Source: Streptomyces sp. T12
Lineage (GTDB): Bacteria; Actinomycetota; Actinomycetes; Streptomycetales; Streptomycetaceae
Length of the DNA: 64,000 bases
NCBI RefSeq assembly: GCF_028736035.1
Contig: NZ_CP117866.1
Location: 4,898,001 to 4,962,000 of the forward strand
Direction of reading: 5' to 3'
Under the pieces are notes generated by a model. The model was given only the letters and a program-made list of their open reading frames with translations, was not told where the DNA came from and searched no databases. Positions 1 through 64,000 of this stretch are shown here, in pieces; position 1 is the stretch's first letter; every line of letters begins with the position of its first letter. A program made the position numbers and the translations under genes.

Positions 1-565
1 CCTCCTTGACCTCGACCGGCTCGGCCTTCGGCTCGACGGCGACCGCGAGCTCCTCGATCTCCTCGGCGGCCTCGCCGCGCCAGGTCTTCACGGCCTGCTC
101 GCCATGCTCGGCGACCTTCTCGTAGGTCTCGCGGGCCTTCACGGCGTACTCGGCGGCGACGCCGACGGTGCGCAGCGCGAGGTCCTGGGCGCTCTCGCCG
201 AACTTCTTCAGGTCGGCGTCGATGCTGCTGCCGAACTTCTTGAAGTCCGCGTCCAGGTTGCTGCCGAACTTCTTGATGTCGGCGTCCAGGTTGCCGATGA
301 ACTCGTTGACCTTGGCCTGGATGGTCTCCTGCGCCTCCTTGGCCTTGACACCGGCCTCCTTGGCGCGGGCGGTGGCCTTCTCCTGGACGGCCTTCGGGTC
401 GGTGTTGCGAACGGCCTCGATCCGACCCGGCGCCTCGGCGCGCAGCTGCTCCACCAGGCCGGGCACCTTCTTGGCCTGCTGGAGGGCCAGGTCGGCGGTG
501 CCGGCGGCGAAGTAGAGCGGGGTCGGGTCGCTGAAGGTCTTACGCAGGTCGTCGGTGATGGCCAT
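1..565 (-). CDS. HBHA-like coiled-coil protein (3' end outside window)
   Basis: The gene runs off the left edge, so its C-terminus is missing. The start is the ATG at 565 (MAITDDLRKTF), with a GGAGG-like site just upstream. The visible 188 residues are almost entirely charged and alanine-rich helix. They include three tandem copies of (L/I)DADxKKFG at about residues 92-122. Composition and layout resemble the heparin-binding haemagglutinin (HBHA) family, whose mycobacterial member is a surface adhesin with a lysine-rich tail. Any such tail would lie outside the window. The only gene upstream on the same strand is an XRE regulator, about 70 bp away, so the two may be co-transcribed. A role in adhesion is inference only. 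Confidence 0.75.
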   Translation of the reverse strand, partial: MAITDDLRKTFSDPTPLYFAAGTADLALQQAKKVPGLVEQLRAEAPGRIEAVRNTDPKAVQEKATARAKEAGVKAKEAQETIQAKVNEFIGNLDADIKKFGSNLDADFKKFGSSIDADLKKFGESAQDLALRTVGVAAEYAVKARETYEKVAEHGEQAVKTWRGEAAEEIEELAVAVEPKAEPVEVKE

Positions 566-636
566 GGTGATGGTCCTCCCGGGTTGCTTCGAGGTGAGGG
601 TTTTGGTTCCCGCGGTCGGCCTGCCGGTGCGCGTGG

Positions 637-1254
637 TCAGCCGGCCGACTGCTGGGGGTCGTTCGGGTTCTCCGGGTCGGCGTCGTTGCCGTCGGACGTG
701 CGGGGTGTGCGGGGTGTGCGGGTCGTGCGGGTCGCTCGCGTCGTGCGGGTACGGCGCGCGGCGGGCTTGCGGCGTACGGCGGTGTCACTGCCCTGAGCGT
801 CCGCCGCACCGTCGGGGTGCCCGTCGCTCGAGACGGCCTCGGCCGACGCGACGGCTTCCATCGCCTCGGCAGCGTCTGCCGCCTCGCCCGCCTCGGGGGA
901 TATCCCGAACCCGTTCTCCTTGCGGAAGGATTCGTAGATCTGGAGCAGCACCTGCTTCTGCCGCTCGTTCAGCGTGGGATCGGCGAGGATGACGGCGCGC
1001 GTCTCCACCTCGTCCCGGTCCCGCTCGGCATCGAGGATGCCGGCCCGGACGTACAGCGTCTCGGCGGAGATCCGCAGCGCCTTGGCGACCTGCTGCAGCA
1101 CCTCCGCGCTCGGCTTGCGCAGGCCGCGCTCGATCTGGCTCAGATACGGATTGGACACCCCCGCGGCATCGGCGAGTTGCCGCAGTGACAGCTGCGCGTT
1201 GCGCCGCTGCTCACGCAGATAGTCACCGAGATTGCCGACGTTGAGCGATGCCAT
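637..1254 (-). CDS. XRE-family transcriptional regulator
   Basis: A 205-residue protein with an N-terminal helix-turn-helix at about residues 9-63 (LGDYLREQRRNAQLSLRQLA, then SNPYLSQIERGLRKPS). A short helical middle follows, then an acidic linker. The last 45 or so residues are a low-complexity Arg/Thr/Pro tail made of repeated TRT/TRTP units. I chose the ATG at 1254 because GGTGGAGG lies directly before it; a start 18 nt upstream is possible but would bury that site. A 20-bp palindrome at 1285-1304 sits 31 bp upstream and is the likely autoregulatory operator. The next gene downstream on the strand is the HBHA-like protein, a plausible target. Confidence 0.85.
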   Translation of the reverse strand: MASLNVGNLGDYLREQRRNAQLSLRQLADAAGVSNPYLSQIERGLRKPSAEVLQQVAKALRISAETLYVRAGILDAERDRDEVETRAVILADPTLNERQKQVLLQIYESFRKENGFGISPEAGEAADAAEAMEAVASAEAVSSDGHPDGAADAQGSDTAVRRKPAARRTRTTRATRTTRTPRTPRTSDGNDADPENPNDPQQSAG

Positions 1255-1284
1255 GCCTCCACCTTGCCCCACCCGCGCTAACTA

Positions 1285-1304
1285 TTGCAAGCACCTGCTT
1301 GCAA
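1285..1304. promoter_or_regulatory. palindromic operator upstream of the XRE regulator
   Basis: TTGCAAGCACCTGCTTGCAA has perfect 9-bp arms around a 2-nt centre. It lies 31 bp upstream of the XRE start and overlaps the position expected for its promoter. AT-rich, perfectly symmetric sequence stands out at this GC content. Binding by the adjacent regulator is inference. Confidence 0.6.
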
Positions 1305-1504
1305 AAGTGCGCCACGCCACGTGCCGGGGCTCTGCGACCGGCCGTCAGGAGAGACCACGTCCGGCGCCCGCCCCGTTGGACTGTTCGGCATGAAGACACC
1401 GCCGTGTCACAAAACCGACGGGCCGACTCGTCCAAGGTGGTGAGAGGCCAAGGCCTTGAAGAGGGCCTTGAATGACGTCTTCCGGAATCGGGACGGTGAG
1501 GGTC

Positions 1505-2434
1505 ATGCGAGTGTTCGTGGCAGGCGGCACCGGGGTCATCGGGCGGCGGCTGGTGCCGCAGCTCGTGGGCGGTGGTCATCACGTGACGGCTACGACGACG
1601 AGCGCGGCCAAGCTGGACCTGCTGAAGCAGCTGGGCGCGGACGGCGTCGTGATGGACGGGCTGGACGCCGGGTCGGTCGCCGCCGCGGTGGCCGCGGCCC
1701 GGCCGGACGTGGTGGTGCACCAGATGACGGCGATCTCCGTGCCGCACTCCGGCAAGCCCGACATCAGGCACTTCGACCGGTGGTTCGCCACCACCAACCG
1801 GCTGCGCACCGAGGGCACGGACCACCTGCTGGCCGCCGCGGCGGCGACCGGCGTCCCCCACTTCGTCGCGCAGAGCGCCGCCATCTGGAACGGCGTCCGC
1901 GAGGGCGGATGGGTGAAGACCGAGGAGGACCCACTGCCCGTGGAGACGGGGAAGCTGCGCGCGCTGGCGGACGCGATCCGCCACATCCAGGACGTGGTCC
2001 TCAAGGCCGACGGGACGGTCCTGCGGTACGGCGGGTTCTACGGGCCGGGCGCCACCGACGACCAGGTCGAGCTCGTACGCAAGCGGCAGTTCCCGCTGGT
2101 CGGGGGCGGCACCGGCTACTGCTCCTGGGTGCATCTCGACGACGCGGCGAGCGCCACCGTCCTGGCCGTGGAGCAGCGGGCGAGGGGCGTGTTCAACATC
2201 GTCGACGACGAACCGGCGCCGGCCAGCGAGTGGCTGCCGTATCTGGCGGCCTGCGCGGGGGCGAAGCCTCCGCTTCGGGTGCCCAAGTGGCTGGCCCGGC
2301 TGCTGGCCGGGGACGTGGTGGTGACGATGATGACCGAGGGGCGCGGGTTCTCCAACGCCAAGGCCAGGCGGGAGCTCGGCTGGGAGCCGCGGTATCCGTC
2401 GTGGCGCCAGGGGTTCCGGGCGGAGCTGGCCTGA
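1505..2434 (+). CDS. NAD-dependent epimerase/dehydratase family protein (extended SDR)
   Basis: A 309-residue Rossmann-fold protein. It opens with the dinucleotide-binding motif GGTGVIGRRL at residues 7-16. The region QSAAIWNG (about residues 118-125) occupies the catalytic-strand position, and LRYGGFYGPGA (about residues 173-183) is typical of extended SDRs. The canonical YxxxK pair is not obvious, so it may act as an atypical SDR. I chose the ATG at 1505 because the protein then begins at the first beta strand (MRVFVAGG) behind GGTGAGG. It is transcribed alone, converging on an HxlR regulator with a hairpin between them. Substrate unknown. Confidence 0.85.
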   Translation: MRVFVAGGTGVIGRRLVPQLVGGGHHVTATTTSAAKLDLLKQLGADGVVMDGLDAGSVAAAVAAARPDVVVHQMTAISVPHSGKPDIRHFDRWFATTNRLRTEGTDHLLAAAAATGVPHFVAQSAAIWNGVREGGWVKTEEDPLPVETGKLRALADAIRHIQDVVLKADGTVLRYGGFYGPGATDDQVELVRKRQFPLVGGGTGYCSWVHLDDAASATVLAVEQRARGVFNIVDDEPAPASEWLPYLAACAGAKPPLRVPKWLARLLAGDVVVTMMTEGRGFSNAKARRELGWEPRYPSWRQGFRAELA

Positions 2435-2446
2435 GCCGTACGGCTC

Positions 2447-2468
2447 GTACCCACTTTTTTGTGGGTAC
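2447..2468. terminator. T-loop hairpin between convergent genes
   Basis: GTACCCAC, six T residues, then GTGGGTAC form a perfect 8-bp stem 12 bp after the epimerase stop. It is about 100 bp past the HxlR stop on the other strand, so it may serve as a bidirectional terminator. The T run forms the loop rather than a tail, so it is not a classical intrinsic terminator. Confidence 0.45.
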
Positions 2469-2566
2469 TTGGCAGCGCTGCGCCGCCGTCCGACCCTGGA
2501 TACGGGTGATCGACGAGGCGCAGGACGCGCCCGGCAGTCGTACGACGGACGGAGGTGGCGTTCAGG

Positions 2567-2914
2567 TCAGGAGGCCGGCTGGGTCTCGGTCAGTCGCTCC
2601 AGGCGGCGGTGGCCCCAGTCGGAGAGCGGGCCGAGAGCCTCGGCCAGGTCACGGCCGAACCCGGTCAGGGAGTACACGGTCTTCAGCGGCAGGACGTCGT
2701 ACACCTCACGGTGCACCAGACCGTCCGTCTCCATCTCGCGCAGCGCCTGGGTCAGCACCTTCTCGCTGAGGCCCGGCAGCCGACGGCGCAGTTCCGCCGG
2801 GCGGAGCGGGCCGGACTCCAGCAGCCACAGCAGCGACGTCTTCCACTTGCCGTCGATCACGGCGATCGCGGCGGTCACCCCGCAGACGTTCGGGTCATGG
2901 CGCCGACGTGTCAT
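2567..2914 (-). CDS. HxlR-family transcriptional regulator
   Basis: A 115-residue winged-helix protein with the family hallmarks: a CGV near the N-terminus, DGKWKTSLLWLLESGPLRPAE and LPGLSEKVLTQALREMETDG, then a wing segment ending YSLTGFGRDL. HxlR proteins usually sense aldehydes, quinones or redox stress and regulate a divergent oxidoreductase. That fits here: the start is only 58 bp from the divergent imine-reductase-like gene, so both promoters must share this gap. The cysteine at about residue 11 is a candidate redox sensor. Start is the ATG at 2914. Confidence 0.9.
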   Translation of the reverse strand: MTRRRHDPNVCGVTAAIAVIDGKWKTSLLWLLESGPLRPAELRRRLPGLSEKVLTQALREMETDGLVHREVYDVLPLKTVYSLTGFGRDLAEALGPLSDWGHRRLERLTETQPAS

Positions 2915-2972
2915 ACCCCACCCCTTTTGTCAGCAATTCATCAACTATCGCCACCCTACAGGGAGTTGAGTC

Positions 2973-3917
2973 ATGCCCACCTACGCCGACGAGCCCGCCT
3001 TCACCCCCACCGATACCCCCGCCGACACCCCTGCCGACACCCCCACCGTCACCGTCCTCGGACTCGGCCCGATGGGGCGGGCCCTGGCCGGGGCGTTCCT
3101 GGATGCGGGAGTGCGGGTCACCGTCTGGAACCGCACGCCGGGGCGGGACCGGGAGCTCGTGGACCGCGGTGCCACGGCGGCCGCGTCCCCGGCACAGGCG
3201 GTCGCCGCCGGTGCGCTGACCGTCGTCTGCGTGGTCAATTACGACGCCGCCGACGCCGTCCTGCGGCAGGACGCGGTCACCGACGCGCTCAAGGGCCGTA
3301 CGGTCGTGAACCTGACCGCCGACACCCCGGCGCGGGCCCGGGACGCGGCGCAATGGGCGGCCGCGCACGGCGTCCGCTATCTGGACGGCGCGATCATGTC
3401 GATGACCACGACCATCGGGACATCCGACGCGGTGGTCATCTACAGCGGTCCGGAGGAGCTCTACCGCGAGCACCGCCCCGTCCTCGGCGCCCTGGGCGGC
3501 ACCCACACCCACCTCGGCGAGGACATCGGCCGGGCCGCCGCCTACGACATCGCCCTGCTCGACATCTTCTGGACGGCGATGGCCGGCTACGCGCACGCCC
3601 TGGCCGTGGCGCGGGCCGAGGGCATCACCGCGCGGGAGCTCCTCCCCCTCGCCCAGGGCATCGGCGCGATCCTGTCGCCGCTCTTCGAGGAGTTCGCGGG
3701 CGACGTCGACGACGGCACCTACTCCGGCGAACTCAACCCGATCACCTCCGCCGTGTCCTCCATGGCCCACATCGTCCAGGCCGCCGAGTCCCACGGCATC
3801 GACTCGGCCGTCATGCGCGCCGCCGAGGGCCAGGCCCGCCGGGTCGTCGCCCTCGGCCACGGGACGGACGGCTTCATGCGGGTCACCGACCTGCTGGGCC
3901 GCTCCCGCACCGGCTGA
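2973..3917 (+). CDS. imine-reductase-like NADP-dependent oxidoreductase
   Basis: A 314-residue member of the 6-phosphogluconate / beta-hydroxyacid dehydrogenase superfamily. After about 25 Thr/Pro/Asp-rich residues comes the NADP-binding signature VLGLGPMGRALAGAF, followed by TVWNRTPGR. The Arg after N is typical of NADPH users. The helical C-terminal half (FWTAMAGYAHALAVARAEGI) matches the dimerisation domain of imine reductases. The start ATG at 2973 follows GGGAG. It is divergent from an HxlR regulator that probably controls it. The natural substrate cannot be read from sequence. Confidence 0.85.
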   Translation: MPTYADEPAFTPTDTPADTPADTPTVTVLGLGPMGRALAGAFLDAGVRVTVWNRTPGRDRELVDRGATAAASPAQAVAAGALTVVCVVNYDAADAVLRQDAVTDALKGRTVVNLTADTPARARDAAQWAAAHGVRYLDGAIMSMTTTIGTSDAVVIYSGPEELYREHRPVLGALGGTHTHLGEDIGRAAAYDIALLDIFWTAMAGYAHALAVARAEGITARELLPLAQGIGAILSPLFEEFAGDVDDGTYSGELNPITSAVSSMAHIVQAAESHGIDSAVMRAAEGQARRVVALGHGTDGFMRVTDLLGRSRTG

Positions 3918-4096
3918 AAATCGGTCGCGGCAGTCATACAAGGAAGCTAGAGTCACGGCCATGACTGCCGGGTCGGCCATGTGCCGTGAGCGAGTTGGGT
4001 GTTGCCCGGCCTCTGAGTGAGGCTGCGGCGGCGGGCCAGGAGCCCGCCTCTTTCTCTTCGCCTTCCCTCCGTACGGAATCAGAGAAAGAGAAAGAA

Positions 4097-4957
4097 TTGC
4101 CCAACGCATTCAACCAACAGGTCATCGACGAGTTCCGCGCCAACAAGGGCCGCGTCGGCGGCTACTTCGAGGGCGCCCGCCTGATCCTCCTCACCACCAC
4201 CGGCGCCCGCACCGGCCGCCCGCGCACCGCCCCCGTCGGCTACCTCCCCGACGGCGGCGACCGCGTCCTGGTCATCGCCTCGGCCGGCGGCTCCCCGAAG
4301 CACCCGGCCTGGTTCCACAACCTGGTCGCGAACCCCCGAGTCACCGTCGAGAGCGGCGCGTTCACCTACGAGGCCCGGGCGGTCGTCCTCGACGGCGAGG
4401 AGCGTGACCAGGCCTTCGCCCGGGCCGTCGAGGCGGATCCGGGCTGGGCGGCGTACCAGGACAAGACGGAGCGGGTGATCCCCGTCGTCGCCCTGTACGA
4501 GATCGCCCAGGGCGGCCCCCCGAACATCAACGCGTCCTCCATGGGCGAGGCCATCAAGGTCGTCCATGACGCCTTCCGTCGCGAACTCGCCCTGATCCGC
4601 GAGGAGATGAGCAAGAGCAGCGAGGAGGGCGGCAGGGGCGCCGGCACCCTCGGCGCCCAGCTCCGCGTCAACTGCCTCACCTTCTGCGCGGGCCTCCACA
4701 ACCACCACACCGGCGAGGATCTCGGCATGTTCCCGGTCCTGGCCGACCGCCGTCCCGAGTTGGCGCCGGTCCTGGCCCGCCTCCGCGAGGAGCACGAGCG
4801 CATCGCCGCCCTCGTCGAGGACCTGCGTCACGCCGTGAGCGCCGAGCACCCGGACCCGGCCGCCGCCCGCACCGAGGTGGAGCGCCTCACGGCGGAGCTG
4901 GAGGCGCATCTGACGTACGAGGAGGAGCAGTTGATCCCGGTCCTGGACGCCGCGTAA
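4097..4957 (+). CDS. DDN-type nitroreductase (F420-dependent) fused to hemerythrin HHE domain
   Basis: A two-domain protein of 286 residues from a TTG start. Residues about 1-130 match the deazaflavin (F420)-dependent nitroreductase/quinone reductase family: GYFEGARLILLTTTGARTG, then PKHPAWFHNLVANPRVTVE. Residues about 155-285 form a four-helix hemerythrin-like domain with candidate iron ligands in LHNHHTGEDLGMFP, REEHERIA and HLTYEEEQLIPVL. I prefer the TTG at 4097 because the family begins at this point (PNAFNQQVIDEF) and a purine-rich stretch precedes it. A GTG at 3986 in the same frame would add 37 residues of unlikely sequence. The fusion suggests flavin chemistry coupled to oxygen or NO sensing. 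Confidence 0.85.
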   Translation: MPNAFNQQVIDEFRANKGRVGGYFEGARLILLTTTGARTGRPRTAPVGYLPDGGDRVLVIASAGGSPKHPAWFHNLVANPRVTVESGAFTYEARAVVLDGEERDQAFARAVEADPGWAAYQDKTERVIPVVALYEIAQGGPPNINASSMGEAIKVVHDAFRRELALIREEMSKSSEEGGRGAGTLGAQLRVNCLTFCAGLHNHHTGEDLGMFPVLADRRPELAPVLARLREEHERIAALVEDLRHAVSAEHPDPAAARTEVERLTAELEAHLTYEEEQLIPVLDAA

Positions 4958-5000
4958 CGGCCGACGGTGACCCACGGGAGGCCGTCGCCCGCACAGACCG

Positions 5001-7034
5001 CTAGAACGGCAACGGCCTCCCGTGCACCACCTCCAACCCCGCCACCGCCCGCGTCACCACCACATACAGCCGCTGCAACCCCCGCTCCTCCGCCTCCACG
5101 ATCGCGGCCGGCTCCACGGCGACGACATGGTCGTACTCCAGCCCCTTCACCACCCTCGCCGGTACGACGGCCACCCGCGCCCGAAGTTCATCCGCACCCC
5201 CCGCCTCGATCCCGGCGGCCGCCAGCGCCTCGCGCACCCGGGCCGCGTCCGCGTCGGCGGCGACGACGCCCACGGACCCCTCCCGGCCCAGCGCATCCCG
5301 TACAGCGCCCACGACCGCACCCATCAGCTCACCCTCCACCGCCTCCCGGAACCGCAACTCCCCGTCCTCCCGCAGCGACCGCGCCGGCGGCACGTCCACC
5401 TCCACCCGCTCCAGCAGCCGGTTGGCCAGCGCCAGCACCGCCCCCGGCACCCGGAACCCCGTCGTGAGCGGTGCGACCACCGCGTCCGGCTTCCCCAGAT
5501 GCCGCAGCACCGTCTCCCAGGACCGCGCGGCCCAGGGCGTCGTCCCCTGCGCCAGGTCCCCGAGCACGGTCAGCGACCCGAAGGCCGCCCGGCGCGCGAT
5601 CGCCCGGCACTCCATCGGCGACAGGTCCTGCGCCTCGTCGACGACGAGATGGCCGTACCCCTGCGGATGTTCGATGAGCCCCGCCACCTCGTCGAGCAGC
5701 ACGAGATCGGCCGCCGACCAGCGCGCCGACTTCCACGACCGCGGCGGCTTCGCCCACAGCAGCGCCTTCTGCTCCTCGGCGTCCAGCAGCCCGTCGGCGG
5801 CGGCCGCCAACACCTGCGGATCGCCGAGCAGTTCGGCCACCACCTCCTCCGGCCTCACCCGCGGCCACACGGCATCGACGTACGCCCCCACCGGCCGCGC
5901 CCGCGAGACCTTCTGCACCCACGCGTTGCTCCGCACCCCGCTGCGCCGCTCGGCCTGGTCGCGGATGAGCCGCACCACCCGAGTCCGCACCCGCTCCCGC
6001 CCGACCGCGTACGGCGGCTCCTCCTCCCGCACCCCCGCCACGATCCGCACGAGCTCGCCCGCCGAGACCCGCCACCGGTACGAACCCTCGGCCAGGACAA
6101 GGGAGTCGACCCCTTCCGTGCGCACCCGCGCGTACAGCGCCCGCCGCAGCACCCGCGCCATCCGGACGTCGTGCTTCACGACGTCCGCCCGCCCGTCGTC
6201 GGCCCCGGTGACCGGATGCCGGGCGATCTCGTCCCGCAGCGTGGACTGGCGTACGCCACTCTCGCCGAGGGCGGGCAGCACCTCGCAGATGTACGACAGG
6301 AACGTCCGGTTGGGCCCGAGGATCAGCAGTCCGCCGCGCCGGATGCGCTGCGGGTGGGTGTAGAGCAGATACGCGGCGCGGTGCAGGCCGACGGCGGTCT
6401 TGCCGGTGCCGGGAGCGCCCTGCACACACACCGACAGGGCGAGATCGCCTCGTACGAGATCGTCCTGCTCGGGCTGGATGGTGGCCGCGATGTCCCGCAT
6501 GGGCCCGACACGGGGCCGCTCGATCTCCCGGGCGACGATGTCGCTGGCCCGGGACTCGCCCCGGTCGAGGTGCTCGTCCTCCATCCCGGTCAGGTCGGCG
6601 GACTCCCCGCGGCTCCCCGGCGCCCAGCCGAACCGCCGCCGTACGGCGACGCCCCGCGGGTCGCGGGCGGAGGCTTGGTAGAAGGCGCGGGAGACGGGAG
6701 CCCGCCAGTCGACGACGAGGGGCGGCGCGGCGGGGTGCTCGGTGATCCGCAACCGCCCGACGCGGTAGCTCTGCCCGCCGTGTTCACCTCCCTCGCCGAA
6801 GTCCAGCCGCCCGAAGAACAGGGGCCCTTCGGGCAGCTCGCGGAGTTCCTTGGCCTGGCTGCGCAGCTGGTACCCGAGGACCTCGGCGTCGGCACCGGAG
6901 GCGGAGACGTCCTCGCCGACGACGACCTGTTCCTGGGCGCCGGCGACCATGGCGGCGAGGGCGGCGCGGCAGCGGTCGTGGTGGGCTCGTTCTTCGGCGA
7001 GGGCGTGCCGGAGGGCAGGTTCGGTTGACGTCAT
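5001..7034 (-). CDS. HelD-like RNA polymerase-associated ATPase (UvrD/Rep-like)
   Basis: A 677-residue superfamily 1 ATPase. An N-terminal coiled-coil region (EERAHHDRCRAALAAMV) comes first. Walker A is GAPGTGKTAVGLH at about residue 205; Walker B is VVDEAQDLSPMECRA and motif III is GDLAQGTTPWA. A C-terminal 2A domain follows, ending VVTRAVAGLEVVHG. The architecture is that of HelD, which removes or recycles stalled RNA polymerase; some actinobacterial relatives give rifamycin tolerance. It lies 55 bp downstream of a TetR gene on the same strand, with a TetR-like palindrome in the gap. TACGCT 7 nt before the ATG suggests a leaderless transcript. Family assignment is firm; class is not. Confidence 0.88.
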   Translation of the reverse strand: MTSTEPALRHALAEERAHHDRCRAALAAMVAGAQEQVVVGEDVSASGADAEVLGYQLRSQAKELRELPEGPLFFGRLDFGEGGEHGGQSYRVGRLRITEHPAAPPLVVDWRAPVSRAFYQASARDPRGVAVRRRFGWAPGSRGESADLTGMEDEHLDRGESRASDIVAREIERPRVGPMRDIAATIQPEQDDLVRGDLALSVCVQGAPGTGKTAVGLHRAAYLLYTHPQRIRRGGLLILGPNRTFLSYICEVLPALGESGVRQSTLRDEIARHPVTGADDGRADVVKHDVRMARVLRRALYARVRTEGVDSLVLAEGSYRWRVSAGELVRIVAGVREEEPPYAVGRERVRTRVVRLIRDQAERRSGVRSNAWVQKVSRARPVGAYVDAVWPRVRPEEVVAELLGDPQVLAAAADGLLDAEEQKALLWAKPPRSWKSARWSAADLVLLDEVAGLIEHPQGYGHLVVDEAQDLSPMECRAIARRAAFGSLTVLGDLAQGTTPWAARSWETVLRHLGKPDAVVAPLTTGFRVPGAVLALANRLLERVEVDVPPARSLREDGELRFREAVEGELMGAVVGAVRDALGREGSVGVVAADADAARVREALAAAGIEAGGADELRARVAVVPARVVKGLEYDHVVAVEPAAIVEAEERGLQRLYVVVTRAVAGLEVVHGRPLPF

Positions 7035-7054
7035 TCGAGCAAGCGTACCCAAAT

Positions 7055-7073
7055 AACGTAACCGAGTTAAGTT
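7055..7073. promoter_or_regulatory. TetR-type operator candidate upstream of helD-like gene
   Basis: AACGTAACCGAGTTAAGTT is a 19-bp near-palindrome (7 of 8 arm positions pair around CGA). It lies between the TetR stop and the HelD-like start, in the -35 to spacer region of a predicted promoter whose -10 is TACGCT at 7042-7047. Its length and AT-rich arms fit a TetR dimer site. Binding is inferred. Confidence 0.5.
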
Positions 7074-7089
7074 TTTTACCGCATCTCAC

Positions 7090-7716
7090 TCACTTCGACA
7101 GGTAGGGCAACCCCTTCGCCAGCAGGTCGAACGCCCGCTCGGCAGCGGCCACGGCATCGGCCCGTACATCCTCCGCCCGCTCCCCGCCCGCGATCCGCCG
7201 CCAGTTCTCCAGCGCGAGGATCCGCCGCACGGCGGCGATCTGCCCGGCGGCCAGCCGCGCGTCCAGGTCCCCGCCGAGCGCGTCGGCGAGCGCGGCCTCC
7301 GAACGCTCCAGGTAGGCGTACATGCGCGCGGCCAGCGAGGGAGTCCCGTACAGCAGCGAGTGGTAGCGGAGCACCTCGGGATGGTCGTTCAGCCCGGTGA
7401 CCGGATCACACCGCTCCAGCCCGTCGAGGAAGTGCCGCCGCAGTGCACGAAGAGGCGGGCCCTGCGCGCCGGCCACGATCCGGGCGGCCTCCTGCTCGTG
7501 ATCGGCGATCCGGTACAGGACGAGGTCCTCCTTCGCCGGGAAGTACCGGAAGAGGGTGGGCTTGGAGATCTCGGCCGCGGCGGCGACCTCGGCGACGGAC
7601 ACGGCGTCGAAGCCCTTCTCCAGGAAGAGGCGGACGGCGGTGTCCGACACGGTCTCGTACATCCGCTGCTTCTTGCGCTCGCGCAGCCCGGGCTCTCCGG
7701 CGGGTGTGTCGCTCAT
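7090..7716 (-). CDS. TetR-family transcriptional regulator
   Basis: A 208-residue repressor. The N-terminal domain at about residues 12-60 carries the family pattern VRLFLEKGFDAVSVAEVAAA and KPTLFRYFPAKEDLV. The C-terminal ligand/dimer domain is all-helical with no recognisable ligand signature. The ATG at 7716 has no Shine-Dalgarno, but TAGGCT ends 7 nt upstream, suggesting a leaderless transcript. The HelD-like gene lies 55 bp downstream on the same strand with its own promoter and a TetR-like palindrome. Control of that gene, perhaps in response to an RNA polymerase inhibitor, is a reasonable guess. Confidence 0.9.
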   Translation of the reverse strand: MSDTPAGEPGLRERKKQRMYETVSDTAVRLFLEKGFDAVSVAEVAAAAEISKPTLFRYFPAKEDLVLYRIADHEQEAARIVAGAQGPPLRALRRHFLDGLERCDPVTGLNDHPEVLRYHSLLYGTPSLAARMYAYLERSEAALADALGGDLDARLAAGQIAAVRRILALENWRRIAGGERAEDVRADAVAAAERAFDLLAKGLPYLSK

Positions 7717-7726
7717 GCGAGCGAGC

Positions 7727-8806
7727 CTACGCAGGAGCCATGGCCGTGCTGCGCAGCCAGCTCACCAGCGCCGCCATGATCTGCGAGCGGGTCGGCAGGT
7801 CCACCAAGCCGAGCGGCACGGCTGCGGCGGCCAGGACCCTCTGCAGCTTTCCGGCGGCCTGGGGCAGGGCCACCCAGTCGATCTCCGTGCCGTGGAGAAG
7901 AGACAGCGACACGCGGATGACATCGGTGAAGACCGACTGCGCCCTCTTGAAGTCGAGGAGCAACGGCAGGTCGCCCGCCCAGCCGCGGGAGCTTCCGGGG
8001 CGGACCCGCTCTGCCGCCCGGCACCATTCCTCGGTCATACGCCGTTGCTGATCCGATGGGTAGCGCATCAGGTAGAGATGCGTGGCGAGGTCATAGAGCG
8101 GGTCGCCCAGCATCGCCAGCTCCCAGTCGATCGTCCAGAGCCGGCCTTCGTCGTCGACGATGAAGTTCTCGCGGTGCAGATCCGCGTGCAGAAGGCAGAA
8201 GGGGCGCTCCGACAGCCCCACGAGCACGTGCTTGCGCAGGTGGACGAACGCGTCACTGCCCACGCCGAGACTCATGAAGAGGGCACCGAACTGCCTGCTG
8301 TTCGCGTCGTGGACCCGCTCTTCGACGAACGCGATCAGGCGCTCCAGAAATCCGTTGGTGTCACCGTCCTCGGTCCGATCCTGGGACAGGCACCGCCGCT
8401 CCGCGCTGAGCGACGACGGCGTGATCCGCGCCATCTCCCGGAAGAGGTCGACGATCTGGTCGAGGATCGCCTCCGGAACGCGACGGCCCGTCCAGCGGCG
8501 CGCGCCGATGGTGCGGCCTTCGATGAACAGCTGCAGCCCCATACCCGCGATCTCGAGGACCTCGGGGATCCGTGTGATCCGCCCGCTCAACTCGCGCAGC
8601 AGCTGCTCCTCGGAGCGGAAGCACCGCCGGTCGAACCACAGGAGCCCGTCGCGCGGTTCCCGGCACTTGACGGCATCCGTCCGGCCGGGCAGCGCAAGGA
8701 CGTAGGTCTCGTGGTGATAGCCCTGCAGGGGCCCTGTGATCACCTCGGCGGTCCCGGACATCTCCACGGCACGCTGCCCCGTCACCGAAACGGGCTCCGG
8801 GCTCAT
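7727..8806 (-). CDS. aminoglycoside-phosphotransferase-fold kinase (copy 1)
   Basis: A 359-residue protein of the APH/choline kinase fold. The Brenner loop is LLHADLHRENFIVD (about residue 213) and the metal-binding segment is IDWELAMLGDPLYDLATH. These supply the expected catalytic Asp, Asn and second Asp. The N-terminal ATP-lobe is short, and its lysine is not obvious apart from DAVKCREP. The ATG at 8806 is chosen over a GTG 6 nt upstream because GGGAGG is 7 nt before the ATG. It is a distant paralogue of the kinase at 10687-11706. The neighbours suggest a small-molecule kinase for a signal or metabolite rather than antibiotic resistance. Confidence 0.8.
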   Translation of the reverse strand: MSPEPVSVTGQRAVEMSGTAEVITGPLQGYHHETYVLALPGRTDAVKCREPRDGLLWFDRRCFRSEEQLLRELSGRITRIPEVLEIAGMGLQLFIEGRTIGARRWTGRRVPEAILDQIVDLFREMARITPSSLSAERRCLSQDRTEDGDTNGFLERLIAFVEERVHDANSRQFGALFMSLGVGSDAFVHLRKHVLVGLSERPFCLLHADLHRENFIVDDEGRLWTIDWELAMLGDPLYDLATHLYLMRYPSDQQRRMTEEWCRAAERVRPGSSRGWAGDLPLLLDFKRAQSVFTDVIRVSLSLLHGTEIDWVALPQAAGKLQRVLAAAAVPLGLVDLPTRSQIMAALVSWLRSTAMAPA

Positions 8807-8866
8807 GGGCACCCTCCCCCCACCTCACCGGGCAATGGAGCGTACGCCCGCGGCACGCTCCCGCGC

Positions 8867-9796
8867 TCAGGACGCGCCGGGTCGGGTGGGGAGTGGGATC
8901 GCCGGCTCCGGTTCGCGTGCCGCGTCCCAGAGCGTCTCGAAGAACTCTTGGCGGCGCCTGATCATCATCCGGTCGTGGGCGCCGCCGTCCGGGGACCAGC
9001 GGGTCAGCAGGGAGTCGTAACCGATCAGATCCAGGAGACGGCCGTCGGCCGTGTCGGGGCCGGGCTGGGCGGGCGTGCCGGTGGCCCACGGTTCGGGGCG
9101 CAGGTCGATCTTGTCGTAGATCCCCTCGTACACCCGGTCGTTGATGAAGTAGAGCTTGAGCGAGGGCGACATGTGCAGCACCCGGAACTCGACGGTCAGC
9201 GTCCCCCGCTTGGCGACGGCCATCCGACCTCTCTGATCCTTCAGGCTTCTCTCGTACTCCGCGATCTGGCGCCTCAGCTCCGCGCGGAACGCGGGTGAGT
9301 CGGAGACCTTGCCGCCCGCGCCCACCAGGCCCGGGACCTCGATCTGCCGGGTGAAGTCCGGCACCAGGACCCGAATGCTCACTCTGCGCTGCTTGTTCTC
9401 GCTCAGCTCCTGGAGAAAGGTCTTCAGCGGGGCGGCGAGCGTCTCCCCCGTGAAGCCCATCGCCGCCAGCCGGACGTCTCTGCCCTCGAGCGCCTCCTTG
9501 AACTCGCTCTCCAGCTCCCTCGGCGTGACGACCCTTCCCGAGTTCAGCCTCTGCATCTCGCTGTCCAGGCGCCCGTTGAGCCGCTGCACCTCGGCGTAGA
9601 GCACATAGCCCACCACGGTGACCAGCGACCCGCCCAGATAGACCTTGTCCGCCAGCGCGTCCCCGACCGGCTTCACGAACTGCGCCACCAGACCGATGAC
9701 GAAGACGGCGAAGAGGAAGAGCCGCGTGATGACGGGCTCCAGCCGCCCCCAGCCGGCCGCCAGTCTGCCGCCCCATGACGGCCTTGTGTCCGACAC
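8867..9796 (-). CDS. membrane-anchored protein with a DevA-like ligand-binding domain
   Basis: A 309-residue protein with two predicted membrane helices at about residues 22-42 and 54-70, a short coiled coil (EVQRLNGRLDSEMQRLN), and a soluble domain from about residue 95. By eye the soluble domain aligns with the C-terminal domain of DevA and DevE. Compare TGETLAAPL with TSETLMLAL, IRVLVP with VRILLP, EFRVLHMSPSLKLYFIND with TFRALPFTPPVKLYLLNG, and RRQEFFETLWDA with ESQKWFDALWET. No DNA-binding domain is present. The GTG at 9796 follows GGGGGA; a TTG one codon upstream is less likely. I infer it senses the same class of ligand as DevA at the membrane. I know of no described function. Confidence 0.7.
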   Translation of the reverse strand: MSDTRPSWGGRLAAGWGRLEPVITRLFLFAVFVIGLVAQFVKPVGDALADKVYLGGSLVTVVGYVLYAEVQRLNGRLDSEMQRLNSGRVVTPRELESEFKEALEGRDVRLAAMGFTGETLAAPLKTFLQELSENKQRRVSIRVLVPDFTRQIEVPGLVGAGGKVSDSPAFRAELRRQIAEYERSLKDQRGRMAVAKRGTLTVEFRVLHMSPSLKLYFINDRVYEGIYDKIDLRPEPWATGTPAQPGPDTADGRLLDLIGYDSLLTRWSPDGGAHDRMMIRRRQEFFETLWDAAREPEPAIPLPTRPGAS

Positions 9797-9880
9797 CAAT
9801 TCCCCCTGCCAGCCCCCGACTTGGATCGAGCCTGCTCATGGTGCCCGCTGGGCCGGGCCGTCAGGAAGGGGCCGTGGTCA

Positions 9881-10690
9881 TCACCACGGAATCAGGGCCG
9901 AGAAATCATCGAACCGATGCCTGACGACGGCCACGCCCGCCGCCCGCAGCGCCGCCGCCTCACGCTCGCACGCGCCCTCGCCCCTGCCCCCGCCCCCGCC
10001 CCCGCCATCGTCGCCGTCCTCGCCCGGGTCCGGGGCATACCCCACGAACGCCACCCCGGCCGCCCGCGCCGCCGCCAGGTCCGTCGTCGTGTCCCCGAAC
10101 ATCAGGGCGTCCGCCGCGTCGGCGCCGAACGCGTCCAGCGCCCGGAGCAGGCAGTCCGGGTGGGGTTTCAACCGCCTGGGGTCGCCGGTACGGCCGTGGA
10201 TCCGGCCCGCGAAGTGCTCGTCGAGGCCCATCCGGCGCAGGTACACGGCGACGGCCTCGGGGGAGTTGTTCGTGGTGACGGCGATCCGCACCCCTTCCTT
10301 CGCCAGCCGCCGGACCAGATCCTCCGCACCCTCGGTCGGGGGCGCGATCCGCGCCGCCTCCTTCTCGCCCTGGACGAGACAGGCGTCGAGCTCTGCCACC
10401 AGCGCATCACCGGGACGCGCCGAGTCCACGGCACGCAGCACGACCTGGGGGTCGATGGACGCCAAGGCCGCGGGCGGCAGCAGGGCCAGTGCGCCGCGCC
10501 TCGCGACGATCTTCCGCAGCTCGACGGCGAGCGGTGCCGACGAGGTACCGGGGAACAGCCGGCACAGCGGCCCGTCGAAGTCGAACAGCACGCACCGCCC
10601 CAGCACGATCCGCTCCGCCGCGGCCCGCAACAGTGCGGATTCGTCGAGCGCCACGCTCTGCGGTCGCTCCGTCTCCCGCCGTACGGTCAT
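9881..10690 (-). CDS. HAD-superfamily phosphatase, DevB paralogue
   Basis: A 269-residue HAD hydrolase. Motif I is CVLFDFDGPLCRLF (about residues 32-45), with the nucleophile and acid aspartates. Motif II is IAVTTNNS, motif III the lysine in RLKPHPDCLL, and motif IV LMFGDTTTDLAAA. It shares DFDGP(L/I)CRLF and the surrounding layout with DevB. A glycine-rich insert (GGGGGGG) near residue 225 interrupts the last helix region and is probably a flexible loop. Its ATG overlaps the stop of the upstream kinase gene (ATGA), so the two are translationally coupled. A kinase and a phosphatase made in fixed ratio suggests opposing action on one substrate. Confidence 0.85.
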   Translation of the reverse strand: MTVRRETERPQSVALDESALLRAAAERIVLGRCVLFDFDGPLCRLFPGTSSAPLAVELRKIVARRGALALLPPAALASIDPQVVLRAVDSARPGDALVAELDACLVQGEKEAARIAPPTEGAEDLVRRLAKEGVRIAVTTNNSPEAVAVYLRRMGLDEHFAGRIHGRTGDPRRLKPHPDCLLRALDAFGADAADALMFGDTTTDLAAARAAGVAFVGYAPDPGEDGDDGGGGGGGRGEGACEREAAALRAAGVAVVRHRFDDFSALIPW

Positions 10691-11706
10691 GAAGCGGCCG
10701 TCGGCACGGACAGGCTGTGCCACTTCCGCAGGGCTTCCACCATCTGTTCCAAGTCCGGCACCTCAACGAGCCGCAGCGGCTGACGGGCCCGGCCCATGGC
10801 TCGGCTCACCCGCTCCGCCGCCGCCTGGAAGTGCCGCTCCTCGGCCTCGACCGGGAGAGCGAGTGCCGCGCGCATGACGTCCGGGAAGACGGACTGCGCG
10901 TACTCGAAGGCCAGGTAGGTGTCGAGGTCCTGGTGCAACCCCGCGGTGAGCTCGGCGCAGCCGGCCTCCTCCATGGCCTGGGCCCACAGTTCGACCATTC
11001 GGTCCTGTTCTGCCTTCCCATACCCCGTCCGTACAAGGTGAGTGGCGAGATCGTGCAGGGGGTCGCCGTATATCGCCAGCTCCCAGTCGATCACCGCGAT
11101 CCGTCCGCGGCGCACCACGACGTTGGCGCGGTGGACGTCGGTGTGCAGGAGCTTGAAGGGACGCGAGGTCAGGCCGTGATGGTTCTCCTTGAACGCCGTC
11201 ATCGCGTCCGGGGGAATCCCCACCGCGTCGAAGAGGTCGCCGAACCGGTCCCGGTTGGGCTGGTGCACACGCTGCTCGGTGAAGTCGACCAGCCAGTGCA
11301 GGAACCTGTCGCTGTCGCCGTCGTCCGGCCAGTCCTCGGGAGGCGGCGGGAGCTCCTCGACCGGCACCTGGGCGGTCCTGACGAAGAACGCCGCGAACTC
11401 CCGCATCAGCTTCTCGTCGATCTCACCGGCGGGATTGCGCTCGCTGAGCGCCTCGCCCCTGCGGTACCGGTGCAGGGAGCGGTCGCCGACTTCCCCCAGT
11501 ACGGCGAGACAGCGCGGCACCTCGCGCAGGTACCGGCAGACGACGTCGAGGACATCGGCCTCGCGCGGCCAGATGCGGGGGACGACCTCCACAGTGTTCA
11601 GCGGCACCCGGTACTTGAACCGCGTGTAAGGCACCACACCGATGACCAGGGCCAGCAACAGCCCTACCCGCAACACGTAGTTGGTGTTGTGGTGGCCCCT
11701 GAGCAC
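10687..11706 (-). CDS. aminoglycoside-phosphotransferase-fold kinase (copy 2)
   Basis: A 339-residue APH-fold protein. The catalytic loop is LLHTDVHRANVVVRRG (about residue 195) and the metal site is IDWELAIYGDPLHDLATH, nearly the same as copy 1 at 7727-8806. The N-terminus is uncertain. The GTG at 11706 aligns the start with the conserved GHHNTNYVL segment seen in copy 1 as GYHHETYVL; longer versions upstream look non-coding. A hydrophobic stretch (VGLLLALVIGVV) lies in the N-lobe. It is coupled to the HAD phosphatase by ATGA overlap. Substrate is unknown; antibiotic modification is possible but less likely given the developmental-regulator neighbours. Confidence 0.78.
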   Translation of the reverse strand: MLRGHHNTNYVLRVGLLLALVIGVVPYTRFKYRVPLNTVEVVPRIWPREADVLDVVCRYLREVPRCLAVLGEVGDRSLHRYRRGEALSERNPAGEIDEKLMREFAAFFVRTAQVPVEELPPPPEDWPDDGDSDRFLHWLVDFTEQRVHQPNRDRFGDLFDAVGIPPDAMTAFKENHHGLTSRPFKLLHTDVHRANVVVRRGRIAVIDWELAIYGDPLHDLATHLVRTGYGKAEQDRMVELWAQAMEEAGCAELTAGLHQDLDTYLAFEYAQSVFPDVMRAALALPVEAEERHFQAAAERVSRAMGRARQPLRLVEVPDLEQMVEALRKWHSLSVPTAAS

Positions 11707-11983
11707 CTCACCCCTACCTCGGAGTCGGCGGGACTCCAAAAGGCGGTGCGCGAGCGACGAACGCGCTCCGTGTTGCAGAGGGGGCACGATGGCCGAGATT
11801 AGCGCTTCGCGCTGGGCGCCATGCCAACAGGTGCATAACTTTCCGACCCCTGTGGCACGTTGCACATAGACATTCGCGCACGTCCGGGCGATGCCCGCCG
11901 GTTTGCCCCAACCTGCTCGTTCCCGACAACGGCACGAACGAGACAACCCGTTCGGCGCTAAGCGGGCGGCCTCCACGGGCGGC
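11707..11983. other. intergenic region between devB and the kinase-HAD pair
   Basis: No convincing gene is seen in these 277 bp. They must contain the promoter of the kinase-phosphatase pair and the 3' region of devB. A small hairpin AGCGC-TTC-GCGCT lies near 11804. An AT-richer stretch around 11820-11870 contains TTGCACAT-like and TTATGC-like hexamers, but no clear -35/-10 pair could be assigned. Confidence 0.4.
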
Positions 11984-12721
11984 TCACCCCCGCTCCCTCA
12001 CCGCCACCAGCAACGGCTCCAACGACCCCACGATGTCCGTCGCCCCCGCCTCCCTCAACAGCTTTCCCTTGCGCCCGTTACGCGCGTAGCCCAGGAACGG
12101 AACCCCGGCCTCGCGGGCAGCTTCGTAGTCCGTGGGGGTGTCGCCGATGAACAGGGCGGTGGACGGCGCCGCCCCCATCGCGGTCAGTGCGCGGTTGAGG
12201 TTGCGCGGATGGGGCTTGAGGTACTGGAGGTCCTGGGTGCGGCCGTAGATGTGGGGACCGAAGCAGGCGAGCAGATCGCGGCTGCCCAGGTAGTCGCGGA
12301 CCACTCTCGGAGAGTTGTTGGTGACGATGGCCAGCCGGGACCCCACCGCCGTCAACGTGCGTATCAGAGGGTCGGCGTACGCGGTGGGCATCGCCGACCG
12401 TACGGCGAGCAGTTCCTCCTGGGTGAGACGTTCCTCCAGCTCCGTCACCAGGTCGCTGTCGGGGTGCCGACGGTCGACGGCGCGCAGTACCTCGTGGGGG
12501 TCCCCGGTCTCCCGCTCGTCCCCCGTCAGCAGACCACGCAGCCCCCGCCCTTCGAGCCACTCCACCAACTCGGTCGCCACGCGCGCCGCCGAGTGCCCGG
12601 CGAACAGCCGGCAGATCGGCCCGTCGAAGTCCCAGAGCACGACGCGGGCATGGGCGATCAGTTCCCCGAGACGCTCCGTCTGTATGGTCACCGGTTCAGT
12701 CTGCTTCGTATCAGAAGTCAC
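11984..12721 (-). CDS. devB: DevB, HAD-superfamily phosphatase
   Basis: A 245-residue HAD hydrolase with all four motifs: VVLWDFDGPICRLF, LAIVTNNSPRVV, the lysine in LKPHPRNLN, and ALFIGDTPTDYEAA. It follows devA immediately. The GTG at 12721 shares one base with the devA stop (TAGTG), indicating translational coupling. A GTG at 12691 is an alternative start that would shorten the protein by 10 residues. In S. coelicolor devB is reported to be co-transcribed with devA and required for normal aerial growth and sporulation. The name rests on that arrangement and family match. The substrate is unknown. Confidence 0.85.
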   Translation of the reverse strand: MTSDTKQTEPVTIQTERLGELIAHARVVLWDFDGPICRLFAGHSAARVATELVEWLEGRGLRGLLTGDERETGDPHEVLRAVDRRHPDSDLVTELEERLTQEELLAVRSAMPTAYADPLIRTLTAVGSRLAIVTNNSPRVVRDYLGSRDLLACFGPHIYGRTQDLQYLKPHPRNLNRALTAMGAAPSTALFIGDTPTDYEAAREAGVPFLGYARNGRKGKLLREAGATDIVGSLEPLLVAVRERG

Positions 12722-13596
12722 TAGGAGAGTGTCAGGTCCGTCGTGATGGTTTCCCAGAGGGCGTCGAACCACTTCTGGGATTCCTCCACGAACGCCGCGT
12801 CCCGCTGGCCGGCCTGCTTGACGAAGGAGAAGAGGAGGGACTGGGAGCCGAGGGCGTCGTACATCTCCAGCGTCTGGCTCTCCCACTCCTCCTCGCGTTC
12901 GGTGAGGACGTAGTAGCCGATCAGCGCCTCGTCGCCGTTGAGCAGGTACAGCTTCACCGGCGGGGTGAAGGGCAGCGCGCGAAAGGTGACGTGGACATCG
13001 ATGCCGTGGGTGGAGCGGACCGCCTGAAGGTTGTACCGCAGCACCTGCGCCTGCGCATTGCGCATCTCCAGCCAGCGCTTGTGGACCGGATCCTCGTCGT
13101 CTCCGCGCCCCTCGACCAGTACCGGAAAGGCGAGGTGGATGTCCCGGGACGGCAGCAGGATACGGACGTCGATCGACTTGGGGTGGATCGAGCCGTCGTG
13201 GATCAGGCGCAGCGGCTCACCGAGGGCCAGCATCAGGGTCTCGGAGGTGTGGCATACGACGTCCACGCGCACGTGCGGGGCCGCGAAGGCCTCCGTCAGC
13301 CGTGGCGACAGCCCGACCATCGTCGTCTGGGGGGCGCCCCTCGTGGGGGTGGGGAGGGCGATCCGCGGCGGGCTTCCCTTGCTGACGTTGGTCAGGAGCC
13401 CGTCTTCCTGGAGTGCGCGCAGGGCCTGGCGTACGGTGCCTCGCTCGACGCCGAACTCCTCGGCCAGCTCGGCCTGGGTGGGCAGGCGGTCGCCTGCCTT
13501 GAGGTCACCTACGCGGATGCGTTCCCGCAGGATGTCGGCGATCTCCTGGGGCGAGAGTCTCCTGCTGCCGTTCACTGCCACGTTCTCCTGGGTCAC
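12721..13596 (-). CDS. devA: DevA, GntR-family developmental regulator
   Basis: A 291-residue regulator. The N-terminal winged helix is at about residues 12-75 (GDRLPTQAELAEEFGVERGT, TVRQALRALQEDGLLTNVSKG). The C-terminal domain is not the usual FadR, HutC or MocR type but the DevA-subfamily domain: VRILLPSRDIHLAFP, then FRALPFTPPVKLYLLNG, ending KWFDALWETI. In S. coelicolor DevA is needed for proper aerial hyphae and spore septation. The GTG at 13596 is chosen because TAGCGT ends exactly 6 nt upstream and there is no Shine-Dalgarno, giving a leaderless mRNA. devE has the same arrangement. It is the first gene of a devAB operon and is divergent from a small membrane protein. Confidence 0.9.
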   Translation of the reverse strand: MTQENVAVNGSRRLSPQEIADILRERIRVGDLKAGDRLPTQAELAEEFGVERGTVRQALRALQEDGLLTNVSKGSPPRIALPTPTRGAPQTTMVGLSPRLTEAFAAPHVRVDVVCHTSETLMLALGEPLRLIHDGSIHPKSIDVRILLPSRDIHLAFPVLVEGRGDDEDPVHKRWLEMRNAQAQVLRYNLQAVRSTHGIDVHVTFRALPFTPPVKLYLLNGDEALIGYYVLTEREEEWESQTLEMYDALGSQSLLFSFVKQAGQRDAAFVEESQKWFDALWETITTDLTLS

Positions 13597-13629
13597 GACC
13601 AAACGCTACAACTCTCACCCATCTAAGGG
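13597..13629 (-). promoter_or_regulatory. devA promoter block, predicted leaderless
   Basis: Read on the minus strand, AGATGGGTGAGAGTTGTAGC continues into GTTTGGTC and then the GTG start. The -10 is TAGCGT at 13603-13608 and is followed by 6 nt. A closely similar block with identical spacing precedes devE. Conservation between paralogues marks it as a functional promoter and possibly an operator. Confidence 0.65.
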
Positions 13630-13685
13630 GAGTTGTTTGTAGCTTGTTTCAAAGTAGGGGCCAAGTGGGGACAACTTAGTCAGAG

Positions 13686-13695
13686 TTGGCGCCAA
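13686..13695. promoter_or_regulatory. palindrome in devA / small-protein divergent region
   Basis: TTGGCGCCAA is a perfect 10-bp palindrome in the context AGTTGGCGCCAAGTTGG. The half-site AGTTGGCG recurs 17 bp further on. The matching divergent region of devE carries AAGTTGGTCGCCAACTT. Shared GTTGG/CCAAC symmetry suggests a common operator for the DevA family. Confidence 0.5.
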
Positions 13696-13755
13696 GTTGG
13701 TTGAGTTGGCGGAAGTAATCCTTCCATCCCCAGAAGCCCGAAGGGGGAAACACAG

Positions 13756-13944
13756 ATGCCCGTCCTCGCACTCCTCTCCGCCGTGTTCGTCGTTGGCGTC
13801 GAGCAGACCCTCCAGTGGAAGTACGGTGCCACCGGCATCATCGGCCTGCTGTTGCTCACCATAGGCATCAAGGCCAAGAGCCCTGCGGTCAGTTCGATCG
13901 GGGCCGTCGTCCTCGCCCTCCTGGTCTCGGGCCCCGCCCTGTGA
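13756..13944 (+). CDS. small membrane protein divergent from devA
   Basis: A 62-residue protein with two predicted membrane helices (about residues 2-18 and 26-58, the latter broken by IKAK). The pattern QWKYGATGIIGLLLLTIGIK recurs in the 59-residue protein beside devE, so they are paralogues that duplicated together with their regulators. The ATG follows GAAGGGGGAA. The inter-helix segment EQTLQWKYG is polar and conserved in both. I do not recognise the family. Its position makes it a candidate target or accessory factor of DevA. Confidence 0.75.
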   Translation: MPVLALLSAVFVVGVEQTLQWKYGATGIIGLLLLTIGIKAKSPAVSSIGAVVLALLVSGPAL

Positions 13945-13992
13945 GCCATGGGTACCAGGCGTGCCCCGCATGCAACGAACACACAGGTCAAA

Positions 13993-14051
13993 CACTGTGG
14001 GAGACGATCAGCTCGTGAGCACCAGCTCCGAACTGATCGTCTCCCACAGTG
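13993..14051. terminator. 19-bp perfect inverted repeat spanning the devE stop codon
   Basis: CACTGTGGGAGACGATCAG (13993-14011) and its exact reverse complement (14033-14051) enclose a 21-nt loop that contains the last devE codons and lies over the stop at 14008. The 14033-14051 arm encodes LWETIS of DevE; the other arm is an inverted copy beyond the stop. On the minus strand the second arm is followed by TTTGACC. It should act as a very strong terminator or 3' stabiliser. Confidence 0.7.
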
Positions 14052-14919
14052 CGTTGAACCACACATGCGACTGCTCCACGAACGTCATGTCCCGCAGCCC
14101 GGCCCCCTGCTCGAAGGCGAACAGCAACGACTGGATGCCCGGAGCGTCGTACATCTCCAGGTGCTGGTGGTCGATCTCCACCTCGCGGCGCGACAGTGTG
14201 TAGTACGCGAAGAGCGCCTCCGTGCCGTTGAGCAGGTACAGCTTCACCGGCGGGGTGAACGGCAGCGCGCGGAAGCTGACCTGCACATCGATGCCGTGCG
14301 TGGCGCGCAGCGCCAGCAGGTTGTGCTGGAGCACCTGGCCCTGGGCGTTGCGCTGGGTGAGCCAGCGCCGGCGCAGCTCTTCGTCGGCGTCGTCGGCCGA
14401 AGCGTCCACCGGCGTCGGGAAGGCGAGCGAGATGTCACGGCTCGGCAGCAGGATGCGGACGTCGACCTTGGCCGGTTTCAGCCGTCCGGCGTGGATCTGG
14501 CGGAGCGGTTCGCCGATGGCGAGCGTGAGGGAGACCGAGGTCAGGCACAGGGCGTCGATCTCGACGTGCGGGGCCGCGAAGGCGGCGGCGATGCGCGGGG
14601 CGAGGGCCACCATGGTGGTCTGCGGCGGGGCTCCGGGGCCGGTCAGCGCCCTGCCGAGGTCGGGTGCGACGGTCGCCGGGGCCCCTTTGGAGACATTGGT
14701 GAGCAGGTGCTCCGACTGCAGGATGCGCAGGGCCTGCCGTACCGCTCCGCGCTCGACACCGAACTCGTCGGCCAGCTTGGCCTGGGTGGGCATGCGCTGG
14801 CCGGGCCGCAACTCGCCCGAGGCGATCCGGGCGCGCAGCTCGTCGGCCACCTCCCGATGTGACTTCTGTGGCCGCTGTGAACTCTTCCGCCCATTGACGG
14901 AGACGGGTTTCGGCTCCAC
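14008..14919 (-). CDS. devE: DevE, DevA-paralogous GntR regulator
   Basis: A 303-residue close paralogue of DevA. The winged helix is at about residues 20-80 (GQRMPTQAKLADEFGVERGA, VRQALRILQSEHLLTNVSKG), followed by the same DevA-type ligand domain (VRILLPSRDISLAFP, FRALPFTPPVKLYLLNG, WFNALWETIS). It differs by an Ala/Gly/Pro-rich linker insert. The GTG at 14919 has TAGTGT ending 6 nt upstream, the same spacing as devA, so a leaderless mRNA is predicted. Unlike devA it has no HAD gene behind it. In S. coelicolor the devE paralogue lies near devA and has a distinct developmental role. The name rests on this synteny. Confidence 0.88.
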   Translation of the reverse strand: MEPKPVSVNGRKSSQRPQKSHREVADELRARIASGELRPGQRMPTQAKLADEFGVERGAVRQALRILQSEHLLTNVSKGAPATVAPDLGRALTGPGAPPQTTMVALAPRIAAAFAAPHVEIDALCLTSVSLTLAIGEPLRQIHAGRLKPAKVDVRILLPSRDISLAFPTPVDASADDADEELRRRWLTQRNAQGQVLQHNLLALRATHGIDVQVSFRALPFTPPVKLYLLNGTEALFAYYTLSRREVEIDHQHLEMYDAPGIQSLLFAFEQGAGLRDMTFVEQSHVWFNALWETISSELVLTS

Positions 14920-14952
14920 GGCCAAACACTACAACTTCCCGCCATCTTTGGG
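14920..14952 (-). promoter_or_regulatory. devE promoter block, predicted leaderless
   Basis: On the minus strand AGATGGCGGGAAGTTGTAGT runs into GTTTGGCC and the GTG start. The -10 TAGTGT lies at 14926-14931, 6 nt before the start. It matches the devA block at nearly every position from AGATGG onward. Confidence 0.62.
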
Positions 14953-15005
14953 CAGTTCCGGGGAAGGTGGTTATAGGACGCTTCCAAGCGGTCATAAGTA
15001 CAGTG

Positions 15006-15022
15006 AAGTTGGTCGCCAACTT
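15006..15022. promoter_or_regulatory. palindrome in devE / small-protein divergent region
   Basis: AAGTTGGTCGCCAACTT has perfect 7-bp arms around TCG. It sits about 75 bp upstream of the small membrane protein start and about 90 bp from devE. It resembles the TTGGCGCCAA element in the paralogous devA region. Confidence 0.52.
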
Positions 15023-15098
15023 AAGCAACATGGTCAAACTTTCAGAGGGTTGGCCACCAGAGTGGGTTCTGTCGACCATCGCCCCGAAGGAGACCGGC

Positions 15099-15278
15099 AT
15101 GCCGCTCGTCTACCTCGCCGTCGCCGCACTCGCCATCGGATTCGAGCAGCTCGTCCAGTGGAAGTACGGGCCGATGGGCATCATCGCCTTCCTGGCGCTG
15201 TCCATCGGCATCAAGGCAAAGAACACCATGATCGGCGGCATCGGCGCGGTGATCCTCGTGATGCTGCTCGCCCACTAG
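15099..15278 (+). CDS. small membrane protein divergent from devE
   Basis: A 59-residue paralogue of the protein at 13756-13944, sharing QWKYGxxGIIxxLxLxIGIK and two predicted membrane helices. The ATG at 15099 follows AAGGAG with good spacing. An upstream in-frame extension exists but reads as non-coding. It is divergent from devE, just as its paralogue is from devA, so the regulator/small-protein pair was duplicated as a unit. No function is known to me. Confidence 0.75.
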   Translation: MPLVYLAVAALAIGFEQLVQWKYGPMGIIAFLALSIGIKAKNTMIGGIGAVILVMLLAH

Positions 15279-15317
15279 GTCCTGTCGTCAAGGACCCGGC
15301 GACCAGGTTCGGCCGTC

Positions 15318-15351
15318 CGGGCTCCCTTCCGGAGGGGAGCCGGGAGCCCGG
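15318..15351. terminator. hairpin after the small membrane protein
   Basis: CCGGGCTCCC (15318-15327) pairs perfectly with GGGAGCCCGG (15342-15351). An alternative inner hairpin pairs GGCTCCC with GGGAGCC. It lies 40 bp past the stop. There is no T tract, as is usual for Streptomyces terminator hairpins. The following 15352-15500 is an AC-rich stretch with no gene seen. Confidence 0.5.
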
Positions 15352-15500
15352 TCGGTCTGCACCAAAGGCACAGCCACAACTTCACATCGACAACCGAACA
15401 GCGAACCGCACAGCCACAACCGCATACAGACGCACAGCCCACAACCACAACTGAACAGCTCGCTACGGATGAGCAGACCCGTCGTCGGCAGAGAGGAGCG

Positions 15501-16760
15501 TCAGAAGATGTCCGGGCACCAAGGCCGCCTGGACGTACGCAGCAGGGCGTCGGCCACCCGGGCGGCGCCCGCTCGTTCTTCCCGCACCCGCCCCAGCGCG
15601 ACGAGCCGCACCACGGACTCGTCGCCGAGCCAGAGACGGCCCAAGTCGGCTATGTCGAGGGTGAGTTCGGCGGCAGCCGTGGTCGGCGTGCAGGACGCCC
15701 CGTCCGCCGAGGCCTCCAGCAGATACCGCCCGCCGGTCAGCCCACCCGCGTCCACGACCTCCAGCACCAGCGCCCCCTGCCCCTCGTACGTGCGCGCCTC
15801 CAGCGCCCGTACGACATCCAGGATCCGCACCCACAGCCAGTCCGCCAGCGTCGTGGCCCGGGCGGCCCGCGGATCGGGCAGGTAGAGGGGCATCAGGTCG
15901 TCGGGGGCCCGCCAGCCGCTCTTCACCGTGGTGATCCAGTCGATCGAGCACAGGTAGCGCCACAGGGCGCGCTCGGCGTCCGGGGTCGTCGCGATCAGCC
16001 AGTTCACGGTCGCCGTGTTCAACGGCTGCTTGCCGTCGCCCCAGTGGTCGTCCGCCGTGTACGACACCAGCCCCTCGACCTCGCCGCCCGCCGACCGGTA
16101 CACCGCGAAGAAAGGCTCGGTCCACGGGGACCTGTCCAGGCGCAGCACCCCCGTGTTGACCAGCCACCAGCGCTCGTCCCGGTCGACGGCACCCGGCTGG
16201 GCGCGCCGCACCCGCTCGAACAGCTCCGGGCCGATCTTGCGTACGTCCGCCCCGTCCACGATGTCGATACGGCCGCCGTCCTCGGGGCCGGCCCACCTCG
16301 GGTCGAGGCCGGTCCGGGGGACGTCGACGGTCCACTGGGCCGTCGACGTGGCGGGGCCGAAGCCGTAGCGGCCGTAGATCGGGTACTCCGCGGCGATCAG
16401 GGTCGCGACGACGTCCCCGCGGTCCTTCGCGGCGGCCAGGTCCTGGGCCATCATGCGGGTCAGCAGGCCACGGCGGCGGTGCGTGGGGGTGACGGTGACG
16501 TTGGAGATGGCGTCGGCGGGGACCGGGGCGCCGCCCACGGCGGTGATCTCCTGCGGGAACGACCGGAAGGTGGCGACGCAGCGACCGGCGTCGAAAGCGC
16601 CGAGGGTGCGGTCCGGGATGATGTACGACGCCCGGTCGGCGATCTCCGTCTCGGCGACGTCGGGGGTGCGCAGGAAGCCGGTGTTCAGGGCCCTGATCCA
16701 GTCGGGGATGTCGGCCTCGGCGATCGGGCGGACGTCGATGTGGGGTTCGGGACGGCTCAT
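15501..16760 (-). CDS. Eis-like GNAT acetyltransferase
   Basis: A 419-residue protein with the Eis architecture: an N-terminal GNAT domain with the acetyl-CoA loop [17 protein letters not shown] (about residues 89-105), a second degenerate GNAT domain ([18 protein letters not shown]), and a C-terminal sterol-carrier-like domain ending with the free carboxylate PWCPDIF. Eis proteins acetylate amines of aminoglycosides or peptides; the physiological substrate here is unknown. The ATG at 16760 is preceded by a G-rich tract. It lies downstream of rsiG on the same strand, separated by 133 bp. Confidence 0.88.
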
Positions 16761-16808
16761 GGGGCCACGGTAGGCGGGCGGGAGCGGGGTGTCGCCGAAT
16801 TTTCCCGG

Positions 16809-16845
16809 CCCCCACCCCGCCCCCGCCCCCGCCCCACCCCGCCCC
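16809..16845 (-). other. G-quadruplex-prone tract upstream of the Eis-like gene
   Basis: The plus strand shows seven or so runs of 4-5 C separated by single A or G. On the minus strand this gives repeated GGGG/GGGGG runs with 1-nt loops. It lies between rsiG and the Eis-like gene, 50-85 bp upstream of the latter on its non-template strand. Folding in vivo is speculative. Confidence 0.5.
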
Positions 16846-16893
16846 TTTCTTCCACAGCCTGTGGATAAGGCCGGCCAAGCGCTGAGCCAGGGC

Positions 16894-17517
16894 CTAGGTC
16901 AGCAGGTCGTCCACCTGCGCCTCGCCTTCCCGGTACCGGCGCGTGATCTCCGCACTGCAGTCGTCGGCCGTCCGCTGCAACCGCTGGCGGCGCCCCGACA
17001 CCTGCTGCTCGTACCGCACGAGACGCCCCATCGCGGTGTCCAGCTCGACGTCCGTACGCGCCTGGAGGTCCGACAGCTCCACCTCGGCCAGCATCTCCGC
17101 CGCCAGCCGCCGGTACTCCTCGCTCTGCGGCGTGCCCAGCGTGACATGCCGGGCCGAGGAGCGGTGGCGCGCCGGAGCGTCGGTCAGGATCTCCGACAGG
17201 CGCTCCACGACGGACGCCGCTCCCGCCGGAGAGCGCCGGGCCAGCTCCGCCCGCAGGATGTCGATGCGCCCCTGCAGCAGTCGTCGTACATAACTCAGGT
17301 CCGCCTCGTCGCGCTGGGCGTCCCGACGCAGGGTGCGCAGCTCTGGCAGGCTGAGCACGGTCAGATCGTGCTCGGGCGGTTCCACGGGCAGCCGCGGACC
17401 CGGACCAGGGCCCGGATCGTCGGCGGTGCGCTGCGTGGGCGGCCTGAGGCCGTCCAGTTGACCCGCGTGGGTCCACAGGACAGCCCCGGGCGGCTGCCCG
17501 GTACTCGGTGTGCTCAT
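16894..17517 (-). CDS. rsiG: RsiG, c-di-GMP-dependent anti-sigma factor of WhiG
   Basis: A 207-residue protein with a Pro/Gly-rich N-terminus and a helical remainder. It carries both copies of the diagnostic motif E-x3-S-x2-R-x3-Q-x3-[17 protein letters not shown] at about residue 71 and [16 protein letters not shown] at about residue 173. In Streptomyces these bind a partially intercalated c-di-GMP dimer, which lets RsiG sequester sigma WhiG and block sporulation until c-di-GMP falls. All ten motif residues are intact. It is divergent from dtd. Its closeness to devA and devE makes this a sporulation-control neighbourhood. Confidence 0.93.
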
Positions 17518-17675
17518 ATGCCTCTACCGTCCCCTCGACCGGCTGTGGGAAGCATCGTGCCATCACAACTGGCCACTATGTGACCGAGTGCCCATGAACA
17601 GCCCCAGATGGGGGCTTAAGGATCAAAAAAGAAGCCCCTTACGAGGCACTTCCGCGCACACGGCATGATGGCGGC

Positions 17676-18101
17676 ATGCGAGCTGTGGTGCAGAGAGTGG
17701 ACGGCGCGAGTGTCGTCGTGGACGGTGAGTCGGTCGGGGAGATCGTGGGCGAGGGACTGTGCGTCCTCGTCGGGGTCACGCACGAGGACACCAAGGAGAA
17801 GGCGGCCCAACTCGCCCGCAAACTCTGGTCCATCCGCATGCTGCACGACGAGAAGTCCTGCAGCGACATCGACGCCCCGCTCCTCGTCATCAGCCAGTTC
17901 ACCCTCTACGGCGACGCCCGCAAGGGCCGCCGCCCCACCTGGAACGCCGCCGCCCCCGGCGACGTGGCCGAGCCCCTCGTGGACGAGGCGGTCGCCCAAC
18001 TCCGCGCCCTCGGCGCCACGGTGGCGACGGGCCGTTTCGGCGCCCAGATGCGGGTGTCCCTGACGAACGACGGCCCGTTCACCGTGCTCCTGGAGATCTA
18101 A
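17676..18101 (+). CDS. dtd: D-aminoacyl-tRNA deacylase
   Basis: A 141-residue protein matching DTD along its full length. It begins [13 protein letters not shown] (the MRxVxQRV hallmark) and has the catalytic segment [15 protein letters not shown] at about residues 77-91. A divergent form of the cross-subunit GP motif appears late ([11 protein letters not shown]). DTD hydrolyses D-amino acids, and mischarged glycine, from tRNA. It stands alone, divergent from rsiG and converging on ygfZ with only 11 bp between stops. A weak stem-loop (GGGGCTT/AAGCCCC, 17611-17638) lies in its upstream region. Confidence 0.95.
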
Positions 18102-18112
18102 GGCCCACGGCC

Positions 18113-19078
18113 TCAGGGCTCTACGACGACCTCCTGCGCCGCAGCCGTGTCCCCCGCCACCAGCGGAGCGTCCACCGGCACGTTCCGCTTGACCAGCGCG
18201 AGCGCGACGGGGCCCAGCTCGTGGTGGCGTACCGACGTCGTAATGAAACCGATCTTGCGGCCGTCGGGGCCTTCGTCCGCGAGGTGGAGCTCGGTGCCGT
18301 GGGTCGGCAGATGGACCTCGCTGCCGTCGAGGTGCAGGAAGACGAGCCGGCGCGGCGGCTTGCCGAGGTTCTGCACCCGGGCCACCGTCTCCTGGCCCCG
18401 GTAGCAGCCCTTCTGCAGATGCACCGCGCTGCCGATCCAGCCCAGCTCGTGCGGGATGGTGCGGTGGTCGGTCTCGAAGCCGAGGCGGGGGCGGTGGTGT
18501 TCGACGCGCAGTGCCTCGTACGCCAGGATCCCGGCCGCCGGGCCGGCCTTCCCCGTGTACGACTCCAGGTCGGCGCGCGGCAGGAACAGATCACGGCCGT
18601 GCGCCGTCTCGCGTACGGCGACGCCCTCGGGCACCTCGGCGATGGACCCGGCAGGCAGGTACACGACCGCGAACTCGGCGGTCCGGTCGGCGACTTCGAC
18701 CTGGTAGAAGAACTTCATCGACTCCAGGTACGCGATGAGCGCCTCCTGGGTGCCGGGCTCCACATGGGCCCACACCGTCGTGCCGTCGTCGACGAGATAC
18801 AGCGCGTGCTCGATGTGGCCGTGCGCGGAGAGGATCAGCGCCTCGGTGGCCTCGCCGGCCGGGAGGTCGCTGACGTGCTGGGTCAGCAGCAGATGCAGCC
18901 AGCTCAGCCGGTCCTGGCCGGTGACTGCGACGACTCCGCGGTGCGAGAGATCGACGAAACCGGTCCCGTCGGCGAGGGCGCGCTGCTCGCGGAACAGATC
19001 GCCGTAGTGGGCGGCGACGCCTTCGTCCACGCCCTCGGCGGGCACGGCGCCGGGCAGGGTCAGCAGGGGGCTCTTCAT
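18113..19078 (-). CDS. ygfZ: YgfZ/CAF17-type folate-binding Fe-S protein
   Basis: A 321-residue protein related to glycine cleavage T protein. The family signature K-G-C-Y-x-G-Q-E appears as QKGCYRGQETVARV at about residue 208, including the conserved cysteine. YgfZ uses tetrahydrofolate and supports maintenance or repair of Fe-S enzymes. It lies 10 bp downstream of nur on the same strand. TAGGCT ends 7 nt before its ATG, so besides read-through from nur it may have its own leaderless promoter. Confidence 0.92.
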   Translation of the reverse strand: MKSPLLTLPGAVPAEGVDEGVAAHYGDLFREQRALADGTGFVDLSHRGVVAVTGQDRLSWLHLLLTQHVSDLPAGEATEALILSAHGHIEHALYLVDDGTTVWAHVEPGTQEALIAYLESMKFFYQVEVADRTAEFAVVYLPAGSIAEVPEGVAVRETAHGRDLFLPRADLESYTGKAGPAAGILAYEALRVEHHRPRLGFETDHRTIPHELGWIGSAVHLQKGCYRGQETVARVQNLGKPPRRLVFLHLDGSEVHLPTHGTELHLADEGPDGRKIGFITTSVRHHELGPVALALVKRNVPVDAPLVAGDTAAAQEVVVEP

Positions 19079-19088
19079 ATGCCTAAGC

Positions 19089-19526
19089 CTACGACTCGGT
19101 AGTTGAACTCTTCAGAGAGCAGTCCTTGCAGCGACCGAAGATCGCGAAGTGCTTCATGTCGGTCTCGAAGCCGAAGGTCCGGCTCAGCTTGGCCGTGAAC
19201 TCGGCGGCCACCTGGACGTCCGCCTCGATGACGTTCTCACAGTCCCGGCAGACCAGGTGGATGTGGTGGTGCCGGTCGGCGAGGTGATACGTCGGCGCAC
19301 CGTGCCCGAGGTGGGCGTGACTGACCAGCCCGAGCTCCTCCAGGAGCTCCAGGGTCCGGTACACGGTGGAAATATTGACCCCCGACGCCGTCTTCCTCAC
19401 TTCCACGAGGATGTCGTCGGGGGTCGCATGCTCCAGGGTGTCCACAGCTTCGAGGACAAGCTGACGCTGCGGCGTCAGCCGGTAGCCGCGCTGCCTGAGG
19501 TCGCTCTTCCAGTCGGTGCTCACCAC
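19089..19526 (-). CDS. nur: Nur, nickel-responsive Fur-family regulator
   Basis: A 145-residue Fur-family protein. The winged helix covers residues 1-80 (YRLTPQRQLVLEAVDTLEHA, ISTVYRTLELLEELGLVSHA). It has the histidine cluster ADRHHHIHLVC, and CRDC plus CKDC, which could form a structural metal site. The sequence and its place beside ygfZ, dtd and nitrobindin match S. coelicolor Nur, which represses nickel uptake and the Fe-superoxide dismutase when nickel is ample. The start is GTG at 19526. TAGACT ends 6 nt upstream and there is no Shine-Dalgarno, suggesting a leaderless mRNA. Metal specificity rests on orthology. Confidence 0.9.
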   Translation of the reverse strand: MVSTDWKSDLRQRGYRLTPQRQLVLEAVDTLEHATPDDILVEVRKTASGVNISTVYRTLELLEELGLVSHAHLGHGAPTYHLADRHHHIHLVCRDCENVIEADVQVAAEFTAKLSRTFGFETDMKHFAIFGRCKDCSLKSSTTES

Positions 19527-19541
19527 ACTGGAAGTCTAGGT

Positions 19542-20117
19542 CTACTTGAAGAACGCGATGCCGTCGTCCGGCATGTCGTCGGGCAGGGCCTTGGCCCAGC
19601 GCTCGACCTCCTCCGGGGTGACGACCTTCTTCAGGTGGGCCGACATGTAGGGGCGCAGCTCGACCTCGGGGGTCTGCTTCTCGCCGACCCACATCAGGTC
19701 GCTCTTGACGTAGCCGTAGAGCCGCTTGCCCCCGGTGTAGGGGCCGGAGGCGGCGGTCCGCGCCACGGCGTCCGTCACCAGGTCGATCTGCGGCTTCTTG
19801 TCGGCGAGCTCGCCGTACCAGATCTCGACGACGCCGTCGTCGCGGACCATCGTGACCTCGACCTTGCGGTCGGCGTCGATCCGCCAGAAGCCGTGCTCGG
19901 ACTCCAGCGGCTTCACCTTGTTGCCGTCGTTGTCCAGCACCCAGGTGTGGGAGCGGTACTCCAGGAAGTCCCGGCCGTCGTGGATGAAGGCGACCTCCTG
20001 CCCGAAGTTGCACTTCGCGGAGCCGGGGAAGTCGTGCACACCCGCACCCGCCCAGTTGCCGAGCAGGAAGGCGAGGGGGACGAGGTCCTTGTGGAGGTCG
20101 GACGGGATCTCGATCAT
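19542..20117 (-). CDS. nitrobindin-like heme-binding protein (peroxynitrite isomerase family)
   Basis: A 191-residue FABP-like ten-strand beta-barrel. It has the nitrobindin hallmark GNWAGAG at about residue 20, the signature of the family. A heme-ligand histidine is expected near the C-terminus (the only late histidine is in YMSAHLKKVV). Family members bind ferric heme and isomerise peroxynitrite to nitrate. It is 15 bp upstream of nur on the same strand, so the two could share a transcript, although nur has its own predicted promoter. Previously annotated as FABP family. Confidence 0.9.
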   Translation of the reverse strand: MIEIPSDLHKDLVPLAFLLGNWAGAGVHDFPGSAKCNFGQEVAFIHDGRDFLEYRSHTWVLDNDGNKVKPLESEHGFWRIDADRKVEVTMVRDDGVVEIWYGELADKKPQIDLVTDAVARTAASGPYTGGKRLYGYVKSDLMWVGEKQTPEVELRPYMSAHLKKVVTPEEVERWAKALPDDMPDDGIAFFK

Positions 20118-20153
20118 GAGCAGCTCAGAAGTCTCGTACGTCGGTGATGGCGG

Positions 20154-20252
20154 TCAGCGCTGGCCCTGGTACAGCTTCTTCACGGTCAGACCGGCGAAGG
20201 CGAGAACGCCGACGGCGACCAGGACCAGCAGGACTTCGAAGAAGATCTCCAC
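20154..20252 (-). CDS. 32-residue single-pass membrane peptide
   Basis: A GTG at 20252 behind GGAGC opens a 32-residue frame: MEIFFEVLLVLVAVGVLAFA, then GLTVKKLYQGQR and stop. It is one hydrophobic helix with an acidic N-terminus and a basic C-terminal tail, which predicts an N-out orientation. It sits 36 bp upstream of the nitrobindin gene on the same strand. Many genomes leave such small frames unannotated. The composition, ribosome-binding site and position support it as a gene, but function is unknown. Confidence 0.6.
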   Translation of the reverse strand: MEIFFEVLLVLVAVGVLAFAGLTVKKLYQGQR

Positions 20253-20376
20253 GGGGTGCTCCTCGATTGAGCGCGGGGAATGCTTTACGTACACAGGGCC
20301 GGGCCCCAGCTTACGCGGCCGGGCACCGGCCCTCTGTGTGAGGTACGCCCTCGCGGGCGTTGACTACGATTCGGCC

Positions 20377-20739
20377 ATGGCGAAGAAGCTCGTGATCAAG
20401 GTGACGGCGGGGGCCGATGCCCCCGAACGCTGCTCGCAGGCGTTCACGGTGGCGGCGGTGGCCGTGGCCAGCGGCGTCGATGTCTCCGTGTGGCTGACCG
20501 GCGAGTCCGCCTGGTTCGCCCTGCCGGGCCGCGCCGCCGAGTTCGAGCTCCCGCACGCGGCGCCGCTGCCCGACCTGATCGACTCCATCCTGGCGGCCGG
20601 CCGCCTCACCCTGTGCACCCAGTGCGCGGCCCGCCGGGACATCACGGAGAAGGACGTCATCGAGGGGGTCCGTATCGCGGGCGCGCAGGTGTTCGTACAG
20701 GAGGCACTCGGGGACGAGACGCAGGCGCTCGTCTACTGA
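20377..20739 (+). CDS. DsrE-family protein
   Basis: A 120-residue alpha/beta protein of the DsrE/DsrF-like fold (MAKKLVIKVTAGADAPERCS, then VAAVAVASGVDVSVWLTGES). A CTQCAARR motif at about residue 88 gives two cysteines, in the place where sulfur-trafficking members keep theirs. It may have a role in sulfur transfer, in keeping with the rhodanese nearby, but this is weak. The ATG at 20377 has no Shine-Dalgarno. TACGAT at 20365-20370 ends 6 nt before it, so a leaderless mRNA is likely. It converges on the DUF3099 gene. Confidence 0.88.
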   Translation: MAKKLVIKVTAGADAPERCSQAFTVAAVAVASGVDVSVWLTGESAWFALPGRAAEFELPHAAPLPDLIDSILAAGRLTLCTQCAARRDITEKDVIEGVRIAGAQVFVQEALGDETQALVY

Positions 20740-20760
20740 ACCCCCCGGCTGCCCCCACCG

Positions 20761-21027
20761 CTACTGGGACCGCGGGCGCTTCTTGCCGTCCAGCTCGTCC
20801 CACCACTCGTCGGACTGGGGGTCACCGGACGGGTCGTCCCACCAACGGTCCTCCGGCCCCCGTCGGTTGGCGACCATCGCGGCGAGCGGCGGGATGACCA
20901 TGGCGACCACACACATGCCCACGGCCACCGGAACCGACCACAGGCGCACGACGCCCCAGGCCAGGACGAAGAGCGTGATGCAGGTCCCCATCATGGCGAA
21001 GTACAAGTGACGCCGCCGTGCGTACAT
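20761..21027 (-). CDS. DUF3099 membrane protein
   Basis: An 88-residue protein beginning MYARRRHLYFAMMGTCITLF. It has two predicted membrane helices at about residues 7-27 and 31-52. An acidic, tryptophan-rich C-terminus contains DRWWDDPSGDPQSDEWWDEL. The layout matches the actinobacterial DUF3099 family, of unknown function. The ATG at 21027 is favoured over longer starts because TACCCT ends exactly 6 nt upstream, giving a leaderless start. It is separated from the upstream DUF1416 gene by a strong terminator hairpin. Confidence 0.85.
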   Translation of the reverse strand: MYARRRHLYFAMMGTCITLFVLAWGVVRLWSVPVAVGMCVVAMVIPPLAAMVANRRGPEDRWWDDPSGDPQSDEWWDELDGKKRPRSQ

Positions 21028-21057
21028 GGTTCCAGGGTAGGTCGGACACGCGGGCAT

Positions 21058-21111
21058 GCCGAAGGGCCGCACCCCAGGTGTCCAACCCGCGGGGTGCGGC
21101 CCCTCTTCGGC
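21058..21111 (-). terminator. terminator hairpin after the rhodanese/DUF1416 operon
   Basis: GCCGAAGGGCCGCACCCC (21058-21075) pairs with a downstream arm ending at 21111 (GGGGTGCGGCCC, a two-base bulge, then TTCGGC). The inner 12-bp stem is perfect. It lies 24 bp beyond the DUF1416 stop. Confidence 0.75.
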
Positions 21112-21134
21112 AGCTGTTCGGCTGCTGAGTTCGC

Positions 21135-21425
21135 TCAGACCGCGATCGCGACCTCGGCGAGCGCGCCCTTCTCGGCGACGACGACCGTACGGTCGGCGGT
21201 GCCGCCGGGGACGAGTGCACGGACGGTCCAGGTGCCCTCGGCCGCGTAGAAGCGGAACTGGCCCGTGGCGGAGGTGGGGACCTCCGCGGTGAACTCGCCG
21301 GTCGAGTCCAGCAGACGGACGTAGCCCGTCACCGGCTCGCCGTCGCGGGTCACCTGACCCTGGATCGTGGTCTCACCGGGCTTGATCGTCGAGGCGTCGG
21401 GGCCGCCGGCCTTCGCTCCACACAT
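21135..21425 (-). CDS. DUF1416 protein
   Basis: A 96-residue beta-sandwich-like protein starting MCGAKAGGPDAST. GQVTRDGEPVTGYVRLLDST, then FRFYAAEGTWTVRALVPGG resemble carboxypeptidase-regulatory-like folds. Actinobacteria keep DUF1416 directly after the thiosulfate sulfurtransferase, as here (60 bp gap), suggesting a linked role in sulfur metabolism. The ATG at 21425 is preferred over one four codons upstream because GGAGAAAG precedes it. The second-residue cysteine is notable and conserved in the family as I recall it. Confidence 0.9.
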   Translation of the reverse strand: MCGAKAGGPDASTIKPGETTIQGQVTRDGEPVTGYVRLLDSTGEFTAEVPTSATGQFRFYAAEGTWTVRALVPGGTADRTVVVAEKGALAEVAIAV

Positions 21426-21485
21426 GTCTTTCTCCAAGAGGGGTCTGACCGGAAGGAAGGCCGGTCGGGATGTGCTGGTGGGGTC

Positions 21486-22325
21486 TTACTTGTTGGCGCC
21501 GAGCTCGATCGGCACGCCGACGAGGGAGCCGTACTCGGTCCAGGAGCCGTCGTAGTTCTTGACGTTCTCCACGCCGAGCAGCTCGTGCAGGACGAACCAG
21601 GTCAGCGCGGAGCGCTCACCGATACGGCAGTAGGCGATGGTGTCCTTCGCCAGGTCGACCTGCTCCTCGGCGTAGAGCTCCTTGAGCTCCTCGTCCGACT
21701 TGAAGGTGCCGTCGTCGTTGGCGTTCTTCGACCACGGGATGTTGCGGGCGGACGGGACGTGACCCGGACGCTGCGACTGCTCCTGCGGCAGGTGCGCGGG
21801 GGCGAGCAGCTTGCCGGAGAACTCGTCGGGCGACCGGACGTCGACCAGGTTCTGCGAGCCGATCGCGGCGACGACGTCGTCACGGAAGGCACGGATGGAC
21901 TTGTCCTGCGGCTTGGCCTTGTAGTCGGTCGCCGGGCGCTGCGGGACCTCCTCGACCAGCTCGCGGGCGTCCAGCTCCCACTTCTTGCGGCCGCCGTCGA
22001 GGAGCTTGACGTTGTCGTGGCCGTAGAGCTTGAAGTACCAGTAGGCGTACGACGCGAACCAGTTGTTGTTGCCGCCGTAGAGGATCACCAGGGTGTCGTT
22101 GCCGATGCCCTTCGCCGACAGGAGCTTCTCGAAGCCCTCCTGGTCGATGAAGTCACGGCGGACCGGGTCCTGCAGGTCCTTGGTCCAGTCGATGCGGATC
22201 GCGTTCTTGATGTGGTTCTTCTCGTAGGCGGACGTGTCTTCGTCCACCTCCACGATCGCGATGTTGGGGTCGTCCAGGTTTTCCTGGACCCAGTCGGCGT
22301 CGACGAGGACGTCGCTGCGGCTCAT
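21486..22325 (-). CDS. cysA: thiosulfate sulfurtransferase (rhodanese)
   Basis: A 279-residue tandem rhodanese. The N-terminal domain is inactive (no cysteine in LVILYGGNNNWFASYAYW). The C-terminal domain carries the active cysteine in AYCRIGERSALTWFVL at about residue 232. It transfers sulfane sulfur from thiosulfate to acceptors such as cyanide or thiols. It is called cysA in S. coelicolor annotations and sseA elsewhere, and is unrelated to the sulfate transporter CysA. AGGAGAGAAG precedes the ATG. A cysteine-containing leader peptide about 130 bp upstream suggests attenuation by cysteine supply. DUF1416 follows in the operon. Confidence 0.92.
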   Translation of the reverse strand: MSRSDVLVDADWVQENLDDPNIAIVEVDEDTSAYEKNHIKNAIRIDWTKDLQDPVRRDFIDQEGFEKLLSAKGIGNDTLVILYGGNNNWFASYAYWYFKLYGHDNVKLLDGGRKKWELDARELVEEVPQRPATDYKAKPQDKSIRAFRDDVVAAIGSQNLVDVRSPDEFSGKLLAPAHLPQEQSQRPGHVPSARNIPWSKNANDDGTFKSDEELKELYAEEQVDLAKDTIAYCRIGERSALTWFVLHELLGVENVKNYDGSWTEYGSLVGVPIELGANK

Positions 22326-22452
22326 GCTCTTCTCTCCTCCGGGGCAGTTGCGGCGGGGCGTGCGAGTGCGAGGGGGTGCGCGCGCTCGTGCCGAGACGGC
22401 GCACCTGTGCCCTGGTCAGGGCGCGGGGAAACGCAGAAGTCGGAGCTTCCGC

Positions 22453-22533
22453 TCAGAAGGGGCGACAGAGCATGGCGGCAACGCGGCACAGGTCTACTGC
22501 CCGCCGCTTCGTGAGATCCGCCTGTCGCTTCAT
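22453..22533 (-). CDS. cysteine-containing leader peptide upstream of the rhodanese gene
   Basis: A 26-residue frame from the ATG at 22533: MKRQADLTKRRAVDLCRVAA, then MLCRPF and stop. It has two Cys codons close to the end, in DLCRV and MLC. It matches the putative leader peptide that streptomycetes keep before sulfur-metabolism genes. TACGAT ends 7 nt before the ATG, with GTGACA 18 nt further upstream, so the mRNA probably starts at the ATG. Between it and the rhodanese lie potential stems such as GCCCTG/CAGGGC. Ribosome stalling at Cys codons is the inferred mechanism. Confidence 0.72.
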   Translation of the reverse strand: MKRQADLTKRRAVDLCRVAAMLCRPF

Positions 22534-22741
22534 GGCCACGATCGTAGGGACGGACAGGCGGGCGTGTCACCGGCGTGTCGCATGCTGAGACAGGAATGTC
22601 CGGGATACGGGATCGAGCCCTCGCCGAGGGCGCCTTCGCGCGGCTCCCGGGCCGATGTATCGGCGGTCACATCTACGGTACGGACGACGCCGTCTCGCCA
22701 GTCGGACACCCGGGTGTTGGGGATCGGGTTCGGTGGCCGTA

Positions 22742-23479
22742 CTACCCGGCCAGGCGGACGTTCGAACCCCGCACCGTGATCTCGACGCCGTTCTTCGCCG
22801 CCTGGACCTTGTCGAGCTGGATGCCGCCGGGGAGGCCGTCGATCTTCTGCTCGAAGTCGGTGATGGCGCGGGCCCGGGCCTCGGCGATGGCGGCGCCGCC
22901 GAAGTTCGGCAGGGTGTCGGCGTGCACCTTCACGGTGTCGCCCTGGGTGGTGACCGAGCTCAGGACGTAGACCGGCTCGGGCAGCTTGGTGCCGAGGACG
23001 GTGGCCTCGACGGCGACCTTGATCTTGCCGTTGCCGCCGTCGGAGAGGCCGATGACGCTGGCGGTCACGCCGGGGGCGACCTGTGTGGGCTCGGACTTGG
23101 CGGTCTTCAGCAGCTCGGCGTAGGTGATCGACGCGGTGCCGGTGGCGGTGGCCGCGGTGGCGGAGCTGTAGTCGCCGGAGAAGTCGACGCCCTTCATGTT
23201 CGCCGTGAGGTCGTCGATGCGGATCGTCTTGCCGTCGGTGCCGGTGGCGGCCTCGTAGTCCTTGATGCCGACCTCGACGTCGTCCAGCGTGCCGCTGGCG
23301 ACCTGGGTCAGGAAGGGGAAGCCCTTGATGGACACGTCCGGGGCCGCGTCGAGGTTCTCGGTGGTCTGGAGCTTTCCGGCGGCCTCGTCCTCCGCGAACC
23401 CGACGGCGAGCCGGTCGGCCAGCACGAAGAGGCCGCCGAGTATCACGACGACGATCAGCAGTATCCGAAGGGCGCGCAT
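22742..23479 (-). CDS. DUF2993 protein with N-terminal membrane anchor
   Basis: A 245-residue protein. It has a single N-terminal hydrophobic helix (MRALRILLIVVVILGGLFVL), then an extracellular domain with the DUF2993 hallmark IKGFPFLTQVASGTLDDVEV at about residue 55. The family resembles lipid-binding tubular (LmeA-like) folds; the mycobacterial relative LmeA helps mannosylate lipoglycans. I chose the ATG at 23479, where the helix begins, behind GGGGGAA. A longer paralogue sits at 48903-50141. The 207 bp between it and the leader peptide hold the leader promoter. Confidence 0.88.
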   Translation of the reverse strand: MRALRILLIVVVILGGLFVLADRLAVGFAEDEAAGKLQTTENLDAAPDVSIKGFPFLTQVASGTLDDVEVGIKDYEAATGTDGKTIRIDDLTANMKGVDFSGDYSSATAATATGTASITYAELLKTAKSEPTQVAPGVTASVIGLSDGGNGKIKVAVEATVLGTKLPEPVYVLSSVTTQGDTVKVHADTLPNFGGAAIAEARARAITDFEQKIDGLPGGIQLDKVQAAKNGVEITVRGSNVRLAG

Positions 23480-23638
23480 GTTGTGGTGTTCCCCCACCTC
23501 GGCGGTCGTGACCGACGCCGGCCACTGACGGCCGGGTGGCCGTCCAGCGCGAGGGTAACCCTGCGGGCGGGGTTGACCGGCGGATTGTCGATCATCTGTG
23601 ACAGGGGGTGGAGGGGGGATCGGGCCAGGAGGCCGGGC

Positions 23639-24910
23639 TCAGGCCAGCGCCCGGCCCAGCACGTACACCGCCGGTGCCGCGGCCGCCAGCGGCAGGGCGA
23701 CGCCCGCCGTGAAGTGCACGAACCGGGACGGGTAGTCGTAACTGGCCACGCGGTGGCCGATCAGCGCGCACACCGCCGCACCCGCACCGAGCAGCGCCCC
23801 ACCGGACCCCACCCCGGTCATCGCACCGACGACAACCCCCGCTCCCGCCGCCGCGAGCAACGAGACGACCACGGAAACCGGCGTCGGCAACGGCAGCGCC
23901 CGCGCCAGGACCGCGACCGCGACCGCCACCGCGCCCACCGTCACCGCGTCCGCCTCCGCCGCGAGGTACCCGGCCGCGACGATCGACAGCGCCGCCGAGG
24001 CGACCGTCGCCATCAGCCCGTACATCCGCTCGTCCGGGTCGGCATGCGAACGGAGCTGCAGGACCAGGGACAGCAGCACCCAGACCCCCAGCGTGCCGAG
24101 GATCGCCGCCGGCGCGCGGTCGGACGCCAACAGCGCCACGTCCGCCGTCACCGCGCCCGCGAAGGCCAGCGCGATGCCCTGCCGGGCCGGCCACATGCCG
24201 TTCAGCCGGAACCAGCCCGCCGCCGTCACCGCCTGAAGGGCGACGAGGGGCACGAGGAGGGCGTACGACCCGATCGCCGCCGTGGCCGAGAGGAGCAGCC
24301 CCAGCAGCGCCGTGAGCGCGGCCGGCTGAATCCCCGGCTCGATGATCGGGGAGCGGCCCTCCAGACGGGCCCGCTGGGCGTCGGTGATACGGGCGTTGCC
24401 GGCGAGGGTCGCGGGGCCGTAGCCGGCGCCGCTGCCGTCGCCCGCCTGTGCGGCCTGTGCGGCCGCAGCATCCGCGTCGGGCTCGGGAGCCTGAGTCCGC
24501 GTCCGGTTCTGCGACTGCGCAGGTGACTGGAACTGGGGCTGAGCGTGGGGGTGTGCCTGGGCGTGGGGCTGGGGCTGAGCGTGGGCCTGCTGCTGCCGGC
24601 CCTGGGCCTGCGGCCCGCCGTTCCAGCCCCCGGCCTGGTACCCGGACGGGTCCCCGCCCCGGTACTCCGAAGCAGCCGCCCCCTGGGACGGCAGATACGA
24701 CGTCTCCTCCGCCGAGGCCGGCGCGACCGGCGGCTGCACCTGCGTCTCCCAGGTCTGCCCCTGCCACTGCTGCGTGTACTGCTGGGCGGCCTGTGGATCG
24801 TCGTACGCCTGCTGCCCGGGCCATCCCTGCGGCGCGGGCTGCTGGGCGGGCTGCTGATACGGGTCGTACCCGTCGTACCCGTCGTACCCCTGATACGGCT
24901 GGTCGGTCAT
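23639..24910 (-). CDS. polytopic membrane protein with Gln/Pro/His-rich cytoplasmic N-terminus
   Basis: A 423-residue protein. The first 160 or so residues are low complexity: repeated YDGYDGYDPYQQPAQQ, then QGRQQQAHAQPQPHAQAHPH. From about residue 185 there are around nine predicted membrane helices rich in Ala/Val/Leu. No transporter signature is recognised. The ATG at 24910 comes 2 nt after the stop of the MoaD-like gene, within the same ribosome-binding context (AGGAGGGTGACG), so translation is coupled. Function unknown. Confidence 0.8.
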   Translation of the reverse strand: MTDQPYQGYDGYDGYDPYQQPAQQPAPQGWPGQQAYDDPQAAQQYTQQWQGQTWETQVQPPVAPASAEETSYLPSQGAAASEYRGGDPSGYQAGGWNGGPQAQGRQQQAHAQPQPHAQAHPHAQPQFQSPAQSQNRTRTQAPEPDADAAAAQAAQAGDGSGAGYGPATLAGNARITDAQRARLEGRSPIIEPGIQPAALTALLGLLLSATAAIGSYALLVPLVALQAVTAAGWFRLNGMWPARQGIALAFAGAVTADVALLASDRAPAAILGTLGVWVLLSLVLQLRSHADPDERMYGLMATVASAALSIVAAGYLAAEADAVTVGAVAVAVAVLARALPLPTPVSVVVSLLAAAGAGVVVGAMTGVGSGGALLGAGAAVCALIGHRVASYDYPSRFVHFTAGVALPLAAAAPAVYVLGRALA

Positions 24911-24912
24911 CG

Positions 24913-25167
24913 TCACCCTCCTGCGAACGGCGGGAGCACCTCGACCGTGCCGCCGTCGGCCAGCCGTACCGTCTCATGTTCGCGGGTGCCCACGGGGTCA
25001 CCGTCGACAAGGAACGAGCATCGCTGCAGGACGCGCACGAGTTCACCGGGGTGTCGCTCGCGGGCGGCGTCGAGCGCCTCGGCGAGCGTGGCCGCGTCGA
25101 ACGGCTCCTCGGCGATCCCGGCCGCGGCCTTCGCGGCGGCCCAGTAGCGCACCGTGACCTTTGGCAT
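24913..25167 (-). CDS. MoaD/ThiS-family sulfur carrier protein
   Basis: An 84-residue ubiquitin-like protein. It starts MPKVTVRYWAAAKAAAGIAE and ends with the required double glycine (EVLPPFAGG), the site of adenylation and thiocarboxylation. Such proteins carry sulfur for molybdopterin, thiazole or other metabolites. The ATG at 25167 follows AGAGGAA. It is upstream of, and coupled to, a polytopic membrane protein rather than a moaE-like partner, so the pathway served is unclear. Confidence 0.88.
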   Translation of the reverse strand: MPKVTVRYWAAAKAAAGIAEEPFDAATLAEALDAARERHPGELVRVLQRCSFLVDGDPVGTREHETVRLADGGTVEVLPPFAGG

Positions 25168-25204
25168 GCGGTTCCTCTGTCGGTCGGCTGTGTACCCCGT
25201 CAGG

Positions 25205-26089
25205 CTAGCCCGCCCCACCGACAGCCCAGTCCCCGATCCGGCCCAGCAGCTCGTCGGCGGCCGCGTGCTCGGCGTGCCCCATCCCCTGCTCCAGCCAGAG
25301 TTCGCCGTGGTCACCGGCCGCCCCGGCCAGCATGCGGGGGTGGTCGAGGGGGAAGTAGCCGTCCCGGTCGCCGTGCACGATCAGCAACGGCGTGGGCGCG
25401 ATGAGCGCCGCCGCCTCGACGGGGGACATCGGCACCGGGTCCCACTCCCGGTGGTGGATCCGCGTCCGGAATCCGTAACGGCCCACCAGGCGGCCCTCGG
25501 GCCGGGTCACCAGCCAGTGGAGCTTGCGCATGGGAGCCGTACCCCGGTAGTACCAGCGGGCCGGCGCGCTCACCGAAACCACCGCATCCGTGTGCGCCCC
25601 TGCGCCCCCCTCGCGCTCCTCGCGCCCTGATCCGTCCGGGCGGCGGTACAGCGCCGCGTGCCGCAACACCACCGAGCCCCCCATGGAGAAGCCGACGGTC
25701 GCCACGCGCGCGTGCCCGAGTTCGCGGGCCCATCGCACCGCGGCCGCCAGGTCGAGCACCTCGCGGTCGCCGACCGTCGAACGGCCGCCCGATGCTCCGT
25801 GGCCCCGGAAGGAGAAGGTGACGACGGCCCCGTGCCGGGTGAAGGCCTCCGCCACCCGTCGCACATGCGGCTTGTCCGCGTCGCCGGTGAAGCCGTGGGC
25901 CACGACGAACGCCAGGTCACCGGCAGGTGGACGGGAGGCGTCGTATACGACCGCACCCGGGTCGTATACGGAATCGATCGTCACCCCGTCGTCAGTGTGC
26001 AGAAACGTCCGCAAAGGTGTACGTCTGGTTGTCTCAGAGTGCGGACGAACCGTCGATCGTGCCACATGACCTGCCGGACCGTTGCTCAT
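25205..26089 (-). CDS. alpha/beta hydrolase
   Basis: A 294-residue serine hydrolase. The oxyanion region is [11 protein letters not shown] (about residue 61), the nucleophile elbow is [10 protein letters not shown] (Ser about residue 134), and the acid and histidine lie in [10 protein letters not shown] and QGMGHAEH. It resembles monoglyceride lipase/esterase-like proteins; the substrate is unknown. The ATG at 26089 is divergent from glnR, 181 bp away. Its 5' coding region contains an unusual inverted repeat of GTATACGACC (25943-25969), which encodes [10 protein letters not shown]. Confidence 0.87.
25943..25969. repeat. GTATACGACC inverted repeat in the hydrolase 5' coding region
   Basis: GTATACGACC (25943-25952) and GGTCGTATAC (25960-25969) are exact inverses with a 7-nt spacer. 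A third GTATACGAC occurs at 26161-26169, upstream of glnR. Three GTATAC hexamers within 230 bp are unexpected at this GC content. The repeats may be an operator or simply reflect the peptide repeat VYD. Confidence 0.4.
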
Positions 26090-26270
26090 GTGGGCTATTC
26101 TGCTGGGCAGAGGACTCGGGCAGCGTAGCCCCCGGGTCCTTTTGTGCTTTCGGAAGCGTTGTATACGACGCGGGAAACCTCAGGTGACCGCAGGTGTACG
26201 GGGCCTTCGGGATCGCAGAGCAGTTCCGCACCGCACACGTCCTCGCAGGGACCGAGGAGGAACCAGACGT

Positions 26271-27050
26271 ATGAGTTCTCTGCTGCTCCTGACCAACGCC
26301 CTCCAGCCATCGACGGAGGTGCTCCCCGCCCTGGGTCTGCTGCTGCACAACGTGCGCGTGGCTCCGGCGGAAGGCCCCGCCCTCGTCGACACCCCGGGTG
26401 CCGACGCCATCCTCATCGACGGCCGGCGTGACCTGCCTCAGGTCCGCAGCCTCTGCCAGCTGCTGCGCTCGACCGGCCCCGGCTGTCCGCTCATCCTCGT
26501 CGTGACCGAGGGCGGCCTCGCCGCCGTCACCGCCGACTGGGGTATCGACGACGTCCTGCTGGACACCGCCGGCCCCGCCGAGGTCGAGGCGCGGCTGCGG
26601 CTCGCCATGGGCCGCCAGCAGATCGTCAACGACGACTCCCCGATGGAGATCCGCAACGGCGACCTGTCGGTCGACGAGGCGACGTACAGCGCCAAGCTCA
26701 AGGGCCGGGTCCTCGACCTCACCTTCAAGGAGTTCGAACTCCTGAAGTACCTCGCCCAGCACCCGGGCCGCGTCTTCACGCGCGCGCAGCTGCTCCAGGA
26801 GGTCTGGGGCTACGACTACTTCGGTGGCACCCGGACCGTCGACGTCCACGTACGACGACTGCGCGCCAAGCTCGGCCCCGAGCACGAGTCACTCATCGGG
26901 ACCGTCCGGAACGTCGGTTATCGATTCGTTACCCCCGAGAAGATCGACCGTGCCGCCGAGGAAGCCAAGGCCAAGGCTGACCGGTCAAAGTCGGCGGATG
27001 CGGACGAGACGGCCGTCCTGGACGACGCCGAAGTGCGGGCCGAGGCATAG
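26271..27050 (+). CDS. glnR: GlnR, OmpR-type nitrogen regulator
   Basis: A 259-residue OmpR-family regulator. It begins [20 protein letters not shown] and has an atypical receiver domain in which the phosphorylation-pocket acidic residues are largely missing. From about residue 125 a winged helix follows ([37 protein letters not shown]). An acidic/Lys tail ends it. This is the sequence of Streptomyces GlnR, which controls glnA, amtB and nitrate genes. The atypical receiver fits GlnR working as a phosphorylation-independent dimer. GAGGAGG precedes the ATG at 26271. It stands without a kinase. Confidence 0.95.
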
Positions 27051-27177
27051 AAAGGCACAGCGGACGCTCGGGCGGGGCGTCATCGGCGTTGCTTTCGCAC
27101 AGCTCGGTGACAGCCGGGCGACAGGGAAGCTCCTTCACGCCCTGCCCAGAGCTGGTCCATCCGCGTAGACTCCGCGC

Positions 27178-28200
27178 GTGGCCAAGGTGACTCGCGATGA
27201 CGTGGCGCGGCTGGCAGGGACTTCCACTGCCGTCGTCAGTTACGTCATCAACAACGGACCCCGGCCGGTTGCCCCGGCCACGCGCGAGCGTGTCCTCGCC
27301 GCGATCAAGGAACTGGGGTACCGGCCCGACCGGGTCGCCCAGGCGATGGCCTCGCGGCGCACGGATCTCATAGGCCTGATCGTGCCGGACGCGCGCCAGC
27401 CCTTCTTCGGGGAGATGGCGCACGCGGTCGAGTGGGCCGCCGCCGAGCGCGGAAAGATGGTCCTCGTCGGCAACTCCGACTACGTCGGCGAGCGCGAGGT
27501 CCACTATCTGCGGGCGTTCCTGGGGATGCGGGTCTCGGGGCTCATCCTGGTCTCCCACGCTCTGAACGACCTGGCCGCCGCCGAGATCGAGGCCTGGGAC
27601 GCCCGGGTCGTCCTCCTCCACGAGCGGCCGGAGGCCATCGACGACGTCGCCGTCGTCACCGACGACCTGGGCGGCGCCCAGCTCGCCGTACGCCACCTGC
27701 TGGAGCACGGCTACGAGTACGTCGCCTGTGTGGGCGGCACCGCCGAGACCCCGGCGGTCGGCGACCCGGTCTCCGACCACGTCGAGGGCTGGCGGCGCGC
27801 GATGGCCGAGGCCGGGATCCCGACGGAGGGGCGGCTGTTCGAGGCGCCGTACAACCGCTACGACGCGTATCGCGTAGCGCTCGACATCCTGTCCGGGCCC
27901 AACCGCCCGCCCGCGATCTTCTGCTCCACCGACGACCAGGCGATCGGCGTGCTGCGGGCGGCGCGGGAGCTGCGGATCGATGTACCGGGGGAGCTGGCGG
28001 TCGCCGGGTTCGACGACATCAAGGAGGCGGCGCTGGCGGATCCGCCGCTGACGACGATCGCGTCCGACCGGTCGGCGATGGCGCGGGCCGCCGTGGATCT
28101 CGTCCTCGATGACGGACTGCGGGTTGCCGGGTCGCGGCGTGAGCGGTTGAAGGTGTTTCCGTCGCGCTTGGTGGTACGGCGGTCCTGCGGCTGCAAGTGA
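27178..28200 (+). CDS. LacI-family transcriptional regulator
   Basis: A 340-residue repressor. The LacI helix-turn-helix is at residues 2-50 ([36 protein letters not shown]). The periplasmic-binding-protein core follows ([31 protein letters not shown] as [25 protein letters not shown]). The C-terminus VRRSCGCK resembles that of other actinobacterial LacI proteins. The GTG at 27178 has TAGACT ending 6 nt upstream, so it is probably leaderless. It follows glnR by 127 bp. No sugar gene is adjacent, so the ligand and targets are unknown. Confidence 0.92.
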
Positions 28201-28294
28201 GGGCCGGGCCAGCTTTTATGAAGCCTGTCTGAGAGGCCTCACCAAGCCGCGAGAACGGTCTTTACATCGGGCATACGACCTTCTGCCGGGCTTC

Positions 28295-28327
28295 TCAGGG
28301 AGCACTCAGGAAGCTCTCATGGTCGGG
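28295..28327 (+). promoter_or_regulatory. 11-bp direct repeats upstream of the HtrA-like gene
   Basis: TCAGGGAGCAC, TCAGGAAGCTC and TCATGGTCGGG follow each other without gaps, 17-49 bp before the protease ATG. The first two differ at two positions. The 11-bp period is typical of OmpR-family response-regulator sites, and such a regulator is encoded two genes downstream. Confidence 0.45.
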
Positions 28328-28343
28328 CGACAAGCTCATTGTC

Positions 28344-29441
28344 ATGACCGAGAGCTTCCGCCGCGACGGCGAGTACGAGCAGTACACGAACCCCCACCAG
28401 GGCGCCCAGCAGCACGCCTCCTCCCCCGTGAACCCCGAGTGGCCGCCCCCGCCGGCGTACCAGCCGGCCGCACAGGCCGATGCCGGGGCCGGTACCGGCG
28501 TCCCTGCCGGCGGAGCCCCCACCGCTCTCCTCACCGAGCCCGTCGCCCAGCCGCCGAAGACGCGGCGCCGCCCCCGCGGCCCGGTCGCGCTGCTCGCCGC
28601 CGTGGCGATCGTCGCCGCGGCGATCGGCGGCGGCACGGCGTACGGCATCCAGGAGCTGACCGGCAACGACACCGTCGCCACCACCAGCTCCACCAGCACC
28701 AACGTCGTCCCCTCCAGCCAGAAGGGCACGGTCTCCGGCGTCGCCAAGGCGGTCAGCCCCAGCATCGTCGAGATCAACGCGACCTCGAACGCCGGATCCT
28801 CCACCGGCTCGGGCGTGATCATCACCAGTGACGGCGAGATCGTCACCAACAACCACGTCGTCTCCGGCGCCTCGTCGATCAAGGTGCGGACCAGCGACGG
28901 CAAGCAGTACACCGCCGAGGTCGTAGGCACCGACAGCAGCAAGGACCTCGCGCTGATCAAGCTGCAGAACGCCTCCGGGCTCACGGTGGCCACCCTCGGC
29001 GACTCCTCCGGCGTCCAGGTCGGCGACCAGGTCGTGGCGATCGGCTCCCCCGAGGGCCTGACCGGCACGGTCACCAGCGGCATCGTGTCCGCGCTCAACC
29101 GGGACGTGACCGTCTCGACGGACGAGAGCCAGGGCCAGCAGCAACAGCAGCAGGGCGGCGGCGGGTGGCCGTTCGAGTTCGGCGGTCAGCAGTTCAACGG
29201 CGACACCGGTTCGTCGACGACGACGTACAAGGCACTCCAGACGGATGCGTCCCTGAACCCCGGCAACTCCGGCGGCGCGCTGATCGACATGAACGGCAAC
29301 ATCATCGGCATCAACTCCGCGATGTACTCGGCCTCCGGCTCGGGTTCGTCCGACGCGGGCAGCGTGGGCCTCGGCTTCGCCATCCCGATCAACACCGTCA
29401 AGTCCGACCTGGCGAAGCTGCGGGCCGGCTCCACCGACTGA
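28344..29441 (+). CDS. membrane-anchored trypsin-like serine protease (HtrA/DegP-like, no PDZ)
   Basis: A 365-residue protein. It has a cytoplasmic Pro/Gln/Ala-rich N-terminus, one membrane helix at about residues 80-100 (GPVALLAAVAIVAAAIGGGT), then an extracellular chymotrypsin-fold domain. The catalytic triad is His in VTNNHVV, Asp in KDLALIKL, and Ser in NPGNSGGAL. A Gln/Gly-rich insert sits between Asp and Ser. The chain ends about 40 residues after the Ser motif, so the PDZ domain of classical HtrA is absent. It lies directly upstream of a two-component system, as pepD follows mprAB in mycobacteria, suggesting envelope-stress control. 11-bp direct repeats precede it. Confidence 0.9.
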   Translation: MTESFRRDGEYEQYTNPHQGAQQHASSPVNPEWPPPPAYQPAAQADAGAGTGVPAGGAPTALLTEPVAQPPKTRRRPRGPVALLAAVAIVAAAIGGGTAYGIQELTGNDTVATTSSTSTNVVPSSQKGTVSGVAKAVSPSIVEINATSNAGSSTGSGVIITSDGEIVTNNHVVSGASSIKVRTSDGKQYTAEVVGTDSSKDLALIKLQNASGLTVATLGDSSGVQVGDQVVAIGSPEGLTGTVTSGIVSALNRDVTVSTDESQGQQQQQQGGGGWPFEFGGQQFNGDTGSSTTTYKALQTDASLNPGNSGGALIDMNGNIIGINSAMYSASGSGSSDAGSVGLGFAIPINTVKSDLAKLRAGSTD

Positions 29442-29474
29442 ACCACACTCGCCACACGCCAGAGGGAGTACGTC

Positions 29475-29663
29475 ATGATCCAGCAGGTTGAGCACACCGC
29501 TACCCGCGTCGGTCCCGCCGACCTCGCCCTGGCCCTCGCGGTCGCCGACGCCCTGCACACGCCGACGGCCCCGTCCCGGGCTCCGGAGCTGGCGACCGCC
29601 GGTCTTGGCGCAGGCCACAGGGCCGCCGCGGCCCGCGGCCGCCGCCGTACCGTACGAGGCTGA
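29475..29663 (+). CDS. small hypothetical protein
   Basis: A 62-residue frame from an ATG at 29475 behind GAGGGAG. The first half ([20 protein letters not shown]) is a plausible amphipathic helix; the last 15 residues are Arg-rich ([12 protein letters not shown]). It lies between the protease and the response regulator, in the same direction. Coding is supported only by the ribosome-binding site and position. Confidence 0.45.
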
Positions 29664-29742
29664 GAAGGCCGAGAATCGTGCGAGGCTGAAGGCACCGAGC
29701 CGCTCAGCCCCCTGCCCCCACCACACCGAGGATCCCGAGCCC

Positions 29743-30480
29743 ATGAGCCCCGCCGATGGCGACCGTGACCCCCAGCGCATCCTGATCGTCGATGACGAGC
29801 CGGCGGTGCGTGAAGCACTCCAGCGCAGCCTCGCCTTCGAGGGGTACGACACCGAGGTCGCGGTCGACGGCGCCGACGCCCTGGAGAAGGCGACGGCCTA
29901 CCGGCCCGACCTGGTGGTCCTGGACATCCAGATGCCCCGCATGGACGGCCTGACCGCCGCCCGCCGCATCCGTGGCGCCGGCGACACGACGCCGATCCTC
30001 ATGCTGACGGCCCGCGACACGGTCGGCGACCGCGTGACGGGACTGGATGCCGGGGCCGACGACTACCTGGTCAAGCCCTTCGAACTGGACGAACTCTTCG
30101 CCCGGGTCCGCGCCCTGCTGCGACGCAGCTCCTACGCAGCGGCGGCCGGTGCGGGTGCGGTGGAGGACGACGAGGCACTGACCTTCGCCGACCTGCGCAT
30201 GGACCTCGCGACGCGCGAGGTGACGCGGGGTGGGCGGCCGGTGGAGCTGACCCGTACGGAGTTCACGCTGCTGGAGATGTTCATGGCGCATCCGCGCCAG
30301 GTGCTGACGCGGGAGCAGATCCTGAAGGCCGTGTGGGGCTTCGACTTCGAGCCGTCGTCGAACTCGCTGGACGTGTACGTCATGTACCTGCGCCGCAAGA
30401 CCGAGGCGGGCGGCGAGCCGAGGCTCGTGCACACGGTTCGGGGTGTGGGGTATGTGCTGCGGCAGGGCGGGGCGGAGTGA
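29743..30480 (+). CDS. OmpR-family response regulator (MprA-like)
   Basis: A 245-residue regulator. The receiver domain has the acidic pair in [14 protein letters not shown], the phosphoacceptor Asp in [15 protein letters not shown], Thr in MLTARD and Lys in [11 protein letters not shown]. The C-terminal winged helix contains [20 protein letters not shown] and [14 protein letters not shown]. Its stop overlaps the kinase GTG start (GTGA), so the pair is co-translated. The arrangement with an HtrA-like protease resembles mycobacterial MprAB-PepD. The repeats at 28295-28327 are candidate binding sites. Confidence 0.93.
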
Positions 30481-31919
30481 ACAGGGTTCTACGCCGGTAC
30501 CGATCGCTGCCCATTCGGTCGCGGCTGGCGCTGTTGGTGGCGGCGGCGGTGGCCTTTGCGGTGGCTGCGGTTTCGGTGACGTGTTGGTTCATCGTGCAGG
30601 GGCGGCTGGACGACCAGGTGAACGACGACCTGGAGCAGGCCCGGATGAAGCCCGGGCAGTGGATCGAGATGCAGAATGCGCTCAGCAACTGCACTCAGTC
30701 CCCGGAGAGCGCGAAACCCTTCCGGAACCTGTACTCGCAGGTCGTCAAGGCGGACGGAACCCCCTGCGTCACCGAGGACTCCATCGGCGCGGTCAAGGTC
30801 ACCCAGGCCGACAAGGACGTGATCAAGAACGGGATGTCCAGCCGGGGCATCATCCGCGACGGCACAGCGGACGACGGTACGCCGGTGCGCGTGATGACCG
30901 TGCCGCAGCTCGCCCAGAACACCGGCACGGGAGAGCAGACCTACGTCGCCATCACCATTGCGGTATCGCTGGAGGGCACCAAGTCCACCCTCAACGATCT
31001 CGCCCTGATCCTTCTCCTCGTCTCGGGCATCGGAGTGATCGGCGCCGGAGCCGCCGGACTCGCGGTCGCCCGGGCCGGCCTCCGCCCCGTCGATAAACTC
31101 ACCGACGCCGTGGAACACGTCGCCCGCACCGAGGACCTCAACATCCGCATCCCGGTCGAGGACGACTCCGAGGACGAGGTGGCCCGGCTCTCCCGTTCCT
31201 TCAACTCCATGACCTCCGCGCTCGCCAGCTCCCGCGAGCTCCAGCAGCAGCTCATCGCCGACGCCGGCCACGAACTGCGCACCCCCCTCACCTCCCTGCG
31301 CACCAACATCGAACTCCTCACCCGCAGCGAGGAGACCGGCCGCCCGATCCCCGAGGCCGACCGCAAGGCGCTGCTCGCCTCGGTGAAGGCGCAGATGACC
31401 GAACTGGCCTCCCTGATTGGCGACTTGCAGGAGCTGTCTCGCTCCGAGGGCCAGCGGGGCGAACGCGTCCAGGTGATCTCGCTGGAGGAAACGGTCGAGT
31501 CCGCCCTGCGCCGGGCCCGGCTGCGCGGCCCGGAGCTGACGATCACCGCCGACCTGCAGCCCTGGTACGTACGGGGTGAACCGGCCGCCCTCGAACGCGC
31601 TGTGGTCAACATCCTCGACAACGCGGTGAAGTTCAGCCCCGAGGGCGGCGCGATCGAGGTCGCCCTGAACGACGGCGTCCTCACCATCCGCGACCACGGC
31701 CCCGGCATCCCCGCCGACGAACTCCCCCACGTCTTCGACCGCTTCTGGCGCTCCCCGTCGGCACGCGCGTTGCCCGGCTCCGGTCTGGGTCTGTCGATCG
31801 TTGCCCGGACCGTGGAGCAGGCGGGCGGCCAGGTCATGCTGGCCCGTGCAGACGGCGGCGGTACGGTGGCGACGGTACGGCTGCCGGGTGCTGACACGCC
31901 GCCGCCCGGCTCACCGTGA
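30477..31919 (+). CDS. sensor histidine kinase (MprB-like)
   Basis: A 480-residue kinase. Membrane helix 1 is at about residues 15-38, an extracellular sensor of about 135 residues contains two cysteines ([10 protein letters not shown] and GTPCVTED), and helix 2 is at about 178-205. A HAMP domain follows. The phosphorylated His is in [13 protein letters not shown], and the ATPase boxes are [11 protein letters not shown] (N), DHGPGIP (G1) and GSGLGLSIV (G2). The GTG at 30477 overlaps the regulator stop. The cysteine pair could make the sensor responsive to disulfide or folding stress, but that is inference. Confidence 0.92.
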
Positions 31920-32078
31920 CCGCTGGCCACGGCCGCACGTTCCTGTCAGTAGCGGTCTCGACCTGCCACTTGTCCGGGAATCACCCGGAAACGCCGTACG
32001 AAAAGATGCTTTTTCTCGATGCGGCGATGGGGGCTAGGCTCGCGGCGATCTTGCCACCCCCCTCACAGAAGGACTCGC

Positions 32079-32459
32079 ATGAATCGCCCGCTTGCTCTCA
32101 CAGTCAGCGCCTTGTCCGTCATGTCATTGTGCGGCATAGGCCTAATAGGTTCAGCCTCGAAGGCCGAAGCTGCCGACTTCCGGCTCGGCTTCTGGCTGTA
32201 CGAGCATGACGACTTCGAAGCCAAAGACTGGGGGATGCTCTACCCCAGCACCCGCTGCTACAACGTGCCCGCCTCCATGAACAACAAGGCGAGTTCCATG
32301 AACAACCGCACCGACTACGCCGTTTACTTCTATGACAAGAAGGACTGCAAGGGCACGGCTGGCTACGCAGCAGCCCCGGACAGCGTGGACAAGGACCTGA
32401 CGAACAACGGGTTCGACAACAAGACGTCCTCGGTCAAGGTCGTAAGAGTGAATCCTTGA
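32079..32459 (+). CDS. secreted peptidase-inhibitor I36-like protein
   Basis: A 126-residue secreted protein. The signal peptide is about residues 1-31 (MNRPLALTVSALSVMSLCGI, ending SKAEA before ADF). A small beta/gamma-crystallin-like domain follows, with FRLGFWLYEHDDF, a cysteine pair (TRCYNVP and KKDCKG) and KTSSVKVVRV. This resembles the Streptomyces I36 (SMPI) metalloprotease-inhibitor family, although the family also holds proteins of no known inhibitory activity. AGAAGGA precedes the ATG. A terminator-like hairpin follows at 32481-32515. Confidence 0.78.
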   Translation: MNRPLALTVSALSVMSLCGIGLIGSASKAEAADFRLGFWLYEHDDFEAKDWGMLYPSTRCYNVPASMNNKASSMNNRTDYAVYFYDKKDCKGTAGYAAAPDSVDKDLTNNGFDNKTSSVKVVRVNP

Positions 32460-32460
32460 G

Positions 32461-32709
32461 TTAGCTGAAGGCCGTTATCGAGATCCCGTCCGGTCGTGTC
32501 GACCTGGCGGGATCTTGCGGCTTTCGAGGGACCGCGTCGGGATGATCAACGAGGCGCCCGTATTCCTCGACCGCGCGGGCGGCGGCGTCCTCGGCGCCCC
32601 GGAAGAAGGCGCCGACTGGGTCGACGCGGAGCGCTTCGAGCGGCTGGCGCCAGGGCTGGAGGGTGGCGTCCCGCCATGTGGTGTAGCGGATCAAGGCGCC
32701 GGAATCCAC
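32461..32709 (-). CDS. doubtful hypothetical protein
   Basis: An 82-residue open frame with a plausible composition in its middle (TTWRDATLQPWRQPLEALRV, GAFFRGAEDAAARAVEEYGR) and a stop just before the I36 gene end. It has no clear ribosome-binding site. Its C-terminal codons coincide with the hairpin that probably terminates the I36 gene. It may be the remnant of a longer degraded gene. I list it because otherwise 32460-32794 holds no gene. Confidence 0.3.
   Translation of the reverse strand: MDSGALIRYTTWRDATLQPWRQPLEALRVDPVGAFFRGAEDAAARAVEEYGRLVDHPDAVPRKPQDPARSTRPDGISITAFS
32481..32515. terminator. hairpin after the I36-like gene
   Basis: AGATCCCG (32481-32488) pairs with CGGGATCT (32508-32515). 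An inner GGTC/GACC stem extends it. It is 22 bp past the I36 stop. Confidence 0.5.
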
Positions 32710-32794
32710 AGGTCATCGCGGCATTGGCGCGGTTCGGAGCCGCGCATTGCGCTGACGGCAGGTCAGCCGCTCCGCAACTTGAGAGCCGTGTCCC

Positions 32795-32998
32795 ATGGAA
32801 TGGCCGACGCGCGCCTTAGCGGAACGCATCGAGCAAGATCGCTTACACCACGAAGCGGGACACGACCGGCTGGAGGCATTCTTCCTGGAGCGGCTGGCCA
32901 CTGCGGAGGAATACCTACGGCTCGCGCTGATCGACGACAACCTGGTGGAGTACGACGACTGGCTGACGCTGCTGCGCCGGGCCGGTCTCACGGGCTGA
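32795..32998 (+). CDS. small hypothetical protein (acidic, helical)
   Basis: A 67-residue frame from the ATG at 32795: MEWPTRALAERIEQDRLHHE, then a helical region with EAFFLERLATAEEYLRLALI and DDWLTLLRRAGL. Composition is natural for an actinobacterial protein. No strong Shine-Dalgarno is seen and I do not recognise a family. It may be the 3' part of a longer gene whose beginning has decayed. Confidence 0.4.
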   Translation: MEWPTRALAERIEQDRLHHEAGHDRLEAFFLERLATAEEYLRLALIDDNLVEYDDWLTLLRRAGLTG

Positions 32999-33029
32999 AC
33001 CGCCGACGCGGTCTGAACCCGGCGGCGAC

Positions 33030-33359
33030 CTAGGCTCCCTGCCAGAAGATCTCTTCCACCACGATCTGAGGGTCTTCGGTACGGGGCACGAAGACGTACT
33101 TCAGCCAGCCGATTCCTTCGTCGAAAAAGAGGATGTGGCGGCCCTTGGGATCAGTGGACCGGTCGGGCCTGACCTTCATTCCATCCGGAAGTTCGGCATC
33201 CGTCTCAATACCGCGGAAATACGGGTCCTTCGCCGTAACCAGCTCGGCACGCGCGGCGTAGACCATCTCCCGTACATGCACAGGCAGCTCTTCGAGGCCA
33301 GCGCGTGCATCAAGCCGCCAGTCCATCTGCCACGGCGGCCCAATGAACCCGTCAGTCAC
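33030..33359 (-). CDS. RelE/ParE-like toxin candidate (pair 1)
   Basis: A 109-residue protein whose GTG at 33359 overlaps the stop of the preceding gene (GTGA). It has a small alpha/beta layout: helices LEELPVHVREMVYAARAELV, then strands GRHILFFDEGIGWLKYVFVP and PQIVVEEIFW. That is compatible with a RelE-like fold, though no catalytic residues can be assigned. The gene before it is a DUF6247-like protein resembling the upstream partner of the second pair at 35810-36372. Assignment as toxin rests on gene order and size. Confidence 0.6.
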   Translation of the reverse strand: MTDGFIGPPWQMDWRLDARAGLEELPVHVREMVYAARAELVTAKDPYFRGIETDAELPDGMKVRPDRSTDPKGRHILFFDEGIGWLKYVFVPRTEDPQIVVEEIFWQGA

Positions 33360-33703
33360 TCGCCGGGCTCCAGGTCTCGCACGCGGTAGCGAATCTTCGC
33401 CGCCTCTTCCAGGCATGCCCTCGCCTCGGCGATGTCGGTGGAGTCCACGGCACGGCGTTCGAGATCGAGCACGTGCGCGTCCAGCTGGGGGTCACGGGCG
33501 ATGGCGTACTCACCCCACCAACGGGCCATGAAGGCAGGCACGGGGCCAAGATTGAATGCGTCGGCGATGGCCCATTTCCAGTGCTCATCGAAGTCGGGGA
33601 GGAGCTGGGGGGCATGCAGGGCGATGGCCTCACGCAGCGCCTTCGGAGTCCGCTCGGGCATGGGGGGGACGACGGGACCGGGTTCCGCAGCGTGGGCAGC
33701 CAT
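33356..33703 (-). CDS. DUF6247-like putative antitoxin (pair 1)
   Basis: A 115-residue protein from the ATG at 33703 behind GGAGGA. The core RTPKALREAIALHAPQLLPD, FDEHWKWAIADAF and FMARWWGEYAIA resembles RTPEAIRAALQRRPDWLQAF, FEQDWLSAAADF and VTEKWFPFACA in the protein at 35810-36136. Both are followed, with overlap, by a small RelE-like protein. The family looks like DUF6247, as I recall it. An antitoxin role is inference from this repeated arrangement. Confidence 0.62.
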   Translation of the reverse strand: MAAHAAEPGPVVPPMPERTPKALREAIALHAPQLLPDFDEHWKWAIADAFNLGPVPAFMARWWGEYAIARDPQLDAHVLDLERRAVDSTDIAEARACLEEAAKIRYRVRDLEPGE

Positions 33704-33838
33704 GATCGATGTCCTCCTTCGACTCGCCGTGTCTACGACCATAACCGCCTCGTACTCCATGGATCAGTCGTTCGTGTCGGGGTCACGAGATCCAGCGTGC
33801 AGGCGGGGCGCCTCGAACATCAGGACTTCGGGCATATG

Positions 33839-33958
33839 TCATCCGAATGTGCGCGGACACGTCTCTCGCTTGACAGCCGCGACCTCGACGCAGTTGTTGT
33901 CTCCCCCGTCGCTGTAGCTCGACTTGCGCCATGCAGCGGCGCTGAGATCGGGGGTCAC
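33839..33958 (-). pseudogene. truncated DUF397 copy
   Basis: A 39-residue frame from a GTG at 33958 that overlaps the stop of the intact DUF397 gene. Its first 28 residues (TPDLSAAAWRKSSYSDGGDN, NCVEVA) copy the N-terminal half of that neighbour. It then diverges into AVKRETCPRTFG and stops. The C-terminal half of the domain (VRDSK, W..F) is gone. It is a tandem duplicate that has been truncated or is decaying. Confidence 0.65.
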
Positions 33959-34158
33959 GAGGAGCCCTTCACGTCGTGCACGAACGCGGACCAGGACGAC
34001 GCGCCAAAGACGAGGACGCCACCGTGAGGGACCTTGCTGTCGCGGACCGGGACGACGCCGGCGTAGCCGTCGGCAACCTCGACGCAGTTGTTGGCTCCCC
34101 CTTCGCTGTAGCTCGACTTGCGCCAGTCAGCGGTGCTGAGATCGGGGGTGTGCTTCAT
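33955..34158 (-). CDS. DUF397 domain protein
   Basis: A 67-residue protein with the family layout: LSTADWRKSSYSEGGANNCV, EVADGYAGVVPVRDSKVPHG, and the ending WSAFVHDVKG. DUF397 proteins lie next to XRE/DUF5753 regulators in Streptomyces (WhiJ- and AbaA-like loci) and are thought to modulate them; some pairs behave like toxin-antitoxin modules. Its ATG overlaps the stop of the regulator (ATGA), so translation is coupled. Confidence 0.92.
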   Translation of the reverse strand: MKHTPDLSTADWRKSSYSEGGANNCVEVADGYAGVVPVRDSKVPHGGVLVFGASSWSAFVHDVKGSS

Positions 34159-34979
34159 GACTTGTGCTCCTCCAGTACGTCCCTGATGAACGTCAGCGAG
34201 TCCGACGGGGACAGCGCCAGATCCCGAAGCCGATCGTAGGACAAGCGGCGCCGTAGAACGCTGTCCGGTTCTTCGATCAGCCGACTGCAACCGTTGCCCT
34301 CCGTGTAGGCAACGCCACTGCCGTCCTTCTGCCACAGCAGGGTCAGCGATCCGTCCATATGGTGATGGACTCCGGCGGCGAAGGGCAGTACCTGAAGCGT
34401 CACGTTCGACCGCATCGCGACGGTCTCGATGTGAAGCAACTGCTCCTCCCAGGTCTTGGGGAGGGCCGCGGGACGCCGGAACGCGGTCTCATCCACGATG
34501 ATGCGGACGCTCGGCTCCGGCTTCTGCCGCAACAGATATTGCCGTCCGATACGAGCCGCCACCTGTTCCTCGACCCACTCGTCGTCCTCCAGTGTTGTCT
34601 GGGGCCCAGACAACACCTCCCGGGCGAAGTCCTCGGTCTGCAGGAGTCCCGGCACACCCGGCGTGAACATCCACATGATCCGTGCCGTCGCCTCCAGTTC
34701 CATGAACCGCTTGAACTGGTCCATGAACGCGTCCAGCCGCGCCGCGTTCCAGTGCCGAACCAGCAGGTCACCGGCCCCGTAATACCCGTCCAGGTCCTCC
34801 ATGACCGTCACCTTGGACAGCCGCTCCCCGGACTCCAGCCGACTCAGATAGCTCTTGTCGTACCCGGTGTCATCGGCCAGCTGCCCCAGCGTCTTACCCG
34901 CCTTCTCCCGAAGGAACTTCAGCGTCCGCCCCAGCACAGCACGCCCCGACTCCCGCTCTCCGTCAACGACTTCGCCCAC
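34155..34979 (-). CDS. XRE/DUF5753 regulator (WhiJ-like)
   Basis: A 274-residue regulator. The N-terminal helix-turn-helix is at about residues 13-70 (LGRTLKFLREKAGKTLGQLA, DKSYLSRLESGERL). The DUF5753 domain follows with WMFTPGVPGLLQTEDFAREV, VRIIVDETAFRRP and VTLQVLPFAAGVHHHMDGSL. The GTG at 34979 follows GGGGAGGGG. A palindrome of GTTGTCTGG half-sites lies 14 bp upstream, and a second lies within the gene at 34592-34616. WhiJ-like loci influence development in Streptomyces. A DUF397 partner follows. Confidence 0.9.
   Translation of the reverse strand: MGEVVDGERESGRAVLGRTLKFLREKAGKTLGQLADDTGYDKSYLSRLESGERLSKVTVMEDLDGYYGAGDLLVRHWNAARLDAFMDQFKRFMELEATARIMWMFTPGVPGLLQTEDFAREVLSGPQTTLEDDEWVEEQVAARIGRQYLLRQKPEPSVRIIVDETAFRRPAALPKTWEEQLLHIETVAMRSNVTLQVLPFAAGVHHHMDGSLTLLWQKDGSGVAYTEGNGCSRLIEEPDSVLRRRLSYDRLRDLALSPSDSLTFIRDVLEEHKS
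34592..34616. promoter_or_regulatory. intragenic palindrome matching the XRE operator
   Basis: GTGTTGTCTGGG and CCCAGACAACAC are perfect 12-bp arms around one central base. The core TTGTCTGG...CCAGACAA is the same as in the palindrome upstream of the gene, but with a 3-nt instead of 4-nt spacer. It lies within the DUF5753 coding region. Confidence 0.55.
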
Positions 34980-34992
34980 GTCACCCCTCCCC

Positions 34993-35014
34993 GTTGCCTG
35001 GCGCGCCAGACAAC
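34993..35014. promoter_or_regulatory. palindromic operator upstream of the XRE/DUF5753 gene
   Basis: GTTGCCTGG, CGCG, CCAGACAAC: 9-bp arms with one mismatch around a CGCG centre that is itself symmetric. It sits 14-35 bp before the GTG start, where it would block transcription initiation or elongation. Autoregulation is inferred. Confidence 0.6.
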
Positions 35015-35163
35015 ACCAAACCTCTTCCGCAGCGTACGCCGCACCTGTGACGATCGAGGCACGAACGGTAATCACCGCTCGTCAGACCCCTGTCATGCCA
35101 AGACCCCCGCGACCGATGCAGCTCGGTCCGGGGGCGTGGCCGACGCTTACAAGGAGCGCCGAC

Positions 35164-35403
35164 ATGCGCGAACGTACCGCCCGGCTCATCGAATCGCTAC
35201 TGCTCGCACTCGTTCGAGCGTTACTGCCGCCCCAGGGACGCCACCGAGCAGCCCCGCCGCCCCAACCCCCTTTCTCCCAACGGCCGTTGGCGACTCAGCC
35301 CCGCCACCCCACCCACGTGTGCCCCTGCGAGCGCGAACGGATCCTGCAACGCCGCCGCGCTCACTGGATCGCCGCCTACGGCAACCAGGAGGTCTCCGCA
35401 TGA
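35164..35403 (+). CDS. small hypothetical protein of XRE/DUF397 loci
   Basis: A 79-residue protein from the ATG at 35164 behind AAGGAGCG. The N-terminal amphipathic helix is MRERTARLIESLLLALVRAL. A Pro/Gln/Arg middle follows, then a C-terminal CPCERERILQRRRAHWIAAY with two cysteines. I recall similar proteins beside XRE regulators in many streptomycetes, but no function. Its stop overlaps the start of the next gene, forming a two-gene operon divergent from the XRE regulator. Confidence 0.65.
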   Translation: MRERTARLIESLLLALVRALLPPQGRHRAAPPPQPPFSQRPLATQPRHPTHVCPCERERILQRRRAHWIAAYGNQEVSA

Positions 35404-35717
35404 GCGTCACCGAAGAGCCATCGGCACCGGACAGCTGCGAACTCCGCCTCCTCCCCTGGACCGCCCCCGACGGCAAACCCTGCTACCTCAGCACGGACAA
35501 CCACGACAGCAGGCTCTCCCGCCTCGCCGACGACGTGGAGGCGACCCAACTGGGCTCGGGGGATCACGTACTCGTCGGCGCCAGAGCCGTCCTCGCCGAC
35601 GCCAAGGCAGGCGAGTACGCGGTCCGCTTCGCGCTCACTCGCGCCACGGAGTCCCTGGAGGACGTACTCCGTATCGCGGTCAGCCGAGGTGAACGCATCG
35701 AGGCGGGTGACAGGTGA
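35400..35717 (+). CDS. hypothetical protein of XRE/DUF397 loci
   Basis: A 105-residue protein whose ATG overlaps the preceding stop (ATGA). The conserved-looking segment is LRLLPWTAPDGKPCYLSTDN, then SRLSRLADDVEATQLGSGD and YAVRFALTRATESLEDVLRI. Proteins of this type accompany XRE regulators in Streptomyces. No catalytic motif is seen. It ends about 90 bp before the second toxin-antitoxin-like pair. Confidence 0.7.
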   Translation: MSVTEEPSAPDSCELRLLPWTAPDGKPCYLSTDNHDSRLSRLADDVEATQLGSGDHVLVGARAVLADAKAGEYAVRFALTRATESLEDVLRIAVSRGERIEAGDR

Positions 35718-35809
35718 CACGCTCATCCATCGCCACCGGACACCTCTCGCGTTCTACCGTGGACCTCCGGCCACCACGTCTCACCCCAGCCGGAGAAGAG
35801 GAACCGATC

Positions 35810-36136
35810 ATGGCCCATGAGGTGGATCCCCACTCCTGCGAGAGAACCCCCGAGGCGATCCGCGCGGCCCTGCAGCGCCGTCCGGACTGGCTGCAGGCTT
35901 TCGAGCAGGACTGGCTCAGCGCGGCGGCCGACTTCGATCAGGCGGCGCTCGACGCCGTGACCGAAAAGTGGTTCCCCTTCGCCTGCGCCTGCGCCACGCC
36001 CGGCTATCTGGACGAGGTGGAGCAGACCGTCAAGAGGGTGACCGAGGGCGACACCGAAGGCATGGTGTTCCGCGACGCGGAGGGCAACGCCTACGACGCC
36101 GACAATCGGCCCATTGACGCAGGTAGGTGTGGGTGA
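35810..36136 (+). CDS. DUF6247-like putative antitoxin (pair 2)
   Basis: A 108-residue acidic protein from the ATG at 35810 behind AGAGGAA. RTPEAIRAALQRRPDWLQAF and FEQDWLSAAADFDQAALDAV resemble the antitoxin candidate of pair 1 at 33356-33703. It ends in a polar tail. Its stop overlaps the GTG of the next, RelE-like, gene. The antitoxin role is inferred from gene order and the repeated arrangement. Confidence 0.65.
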   Translation: MAHEVDPHSCERTPEAIRAALQRRPDWLQAFEQDWLSAAADFDQAALDAVTEKWFPFACACATPGYLDEVEQTVKRVTEGDTEGMVFRDAEGNAYDADNRPIDAGRCG

Positions 36137-36372
36137 GCGCCTATGCGATCAGGTATGCCGAACGAGCGGCTCAGCGGAAGGCGGCGCTGAACCCGTCCCA
36201 GCGCGCGTCCCTGGACGATCTTGAGAAGCGGCTCAGCCTCAACCCCTTCGGCCCGCCCGCGATCAGCAACCGAGACAACAGCTGGTCAGCTGCATTCGCA
36301 GGCGGCTTCATCACCTACATCGTGTCCAACCGCCATGTCGTGATCAACGTCGTCGACCTGGTCGTCCTCTGA
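36133..36372 (+). CDS. RelE/ParE-like toxin candidate (pair 2)
   Basis: A 79-residue protein from the GTG at 36133, overlapping the upstream stop (GTGA) and preceded by AGGTAGGTG. Layout is that of a RelE-type fold: strand AYAIRYAERAAQRKA, helix SQRASLDDLEKRLSLNPFGP, then strands WSAAFAGGFITYIVS and HVVINVVDLVVL. The final strand pattern is typical of RelE/ParE proteins. Catalytic residues cannot be assigned. Together with the gene before it, it looks like a toxin-antitoxin pair. Confidence 0.68.
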   Translation: MSAYAIRYAERAAQRKAALNPSQRASLDDLEKRLSLNPFGPPAISNRDNSWSAAFAGGFITYIVSNRHVVINVVDLVVL

Positions 36373-36855
36373 TCGCTCCGAGGCACCCTCGGACCCCGCC
36401 CCCACCCACTCAGGGTCGGCCGATCGGCCGAGGGGCGGCCAGGGGAGCAGGCAGGACCCGGCCTTTCGGCCGAGGCGCATCAAAGGCGAGGGACGCGACA
36501 GTTGGTGGTGCGGCGCCCGGCCCGACGCCCTCCCCCCGGACCGGGCCGGGCGCCGGCGCGGAACATGATCGCGAACGCATACGGCAACGGCCACGGTTCC
36601 CTGCCGCGCACCCGACGTCCACGGTCGCGGCGAAGGGGTCCGTACCGCCCAGGGGGCCGCGAATTCATGTGAAGCGGCAGCAGGCCAAAGCCAGGAAAAA
36701 CCCGACAGACACCCCCACCCAGCTGTCGATGTCCTGTCATCCTCACCTGATCCCGACCCTACCCACGAGTTCTCTGCAATCTTCCTGGCTGTCAGACAGG
36801 TGCCGGACGTACCAGTCGGCGCCTGTGCACAGCAGACAGGAGTGAGCCAACCCCC
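36373..36855. other. 483-bp intergenic region
   Basis: No convincing gene is seen. It includes the palindrome TCGGCCGATCGGCCGA near 36416 and a C-rich segment. An AT-richer stretch follows from about 36740 to the start of the secreted protein, with the small palindrome CTGTCAGACAG at 36790-36800. AGGAGTGAG lies 14 nt before the ATG at 36856. The promoter of that gene should be in the last 120 bp, but I could not fix its hexamers. Confidence 0.5.
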
Positions 36856-37743
36856 ATGCGACTCATTCGCAAATCGAAGCTCAGGAAGAGCGCCAGGAAC
36901 GGCGTCAAGAAGAGCGCCCTGATCACCGCCTCCACCGCCCTCGCCATAGCCGGCGTGCTGGCCGGCACCGGAACCGCGCAGGCGGCCGGGAACGGGCCGG
37001 GCGGCGCGTCGAACATCCGGGGTACCGACCCCGGCAACACCGACCTGATGATCGAGCGGCTCTGCAACCAGGAGGGGAGCCTGACCGGCGTCTACGGCGC
37101 CTACAACGTCGACACCGGCGAGTTCAAGACGCAGGACGAGTACCTGCGGGACGTCTTCGGGCTGTGGACGCCCGCCGGGCCGTGGGAGCTGTTCCGCGGC
37201 TGGTGCGGTTACGCCGAGGCGTCCACCTGGTCCACCAAGGGCGCGACGGTCCGCACCTCGCCGTGGATCGGCAACCGCGGTTCGAAGGACGACAAGGAGA
37301 CCTTCGTCAGCAGCTACGGCACCAAGACGTTCGCCAAGAAGAGCGTCGGCGGCACCATCGGCCTGTCCCTCGCCAAGAGCATCTTCTCGGGCAGTGTGGG
37401 CGGCAGCGCCGGCTACGAATGGGGCTGGGAGAAGGAGTCCAAGTTCGAGCGCCGCAGCGAGAAGACCATCCCGCCGTGCACCCAGGTCGCCGTGACCTGG
37501 ACGCCGTACCAGCGCGTGGTGCGCGTGAACCCGGTCTTCTACGTCGAGGACTACCAGTGGAACAAGGGTGACGGCGACGTCACCACGCACACCTGGCGCG
37601 GCCGGGACGCGAGCTGGAAGACGATCTACTCGTACGGCTACTACATCGACGGCGTCTCCGACAAGCTCCTGCCCAACGGGCAGCCCGACGGCCGCGAGGA
37701 CAAGGTGGAGGAGAAGCTGGACCCCGGCACCTGCGCCAAGTAG
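36856..37743 (+). CDS. secreted protein, possible beta-pore-forming fold
   Basis: A 295-residue protein with a long twin-basic-poor signal peptide (MRLIRKSKLRKSARNGVKKS, hydrophobic core, cleavage after AQA). The mature protein has four cysteines. A Ser/Gly/Thr-rich amphipathic stretch at about residues 165-195 (KKSVGGTIGLSLAKSIFSGS, VGGSAGYEWGWEKES) is followed by PPCTQVAVTWTPYQ and NPVFYVEDYQW. This alternation resembles the insertion loop and strands of aerolysin/MTX2-like proteins, but the likeness is only structural pattern, seen by eye. No family is recognised. It stands alone with its own promoter region. Confidence 0.75.
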   Translation: MRLIRKSKLRKSARNGVKKSALITASTALAIAGVLAGTGTAQAAGNGPGGASNIRGTDPGNTDLMIERLCNQEGSLTGVYGAYNVDTGEFKTQDEYLRDVFGLWTPAGPWELFRGWCGYAEASTWSTKGATVRTSPWIGNRGSKDDKETFVSSYGTKTFAKKSVGGTIGLSLAKSIFSGSVGGSAGYEWGWEKESKFERRSEKTIPPCTQVAVTWTPYQRVVRVNPVFYVEDYQWNKGDGDVTTHTWRGRDASWKTIYSYGYYIDGVSDKLLPNGQPDGREDKVEEKLDPGTCAK

Positions 37744-37844
37744 GGGTCCCCAGGCGCCACTTGGCGTACTTTCTCACCCAAGGCGGCCGGGAACGTGATC
37801 CACTTCCCGGCCGTTTCTCCTTACGCTTGAGGCGAGGGGGAGCC

Positions 37845-38267
37845 ATGTCGAAGAACTCGTCACCGAAGATCGCCCTGTGGATCACCGCGGGTCTCCTGTT
37901 CACGGCCGGAGCCGTCTCGCTCCTCGTCGTGGCGGCGACCTCGGGGTCGCACGGGACTCCTCCCTCCGGGCACGCGTCGACCAGTTGGTACACCACGCAG
38001 CCGCCGTACACGGGTGATCCCGGCGCCACCGAGGAACCGACCGCACCCGGTGAACCGACCCCTGTCACCGTGGTGACCCAGACCGTCGTCGCGGTTAACC
38101 CGGGTGGCGGCGGAGGCGACGGCCCCGGCTCACTGATCGCGGCCTTCGGCTCCCTGTTGAGCGATGCGGCAGCGGTCGGCACCCTGCTCCACGCCGTCCA
38201 TCTGAGCCGGCAGAACCGCAACGCCACGGCGAGGGACGACGACACGACTCCGGCTCCGTCCTCGTAG
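37845..38267 (+). CDS. small membrane protein with extracellular Pro/Thr-rich tail
   Basis: A 140-residue protein from the ATG at 37845 behind GAGGGGGA. A membrane helix lies at about residues 8-30 (IALWITAGLLFTAGAVSLLV). A Thr/Pro/Gly-rich linker follows, then a second hydrophobic segment (GSLIAAFGSLLSDAAAVGTL) and a polar tail. No family recognised. It sits between two secreted-protein genes in the same direction. Confidence 0.68.
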   Translation: MSKNSSPKIALWITAGLLFTAGAVSLLVVAATSGSHGTPPSGHASTSWYTTQPPYTGDPGATEEPTAPGEPTPVTVVTQTVVAVNPGGGGGDGPGSLIAAFGSLLSDAAAVGTLLHAVHLSRQNRNATARDDDTTPAPSS

Positions 38268-38367
38268 GCGCCGCAAAAGCACGTCCGAGCACGGCAACCT
38301 TTCGCTCCACAGCTTCGACAGGCAAGTGACTTGAGCCCCCCACCACTTGACCTGAACGGAAGCAGCC

Positions 38368-40437
38368 GTGACTGAAACCCGCAACCGGCCCCGGCACCGC
38401 AGAAGCAGGAGCGCGCTGGCGGTCGGTATCCCCCTCGCCCTGACCGCTGCCGGCACTCTGGCCTACGGCACGGACCTCGGCCTCTTCGGCGAGGACGCCC
38501 AGCAGAAGGCATCCGCCGCGACCACCGCCGCCCCCGCCTGGGCCACCGCCACCGCCGACGGCTTCGCGTCCGTCAACTCGCTTGGTCAGAACGGCACTTA
38601 TGGTGGCCGGGACGGTCAGATCGTGACCGTGAAGACGCAGGCCGACCTGGAGAAGTACGCGACGGCCGCGGAGCCCTACGTCATCGTCGTCGCCGGGACC
38701 ATCAACATGAACCCGGTGGGCAAGGAGATCAAGGTCCAGTCGGACAAGACCATCATCGGGTCCGGCACCTCCGGACACATCGTCGGCGGCGGCTTCTTCC
38801 TCGGCTCCGGCGTGCACAACGTGATCATCCGGAACCTGACCATCCGGGATGCGTACCAGGGCGTCTGGAACGACAAGGACCACGACTTCGACGCCATCCA
38901 GATGGACGGGGCTCATCACGTCTGGATCGACCACAACGATCTGCGGCACATGGCCGACGGTCTCATCGACGTGCGCAAGGACAGCACGAACGTGACCGTG
39001 TCCTGGAACAAGCTGAGCAACGACAACAAGGCCTTCGGCATCGGGTGGACCGAGAATGTCGTCACCGACATCACCATCCACCACAACTGGGTGCGTGAGA
39101 CGGAGCAGCGCAATCCCTCCACCGACAACGCCGCCCACGCGCACCTCTACAACAACTTCCTGGAGGACGTGGCGGGCACCGACATCAAGTCGTCGTACGG
39201 CAACTACTCGCGCGGCAAGACGAAGATGGTCCTGGAGAACTCCTACTTCCAGGGCATCAACAACCCCGTCATCAAGGACAGCACCGCGACCCTCGTCCAG
39301 CGCGGCAGCGTCTTCTCCGGCACCAGCGGGCGTAATGAGAGCGGGGGTACGGCCTTCGATCCGAAGGCGTACTACTCCTACACGCTCGACGCGGCGGCGA
39401 ACGTGCCGTCGCTCCTCAAGTCGGGTGCGGGACCGCGCAGTTCCCTCGGTACGACGACCGCGGCGGCGAGCACCAAGGCCGCCACGACCCTCACCGTCGC
39501 CAAGGACGGCAGCGGCCAGTACACGACCGTGCAGGCCGCCGTGAACGCCGTACCGGCGAACAACGCCTCGCGGGTCGTGATCGCGGTCAAGCCGGGCACG
39601 TACCGCGAGCTGGTCAAGGTCCCGGCCAACAAGCCGCACGTCACCATCCAGGGCACGGGCGGCAGCCGTAAGGACACGGTGATCGTCTACAACAACGCGG
39701 CCGGCACGCCCAAGCCGGGCGGCGGAACCTACGGCACCGGCGGCAGCGCCACCGTCGCCGTCGAGGCGGACGACTTCCAGGCCCGCAACCTGACGATCAA
39801 CAACGACTTCGACGAGAAGGCGAACCAGAGCCTGAACGGCCACCAGGCCGTCGCCCTGCGCACCGCCGCCGACAAGGTGTTCCTCGACGGCGTCATCGTC
39901 GGCGGCGACCAGGACACCCTGCTCGTGGACACCGCGTCCAAGGACAGGCTGGGCCGCGTCTACATGACGAACTCCTACGTCATCGGCAACGTCGACTTCA
40001 TCTTCGGCCGCGCGACCGCGGTGATCGACAAGTCCGTCATCACGTTGAAGAAGCGCTGGGACGGCACCTCGGCGGGTTATGTCACCGCCCCGTCGACCGC
40101 CGCGAACCGCAAGGGCATCCTCATCGCCAACTCCACGGTCAACGGCGATGTGTCCAACCGTTCCTTCTTCCTCGGCCGCAACTGGCACGCCGGCGGTGAC
40201 GCAACCCTCGACCCGCAGACCACGGTCCGCAACAGCACGCTGAGCGCCGCCGTCAAGACCACGCCCTGGTCGGACATGGGCGGCTTCTCCTGGAAGGACG
40301 ACCGCTTCGCCGAGTACAAGAACACCGGCGCGGGTGCCGGCAGCGCGAGCAGCGACCGCCCGCAGCTGACCGACGCCCAGGCCGGCGGCCAGGAGGTCGC
40401 GGACTGGTTGGGGGACTGGACGCCTTCGGCTTCCTGA
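38368..40437 (+). CDS. secreted pectate lyase / pectinesterase fusion
   Basis: A 689-residue secreted enzyme with two beta-helix domains. After a signal peptide (cleavage near AQQKASA), residues about 60-350 are a PL1 pectate lyase: DAIQMDGAHHVWIDHNDLRH and the calcium and arginine region DGLIDVRKDSTNVTVSWNK. Residues about 370-680 are a CE8 pectin methylesterase: GHQAVALRT, GGDQDTLLVDT, GNVDFIFGRATAVID with the two catalytic Asp, and LGRNWHAGG. Having demethylation and cleavage in one chain suits pectin degradation by a plant-litter or plant-associated streptomycete. The GTG at 38368 follows GGAAG. Confidence 0.93.
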   Translation: MTETRNRPRHRRSRSALAVGIPLALTAAGTLAYGTDLGLFGEDAQQKASAATTAAPAWATATADGFASVNSLGQNGTYGGRDGQIVTVKTQADLEKYATAAEPYVIVVAGTINMNPVGKEIKVQSDKTIIGSGTSGHIVGGGFFLGSGVHNVIIRNLTIRDAYQGVWNDKDHDFDAIQMDGAHHVWIDHNDLRHMADGLIDVRKDSTNVTVSWNKLSNDNKAFGIGWTENVVTDITIHHNWVRETEQRNPSTDNAAHAHLYNNFLEDVAGTDIKSSYGNYSRGKTKMVLENSYFQGINNPVIKDSTATLVQRGSVFSGTSGRNESGGTAFDPKAYYSYTLDAAANVPSLLKSGAGPRSSLGTTTAAASTKAATTLTVAKDGSGQYTTVQAAVNAVPANNASRVVIAVKPGTYRELVKVPANKPHVTIQGTGGSRKDTVIVYNNAAGTPKPGGGTYGTGGSATVAVEADDFQARNLTINNDFDEKANQSLNGHQAVALRTAADKVFLDGVIVGGDQDTLLVDTASKDRLGRVYMTNSYVIGNVDFIFGRATAVIDKSVITLKKRWDGTSAGYVTAPSTAANRKGILIANSTVNGDVSNRSFFLGRNWHAGGDATLDPQTTVRNSTLSAAVKTTPWSDMGGFSWKDDRFAEYKNTGAGAGSASSDRPQLTDAQAGGQEVADWLGDWTPSAS

Positions 40438-40518
40438 GGTCCTCCGGCAGCGTTCGGCGGCGTCGCGTCAACTCGGCCCCGGTGTCCTGGCTCAGACACC
40501 AGCCGCAAAGTAGGTCGT

Positions 40519-40544
40519 GGGTAGCGGGACGAGTTCCGCTACCC
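40519..40544. terminator. hairpin between convergent genes
   Basis: GGGTAGCGG (40519-40527) and CCGCTACCC (40536-40544) form a perfect 9-bp stem with an 8-nt loop. It lies between the stops of the pectinase and the NmrA-like gene, so it can serve both. Confidence 0.55.
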
Positions 40545-40630
40545 CGTCCGGGGCGCCGTTGTAGGTCTGATCGAGTGATCGAGGCCAAAGGGGTGGGCGT
40601 TCGGCAAGAGTGGTCGCGGACGCGGGCCTG

Positions 40631-41551
40631 TCACCGGTGCTGTGCGGTGCGCAGTTCGTCGGTGAACCGGGCGAGGGCCTCCTCGGCCGTGGGGACGGGG
40701 CCGAACAGCTGCTCCTGGCGGCGGGGGTCGGCGACGTAGCGTCCGGTCTCGAACCAGCGGAACATCGCGGCCATGTCCTTGATCAGGGGCATGAAGCGGC
40801 TGGCGACGGCTCCTGCGGCGCGGGCGACGGCGGACGGGACGGCCCACACCTTGATCTTCTTTCCGGCCCGGCCGCCCATCACGTCGGCCACCTCTCGCAT
40901 GCTGACCGGACGGTCCCAACCGATGTCGATCCGCTCACCGGCCTCGGCCTCGGCGTCGACGGCGGCTGCCAGGTACCCCGCGAGATCGGAGGTGTGGACG
41001 AAGGTCAGCGGGACGGTGGCCTTGCCGATCCACACCATGCGGCCCTTGTCGACCGGGTCGCCCGCCATGCTCGCGACCTGGTCGAGGAACGCCCCCGGGC
41101 GCAGGGCGACGAACGGGACGCCGAGCTGTTCGAGCTTGTCCTCGGCGAGCTTCTTGTGCCAGAAGTGCGGGACATCGGGCGTCTGATCGCTGGTGAGGAT
41201 GCTGGTCAGGACGAACCGCCGGATGCCGGTGCGGTGGGCGGCCTCGGCGAGGTTGGCGTTGCCGATGGTGTCGATGTCGTTGGCGTTCTTGCCGCCGCGG
41301 GTGTAGCCGGCGGCGGTGGTGATGACGGCGTCGGCGCCGTTCATGGCGGCCACGAGCGAGTCGACGTTGAGCATGTCGCCGCGGGCGATCTCCACACCCC
41401 GGCTTTCGAGCCGGCCGGCGTCGCTGGCCGGCCTCACCAGGGCGCGGACGTTCTTGCCGCGCTTGAGTAGTTCGTCGACGACCTTGCTCCCCAGGGAGCC
41501 GGTCGCCCCGACGACGAGGACCGGGAGGATGGTTGACTCGGTGACAGGCAT
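40631..41551 (-). CDS. NmrA/SDR-family NAD(P)-binding protein
   Basis: A 306-residue atypical SDR. The cofactor motif is VLVVGATGSLGSKVVDELLK (about residues 12-31), and NVRALVRPASDAGRL indicates NADP preference. FVLTSILTSDQTPD and the later LRPGAFLDQ replace the classical catalytic pair, as in NmrA-like proteins. The ATG at 41551 is chosen over one 18 nt upstream, as GGAAAGTGAG precedes it. It is the last gene of a four-gene operon (quinone oxidoreductase, OYE, MarR, NmrA), 7 bp after the MarR stop. Confidence 0.88.
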   Translation of the reverse strand: MPVTESTILPVLVVGATGSLGSKVVDELLKRGKNVRALVRPASDAGRLESRGVEIARGDMLNVDSLVAAMNGADAVITTAAGYTRGGKNANDIDTIGNANLAEAAHRTGIRRFVLTSILTSDQTPDVPHFWHKKLAEDKLEQLGVPFVALRPGAFLDQVASMAGDPVDKGRMVWIGKATVPLTFVHTSDLAGYLAAAVDAEAEAGERIDIGWDRPVSMREVADVMGGRAGKKIKVWAVPSAVARAAGAVASRFMPLIKDMAAMFRWFETGRYVADPRRQEQLFGPVPTAEEALARFTDELRTAQHR

Positions 41552-41558
41552 GGGAGTC

Positions 41559-42059
41559 TCACTTTCCATCAGGCTGGTGGGCGGTGGCTGCTTCTTCCGG
41601 CAGCGTGCGGCTGCTGATCGCCTCGGTGATGGCGTAGGCGGTCTCCACGAAGGACTCCGCCTGCTGCTGCGACAGATTCCGGGCGGAGGTCTCCTCCAGG
41701 GCCTGCCACAGGGCCGCGATGGGCTCGCGCATCGCCCGGCCCTTGTCGGTGAGGTGGACCACCATGACGCGCCGGTCATGCGCGGCCGGCTCGCGGATGA
41801 CCAGGCCGGCGTCCTGCATGCGGCGTAGCGCCTTGGAGATGGTGGAGTGGTCCACGCCGAGGCATTCGAGCAGCTCGGACTGGGACTGGCCGTCCCGGTC
41901 GAGAAGGTGCATCAGCAGCAGTTCCTGTCCGGGATGCAGGTCCATCTCGCGCAACAGGGCGGCGGCGTAGGTGCGGTGGGCACGGGCGAGTTGGAAGATC
42001 GCGTAGCTCATCGGTCCTGCGCCGGCCGTCGTGGGGATGCGGGGTTCAGGGGTGGGCAT
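41559..42059 (-). CDS. MarR-family transcriptional regulator
   Basis: A 166-residue winged-helix protein. The core is MSYAIFQLARAHRTYAAALL, SQSELLECLGVDHSTISKAL, RRMQDAGLVIREPAAHDRRV with the DxR wing motif, and VHLTDKGRAM. MarR proteins often sense phenolics or redox-active compounds. The ATG at 42059 follows GAGGAACC. It is the third gene of the redox operon, 11 bp after the OYE stop. Tandem operators upstream of the first gene (44155-44199) are its probable sites. Confidence 0.92.
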   Translation of the reverse strand: MPTPEPRIPTTAGAGPMSYAIFQLARAHRTYAAALLREMDLHPGQELLLMHLLDRDGQSQSELLECLGVDHSTISKALRRMQDAGLVIREPAAHDRRVMVVHLTDKGRAMREPIAALWQALEETSARNLSQQQAESFVETAYAITEAISSRTLPEEAATAHQPDGK

Positions 42060-42070
42060 GGTTCGGTTCC

Positions 42071-43132
42071 TCAGACGGTGTGGGTGGGGTAGTCGGTGTA
42101 GCCGGCCGCTCCGCCGCCGTAGAAGGTCGCCGGCTCGGGAGTGTTCAGCGGCGCGCCGGCGCGGAGCCTCTCGACCAGGTCGGGGTTGGCGAGCGCGAGG
42201 GCGCCGACGGAGACGAGGTCGGCCGTGCCGTTGACGATGTCCTTGGCGCGGGCGGGCAGGTCGGTGCCGCCCCGGTTGAGGATCAGCGTGTTCGGCCACA
42301 GCGCGCGCAGGGTGCTCAGCAGCTCCTCGTCGCCGGTGTGCATCACGTGGAGGTAGGCCAGGTCCAGGGGGCGCAGGGCGTCCAGGAGCGCCGGATACAG
42401 CTCGGCGGTGTCGGACTCGGCGATGTCGTTGTAGGGGTTGCCGGGGGATATGCGCAGGCCGGTGCGGTCGGCGCCGATCTCGTCGGCCACCGCAGCGGCG
42501 ACCTCGACGGCGAAGCGGATGCGGTTCTCGATGGACCCGCCGTAGCCATCGGTGCGCTGGTTGGTGTTGTCGGACAGGAACTGGTGCACCAGGTAGCCGT
42601 TGGCTCCGTGGATCTCCACGCCGTCGGCGCCTGCCGCGACGGCGGCCGCTGCGGCACGGCGGAAGTCCTCGACGGTCGCCGCGACCTCCTGCGTCGACAG
42701 GGCACGGGGCGTCGGCATCTCCTGGGGCCCGGACGCGGTGAACATCGCGCCCTGCGGCCGGATCGCCGAAGGGGCGACCGGCCGGCGGCCGTGGGGGGTG
42801 TTGTCGGGGTGGGAGATGCGTCCGGTGTGCATCAGCTGGATGACGATCCGGCCGTCGGCCGCGTGCACGGCGTCGGTGACCTTGCGCCACCCGGCAATCT
42901 GCTCGTCATTGTGGATGCCGGGGGTCAGGAGGTAGCCCTGGCCGTCGGCGGAGGGCTGGGTTCCCTCGGTGATGACGAGCGCGTGCGAGGCCCGCTGGGC
43001 GTAGTACTCGGCGTTCAGCTCGGTCGGTACGCCTTCAGGTGTGGAGCGGTCACGGGTCATGGGGGCCATGACCAGGCGGTGCGGCAGAGATACGCCGCCA
43101 AGAGTGGTCGGCGTCCACAGGGAATCCAGCAT
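42071..43132 (-). CDS. Old Yellow Enzyme-family alkene reductase
   Basis: A 353-residue FMN-dependent TIM-barrel protein. FMN-binding LPHRLVMAPMTRDRS (about residues 16-30) is followed by the substrate pair in GVEIHGANGYLVHQFL, the FLSDNTNQRTDGYGGSIENR signature, and LADLVSVGALALANPDLV near the C-terminus. It reduces activated C=C bonds such as enones with NADPH. It is second in the operon, 83 bp after the quinone-oxidoreductase-like gene. With that gene it may detoxify reactive carbonyls or tailor a butenolide-type product of the nearby AfsA homologue; the latter is speculation. Confidence 0.92.
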   Translation of the reverse strand: MLDSLWTPTTLGGVSLPHRLVMAPMTRDRSTPEGVPTELNAEYYAQRASHALVITEGTQPSADGQGYLLTPGIHNDEQIAGWRKVTDAVHAADGRIVIQLMHTGRISHPDNTPHGRRPVAPSAIRPQGAMFTASGPQEMPTPRALSTQEVAATVEDFRRAAAAAVAAGADGVEIHGANGYLVHQFLSDNTNQRTDGYGGSIENRIRFAVEVAAAVADEIGADRTGLRISPGNPYNDIAESDTAELYPALLDALRPLDLAYLHVMHTGDEELLSTLRALWPNTLILNRGGTDLPARAKDIVNGTADLVSVGALALANPDLVERLRAGAPLNTPEPATFYGGGAAGYTDYPTHTV

Positions 43133-43215
43133 GAGGGGGTCCTTCGATAGAGCGGTGACGGGCCGGTCACCGGAAAGGCAGCGAGTGGTCGTGGGGAGGC
43201 GGTGGGCGGGCGTGC

Positions 43216-44121
43216 TCAGTCGACGGTCAGGACGAGCTTGCCCCGCACGTGCCCGGCGTCGCTGACCTGCTGGGCCGTGGCCGCCTGGTCGAGCGGGTAG
43301 GCGGTGACGGTGGTGACGAGCTTGCCGGCCGCGGCGTCCTGGGCCAGGGCGGCCAAGCGGGCGGTCGAGCGTTCCTGGGACCCCTGGGAGAAGGTGATGC
43401 CCAGCTGCCGTGCACCGAAGTCGGCGATGGTGACGATGCGCTCGGTGCCGCCCCGCAGGGCGATGGAGTCCTCCAGGGCGCCCTTCCCGGCCAGATCGAA
43501 CACCGCGTCCACGCCGTCAGCGGCCAGCGCCCGCACCCGCTCGACCAGACCGTCGCCGTACACGGTCGCGGTGGCGCCGAGCGAGGTGAGGTAGTCCTGG
43601 TTGGAGGGGCCCGCGGTGGCAATGACGCGTGCTCCGCGGGCCGCGGCGAGCTGGACCGCCAGGGTGCCCACCGCTCCGGACGCGCCGTGCATCAGCACGG
43701 TCTCCCCGGCGACCACCCCCAGCAGGTCCAGGACCCGCTCGGCCGTCTCGCCGGCCACCGGCAACGCGAGCGCGTGCTGCCAGTCGAGGCCGGCGGGCTT
43801 GGGGGCCACGGTGGTGGCCAGCGCGTACTGGGCGTACGAGCCGGTGTCCGACCAGCCCAGCACTTCATCGCCGACCTGCACGTCGCTCACGCCCTCACCC
43901 AGGGCGTCCACCACGCCGGCGAGCTCGCCACCGGGGACGGCGGGGAAGGTCGTCGGGCGGACGGCCTCCAGCATCCCGGCGCGGATCTTGCCGTCCAGCG
44001 CGTTCAGCCCGGCGGCCTTCACACGGACTCGGACCTGTCCGGGGCCGGGCTGCGGGACCTCGATGTCCGCCTCGTGCAACACGTCCGGGCCGCCAAACCG
44101 GTCGAAAACGATTGCTCTCAT
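43216..44121 (-). CDS. NADP-dependent quinone-oxidoreductase-like MDR
   Basis: A 301-residue medium-chain dehydrogenase/reductase without zinc ligands. The N-terminal GroES-like domain contains AAGLNALDGKIRAGML. The cofactor domain has HGASGAVGTLAVQLAAARGA (about residues 144-163) and ends HVRGKLVLTVD. Zinc-free members reduce quinones or enones with NADPH. It is the first gene of the redox operon. Two copies of GTGGCTRGCCA lie 35-80 bp upstream of its ATG. Confidence 0.9.
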   Translation of the reverse strand: MRAIVFDRFGGPDVLHEADIEVPQPGPGQVRVRVKAAGLNALDGKIRAGMLEAVRPTTFPAVPGGELAGVVDALGEGVSDVQVGDEVLGWSDTGSYAQYALATTVAPKPAGLDWQHALALPVAGETAERVLDLLGVVAGETVLMHGASGAVGTLAVQLAAARGARVIATAGPSNQDYLTSLGATATVYGDGLVERVRALAADGVDAVFDLAGKGALEDSIALRGGTERIVTIADFGARQLGITFSQGSQERSTARLAALAQDAAAGKLVTTVTAYPLDQAATAQQVSDAGHVRGKLVLTVD

Positions 44122-44153
44122 GATGACTCCATTCCCTTTGGGCCACCAAAAGC

Positions 44154-44203
44154 GTGGCTGGCCACATAATCACCGTAACAGCAATCATGTGGCTAGCCAA
44201 GTA
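44154..44203. promoter_or_regulatory. tandem MarR-type operators
   Basis: GTGGCTGGCCACATAAT (44154-44170) and GTGGCTAGCCAAGTAAT (44189-44205) are direct repeats whose cores TGGCTGGCCA and TGGCTAGCCA are palindromic. Their centres are 35 bp apart. They lie immediately before the redox operon, which encodes a MarR regulator. The second core is a perfect 10-bp palindrome. Confidence 0.6.
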
Positions 44204-44291
44204 ATGCCGGACGTAGGGGCGAGGTAGCCACCTCGCCTCGCTTCGGGGTGTGTGATCACTTGCGTGGCCGACCACGTGAACGAACGCGGCA

Positions 44292-44643
44292 ACCGCCCGG
44301 AGAGCCGGGCAGTCCCTCGACGCGCAGCTCGACTCACTCGCCGAGGCCGGGGTGATGCGCGTCTTCTCGGAGAAGATCTCCACCCGCGCCACCCGGCGCC
44401 CCGAGCTGGAGGCCGCCGTGAAGCTTGCCGGGGAGATCCGCTCCTCCGGCATCGCGGTAACCCTGGTCGTCCACGAGCACCAACGGCTCGGCCGCGGTAT
44501 CGAACTCGCCATGCTCGCCGAAGAGCTGAAGGCCAGCGACGTCGGCCTGGGGTTCCTCACCAGGGAGCTGAAGGATGGAGCGCGAGTACATTCGCGACCG
44601 CACCCTCGAAGGCCACGAGTCCGCCCGCCAAGGGAAGTCATGA
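44292..44643 (+). pseudogene. decayed serine recombinase (resolvase/invertase)
   Basis: Two frames together recover resolvase sequence. Frame 1, from about 44292, reads ARRAGQSLDAQLDSLAEAGV, MRVFSEKISTRATRRPELEA, VTLVVHEHQRLGRG and LAEELKASDVGLGFLTRELK. Frame 2, from 44575, reads MEREYIRDRTLEGHESARQG before a stop at 44641. The N-terminus with the catalytic serine is missing, about 15 residues between the frames are deleted, and the C-terminal helix-turn-helix is absent. It is a relic of a mobile element and marks this as an insertion-prone site. Its 3' end carries the ribosome-binding site and start of the AfsA-like gene. Confidence 0.85.
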
Positions 44644-45629
44644 TCGAATCTCCCGCTCCTACCGCCCCTGCCGAGCCCACTGCCGGGATCACCACCCTCA
44701 GTGCTCAGACGCTGACGAGCACGGTGCCGCGCGAGTTCGTGCATCGCGCAGCGGTGGCCGAGGTCTTCCTGATCGACTGGGCCCCCAAGAGCAACACTCA
44801 CTTCACGGTCCGGGCCCAATGGCCCAGAGGACACTCCTTCTTCGTACCGATATCCCGGCACTTCGACCCCATGCTGGTGGCAGAGACGATCCGACAGGCC
44901 GGAGCGCTGCTGGCGCACGCGGCCTTCCAGGTTCCGCTCGACTACAAGTTCCTGATGTGGAATCTCAACTACACGGTTCTGCCCGAGCACTTGGCCATCG
45001 GAGCGCAGCCGGCGGACCTCGAGCTGGAGATCGTCTGCGACGACATCCGCCGCCGCGGAACCCGACTGACCGGTCTCTCCTATACCGCTGTCATACGGCT
45101 CGGCGGCAAGACGATCGCGACGGGCAGCGCGAGCTACGCGTGCACATCCCCTGTCGCCTACCACCGGCTCCGGGCCGGACGGCTCGACGTCGGGGCGGCA
45201 CCGCTCCACCCCGCCCCCGCCGTGTGGCCCCCGTCCGTCAACCGCCGGCACAGCAGCGATGTCGTCCTGTCCCCCACCGGCCAGCCCCGGCGGTGGCAGT
45301 TGCGCGCCGAGACGGACCACCCCGTGCTGTTCGACCACTACGTGGATCACATCCCCGGCATGGTGCTCCTGGAGGCAGCACGCCAAGCGGTCACCGCCCT
45401 CACACCCGGCGAGAGCGGTCTCCTGCCGATCGGCGTCGACGCGTCCTTCACCAAGTACGTCGAGTTCAGCAGCCCCTGCTGGATCACCGCCGAGCCCCTC
45501 ACCGATCCCACCGAGAGCGTCGGGGGATGGCACGTGCGGGCCGAGCAGGACGGGGAGACCGTCTTCGACGCCACGACCACGGTTGTCGACCCCGCCATGA
45601 CCATGACCGCGGCCATGGCCACGGTCTAG
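44640..45629 (+). CDS. AfsA/ScbA-family gamma-butyrolactone synthase homologue
   Basis: A 329-residue protein with two A-factor biosynthesis hotdog repeats. Repeat 1: VPREFVHRAAVAEVFLIDWA, HFDPMLVAETIRQAGALLAH. Repeat 2: DHPVLFDHYVDHIPGMVLLE, AARQAVTAL. AfsA/ScbA condense a beta-ketoacyl chain with dihydroxyacetone phosphate on the way to gamma-butyrolactone signals. The ATG at 44640 follows AAGGGAAG, both inside the recombinase remnant. The frame is open further upstream through the remnant but that part is not AfsA-like. No ScbR-type TetR receptor lies beside it; a MarR-controlled redox operon does. It may make an orphan signal. Confidence 0.9.
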   Translation: MIESPAPTAPAEPTAGITTLSAQTLTSTVPREFVHRAAVAEVFLIDWAPKSNTHFTVRAQWPRGHSFFVPISRHFDPMLVAETIRQAGALLAHAAFQVPLDYKFLMWNLNYTVLPEHLAIGAQPADLELEIVCDDIRRRGTRLTGLSYTAVIRLGGKTIATGSASYACTSPVAYHRLRAGRLDVGAAPLHPAPAVWPPSVNRRHSSDVVLSPTGQPRRWQLRAETDHPVLFDHYVDHIPGMVLLEAARQAVTALTPGESGLLPIGVDASFTKYVEFSSPCWITAEPLTDPTESVGGWHVRAEQDGETVFDATTTVVDPAMTMTAAMATV

Positions 45630-45673
45630 GTCCGCACCGGACAGCACCCAACGACACCGGGGAAGCTCCTCGT

Positions 45674-45701
45674 CGGCCTGCCGTCCGCACACGGCAGGCC
45701 G
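45674..45701 (+). terminator. terminator hairpin after the AfsA-like gene
   Basis: CGGCCTGCCGT (45674-45684) and ACGGCAGGCCG (45691-45701) pair perfectly over 11 bp with a 6-nt loop, 45 bp past the stop. No T tract follows. Confidence 0.65.
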
Positions 45702-45883
45702 GCCGCGGACCTCATCTTCGTACCCACCGTCCAGGCACGGGCAACGCGTTGCTGTCGGGAAGGTCAAGGCAGGCGCGGGAGAACACCAAGAGCCGGCCAA
45801 CGGTCGATCATGAATTCCCCGCGCCCGGCCATGATTCTGCAAGGGGAACGTTTATTTGAAACTTCGAGCGTACGTTCCACCCC

Positions 45884-46657
45884 GTGAACTCAGACAGATC
45901 CGCCGACTCACCGTCGGCCACCACTGCTCACACGCGGTTCGCCCTCCCCTCTCTCGCCCGCCGCGCACTCCTGCGGGCCGGGCTGACCGGGACCGCGGCT
46001 CTGGGGGCCACCGCCGCCCTCGGTACGGGCTCCGCCTCCGCCGCCCCCAGCACCAGCGGCTCCCGCCGTCGCCCCAGCACTCCCGGCGAAGCCCTGCGTG
46101 AGCTCGCCGCGGGCAACCAGCGCTGGCGCACCTTCTGTGAGCGGCACCCCGACGAGTCGCCCGCCGTGCGGCAGAGTCTGACGACGGGTCAGCACCCGTT
46201 CGCCGTCGTCCTCGGCTGCATCGACTCCCGGGTGCCGCCGGAGCTCGTCTTCGACCAGGGCCTCGGTGACCTGATGACCGTGCGCAGCGCCGGTGAGGTG
46301 CTGGACGAGGCCGTGCTCGGCAGCGTCGCCTACGGCGTGCTCGAACTGGACATCCCGCTGGTGCTGGTCCTCGGCCACCAGTCGTGCGGTGCGGTGAAGG
46401 CCTCCGTCGCGGCGGACGAGTCGGGTGAGCGGCTGCCGGCCCACATCCAGTACATCGCCGACCAGATAGCGCCGAACATAGACCGCACCAAGGAGGGCGA
46501 CGCCCGCGTCGACTCCACCATCGACGCCAACGTACGGGCCGTCCGCGCCCGCCTCGCCGCGGAGCCCGACCTCGCCGCGAAGGTGGCCTCCGGCGAACTG
46601 GCCATCGTCGGCGCCCGCTACGAGCTGGACACGCAGCGCGTCCACCGGGTCGCCTGA
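45884..46657 (+). CDS. Tat-exported beta-carbonic anhydrase
   Basis: A 257-residue protein. The N-terminus has a Tat-like signal (SLARRALLRAGLTGTAALGA, cleavage near ASA). The enzyme domain has the zinc ligands in VLGCIDSRVPPE (Cys and Asp) and LGHQSCGAVKA (His and Cys), and the MTVRSAGEVLD segment. It hydrates CO2 outside the membrane. The GTG at 45884 has no Shine-Dalgarno. TACGTT ends 7 nt upstream, and the arms GGAACGT (45845-45851) and ACGTTCC (45872-45878) flank the promoter region. Confidence 0.9.
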   Translation: MNSDRSADSPSATTAHTRFALPSLARRALLRAGLTGTAALGATAALGTGSASAAPSTSGSRRRPSTPGEALRELAAGNQRWRTFCERHPDESPAVRQSLTTGQHPFAVVLGCIDSRVPPELVFDQGLGDLMTVRSAGEVLDEAVLGSVAYGVLELDIPLVLVLGHQSCGAVKASVAADESGERLPAHIQYIADQIAPNIDRTKEGDARVDSTIDANVRAVRARLAAEPDLAAKVASGELAIVGARYELDTQRVHRVA

Positions 46658-46702
46658 CGACCACACTCCGGCGGGGCCACGGGCGGGTGCGGGTGCGGGC
46701 GG

Positions 46703-48481
46703 TCAACGTCTGAGGACGAGGGTTTCCTCCGTCAACCTCCCCGCCACCGGCCCCGCCACCGGCCCCGCCAGCCGCGCATAGACCCCGCCCCGAGCCACCA
46801 ACTCCCCGTGCGTGCCCGCCTCCACCAGCCGGCCGCCGTCCACGACCAGCACCCGGTCCGCATCCGGCGCCAGGCTCAGATCGTGGGTGATCATGATCGT
46901 CGTACGGCCGGACATGAGGCGGCGCAACGGCTGTACGACCTGGCGGGCGGCCACCGAGTCCAGCCCGGCTGTCGGTTCGTCCAGGACCAGGACAGGCGCG
47001 GCGCGCAGCATCGCGCGGGCGATCGTGATCCGCTTCAGCTGACCGCCGGACAGGGCCGCCGTGCCGGGGGCGACCTGCGTGTCGTATCCCCCGGGCAGCG
47101 CGGCGATGAAGTCGTGCGCCGCCGCCGCGCGCGCCGCCCGCTCGATGTCCTCGTCGCTCGCGCCCGGGCGGCCGCACTCGATGTTCTCGCGGATGGTGCC
47201 GTTGAGGATCAGTGTCTCCTGGGGCAGCAGCGCCACGTTCTCGCGCAGGAACTGCAGCGACAGGTCCGTGAGCGGCATTCCGTCCAGGGTGATCGCGCCC
47301 GCCGCCGGGTCGTAGAAGCGGGTGAGGAGCTTGGCCGTCGTCGACTTGCCCGCGCCGCTCGGGCCCGTGATGATCACCAGCTCTCCGGGGCCGGCCGTGA
47401 AGGTCAGGTCCGTCAGCGACTCCCTGGTGGAACCCGGGTAGCGGAAGGACACCCCGTGGAAGCCGACCCAGCCGCGCACCGGCCACGGCGCGAGGGGCCG
47501 GGCGGGGTCGGTGACGGCCGGCTCGGCGTCCAGGATCTCGCCGAGGCGCCGGGCGCCGGCGGTGGCGGCGGTGAGGGTGAGGCCGAGCCGGCCGAGGTTG
47601 CGGATCGGCGGGTAGAGGTAGCCGACGAAGGCGGCGAAGGCGAGGAGTTGGCCGAGTGTCATACGGTCGGCCGAGATCTCCCAGACGCCCAGGCCGATCA
47701 CGGCGAGCACGCAGATCGTCTCCACGACCTCGACGAACTGCTCGTACATCTCGCTCAGCCGCGCCCCGCGCACGGACGCCTTCATCCACGCCCGCGCCTC
47801 GCGGTCGAGCCGCCGCTCCTCGTCCCGGCTGCGGTTGTAGGCCTGGGTCAGCACCACATTGCCCAGGGACTCCTCCACCACCGAGGTGATCGCGCCGTCC
47901 GCCACCCGCTCGTCCTGGGACGCCGTGCGGATACGGCCGGAGAAGCGGCGGGCGGCCAGCAGGAACAGGGGCGCCAGGACGAAGGTGGCCAGGGCCAGGT
48001 CCCAGCGCAGGTACAGGGCCGCCGCCGAGTAGAAGACCGCCGAGAAGGCGGCGGAGACGGTGCCGACCACGCCCGACACGACCATCTGCTCGATGGCCTC
48101 GACGTCCCCGGTGAGCCGCTCGACCAGGTCGCCCTGCCGGTGTTTCTGGAAGAAATGCGGCGGCAGCTCCTGGACGTGCCGGAAGACCTTCGCGCGCAGC
48201 CTCAGCACAAATCTCTCGGCGGTCCAGGTGGCGAGCGAATTACCGAGATAGCCGACGAACGCGCCCAGCACCGCGACGCCCAGCCAGGCCGCCGCCGGGC
48301 CCCAGAAAGCCGCCAGTGAACCGGCCTTCAGCGCGTTGTCGGTGAGCTCGGCGAACAGCAGGATCGAGGCGGTCTCGGCGAGCGCGGCGACGACGACGCA
48401 GGCCACGATGGCCGCCAGCCATTTCCGGTCGCCGCGCGTCAGCGGCCAGAAACGCCGGAAGGCCGTACGCACTTCCCTCAT
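46703..48481 (-). CDS. ABC transporter, fused permease and ATPase (exporter type)
   Basis: A 592-residue half-transporter. Six membrane helices occupy about residues 20-320. The ATPase domain has Walker A GPSGAGKSTTAKLL, Q-loop LLPQETLIL, signature LSGGQLKRITIARAM, Walker B VLVLDEPTAGLDS and H-loop MITHDLS. The architecture is that of MsbA/lipid or peptide exporters working as a homodimer. The ATG at 48481 is chosen where the helical N-terminus begins. A 43-residue cationic peptide gene lies 99 bp upstream in the same direction, making export of that peptide a reasonable guess. Confidence 0.9.
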   Translation of the reverse strand: MREVRTAFRRFWPLTRGDRKWLAAIVACVVVAALAETASILLFAELTDNALKAGSLAAFWGPAAAWLGVAVLGAFVGYLGNSLATWTAERFVLRLRAKVFRHVQELPPHFFQKHRQGDLVERLTGDVEAIEQMVVSGVVGTVSAAFSAVFYSAAALYLRWDLALATFVLAPLFLLAARRFSGRIRTASQDERVADGAITSVVEESLGNVVLTQAYNRSRDEERRLDREARAWMKASVRGARLSEMYEQFVEVVETICVLAVIGLGVWEISADRMTLGQLLAFAAFVGYLYPPIRNLGRLGLTLTAATAGARRLGEILDAEPAVTDPARPLAPWPVRGWVGFHGVSFRYPGSTRESLTDLTFTAGPGELVIITGPSGAGKSTTAKLLTRFYDPAAGAITLDGMPLTDLSLQFLRENVALLPQETLILNGTIRENIECGRPGASDEDIERAARAAAAHDFIAALPGGYDTQVAPGTAALSGGQLKRITIARAMLRAAPVLVLDEPTAGLDSVAARQVVQPLRRLMSGRTTIMITHDLSLAPDADRVLVVDGGRLVEAGTHGELVARGGVYARLAGPVAGPVAGRLTEETLVLRR

Positions 48482-48580
48482 GCTCAAGTCCCTTTCCCGG
48501 CACCGGAGAAGACCTCCGGGCATGACGGAGGCGGGGCCCCGAAGCCGAGCGCTCCGGTGACCCCGCCTCGTCCGTCGGCC

Positions 48581-48712
48581 TCAGCCCTTGTGCGCGACCG
48601 GGCGGCGCTTCGGGGCCGCCTTCTTCGGGGCGGCAGAAGCCTTCTGCTTCTTGGCGGCCGGGGCGGCGGTCTTGCAGTTCTTCTTCACGGGGGCGATCTT
48701 GTGGAAGCTCAT
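48581..48712 (-). CDS. 43-residue cationic Lys/Ala/Pro-rich peptide
   Basis: The frame from the ATG at 48712 gives MSFHKIAPVKKNCKTAAPAA, then KKQKASAAPKKAAPKRRPV and AHKG. It has 13 Lys or Arg, no acidic residue, one cysteine, and repeated AAPKK-like units. GGAAAGAG precedes the ATG. It is too short for standard gene finders. It sits directly upstream of an ABC exporter in the same direction. It could be an exported antimicrobial or signalling peptide or a RiPP precursor, or a small nucleic-acid-binding protein like a histone H1 tail. No modification enzyme is nearby. Confidence 0.65.
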   Translation of the reverse strand: MSFHKIAPVKKNCKTAAPAAKKQKASAAPKKAAPKRRPVAHKG

Positions 48713-48737
48713 GCGGATTTCTCTTTCCTGTGAATTA

Positions 48738-48786
48738 CTAGGATTTACCTAGGTCGCTTGCTTTCATGTCGTTCGCTTTCGACATG
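48738..48786. promoter_or_regulatory. paired inverted repeats upstream of the cationic peptide
   Basis: CTAGG-ATTTA-CCTAG at 48738-48752 and CATGTCG-TTCGCTTT-CGACATG at 48765-48786 lie 26-75 bp upstream of the peptide start, in AT-rich sequence. Both stems are perfect (5 and 7 bp). They may be operator sites for regulation of the peptide-exporter operon. Confidence 0.45.
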
Positions 48787-48849
48787 GAAAACATTACGGG
48801 ACGCCGGAGCCGGAAAAAGCCAAATCCGCTGAGACCTCGATGAATTACA

Positions 48850-48867
48850 CCTGAGACCATTCTCAGG
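48850..48867 (-). terminator. hairpin after the second DUF2993 gene
   Basis: CCTGAGA (48850-48856) pairs with TCTCAGG (48861-48867) over a 4-nt loop. It lies 36 bp beyond the DUF2993 stop and before the promoter region of the cationic peptide gene on the same strand. Confidence 0.55.
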
Positions 48868-48902
48868 GAGATCCGGGAACCGAACCGGAATTCACACAGG
48901 AT

Positions 48903-50141
48903 TTATTTCCGGACCTTTTTCCCGCCGACCGCCAGCCCCGCCCCTTCCAAGCGCACCCTGATCCCGTCCTTCTCCACCCGCACGTCCCGCAGCCGCAGCG
49001 CCCCGCTCGGCGGCTCGGGCAGCCGGAAGCCCAGGGACAGCTGGTCGGCGAGGACCGGGCGGGTGAGGCGGGGCAGGGCGTCGAGGAGGGCGGGGTCGAA
49101 GCCCAGGCGCTTCAGCAGGGCGGGGTGGTCGAGGGCCAGGTCGATGAGGTTGAGGCGCATGGCCTGGCGGAGGAAGCGCGGGGTGCCGGTCAGGTCGGTG
49201 AGCTTGGACTCGTTGCGCAGGGCCTCGCGGACGACGGAGTCGGGCACTCCGAGGCGCCGTACGACCGCCGGGATCGACAGGAGCTCCTTCGCCTTGCGGG
49301 TCTCGTGGGCGAGGCGGGCCGCCGACTCACGGCTCAGGTGCAGGCCGTCCGCGGCGCGGGCGCCGGGGCGGTAGGTGGCCAGGTCCCCGATGTCCAGGCG
49401 CATTCCGCCGATGTGCGTGGCGATGCCTCGGTCGCCGTCGCGCAGGATGCGGGCCTCGGCGCGCAGGCGCAGGTCGTGTCCGGCGACCGGCAGGGTGCCG
49501 CGGGCCCGGACCCGGTCACGGCCCTCTCCGGTGAACGTGACCTGGGAGGCGCCGAGTTCGCGGTTCAGGTCCGCGAAGGAGAGGAGGACGTCGCCCTCCA
49601 GCCTCGGGACCTCGGCGCCGCGCACCGCCGTCGGGCCGTCGGTGTCCAGCCGTACGTCCCGTGCCGTCGCCGTCACCTGCGCGAGCGAGATCCGGTCGGC
49701 GGCCACGTCGGGGACCGTCACCTTCACCGAGTCCAGCCGCTCGTCGGCGAGTTGGGTGAGGAAGGGGAAGCCGCCGATCTCCACCTCGGGCGCCGCGGCC
49801 AGGTCGAAGCGGTCCTTGAGGGTGTCCGCCGCTCTGCGCTCGGCGTACAGCAGGGCCCAGCGGTCGCCGAGGGTGAGGAAGGCGGCGAGGACGACGAGGG
49901 CGACCACCGCCTTCAGCGCGAGGGGAAGCCCCGCGAAACGACCTCGCCGGCGGCGCCGGCCGTTGCGGCGGTGGTTGGGCGGGGCCCAGGGATCGTCCTG
50001 GGCCGCCGCCTCGTCCTGCTCGGTCTGCTCGTCCCGTACGTCCTCGTGGAGGAACTCATCCAGCGGACCGTCGTCCAGGCCGGCGAGCTCCTCGTAGGGG
50101 TTCGTATAGGGATGCGTGGTTATGCGGTGGGGGGTACGCAT
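48903..50141 (-). CDS. DUF2993 protein with long C-terminal extension
   Basis: A 412-residue protein. An acidic cytoplasmic N-terminus (FLHEDVRDEQTEQDEAAAQD) and an Arg-rich stop-transfer (RRNGRRRRRGRF) precede a membrane helix at about residues 75-95. The DUF2993 domain starts with VEIGGFPFLTQLADERLDSV, the same hallmark as in the 22742-23479 paralogue. It is longer than that paralogue by about 170 residues. Such tubular lipid-binding proteins may handle envelope lipids. The 5'-nucleotidase gene lies upstream on the same strand, 80 bp away. Confidence 0.85.
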   Translation of the reverse strand: MRTPHRITTHPYTNPYEELAGLDDGPLDEFLHEDVRDEQTEQDEAAAQDDPWAPPNHRRNGRRRRRGRFAGLPLALKAVVALVVLAAFLTLGDRWALLYAERRAADTLKDRFDLAAAPEVEIGGFPFLTQLADERLDSVKVTVPDVAADRISLAQVTATARDVRLDTDGPTAVRGAEVPRLEGDVLLSFADLNRELGASQVTFTGEGRDRVRARGTLPVAGHDLRLRAEARILRDGDRGIATHIGGMRLDIGDLATYRPGARAADGLHLSRESAARLAHETRKAKELLSIPAVVRRLGVPDSVVREALRNESKLTDLTGTPRFLRQAMRLNLIDLALDHPALLKRLGFDPALLDALPRLTRPVLADQLSLGFRLPEPPSGALRLRDVRVEKDGIRVRLEGAGLAVGGKKVRK

Positions 50142-50221
50142 CGATCCATCCGACCATGCGCACGCCCCCCACCCGCAACCTCTACCGGAGGTTTGCGATC
50201 TAGTTCACGCCGGTTCACGCA

Positions 50222-52039
50222 CTACTGCACGACCGTGATCCGCTTCGCCGCCGGCGGCGCGATCGGGTTCGTCGCCGAGGAGTTGGCCGTCAGGTACTTC
50301 TCCAGCGCCGCCAGGTCGTCCGAGCCGACCAGGTCGTTCGTGCCCTGGCCCAGCGTCGGGATGCCGTCGCCGCCGCCCGCGAGGAAGCTGTTCGTGGCGA
50401 CGCGGTAGGTGGCCGTCGGGTTGATCGCCTCGCCGTTCAGCTTGACCGAGTCGGTCACCACCCGGTCCGCACCCGACTCCGTCAGGTCCAGCGTGTACGT
50501 CAGACCCGACGAGACCTGCAGGATCTTCGGCGAGGCGGCGTTCGTCCCGCTCACCTGCTCCTTGAGCACCTGGATCAGCTGCGCGCCGGTGAAGTCCTGG
50601 AGGTTCACGGTGTTGGAGAACGGCTGCACGGTGAAGCCCTCGGCGTACGTCACCACACCGTCGCCCTCGCTGCCCTTGGCCGCGTAGGTCAGCGGTGCCC
50701 GGATGCCGCCCGGGTTCATCAGCGCCAGGTCCGTCTCCGGGTCCAGCTCCTTGCCGTGCGCCAGCTGGGCGTCCGCGATCAGGTCGCCGATCGGGGACTC
50801 GGTGCCGGTGTTGGGGATGTCGGCCGATATGTAGCCGATCGCACGGTTGCCGATGGGCGCCGCGAGGGTGTTCCACTTGCTGATCAGCTCGGTCATGTCG
50901 GGCGCCTTGGCGACCGTCCGGGTGACCACGTGGTTCGCCGACTTCACGGACGTACGGGCGATGTCGCCGGTGAAGCGGTCGTACGTCAGCGTCGTGTCGG
51001 TGTAGAGGCGGCCGAAGGACGCGGCCGACGTCACCATGCGGGGCTTGCCCGACGGGTCGGGGACCGTGCAGACGTACGCGGCGTGCGTGTGGCCGGTGAC
51101 CAGCGCGTCCACCTGCGGCGTGATGTTCTTGGCGATGTCGACGATCGGGCCGGAGATGCCGTCACCGGCGCCCGGGGAGTCGCAGTTGTAGTTGTACGAG
51201 CCGGAGGCCGGCAGGCCACCTTCGTGGATCAGCGCCACGATCGACTTCACGCCCTGCGCCTGGAGCACGCGCGCGTACTTGTTGATCGTCTCGACCTCGT
51301 CCTTGAACTTCAGGCCCTTCACGCCGTCCGCGGAGACGACACCCGGCGTGTCCTCCAGGGTCACGCCGATGAAGCCGACCTTGACGCCGTTCTTCTTCCA
51401 CACCCAGTAGGGCTTGAGGATCGGCTTGCCGGTCTTCTCGTCGAGGACGTTCGCGGCGAGGTACGGGAAGTCGGCGCCCGCGAACTCCGTGTCCGTGTAG
51501 CAGCCGGCCGTCGGGTGGCAGCCGCCGTTCTGCAGGCGGGCCAGTTCCTTGGCGCCCTCGTCGAACTCGTGGTTGCCGACCGAGGTGACGTCCAGGTCGA
51601 GCTTGTTCAGCGCCTCGATGGTGGGCTCGTCGTGGAAGAGGCCCGAGATCAGCGGGGAGGCGCCGACCATGTCGCCGCCGGCCGCGGTGATGGAGTACTT
51701 GTTGCCCTCGCGGGCCTGGCGCAGGTGCGTGGCGAGGTACTCCACGCCGCCCGCGTCGATGGTCTTCGTCGTGCCGTCCGCCTGGAGCTCGGTGACCCGG
51801 CCGGAGGAACCGGCCGGCGGCTCCAGGTTGCCGTGCAGGTCGTTGAAGGACAGCAGCTGCACGTCCTGGTAGCGGTTGTAGCCGTAACCGCCCCCGTGCT
51901 TGGCGGAGCTCTCCTCCGCCGTCGCCGTCGCGGGGAGCGCCGCGGCCAGCGCACCGGCGGTGGCGAGACCGACGGCTCCGGCGAGGAGAAGGTGAGTACG
52001 GCGTCTGCGGCGCTGGTGCGCCCGTGACTCGGCTGGCAT
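50222..52039 (-). CDS. secreted 5'-nucleotidase / UshA-type metallophosphoesterase
   Basis: A 605-residue exported enzyme. An Arg-rich signal peptide with an Ala-rich core is cleaved near ATATA. The metallophosphatase domain has LLSFNDLHGNLEP, GGDMVGASP, VGNHEFDEG, VTGHTHAAY. The C-terminal nucleotidase domain has MNPGGIRAPL and NLQDFTGAQL, ending in an extended GGGDGIPTLGQG segment. It releases phosphate from extracellular nucleotides. In S. coelicolor the orthologue belongs to the PhoP regulon as I recall; a weak PHO-like pair lies upstream at 52116-52137. It is divergent from mshD. Confidence 0.93.
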   Translation of the reverse strand: MPAESRAHQRRRRRTHLLLAGAVGLATAGALAAALPATATAEESSAKHGGGYGYNRYQDVQLLSFNDLHGNLEPPAGSSGRVTELQADGTTKTIDAGGVEYLATHLRQAREGNKYSITAAGGDMVGASPLISGLFHDEPTIEALNKLDLDVTSVGNHEFDEGAKELARLQNGGCHPTAGCYTDTEFAGADFPYLAANVLDEKTGKPILKPYWVWKKNGVKVGFIGVTLEDTPGVVSADGVKGLKFKDEVETINKYARVLQAQGVKSIVALIHEGGLPASGSYNYNCDSPGAGDGISGPIVDIAKNITPQVDALVTGHTHAAYVCTVPDPSGKPRMVTSAASFGRLYTDTTLTYDRFTGDIARTSVKSANHVVTRTVAKAPDMTELISKWNTLAAPIGNRAIGYISADIPNTGTESPIGDLIADAQLAHGKELDPETDLALMNPGGIRAPLTYAAKGSEGDGVVTYAEGFTVQPFSNTVNLQDFTGAQLIQVLKEQVSGTNAASPKILQVSSGLTYTLDLTESGADRVVTDSVKLNGEAINPTATYRVATNSFLAGGGDGIPTLGQGTNDLVGSDDLAALEKYLTANSSATNPIAPPAAKRITVVQ

Positions 52040-52194
52040 ACGCCCCCCTGTGGGTCGAAAGTGACATGGCCCCGTCGCGCGCAGCCTAGAGTCAACGCGC
52101 GTAGCGCGACAGGGGGTTCATGGTTACTTTCTGGTTTCCCTTTGCCCGCCCCTTTGCCGCCACATTGCCGGACGCTCCCCTTACCCTCGTACGC

Positions 52195-53121
52195 ATGACC
52201 AGCGACGACACCGCACACCCCCTCCCGACCCGTTCCATCGAGACCCACTCCACGCTCTCCCCGGAGCAGACCGAGGCCGTACTCGAACTGCTCGCGGAGG
52301 CCGCCCGGAACGACGGGCAGCAGGCGGTGTCCGAGCAAGGCCGGTTGCAGTTGCACGGAGGCGAGCGCGAAGGCGTGTCGCATCTGCTGCTGACCGTCGC
52401 CGGCGAACTCGTCGGTTACGCCCAGCTGGAGGACACCGACCCGGTGGAGGCCCCGGCCGCCGAGCTGGTCGTCCACCCCTCGCACCGCGGCCACGGCCAC
52501 GGCCGCGCGCTCGGCTCGGCCCTCCTCGCCGCGTCCGGCAAGCGGCTGCGGGTGTGGGCCCACGGCGGCCACGCCGCCGCCCGGCATCTCTCCCAGGTCC
52601 TCGGCCTCACCCTGTTCCGCGAACTGCGCCAGATGCGCCGCTCGTTGGCGGACCTGAAGCTGCCGGACCCGATGCTCCCCGAGGGCGTGACGGTCCGCAC
52701 CTTCGTGCCCGGCCAGGACGACGCGGCCTGGCTCGCCGTGAACGCCGCCGCCTTCGCCCACCACCCCGAGCAGGGCTCCCTCACCCAGCGCGACCTCGAC
52801 GACCGCAAGGCCGAGCCCTGGTTCGACCCGGCGGGCTTCTTCCTGGCGGAGCGGGCGGGCGAACTCATCGGCTTCCACTGGACGAAGGTCCACGCGCAGG
52901 AGCGGCTGGGCGAGGTGTACGTCCTCGGTGTGCGACCGGGCGCGCAGGGCGGCGGGCTGGGCAAGGCCCTGGCGACGATCGGGCTGCGCCATCTGGCCGC
53001 ACAGGGGCTGCCCACGGCGATGCTCTACGTCGACGCCGACAACAAGGCGGCGGTGTCGGTGTACGAGCGGCTGGGGTTCGTGACGTACGAGACGGACCTC
53101 ATGTACCGGGCCGAGACGTGA
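52195..53121 (+). CDS. mshD: mycothiol synthase
   Basis: A 308-residue protein with two GNAT domains. The acetyl-CoA loops are VVHPSHRGHGHGRALGSALL (about residue 97) and VRPGAQGGGLGKALATIGLR (about residue 246), followed by DADNKAAVSVYERLGF. MshD acetylates Cys-GlcN-Ins in the last step of mycothiol synthesis, the main thiol of actinobacteria. The ATG at 52195 is favoured because the protein then begins near the first domain. TACCCT ends 7 nt upstream, suggesting a leaderless mRNA. A strong intrinsic terminator follows. Confidence 0.93.
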   Translation: MTSDDTAHPLPTRSIETHSTLSPEQTEAVLELLAEAARNDGQQAVSEQGRLQLHGGEREGVSHLLLTVAGELVGYAQLEDTDPVEAPAAELVVHPSHRGHGHGRALGSALLAASGKRLRVWAHGGHAAARHLSQVLGLTLFRELRQMRRSLADLKLPDPMLPEGVTVRTFVPGQDDAAWLAVNAAAFAHHPEQGSLTQRDLDDRKAEPWFDPAGFFLAERAGELIGFHWTKVHAQERLGEVYVLGVRPGAQGGGLGKALATIGLRHLAAQGLPTAMLYVDADNKAAVSVYERLGFVTYETDLMYRAET

Positions 53122-53143
53122 CACCAAACCGCACATAACTCCC

Positions 53144-53179
53144 AGAAGGGGCGGCGACCTTGACGCCGCCCCTTCTTTT
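53144..53179 (+). terminator. intrinsic terminator of mshD
   Basis: AGAAGGGGCGGCG (53144-53156) and CGCCGCCCCTTCT (53164-53176) form a perfect 13-bp stem with a 7-nt loop, followed directly by TTTG. It lies 23 bp after the mshD stop and is one of the few with a T run in this window. Confidence 0.9.
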
Positions 53180-53180
53180 G

Positions 53181-53218
53181 CACCACCCTTTCACTACTCA
53201 ATTAGTGAAAGGGTGGTG
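53181..53218. promoter_or_regulatory. 16-bp perfect inverted repeat before the YtrA-type gntR
   Basis: CACCACCCTTTCACTA (53181-53196) and its exact complement (53203-53218) flank CTCAAT. It ends 6 bp before the ATG of the GntR regulator. The symmetry and position mark it as the autoregulatory operator of the operon; as RNA it would also hide the ribosome-binding site. Confidence 0.72.
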
Positions 53219-53224
53219 GAACGG

Positions 53225-53611
53225 ATGGTCGAGTACCGCATCGACCGGCGCTCCGGCGTCGCCACCTACGTGCAGATCGTCCAGCAGACCAAACAGGCCC
53301 TGCGCCTGGGCCTGTTGGAGCCGGGGGACAAGCTGCCGACGGCCCGTGAGGTCGTCGAGGCCACCGCCATCAACCCCAACACCGTCCTCAAGGCCTACCG
53401 CGAACTGGAACGCGAGGGCCTGGTCGAGGCACGGCGGGGACTCGGCACGTTCGTGCGACGCGGACTGAACACCGCGCCGGCCGACTCGCCGCTGCGCACC
53501 GAACTGGACGCGTGGGCCGTACGGGCCCGCGAGGCCGGCCTGGAGCGCGACGACGTGGACGCGCTCTTCACTTCTGTACTGGACACGCACTTCAAGGGGG
53601 ACGAGTCATGA
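53225..53611 (+). CDS. GntR-family regulator, YtrA subfamily
   Basis: A 128-residue regulator: winged helix at about residues 10-75 (TYVQIVQQTKQALRLGLLEP, LPTAREVVEATAINPNTVLK, AYRELEREGLVEARRGLGTF) with only a short helical C-terminus, typical of the YtrA subfamily that regulates ABC transporters. The ATG at 53225 starts the family-typical MVEYRIDRRSG. A GTG 12 nt upstream is possible. A perfect inverted repeat ends 6 bp before it. Its stop overlaps the ATPase start (ATGA), the first of three coupled junctions. Confidence 0.92.
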   Translation: MVEYRIDRRSGVATYVQIVQQTKQALRLGLLEPGDKLPTAREVVEATAINPNTVLKAYRELEREGLVEARRGLGTFVRRGLNTAPADSPLRTELDAWAVRAREAGLERDDVDALFTSVLDTHFKGDES

Positions 53612-54495
53612 CCGAGACCGCCATCGAGGCGGCCGCGCTGAGCAAGAGGTTCGGGCGGCGCCGCACGCCGGCGCTGGACGGCTGCGCCTTCCGGCTCCCG
53701 GTCGGCCGCGTCTGCGCCGTCGTCGGACCGAACGGCGCGGGCAAGTCGACCCTGCTCTCCCTCGCGGCCGGACTGCTGCGCCCCACCGACGGCACGATCA
53801 CCGTCCTCGGCCAGACCCCGGCGGCGGCCCGCGAGCGACTCGCGTACGTCGCCCAGGACAAGCCCCTGCACCCCCAGCTCACCGTCGCCGACACCCTGCG
53901 CCTCGGCCGCGAGCTGAACCCCCGCCGCTGGGACGACCGGGTCGCCGAGCGGATCGTCGCCGAGGGCGACCTCGCCCCGGACGCCAAGATCCGCACGCTC
54001 TCCGGCGGCCAGCGCACCCGCGTCGCGCTCGCCCTCGCCCTCGGCAAGCGCCCCGAACTGCTGCTCCTGGACGAGCCGATGGCCGACCTCGACCCGCTCG
54101 CCCGGCACCAGCTGATGGCCACGCTCATGGCCGACGCGGCCGAGCACGGCACCACGGTTGTCATGTCCTCGCACGTCGTGGCCGAGCTGGACGGCGCCTG
54201 CGACCACCTCCTGCTGCTCGGCGCCGGCCGGGTCCGCCTCGCCGGCCCGCTGGACGACCTGCTCGCCGCGCACAAGCTGGTCACCGGCCGGGCCGACGCC
54301 TCCCTCGACCCGCACACCGTGGTCGAGTCCCGCACCACGGGACGCCAACTCACCGCACTCGTACGCCCCGACGGCCCCCTCGGCGACGGCTGGCAGACCA
54401 CCGCCCCGACCCTGGAGGAGCTGGTCCTGGCCCACCTGCGCGCCCCCGAGGCCCCGGCTCTGCGGCTCGACACCCCGCAGGAGGCCGCCGTATGA
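53608..54495 (+). CDS. ABC transporter ATP-binding protein
   Basis: A 295-residue ATPase. Walker A is VVGPNGAGKSTLLSLAAGLL (about residues 37-56), the Q-loop VAQDKPLH, signature LSGGQRTRVALALAL, Walker B LLLLDEPMADLD, and H-loop VMSSHVVAEL. A C-terminal extension of about 70 residues is Thr/Asp/Pro-rich. It is coupled by overlap to the YtrA-type regulator and to the first permease. Such systems usually export or resist cell-wall-active compounds; the substrate is unknown. Confidence 0.92.
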   Translation: MTETAIEAAALSKRFGRRRTPALDGCAFRLPVGRVCAVVGPNGAGKSTLLSLAAGLLRPTDGTITVLGQTPAAARERLAYVAQDKPLHPQLTVADTLRLGRELNPRRWDDRVAERIVAEGDLAPDAKIRTLSGGQRTRVALALALGKRPELLLLDEPMADLDPLARHQLMATLMADAAEHGTTVVMSSHVVAELDGACDHLLLLGAGRVRLAGPLDDLLAAHKLVTGRADASLDPHTVVESRTTGRQLTALVRPDGPLGDGWQTTAPTLEELVLAHLRAPEAPALRLDTPQEAAV

Positions 54496-55496
54496 CCGCC
54501 GTGACCCTTGAGGCGTCCACCGCCGCCACGCCCACCCGGGGACCGCGCGGCCTGCTCTGGGCGATGCTGCGGCTGCACCGCTCGGCGCTGTGGTTCTGGG
54601 TGATGCTGGTGGCCGTCGGAGCGGGAGTACTGCTGTGGGCGTACGGTCCGGGAGCGGACGCCGCGTGGGCCGAGCTCCGGAAGGCGGGCTGCGATGCCGT
54701 GTCACCGGGTGACCTGACCTGCGACACGGGTGCCGGTGCCGCCTACGGCCGGTACGACGCCGCAATCGCCCTCGGCTCCGGAGTCCTCGCCCTCGCGCCC
54801 TTCCTCACCGCCGCCTGGGCGGGCGCCGCGCTCATCGGGCGCGAACTGGAGAGCGGGACCGCCCAGTTGGCCTGGACCCAGTCCGTGTCACCGGCCCGCT
54901 GGCTGGCCGCCAAACTCGCCGTCCCGGCCACCCTGCTCGTCTCCGGCACGCTCCTGCTCACTCTGCTGCACCGCATGGTCTTCTCGGCGGACGGTGCGCT
55001 GCGGCTCGCGGGCGGCTCGCGGGCCTGGTACCAGGGCGCCACCTTCGAGGCCAACGGCACCCTCGCCACCGCCTACGCCCTCCTCGGCCTCGCCGTCGGC
55101 GTCCTCGCGGGCCTGCTCCAGCGCCGGGCCCTGGCCGCGCTCGGCACGGCGGTCGTGGGCCTCGCGATCCTCGCGGCCGCGCTCGGCGCCCTGCGCCCGT
55201 ACCTGTGGCCGGTCGAGACGCTCACCGACAAGAACGAGTACCCCGAGTACATCGGCATGGTCGTCGGCGAGGGCGCGCTCACCTCCACCGGCGCCCGCGT
55301 CCCGGACCCCATCTGCGTCGACAACGCCAAGTGCCTCGCCGAGCACGACATCGTGGGCTTCTACCGCGACTACCACCCGGCCTCCCACTTCTGGCCCCTG
55401 CAACTCGTGGAGACCGGCATCGTCCTCGCCGTCGCCGCACTGGCGGTCCTGCTCGCCTTCCGGCTGCTGAACCGCCGCACCGGAGCCGCCGTATGA
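54492..55496 (+). CDS. ABC transporter permease 1
   Basis: A 334-residue membrane protein with six predicted helices and a large extracytoplasmic loop before the last helix. GRELESGTAQLAWTQSVSPA is the conserved cytoplasmic segment that contacts the ATPase. It is about 35% similar by eye to permease 2, so the two arose by duplication and probably form a heterodimer. Two or more cysteine pairs lie in the outer loops (KAGCDAVSPGDLTCD, PICVDNAKC). ATGA overlaps link it to both neighbours. Confidence 0.9.
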   Translation: MTAVTLEASTAATPTRGPRGLLWAMLRLHRSALWFWVMLVAVGAGVLLWAYGPGADAAWAELRKAGCDAVSPGDLTCDTGAGAAYGRYDAAIALGSGVLALAPFLTAAWAGAALIGRELESGTAQLAWTQSVSPARWLAAKLAVPATLLVSGTLLLTLLHRMVFSADGALRLAGGSRAWYQGATFEANGTLATAYALLGLAVGVLAGLLQRRALAALGTAVVGLAILAAALGALRPYLWPVETLTDKNEYPEYIGMVVGEGALTSTGARVPDPICVDNAKCLAEHDIVGFYRDYHPASHFWPLQLVETGIVLAVAALAVLLAFRLLNRRTGAAV

Positions 55497-56437
55497 CCAC
55501 CACACTCACCGCCACGACGACCCCGGCCACCGGCACCCCGCGCGGGCCGCGCGGCCTGGTCTGGGCCGTCCTGCGGGTGCACCGCACGGCCCTGGTCTTC
55601 TGGGGGCTCACCCTGACCGCCGCGACGGCGGGCCTGATCTGGATGCACACGATCGCGGACGACGCCCGCCGGGGAAACGTCCCGTGCGCCGAGCCCGCCC
55701 ACGACGGCCTCCCTTCCTGCGCCTCGGTCGAGGCGATCACCGTCGACGGCCTCTACTCCGACGGCATCGCCCTGGTCACCACGGCCCTGTGCTACGTGAT
55801 CCTCCCCGTGGCCGCCTGGGCGGGCGGGGCGCTGATCGGCCGGGAGCTGGAGAGCGGCACCGCCCGGCTCGCCTGGACCCAGTCGGTCACCCCGGCCCGA
55901 TGGCTGGCCGCCAAGCTCGCGGTCCCGGCCGCCCTGCTCACCGCCGGAACCGGTGCGGTCCTGCTGCTGAACCTCTGGGCCCGCACGGACGACAACCCGA
56001 ACCTCGTCGGGGACTGGTACGGACCCGACCAGTTCTCCGGCATCGGCCCGGTGGCCGTCGCCTACGCCCTCGCGGGCCTCGCCCTCGGCACGCTCGCCGG
56101 ACTGCTGCTCCGCCGGACACTGCCCGCCGCCGGGGTGGGCTTCGCGGCCGCGCTGCTCCTCCACACCGTGCTGGAGCGCTACCGCGAGGACCTCTGGCCG
56201 ACGGTCACCCGCAGCGAGAAGGGCGAATTCGAGCTGCCCCGCTCCGCCTGGCAGCAGGATGGGGACATCACCTGGGGGCGGCATCCCGGGGAGGGCACCC
56301 CGTTGTCCACCAGCGCGACCTTCCACCCCCAGTCCCATTTCTGGCCGCTCCAGTACGTCGAGACCGGAATCGTCCTCGTGGTGGCCGCCGCGGCGACGCT
56401 CGCCGCCTTCCGCCTGCTGCGCCGCCGCATGCCCTGA
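55493..56437 (+). CDS. ABC transporter permease 2
   Basis: A 314-residue paralogue of permease 1, with the same six-helix layout and GRELESGTARLAWTQSVTPA. It also shares the ending FHPQSHFWPLQYVETGIVLV (permease 1: YHPASHFWPLQLVETGIVLA). It keeps a cysteine pair in the first outer loop (NVPCAEPAHDGLPSC). It is the last gene of the GntR-ATPase-permease-permease operon and is followed by a long hairpin. Confidence 0.9.
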   Translation: MTTTLTATTTPATGTPRGPRGLVWAVLRVHRTALVFWGLTLTAATAGLIWMHTIADDARRGNVPCAEPAHDGLPSCASVEAITVDGLYSDGIALVTTALCYVILPVAAWAGGALIGRELESGTARLAWTQSVTPARWLAAKLAVPAALLTAGTGAVLLLNLWARTDDNPNLVGDWYGPDQFSGIGPVAVAYALAGLALGTLAGLLLRRTLPAAGVGFAAALLLHTVLERYREDLWPTVTRSEKGEFELPRSAWQQDGDITWGRHPGEGTPLSTSATFHPQSHFWPLQYVETGIVLVVAAAATLAAFRLLRRRMP

Positions 56438-56441
56438 GACC

Positions 56442-56487
56442 TCCGGCCCGTACGTCCCTCCACGGGGGGACGGGCGTGCGGGCCGGA
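56442..56487 (+). terminator. long imperfect hairpin after the ABC operon
   Basis: TCCGGCCCG (56442-56450) pairs with CGGGCCGGA (56479-56487), and an inner CGTCCC (56453-56458) pairs with GGGACG (56467-56472). It begins 5 bp after the permease stop. No T tract. The rest of the region up to ppk (56488-56725) holds the ppk promoter but no gene. Confidence 0.65.
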
Positions 56488-56725
56488 CATCCCGGCGGCG
56501 ACGTAGACGCCCGCGAGCCGCCCCCCGCTATCCCACACGCCATGTCTCCGTAACCATTGGTTCAGACGGGCTTGCGAGGCTCAGCCAATGACGCCCGCCG
56601 TGCCAGAGCCTGCGCCGCCCCCGGGAGGGAGCGCGAGGAACGGGGACGCACGACGCCTCCCCGCCACGCTCCCGCCCGCGTTGTCCGACGCGCCCATAAG
56701 CCTCGCCACGCGGAACAATGGGCAT

Positions 56726-58963
56726 ATGAGCCAGTCCACGAACGCCCAGGCAAACGTCCAGCACGCGCAGCCCTCCGTGGGCTCCATCGCGGCACACCGC
56801 CCGCACACGGTGAGCTCGGCGGTGGTCTCCGAACTGGAGCCCGACATCGATGCCGACCTCGACGCGTACGAGGTCTCCGAGATCGACGGCGTCCAGCTGC
56901 CCCAGGGACGCTTCCTGGACCGGGAACGCAGCTGGCTCGCGTTCAACGAGCGCGTCCTCGAACTCGCCGAGGACCCGAACACCCCGCTCCTCGAACGGGC
57001 GAACTTCCTGGCGATCTTCGCCAGCAACCTGGACGAGTTCTTCATGGTCCGCGTGGCCGGACTGAAGCGCCGTATCGCCACCGGTGTCGCCACCCGGTCC
57101 GCGTCCGGCCTGCAGCCCCGCGAGGTCCTGGAGATGATCTGGGCCCGCTCCCGCGAGCTGATGGCCCGGCACGCCGCCTGCTACCACGAGGACGTCGCCC
57201 CCTCCCTCGCGGAGGAGGGCATCCACCTGGTCCGCTGGAGCGAACTCCAGGAGAAGGAGCAGGCGCGCCTGTTCACCCTCTTCCGGCACCAGATCTTCCC
57301 GGTCCTGACCCCGCTGGCGGTCGACCCGGCGCACCCCTTCCCGTACATCTCCGGCCTCTCCCTGAACCTGGCCGTACGGGTCCGCAACCCCGTCACCGGC
57401 ACCCCGCACTTCGCCCGCGTCAAGGTGCCGCCGCTGCTCTCCCGCTTCCTGGAGGCCTCCCCCGGCCGCTTCGTCCCGCTGGAGGACGTCATCGGCGCCC
57501 ACCTGGAGGAGCTGTTCCCGGGCATGGAGGTCCTGGAGCACCACGCCTTCCGGGTCACCCGCAACGAGGACCTGGAGGTGGAGGAGGACGACGCCGAGAA
57601 CCTCCTCCAGGCCCTGGAGAAGGAGCTCATGCGGCGCCGCTTCGGGCCGCCGGTGCGCCTGGAGGTCGAGGAGAACATCAACCAGGAGGTCCTGGACCTG
57701 CTGGTGCGCGAGCTGAAGATCAGCGAGGCCGAGGTCTACCCGCTGACCGGCCCCCTGGACCTCACGGGCCTCTTCCGCATCGCCTCCATCGACCGGCCCG
57801 AGCTGAAGTACGCGAAGTTCGTCGCGGGCACCCATCGCGACCTCGCCGAGGTCGAGTCGGCGTCCGCGCCCGACATATTCGCCGCGCTGCGCAACCGCGA
57901 CGTGCTGCTGCACCACCCGTACGACTCCTTCTCCACCTCCGTGCAGGCGTTCCTGGAGCAGGCGGCCGACGACCCGGACGTCCTCGCGATCAAGCAGACC
58001 CTGTACCGGACGTCCGGCGACTCCCCCATAGTCAACGCCCTCATCGACGCCGCCGAGGCCGGCAAGCAGGTCCTCGTCCTGGTCGAGATCAAGGCCCGCT
58101 TCGACGAGCACGCCAACATCAAGTGGGCGCGCAAGCTGGAGGAGGCCGGCTGCCATGTGGTGTACGGCCTCGTCGGCCTGAAGACCCACTGCAAGCTGTC
58201 GCTGGTGGTCCGCCAGGAGGGCGAGACGCTACGGCGCTACAGCCACGTCGGCACCGGCAACTACCACCCGAAGACGGCACGGCTGTACGAGGACCTGGGC
58301 CTGCTGACCGCGGACCCGCAGGTGGGCGCGGACCTGTCCGACCTGTTCAACCGTCTGTCCGGCTACTCGCGCCGGGAGACGTACCGCCGTCTGCTCGTGG
58401 CCCCCAAGTCCCTGCGCGACGGCCTGATCTCGCGGATCAACAAGGAGGTCCAGCACCACCGTGCCGGGCGTCCCGCCTACGTCCGCATCAAGGTCAACTC
58501 GATCGTCGACGAGGCGCTCATCGACGCCTGCTACGGCGCGTCCCAGGCGGGCGTGCCGGTCGACATCTGGGTCCGCGGCATCTGCGCGATCCGCCCGGGC
58601 GTGACGGGACTGTCGGAGAACATCCGCGTCCGCTCGGTCCTCGGCCGCTTCCTGGAGCACTCCCGGGTCTTCGCCTTCGGCAACGGCGGCGAGCCCGAGG
58701 TGTGGTTCGGCAGCGCCGACATGATGCACCGCAATCTCGACCGTCGTATAGAAGCCCTGGTCAGGGTCACGGACCCGGCCCACCGCGCCGCGCTCAACCG
58801 GCTCATGGAGACCGGTATGTCCGACACCACCGCATCCTGGCACCTCGGTCCGGACGGCGAGTGGACCCGGCACGCGACGGACGCGGACGGCCAGCCCCTG
58901 CGCAACGTCCAGGAGATGCTCATAGACGCCCGGAGGCGCCGGCGTGGCACAGCAACACCTTGA
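56726..58963 (+). CDS. ppk: polyphosphate kinase 1
   Basis: A 745-residue PPK1. Domains in order: N-terminal helical bundle ([40 protein letters not shown]), head domain, then two phospholipase-D-fold catalytic domains. [13 protein letters not shown] and the HxK motif in [11 protein letters not shown] (about residue 487), the expected site of His autophosphorylation, are followed by [19 protein letters not shown] and a final [14 protein letters not shown]. It reversibly builds polyphosphate from ATP. The ATG at 56726 fits the family start; the frame is open further upstream. Streptomyces ppk is under PhoP control and its loss raises antibiotic output. The CHAD gene overlaps its end. Confidence 0.95.
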
Positions 58964-60218
58964 TCCGACGGACCCCACGGCCGGGGCTGCGGCGGGGGAC
59001 GCCCTCGCGGGCTACCTGCGCGCCCAGGCCACGGAGTTCCTCCGAGCCCTGCGCCTGCACCGGGAGACCGGCGGCGGCGACGGGGGCTCCCTCGCTCGAG
59101 CGAAGTCGAGAGTGGGGGACAACGGCTCGGAGGAGTCCGTCGACGCGGCCCGGGCCCTGCGCCGCTCGGCCCGCCGCATCAGCGCCAGCCTGCACACGTT
59201 CCGCCCCCTGCTGGACACCGACTGGTCGGAGGCCATCCGCCCCGAGCTGGCCTGGCTCTCGGGAACCCTGGCGATGGAACACGCGTACGCGGCCCGCCTG
59301 GAGCGCCTGCTGCTGGCCCTGCACCGCCTGTCGGGGGCCACGGCGCTGCCGACGCAGACGGGCGGCGTGGCCGGCCTGCCCGGCACGGCGGGCGCGAGCG
59401 GCGCGAGCAGGCTGACGGACACGGCGGCGACCGGCCGCGGCGACGCGGCCACGGCCGGTCGGGCCGACGCGGCCGCGGCAAGCCGTGCCAACGTGACCGC
59501 GGGCAGCCGTGCCGCCGGTGCCGCGTCCGTCCCGCCGAAAGCGGCGCCCCCGCACGCCGGCCCCCCGGCCCACCCGGCGGCCACCACGGAACGCGGCAAC
59601 CTCACCGTGGGCGCGGCCAAAGCAGGCGCCCTGCTCGAACGCCAGCTCACCCTGGCCCGGACCCGAGCACACAGCACCGCCCTCCAGGCCCTCGGCAGCA
59701 GCCGCTTCCACGCGGTCGCCGACAACATCGCCGTACTGGCCAGCGAGGTCCCCCTCACCCCCGCCGCGGCCACCGGCGACCTGCGCCCCCTCGCGGCCGC
59801 CGCCGAGGAGCGCCTCAGCGACGCGGTGACGGCGCTGCCCCTGGTGACCGCGGGCCACCCCTACAACGCGGAGGCCCTGATCCACGGCCTCTCCCCGGAC
59901 CCGGCCCCGCACCCGCAGGACGCGCCCTGGCACCAGGTCCGCCTGCTGCTGCGCCTGCACCGCTACGCCCGTGAGGTCCTGCACGGCGACACCAACTTGG
60001 TGGACGTACGGCTGCTGACCGCCGGCCAGGCCCTCAACCGGCACCGCGACGCCTCCGAGGCGGCGGCGGCCGCGGCCCAGGCGGCCCGCACCCCGCGTAT
60101 CGCCCCGGCGACGGCCTACGCCCTCGGCGTGCTGCACGCCGACCAGCGGCACGAGGTGGAGGCGGCGCGGTTCGCCTTCCAGCAGTCCTGGCAGATCCAG
60201 CCGGCAGGCAGGCCCTGA
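58944..60218 (+). CDS. CHAD-domain polyphosphate-associated protein
   Basis: A 424-residue helical protein with CHAD features: the first half has [40 protein letters not shown] with the repeated basic/histidine faces that bind polyphosphate. The second half has [20 protein letters not shown]. An Ala/Gly/Thr-rich low-complexity linker (about residues 140-215) separates them. The GTG start at 58944 overlaps the end of ppk by 20 bp, so the two are coupled and likely partners in polyphosphate granules. Residues about 48-60 ([13 protein letters not shown]) are encoded by a Streptomyces repeat element inserted in frame. Confidence 0.88.
59085..59120. repeat. Streptomyces palindromic repeat inserted within the CHAD gene
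   Basis: The sequence CTCGCTCGAGCGAAGTCGAG, followed by AGTGGGGGA, matches a short repeat that streptomycetes carry in many intergenic copies (as I recall it, a CTCGAGCGAAG core with a GTGGGGG end). Here it is in frame within a coding region. It adds about 11 residues. Confidence 0.65.
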
Positions 60219-60232
60219 AGGAGGCACACCCG

Positions 60233-60658
60233 GTGACTCACGCCCATGACCTCACCACCGTCCACGCGGCGGGCTGCGTCCTGTGGCGCCGCTCGCCGGT
60301 AGACGGTGAGCTGGAGATATGCCTGATCCACCGGCCGAAATACGACGACTGGTCCCACCCCAAGGGCAAGCTGAAGCGCGGCGAGGACCCCCTCGCCGGA
60401 GCCCTGCGCGAGGTCGCGGAGGAAACAGGCCACTCGGCCCGGTTGGGCGCCGCGCTGCCGACGCTGCGGTACCAGGCGAACGGCCGCCCCAAGGAGGTCC
60501 GCTACTGGGCGGCCGAGGCCGGTCCCGGCTCATTCGCCCCGAGCGACGAGGTGGACCGCCTGCTGTGGCTCTCCCCCACGGCCGCGCGGGGCCGGCTGAC
60601 CCAGCAGAGGGACCGCGACCTCGTGGACGCCCTGCTGAAGTCGCTGCGCCTGGCATAG
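60233..60658 (+). CDS. NUDIX hydrolase (MutT1-like, single domain)
   Basis: A 141-residue NUDIX protein. The complete box G-x5-E-x7-REVAEETG is GKLKRGEDPLAGALREVAEETG read at about residues 44-65. It starts with AAGCVLWRR and the KYDDWSHPKGK segment typical of MutT1/diadenosine-polyphosphate hydrolases. The phosphatase domain that follows in mycobacterial MutT1 is absent. The GTG at 60233 follows AAGGAGG, 15 bp after the CHAD stop. The ppk-CHAD-NUDIX order suggests hydrolysis of nucleotide polyphosphates or dinucleotides. Confidence 0.92.
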   Translation: MTHAHDLTTVHAAGCVLWRRSPVDGELEICLIHRPKYDDWSHPKGKLKRGEDPLAGALREVAEETGHSARLGAALPTLRYQANGRPKEVRYWAAEAGPGSFAPSDEVDRLLWLSPTAARGRLTQQRDRDLVDALLKSLRLA

Positions 60659-60743
60659 TCCGCTACAACCCGCCACAAAGCCTCGGAATGCACCCGTGTC
60701 CTCAACGTAAGCGTTCCGTGACCTCACCGCACCGTCCCCAGGG

Positions 60744-60787
60744 GTTCACCCCTCGTTCATTTACGCCCTTCGGCGCCTTCACCTGTA
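60744..60787 (+). promoter_or_regulatory. PHO boxes (PhoP sites) and promoter of pstS
   Basis: Four consecutive 11-bp units: GTTCACCCCTC, GTTCATTTACG, CCCTTCGGCGC, CTTCACCTGTA. The first two are strong matches to the Streptomyces PhoP direct-repeat unit (GTTCACC core), the fourth is moderate, the third weak. TAATTT at 60793-60798 is the likely -10. This is the layout known for pstS in streptomycetes, where PhoP activates under phosphate limitation. Confidence 0.85.
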
Positions 60788-60904
60788 CTGCCTAATTTCG
60801 GCCTTGCACGATGACGGATCGCGCCCGACGGGACGCGGCCGCGTCGCCCATTCTTCGCACGCCGCCGAATTCAGGACGGCGGCTCCTGGAAGGAACTCCC
60901 TCAA

Positions 60905-62035
60905 GTGAAGCTTCAGCGCAAGAACCGGCGGGCACTCGCTCTCGGCGCTCTCGCCGTCTCCGGCGCCCTGGCCCTCACGGCGTGCGGCTCCGACGACACC
61001 GGGAACACCGGCGGCGACTCCACGTCGACCGCCAAGGCCGGCAACATCGACTGCGGCGACGCCAGCGGCCAGCTGCAGGCCTCCGGCTCCTCCGCGCAGA
61101 AGAACGCGATCGACGCCTGGGTCAAGCAGTACACGGCGGCCTGCAAGAGCGTGCAGCTCAACTACAACCCGACGGGTTCGGGCGCCGGCGTCACCGCCTT
61201 CCTCCAGGGTCAGACCGCGTTCGCCGGTTCGGACTCCGCGCTGGAGGCCGAGGAGATCACCGAGTCCAAGAAGACCGCCTGCACGGGCGGCGGCCAGGCC
61301 ATCGACCTGCCCATGGTCGTCGGCCCGATCGGCGTCGGCTACAACGTGCCGGGTGTCGACAGCCTCGTCCTGGACGCCCCGACCCTCGCCAAGATCTTCG
61401 ACAGCAAGATCACCAACTGGAACGACGCGGCCATCAAGAAGCTGAACCCCGACGCGAAGCTTCCCGACCTCAAGATCCAGGCGTTCCACCGCTCGGACGA
61501 GTCCGGCACCACGGACAACTTCACCAAGTACCTGGGTGCCGCCGCCCCCAGCGACTGGAAGTACGAGCACAGCAAGTCGTGGGAGGCCAAGGGCGGCCAG
61601 TCCGCCTCCGGCTCCTCCGGTGTGGCGCAGCAGGTGACCCAGACCGCGGGTGCGATCTCCTACATGGAGCTGTCGTACGTGAAGGACGGCATGAAGGCCG
61701 TCAAGATCAAGACGGGTGCCGCCGAGCCGGTCGAGGCCACCACCGACAACGCCACCAAGTCCATCTCCGAGGCCAAGGTCGTCGGCACGGGCAAGGACCT
61801 GGCGCTGGAGCTGAACTACACGCCGAAGGCCGAGGGCGCCTACCCGATCACCCTGGTCACGTACGAGATCGTCTGTGACAAGGGCAACAAGGCGGAGACC
61901 CTCCCCGCCGTCAAGTCCTTCCTCTCCTACATCTCCTCCGAGGACGGCCAGGGTGTGCTGACCGAAGCCGGTTACGCCCCGGTCCCCGACGAGCTCATCA
62001 CGAAGGTCCGCAGCACCGTCTCGGGCCTGAGCTGA
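60905..62035 (+). CDS. pstS: phosphate-binding lipoprotein PstS
   Basis: A 376-residue lipoprotein. The signal peptide ends in the lipobox LTAC (about residue 27). The phosphate-binding fold has LQASGSSAQ, NYNPTGSGAGVTAFLQGQTA, FAGSDSAL and FHRSDESGTTDNFTKYL, supplying the Ser/Thr/Arg/Asp ligands of bound phosphate. It captures phosphate for the PstCAB importer. The GTG at 60905 follows AAGGAA. PHO boxes lie about 120-160 bp upstream. A 14-bp hairpin separates it from pstC, likely keeping PstS in excess over the permease. Confidence 0.96.
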   Translation: MKLQRKNRRALALGALAVSGALALTACGSDDTGNTGGDSTSTAKAGNIDCGDASGQLQASGSSAQKNAIDAWVKQYTAACKSVQLNYNPTGSGAGVTAFLQGQTAFAGSDSALEAEEITESKKTACTGGGQAIDLPMVVGPIGVGYNVPGVDSLVLDAPTLAKIFDSKITNWNDAAIKKLNPDAKLPDLKIQAFHRSDESGTTDNFTKYLGAAAPSDWKYEHSKSWEAKGGQSASGSSGVAQQVTQTAGAISYMELSYVKDGMKAVKIKTGAAEPVEATTDNATKSISEAKVVGTGKDLALELNYTPKAEGAYPITLVTYEIVCDKGNKAETLPAVKSFLSYISSEDGQGVLTEAGYAPVPDELITKVRSTVSGLS

Positions 62036-62040
62036 CCTGA

Positions 62041-62073
62041 GTGCGGCCCGCTCCACACGGGAGCGGGCCGCAC
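62041..62073 (+). terminator. pstS-pstC intercistronic hairpin
   Basis: GTGCGGCCCGCTCC (62041-62054) and GGAGCGGGCCGCAC (62060-62073) form a perfect 14-bp stem with a 5-nt loop, 5 bp after the pstS stop. Without a T tract it probably acts as a partial terminator or 3' stabiliser of pstS mRNA. Confidence 0.8.
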
Positions 62074-62167
62074 CGTCCGGTGCACCGCCGCCAGGAGCCG
62101 CTGCCCACCCGCTACGGCTCCGCTCCAGAGTCGTCGGACCCGACGGCTCCGCAGACCGGAGAACCCG

Positions 62168-63172
62168 ATGGATATATCAACCAAGACCACTGCGTCGCCC
62201 CCCACACCCGAGCCGCCCACGACCGAGCAGAAGCGTGCCGCCCGCGGCGCCACCCGCCCCGGAGACCGGATCTTCCTCGCGCTCTCCCGCGGATCGGGCA
62301 TCTTCCTGCTGGTCGTCATGGCGGCCATCGCCGTCTTCCTCAGCCTTCGCGCCTCCCATGCGATCAGCAAGGACGAGGCCAACTTCTTCACCACCTTCGA
62401 GTGGAACCCCACCGGCGAGCCGCCGGTCTTCGGCATCGCCGTCCTGGCCTTCGGCACCGTCGTGTCGTCGGTCATCGCGCTGGCCATCGCGGTTCCGGTC
62501 TCCATCGGCATCGCCCTGTTCATCACGCACTACGCCCCGCGCAAGCTCGGCGGCCCCATCGCGTACGTGATCGACCTGCTCGCCGCCGTGCCGTCCATCG
62601 TCTACGGCCTGTGGGGCGCCCTCGTCCTGGTACCGAACCTGGACGGCCTGTACGGCTGGCTGGACGAGTACCTCGGCTGGACCGGCATCTTCGAGTGGAG
62701 CGGCGGCGCCCCGCGCGCGCTGCTCACCGTCGGCATCCTGCTCGCGATCATGATCCTGCCGATCATCACCAACGTGAGCCGCGAGGTCTTCCGCCAGGTT
62801 CCGCAGATGCACGAGGAGGCCGCCCTGGCCCTCGGCGCCACGCGCTGGGAGGTCATCCGGATGTCGGTCCTGCCCTACGGCCGCTCCGGTGTCATCTCCG
62901 CGTCGATGCTGGGCCTCGGCCGCGCGCTCGGCGAGACGATGGCGGTCGCCATGGTCCTGTCGCCGACCTTCGACATCAACGCCAGTCTGCTCGACCCGGG
63001 CGGCGGCACCTTCGCCCAGAACATCGCCAGCAAGTTCAACGAGGCCACCGAGAACGGCCGTGACGCGCTCATCGCCTCCGGTCTGGTGCTCTTCGTCATC
63101 ACCCTGCTGGTCAATGGCACCGCCCGCATCATCATCGAGCGGCGCAAGGAGTTCTCGGGGGCCAACGCATGA
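62168..63172 (+). CDS. pstC: phosphate ABC transporter permease PstC
   Basis: A 334-residue membrane protein with six predicted helices after a polar N-terminus. The conserved cytoplasmic loop EEAALALGATRWEVIRMSVL contacts the ATPase, and IDLLAAVPSIVYGLWGALVL is the PstC family hallmark. A longer outer loop (YGWLDEYLGWTGIFEWSGGA) is typical of actinobacterial members. Its stop overlaps the pstA start (ATGA). It imports phosphate with PstA and PstB. Confidence 0.95.
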   Translation: MDISTKTTASPPTPEPPTTEQKRAARGATRPGDRIFLALSRGSGIFLLVVMAAIAVFLSLRASHAISKDEANFFTTFEWNPTGEPPVFGIAVLAFGTVVSSVIALAIAVPVSIGIALFITHYAPRKLGGPIAYVIDLLAAVPSIVYGLWGALVLVPNLDGLYGWLDEYLGWTGIFEWSGGAPRALLTVGILLAIMILPIITNVSREVFRQVPQMHEEAALALGATRWEVIRMSVLPYGRSGVISASMLGLGRALGETMAVAMVLSPTFDINASLLDPGGGTFAQNIASKFNEATENGRDALIASGLVLFVITLLVNGTARIIIERRKEFSGANA

Positions 63173-64000
63173 GCAACGCAACTCTCTCCGACCAGCGCCC
63201 GAGCAGCCTCAAGGGCGCCACCCTGCCCAAGTGGTTCGCCTGGGCCGTCGCCGCGGGCTCGGTCGCCCTCGGCCTCGGCATCAGCGCCGCCGCCGGGCTG
63301 GACAGCAGCATCCAGTGGGCGCTGATCGCCGCGCTGCTGTTCATCATCGGGTCGTACGGCATCTCCGCACGTGTCGAGGGCCGCCGGCAGGCCAAGGACC
63401 GTATCTCCACCAGCCTGATCTGGGTCGCGTTCCTCCTCGCCGTCATCCCGCTGGCCTCCCTCATCTACGAGACCGTCAAGCGCGGCGTGAAGGTCCTCGA
63501 CGGCTACTTCCTCAGCCACTCGATGGGTGTGGTCGCCGACACCGAGCCCGGCGGCGGCATCTACCACGCCATCCTCGGCACCTTGGAGCAGGTCGGCATC
63601 GCCACCGTGATCTCCGTGCCGATCGGTGTGCTGACCGCCATCTACCTGGTCGAGTACGGCCGCGGCAAGCTCTCCAAGGCCATCACCTTCTTCGTCGACG
63701 TCATGACGGGTATCCCGTCGATCGTCGCGGGTCTGTTCATCCTCAGCCTGTGGATCATCATCCTGGGCATGGGCTACTCCGGCTTCGCCGGCTCGATGGC
63801 GCTGTCCATCCTGATGCTGCCGGTGGTCGTCCGCTCCACCGAGGAGATGCTCAAGCTCGTCCCGAACGAGCTGCGCGAGGCCTCGCTGGCGCTGGGCGTG
63901 CCGAAGTGGCGCACCATCCTCAAGGTGGTTCTGCCGACCTCCATCGGCGGTATCACCACGGGCGTGATGCTCGCGGTCGCCCGCATCACCGGCGAAACCG
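63169..64000 (+). CDS. pstA: phosphate ABC transporter permease PstA (3' end outside window)
   Basis: The first 277 residues are visible. A polar start (MSNATLSDQRPSSLKGATLP) precedes two additional N-terminal hydrophobic helices (AWAVAAGSVALGLGISAAAG, then ALIAALLFIIGSYGI) that shorter PstA proteins lack. The permease core follows, with VDVMTGIPSIVAGLFILSLW and the ATPase-contact loop LREASLALGVPKWRTILKVV. The gene continues past the right edge. It overlaps pstC by 4 bp. Confidence 0.94.
   Translation, partial: MSNATLSDQRPSSLKGATLPKWFAWAVAAGSVALGLGISAAAGLDSSIQWALIAALLFIIGSYGISARVEGRRQAKDRISTSLIWVAFLLAVIPLASLIYETVKRGVKVLDGYFLSHSMGVVADTEPGGGIYHAILGTLEQVGIATVISVPIGVLTAIYLVEYGRGKLSKAITFFVDVMTGIPSIVAGLFILSLWIIILGMGYSGFAGSMALSILMLPVVVRSTEEMLKLVPNELREASLALGVPKWRTILKVVLPTSIGGITTGVMLAVARITGET

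Follow-up and report, generated by a model that had tools for sequence, protein, structure and literature searches.

An expanded devA-type locus in Streptomyces sp. T12 associates predicted phospholipase D-like sensor domains with HAD phosphatases and a dev-linked family of APH-fold kinases

Introduction

Why should two APH-fold kinases, a second HAD phosphatase and a membrane-anchored protein with a DevA-type domain be encoded alongside the developmental regulators DevA and DevE? In S. coelicolor, devA, devE and devB mutants show developmental defects, the genes take part in aerial growth and septation, and DevA is a transcriptional autorepressor (PMC3187754). That paper names no ligand of DevA or DevE, and the open-licence literature yielded no later answer. 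We address the question using a locus at positions 7727-15278 of the window, i.e. the whole 64,000-nucleotide stretch of the Streptomyces sp. T12 chromosome that was analysed. The reading developed below, to which we assign a probability of about one half, is that the locus is an expanded three-part module, comprising a sensor, a HAD phosphatase and a dev-specific APH kinase, which handles one phosphorylated small metabolite.

Architecture of the locus

The gene calls, based on sequence and codon use, recover two APH kinases, two HAD phosphatases, DevA, DevE, the membrane DevA-type protein and two devC-like small genes:

7727..8806, minus strand: kin1, APH-fold kinase resembling the kinase found 3' of devB in many genomes
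8867..9796, minus strand: DevA-type sensor anchored in the membrane, with a predicted phospholipase D-like domain preceded by two long helices at the N-terminus
9881..10690, minus strand: HAD2, second HAD phosphatase, with an ATGA overlap with kin2
10687..11787, minus strand: kin2, APH-fold kinase with intact catalytic residues
11984..12721, minus strand: DevB, HAD phosphatase, with a 1-nt overlap with devA
12721..13596, minus strand: DevA, GntR winged helix and predicted phospholipase D-like sensor domain (residues ~91-291)
13684..13700, no strand: variant palindrome CCAACTTGGCGCCAACT between devA and devC, from an alignment of intergenic regions
13756..13944, plus strand: devC (name per PMC3187754), small membrane protein of 62 aa, divergent from devA
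14008..14919, minus strand: DevE, GntR winged helix and predicted phospholipase D-like sensor domain
15006..15022, no strand: palindrome AAGTTGGCGACCAACTT, putative DevE/DevA operator, between devE and its devC-like gene
15099..15278, plus strand: devC-like small membrane protein of 59 aa, divergent from devE, with similar genes in many fetched loci

As a HAD gene directly follows 12721-13596, this regulator is the devA that pairs with devB, which makes 14008-14919 devE; the adjoining devB and divergent devC are the arrangement typical of the DevA subfamily. The plus-strand reading frame at 14967-15278 very probably starts at 15099, giving a 59-aa product that resembles the other small protein and has no match in Pfam or NCBIfam at E<=1. 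The first-pass annotation had listed two APH kinases, two HADs sharing DFDGPxCRLF, two DevA-type regulators and a membrane DevA-like sensor, all of which are borne out by gene calls, Pfam and profile comparison, though its count left out the two devC-like genes. The couplings it had proposed, of a kinase with one HAD and of DevA with the other, are likewise real: kin2 and HAD2 overlap by ATGA at 10687-10690, and devA and devB share the single base 12721.

The sensor domain

DevA and DevE are 61% identical, both carry a GntR domain (PF00392; E 5.8e-18 and 1.7e-17, respectively), and they fall within one 43-row set with an SH-aLRT of 100 in our trees, which are unrooted quick searches with SH-aLRT support only. 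Profile-profile comparison relates the membrane protein to the same DevA-type domain with a probability of 99.84% (E 4e-30 over 191 columns). The search with the DevA structure model (pLDDT 90.1) was dominated by winged-helix rows, with a single phospholipase D (PLD) row at rank 48; therefore, a second search was run with the membrane protein. Matching of these predicted models against the PDB points to a PLD fold for the sensor domain. The catalytic histidine of the HKD motif is absent from its column in 156 of the 157 sensor domains (present in 1/157) and the catalytic aspartate is replaced by asparagine in 152/157, while the lysine of the motif is conserved; the sole protein with an HxKx4D string, L058_09, has it elsewhere in the domain. 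Thus, judged by its modelled structure, the DevA-type domain is a member of the PLD superfamily by fold only and not an active PLD. What is new here is a sensor domain that, on the same models, is a PLD fold with its catalytic histidine lost, as in the archaeal TrmB regulators. In DevA the fold points to a predicted pocket with Lys215, Asn220, Arg145 and Arg206.

Other affiliations were considered for the two regulators. All Pfam matches of DevE at E<=1 are to winged-helix families, and UTRA is absent among the 25 of 30 DevA matches listed. The TrmB winged helix (PF01978) gave a weak match (E 0.022), the helix-turn-helix being a fit to GntR. The PADLOC defence models produced no convincing match to the dev proteins, DevA giving weak winged-helix matches only.

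The operator pattern

The palindrome AGTTGG-N3-CCAACT occurs in 14/15 devE and 21/30 devA intergenic regions, and AAGTTGGNNACCAACTT has one exact match in the whole genome, between devE and its devC-like gene. With up to two mismatches, the genome-wide matches (16 and 12) are not clearly above those of a reversed-pattern control (5 and 10), and hence only the exact site is quoted. The pattern was found upstream of none of the 47 kinases, 59 HADs or 10 membrane genes surveyed. The kinases, which by the first of these counts have no DevA operator in common, are therefore probably not direct DevA targets; read-through excepted, the sequences reveal no sign of DevA control of the kinase.

The kinases and phosphatases

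Both kinases belong to the APH family (PF01636; kin1 E 1.4e-18, kin2 1.2e-17; 67.9 and 65 bits against a cut-off of 23.2), and their sequences have the signature K, E, HxDx4N and D residues. DevB and HAD2 match PF00702 (E 1.8e-17 and 3.1e-23) and display DFDGPxCRLF, TNNS, LKPHP and GDTPTD/GDTTTD, in keeping with type IA HAD phosphatases (DxD, T/S, K, GDxxTD).

The APH fold acts on many substrates, and the kinases might accordingly modify some other target (for instance an antibiotic, a protein or the head group of a lipid) as the output of the locus instead of producing the ligand. The nearest curated NCBIfam models of kin1 are weak and diverse enough to accommodate this (GntI 5e-9, thiamine kinase 6e-9, CcrZ 4e-5), as are PDB relatives such as choline kinase and hygromycin kinase, aligned over 38-59 residues only; these matches are too weak to name a substrate. 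However, the DevA operator, which one would expect upstream of a direct output gene, was not found ahead of the kinases, and we regard this explanation as improbable. Separately, proteins of ~715 aa that neighbor many of the dev loci, considered as kinase-HAD fusions, proved to be two tandem APH domains.

Genomic association of the kinases with DevA-type genes

If the parts formed one kinase/phosphatase/DevA-sensor circuit, as the first-pass annotation had it, the kinases and the second HAD should accompany devA/devB across Streptomyces. Among 101 genomes of this one genus, which are not independent events, a dev-type kinase is present in 45 of the 47 with DevA/DevE (the exceptions being G020 and G092), and DevA/DevE in 45 of the 47 with the kinase; in 46 of these 47 the kinase lies within ~10 kb of a DevA-type gene. 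Thus, the known devA/devB pair is nearly always accompanied by its own special kinases. This linkage lends the circuit partial support, on the side of the kinases, but a closed transcriptional loop over them is unsupported, since the operator is absent before kinases, HADs and membrane genes. HAD2, by contrast, is a minority part (a clade of five members in the set), as is the membrane sensor (11/101 genomes at E<1e-25), though the latter is mostly at the dev locus (10/12 of its places). Of 40 kinase loci from 110 matching genomes, five are devoid of both sensor and HAD, and all five have a divergent kinase. Genes in the fetched loci were called by a simple codon-usage caller that misses some, e.g. 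the membrane-protein match in L049, and so absences read from these gene calls are upper bounds.

The same surveys bear on a reading that we hold to be unlikely, namely that the slot between a GNAT gene and a TetR/helicase gene is a plastic parking site that gathers regulators and enzymes, the kinases and HADs performing separate metabolic jobs unrelated to the DevA ligand. Consistent with it, slot content differs greatly among genomes, the parts have no common operator, and L257 has a large ATPase gene and two divergent APH kinases in the slot with no DevA-type gene. Yet within the 101-genome sample the kinase family was not found in genomes lacking a DevA-type neighbor, and the sensor-HAD-kinase trio is also present outside the chromosomal slot: two linear plasmids carry it, and it occurs in a further genus (L250, L251 and L253). 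The tie between this family and DevA-type genes in the genus sample makes the kinase product the first candidate for the ligand.

An element-borne sister clade

A named-genome scan, covering the best 80 of 162 and with the Salinispora, Kribbella and Stackebrandtia devA-like loci outside it, identified a sister clade of the sensor with a HAD gene adjacent in 80/80 loci, a dev-type kinase in 0/80, and at least one pSAM2-type element gene (integrase, Rep, Tra) nearby in 56/80. Of the 60 loci measuring 18 kb or more, 33 contain at least two element genes, eight contain one and 19 none of those sought; RepSA and Tra are Pfam-confirmed in two loci only. The dev operator precedes 1/80 of these regulators, the same as in shuffles (0-1), and other palindromes lie upstream of them. 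As sensor and HAD here do without the kinase, the pair does not strictly depend on it.

The adjacency to pSAM2-type genes implies that some 'ancestral singleton devA' genes may be element regulators; integrase and Tra matches are present in Actinosynnema pretiosum (L211), which shares its genus with one species covered in PMC3187754. This calls for caution regarding the published association of morphological complexity with the duplication of a single, vertically inherited devA. Conversely, the dev genes might themselves descend from a regulator-HAD pair carried by conjugative elements and continue mainly to read element-related or host cues, the kinases being later additions. The constant HAD neighbor, the element genes and the spread of the clade over a larger number of actinomycete groups than have the dev locus would fit this; however, the unrooted tree leaves the direction open, and a search with 17 element query proteins gave no match in the dev-slot loci, which thus show no AICE genes by this search. 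We consider such domestication quite improbable.

A mechanistic proposal

Returning to the three-part module, the observed parts, their linkage, the intact motifs of the kinases and HADs, the fold and the operator pattern form its basis, and together suggest that the sensors read a small phosphorylated molecule. We infer that kinase and HAD have a common substrate, that this substrate is what the sensors bind, and which way each step runs. The kinase would make the phosphorylated metabolite, and the HAD would remove the phosphate, or the two might act on neighboring forms of that compound. Its phosphorylated form would be bound by the dead PLD domain, whose pocket retains the HKD-motif lysine; on DevA or DevE the ligand would lift the repression exerted through AGTTGG-N3-CCAACT on the devA-devB promoter and the divergent devC promoter, whereas the membrane protein would use this domain to report the ligand level at the membrane. 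Production of DevB would then lower the ligand, a negative feedback that may help time the end of aerial hyphal growth (via DevA) and septation (via DevE). Two ligands or set points for DevA and DevE are possible, because their mutants differ and the genes do not cross-complement (PMC3187754).

A bolder and rather doubtful extension is that DevA-type domains in general are dead PLD folds reading one phosphorylated metabolite from a dedicated APH kinase/HAD set, and that conjugative elements across actinomycetes carry the sensor-HAD pair to time their transfer by the same host developmental signal. Were this true, the 'ancestral singleton devA' genes would count as regulators of elements, and the published failure of Salinispora devA to complement devA/devE would be read differently.

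Comparison with known systems

The closest parallel is the S. coelicolor devA-devB-devC-devE set (PMC3187754), whose genes recur here in an identical layout, devA lying beside devB, with a divergent small devC and the duplicate devE. The kinases, second HAD, membrane sensor and sensor fold are absent from the sections of that paper considered, its main text being free of 'kinase' and 'phosphotransferase'. The open-licence literature, mostly in the form of listings, provided no account that covers the kinases, the domain of the membrane sensor or an element-borne GntR-HAD pair. With members of the PLD superfamily (Nuc, NucT, PPK, Zucchini) the DevA-type domains have in common the predicted fold and the HKD lysine, but they lack the histidine and mostly have asparagine for the aspartate. 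The archaeal sugar-sensing TrmB regulators share a PLD fold with the catalytic histidine lost; here, in contrast, the DNA-binding domain is of the GntR type, identity is 9-16%, and the sensor is accompanied by a HAD and an APH kinase. The KorSA-type GntR regulators of pSAM2-like AICEs resemble the sister clade as GntR regulators among Rep/Tra genes, and one studied protein, SCO3932, assigned to the HutC subfamily, binds its own divergent promoter (PMC8584621). That paper's text mentions neither DevA nor a phosphatase, whereas the element regulators described here have a PLD-like domain and a HAD partner, and may link sporulation control with the control of conjugation.

Organization of the dev locus

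The window lies at C1:4898001-4962000 of an 11.46-Mb genome. Every part listed by the first-pass annotation, namely two APH kinases (kin1, kin2), two HAD phosphatases (DevB, HAD2), two GntR regulators of the DevA type (DevA, DevE) and a membrane-anchored sensor, is present, as are the two couplings it noted: kin2 and HAD2 overlap by ATGA, DevA and DevB by a single base. Two devC-like small genes were absent from its count. Going down from 15278, the genes are devC-like (+), DevE, devC (+), DevA, DevB, kin2, HAD2, membrane sensor and, ending at 7727, kin1.

Genes of the dev locus and its flank (devA and devE named by the arrangement in PMC3187754)
5001-7052, helicase gene, next after the TetR gene
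7090-7716, TetR gene, next after kin1
12721-13596, devA, GntR gene with coupled HAD
13756-13944 (+), devC-like small gene
14008-14919, devE, GntR gene upstream of devA
15099-15278 (+), devC-like small gene

We mapped 59 stretches fetched around DevA-type or membrane-sensor matches, plus one flank from the own genome. Genes of the DevA/DevE group mostly lie in a slot between a GNAT gene and the TetR-helicase pair. Its content is variable: the minimal form is devC-devA-devB-kin1, and longer forms also carry devE, the membrane sensor, a tandem double-APH protein (about 700-765 aa) or a third GntR, at about 30-38% to DevA. Within the combined set, 54 loci pair a DevA-type sensor with one or more flank genes, and of these a kinase is found in 47, a HAD in 52 and a membrane sensor in 11; among 22 sensor loci lacking a flank gene (elements, contig pieces) a kinase occurs in two. 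Four slots (L103, L107, L108, L110) have seemingly lost parts, their forms including devB alone, devB with a 68-aa piece of devA, and a sensor without HAD and kinase.

The kinases as genomic partners of devA-devB

The association of the kinases with DevA was examined in a genus sample of 101 genomes, including the own genome, with cut-offs of E<=1e-50 for DevA/DevE and E<=1e-13 for kin1 relatives. Each is found in 47 genomes, with both in 45 and neither in 52, although related genomes are not independent events in these counts. DevA/DevE occurs without the kinase only in G020 and G092, and the kinase without DevA/DevE in G030 and G072, where it lies beside a more distant DevA-type GntR (32-37%; L084, L091). 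Beyond the 47 kinase genomes the next best kin1 match has an E-value of 2.4e-6 over 45 residues. Kinase and DevA-type gene are within about 10 kb on the same contig in 46 of the 47; in the exception, G001, a contig end separates them and the kinase contig continues into TetR and helicase genes (L113). By genomics, the kinases are partners of devA-devB, 45 of 47 DevA/DevE genomes carrying a dev-type kinase.

A search of 197 genomes from the order that started instead from a kinase profile gave matches in 110 at E<=1e-20. Of 40 kinase loci fetched from these, odd ones first, 35 contain both sensor and HAD. The kinase of the other five (L254-L258) is divergent (E about 1e-62 to 1e-68) and lies beside a large ATPase gene; these loci look like another system. 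In them one or two divergent APH kinases come after an ATPase-like gene of about 750-840 aa; L257 (6254-10742) has this cassette inside the dev slot and lacks a DevA-type gene there, and the two L257 proteins tested had no PADLOC match.

Transferred sensor/HAD/kinase trios are independent support for the partnership. One Streptomyces linear plasmid encodes a sensor, HAD and kin1-type kinase ordered as devA-devB-kin1, the kinase being 47% identical to kin1 (E 2e-103, small local search), while a second encodes a HAD (49% to DevB), a sensor and a kin2-type kinase (39%). In another genus of the family (L253) the order is sensor-HAD-kinase-HAD, with slot genes absent nearby. Among 72,556 plasmid records, matches to DevA or the element-borne relative are limited to four, and the two besides these linear plasmids, both from Nocardia, lack the trio. 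On these two (L249, L252) the place taken elsewhere by the HAD, next after an element-type DevA relative divergent from transfer genes, holds a family 2 glycosyltransferase.

The membrane sensor and HAD2 are minority parts. The former occurs at 12 places in 11 genomes (E<1e-25), 10 of these 12 places being at the dev locus; the closest named protein to the window's copy is from Streptomyces cyaneus (94% identical). S. coelicolor probably has one too, since SCO4193 is annotated as a putative ATP/GTP-binding membrane protein in PMC4340878 and a like-named S. lividans protein (P0078) is 49% identical to the membrane sensor in the window. The HAD2 clade has five members (the window, L048, L057, L059, L065; SH-aLRT 95), and in three of the four outside the window HAD2 directly follows a kinase.

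Several variants depart from these architectures. In L095 (7993-8889, +) the GntR is replaced by an XRE-looking helix-turn-helix N-terminal to the DevA-type sensor domain. Proteins of about 1080-1625 aa carry a C-terminal DevB-like HAD (L099:4703-8998, G000:C1 about 3153700-3158000; L100-L102; L117); the catalytic Asp motif in L099 reads GFEGPLTRPF, suggesting that this domain is probably a pseudo-phosphatase. L104 and L106 have second devB-like genes off the slot, beside a 280-aa gene with no sensor or kinase nearby; the first HAD motif of L104, FGFDGPICRLF, lacks the nucleophile Asp.

Putative operator and control of the locus

A palindrome, AGTTGG-N3-CCAACT, is common to the devA/devC (21 of 30) and devE/devC-like (14 of 15) intergenic regions. 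In the window, the site at 15006-15022 (17 bp) has a pattern that recurs exactly nowhere else in the genome, and the devA site is a variant. Scanning 250 bases before genes with up to three mismatches recovered it before 29 of 35 devE-like and 30 of 75 devA-like genes (the latter including distant ones), and before none of 47 kinases, 59 HADs or 10 membrane genes. Two identical one-mismatch palindromes in opposite orientations lie about 13 kb and 29 kb from the two ends of the 11.36-Mb contig of G000 (C1 13104-13120 and 11331303-11331319).

This distribution suggests that DevA, DevE and their devC partners are autoregulated through one common putative site, which devB appears to join by coupling, and that the kinases look to be outside this control, read-through excepted; HAD-to-kinase gaps are 49-539 bases (n=24). 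This argues against the strictest version of the circuit proposed by the first-pass annotation, whose observation is confirmed and whose interpretation is partly supported. The metabolite idea in that proposal, with kinase, HAD and sensor acting around one small molecule, would be a reasonable reading.

An element-borne sister clade

Beyond that proposal, the analysis adds the fold of the sensor domain and a sister clade borne on elements. In Jiangella and several Streptomyces genomes, the distant DevA-type genes have pSAM2-type element genes as neighbours: integrase, HTH_17 excisionase, RepSA (PF20199, E 6e-153 and 1e-146), FtsK-type Tra and DUF2637. Seventeen element query proteins have no match in the DevA/DevE slot loci. 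Such GntR-HAD pairs (L079, L082, L087, L092, L096, L151, L153-L159, L168 and 56 of the 80 named loci described next) are mostly divergent from the Tra gene.

Among the best 80 of 162 relatives in named genomes (L169-L248), a HAD lies just downstream of the DevA-type gene in all 80, and neither a dev-type kinase nor the GNAT and helicase pair was found in any. At least one of the five element genes is present in 56 (Tra 49, Rep 34, Int 25); among the longer loci (18 kb or more, n=60), two or more are present in 33, a single one in 8 and none in 19. Some loci without these genes may be other elements, as suggested by the many small genes in L081, L083, L086 and L089.

Horizontal transfer was named for the extra S. 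sviceus copies in PMC3187754, from whose text the words conjugative, integrative, pSAM2, kinase and phosphotransferase are all absent. KorSA-like GntR regulators on pSAM2-type elements are described in PMC3218068 and PMC8584621, in passages that mention no HAD partner; the element regulators found here are paired with a HAD.
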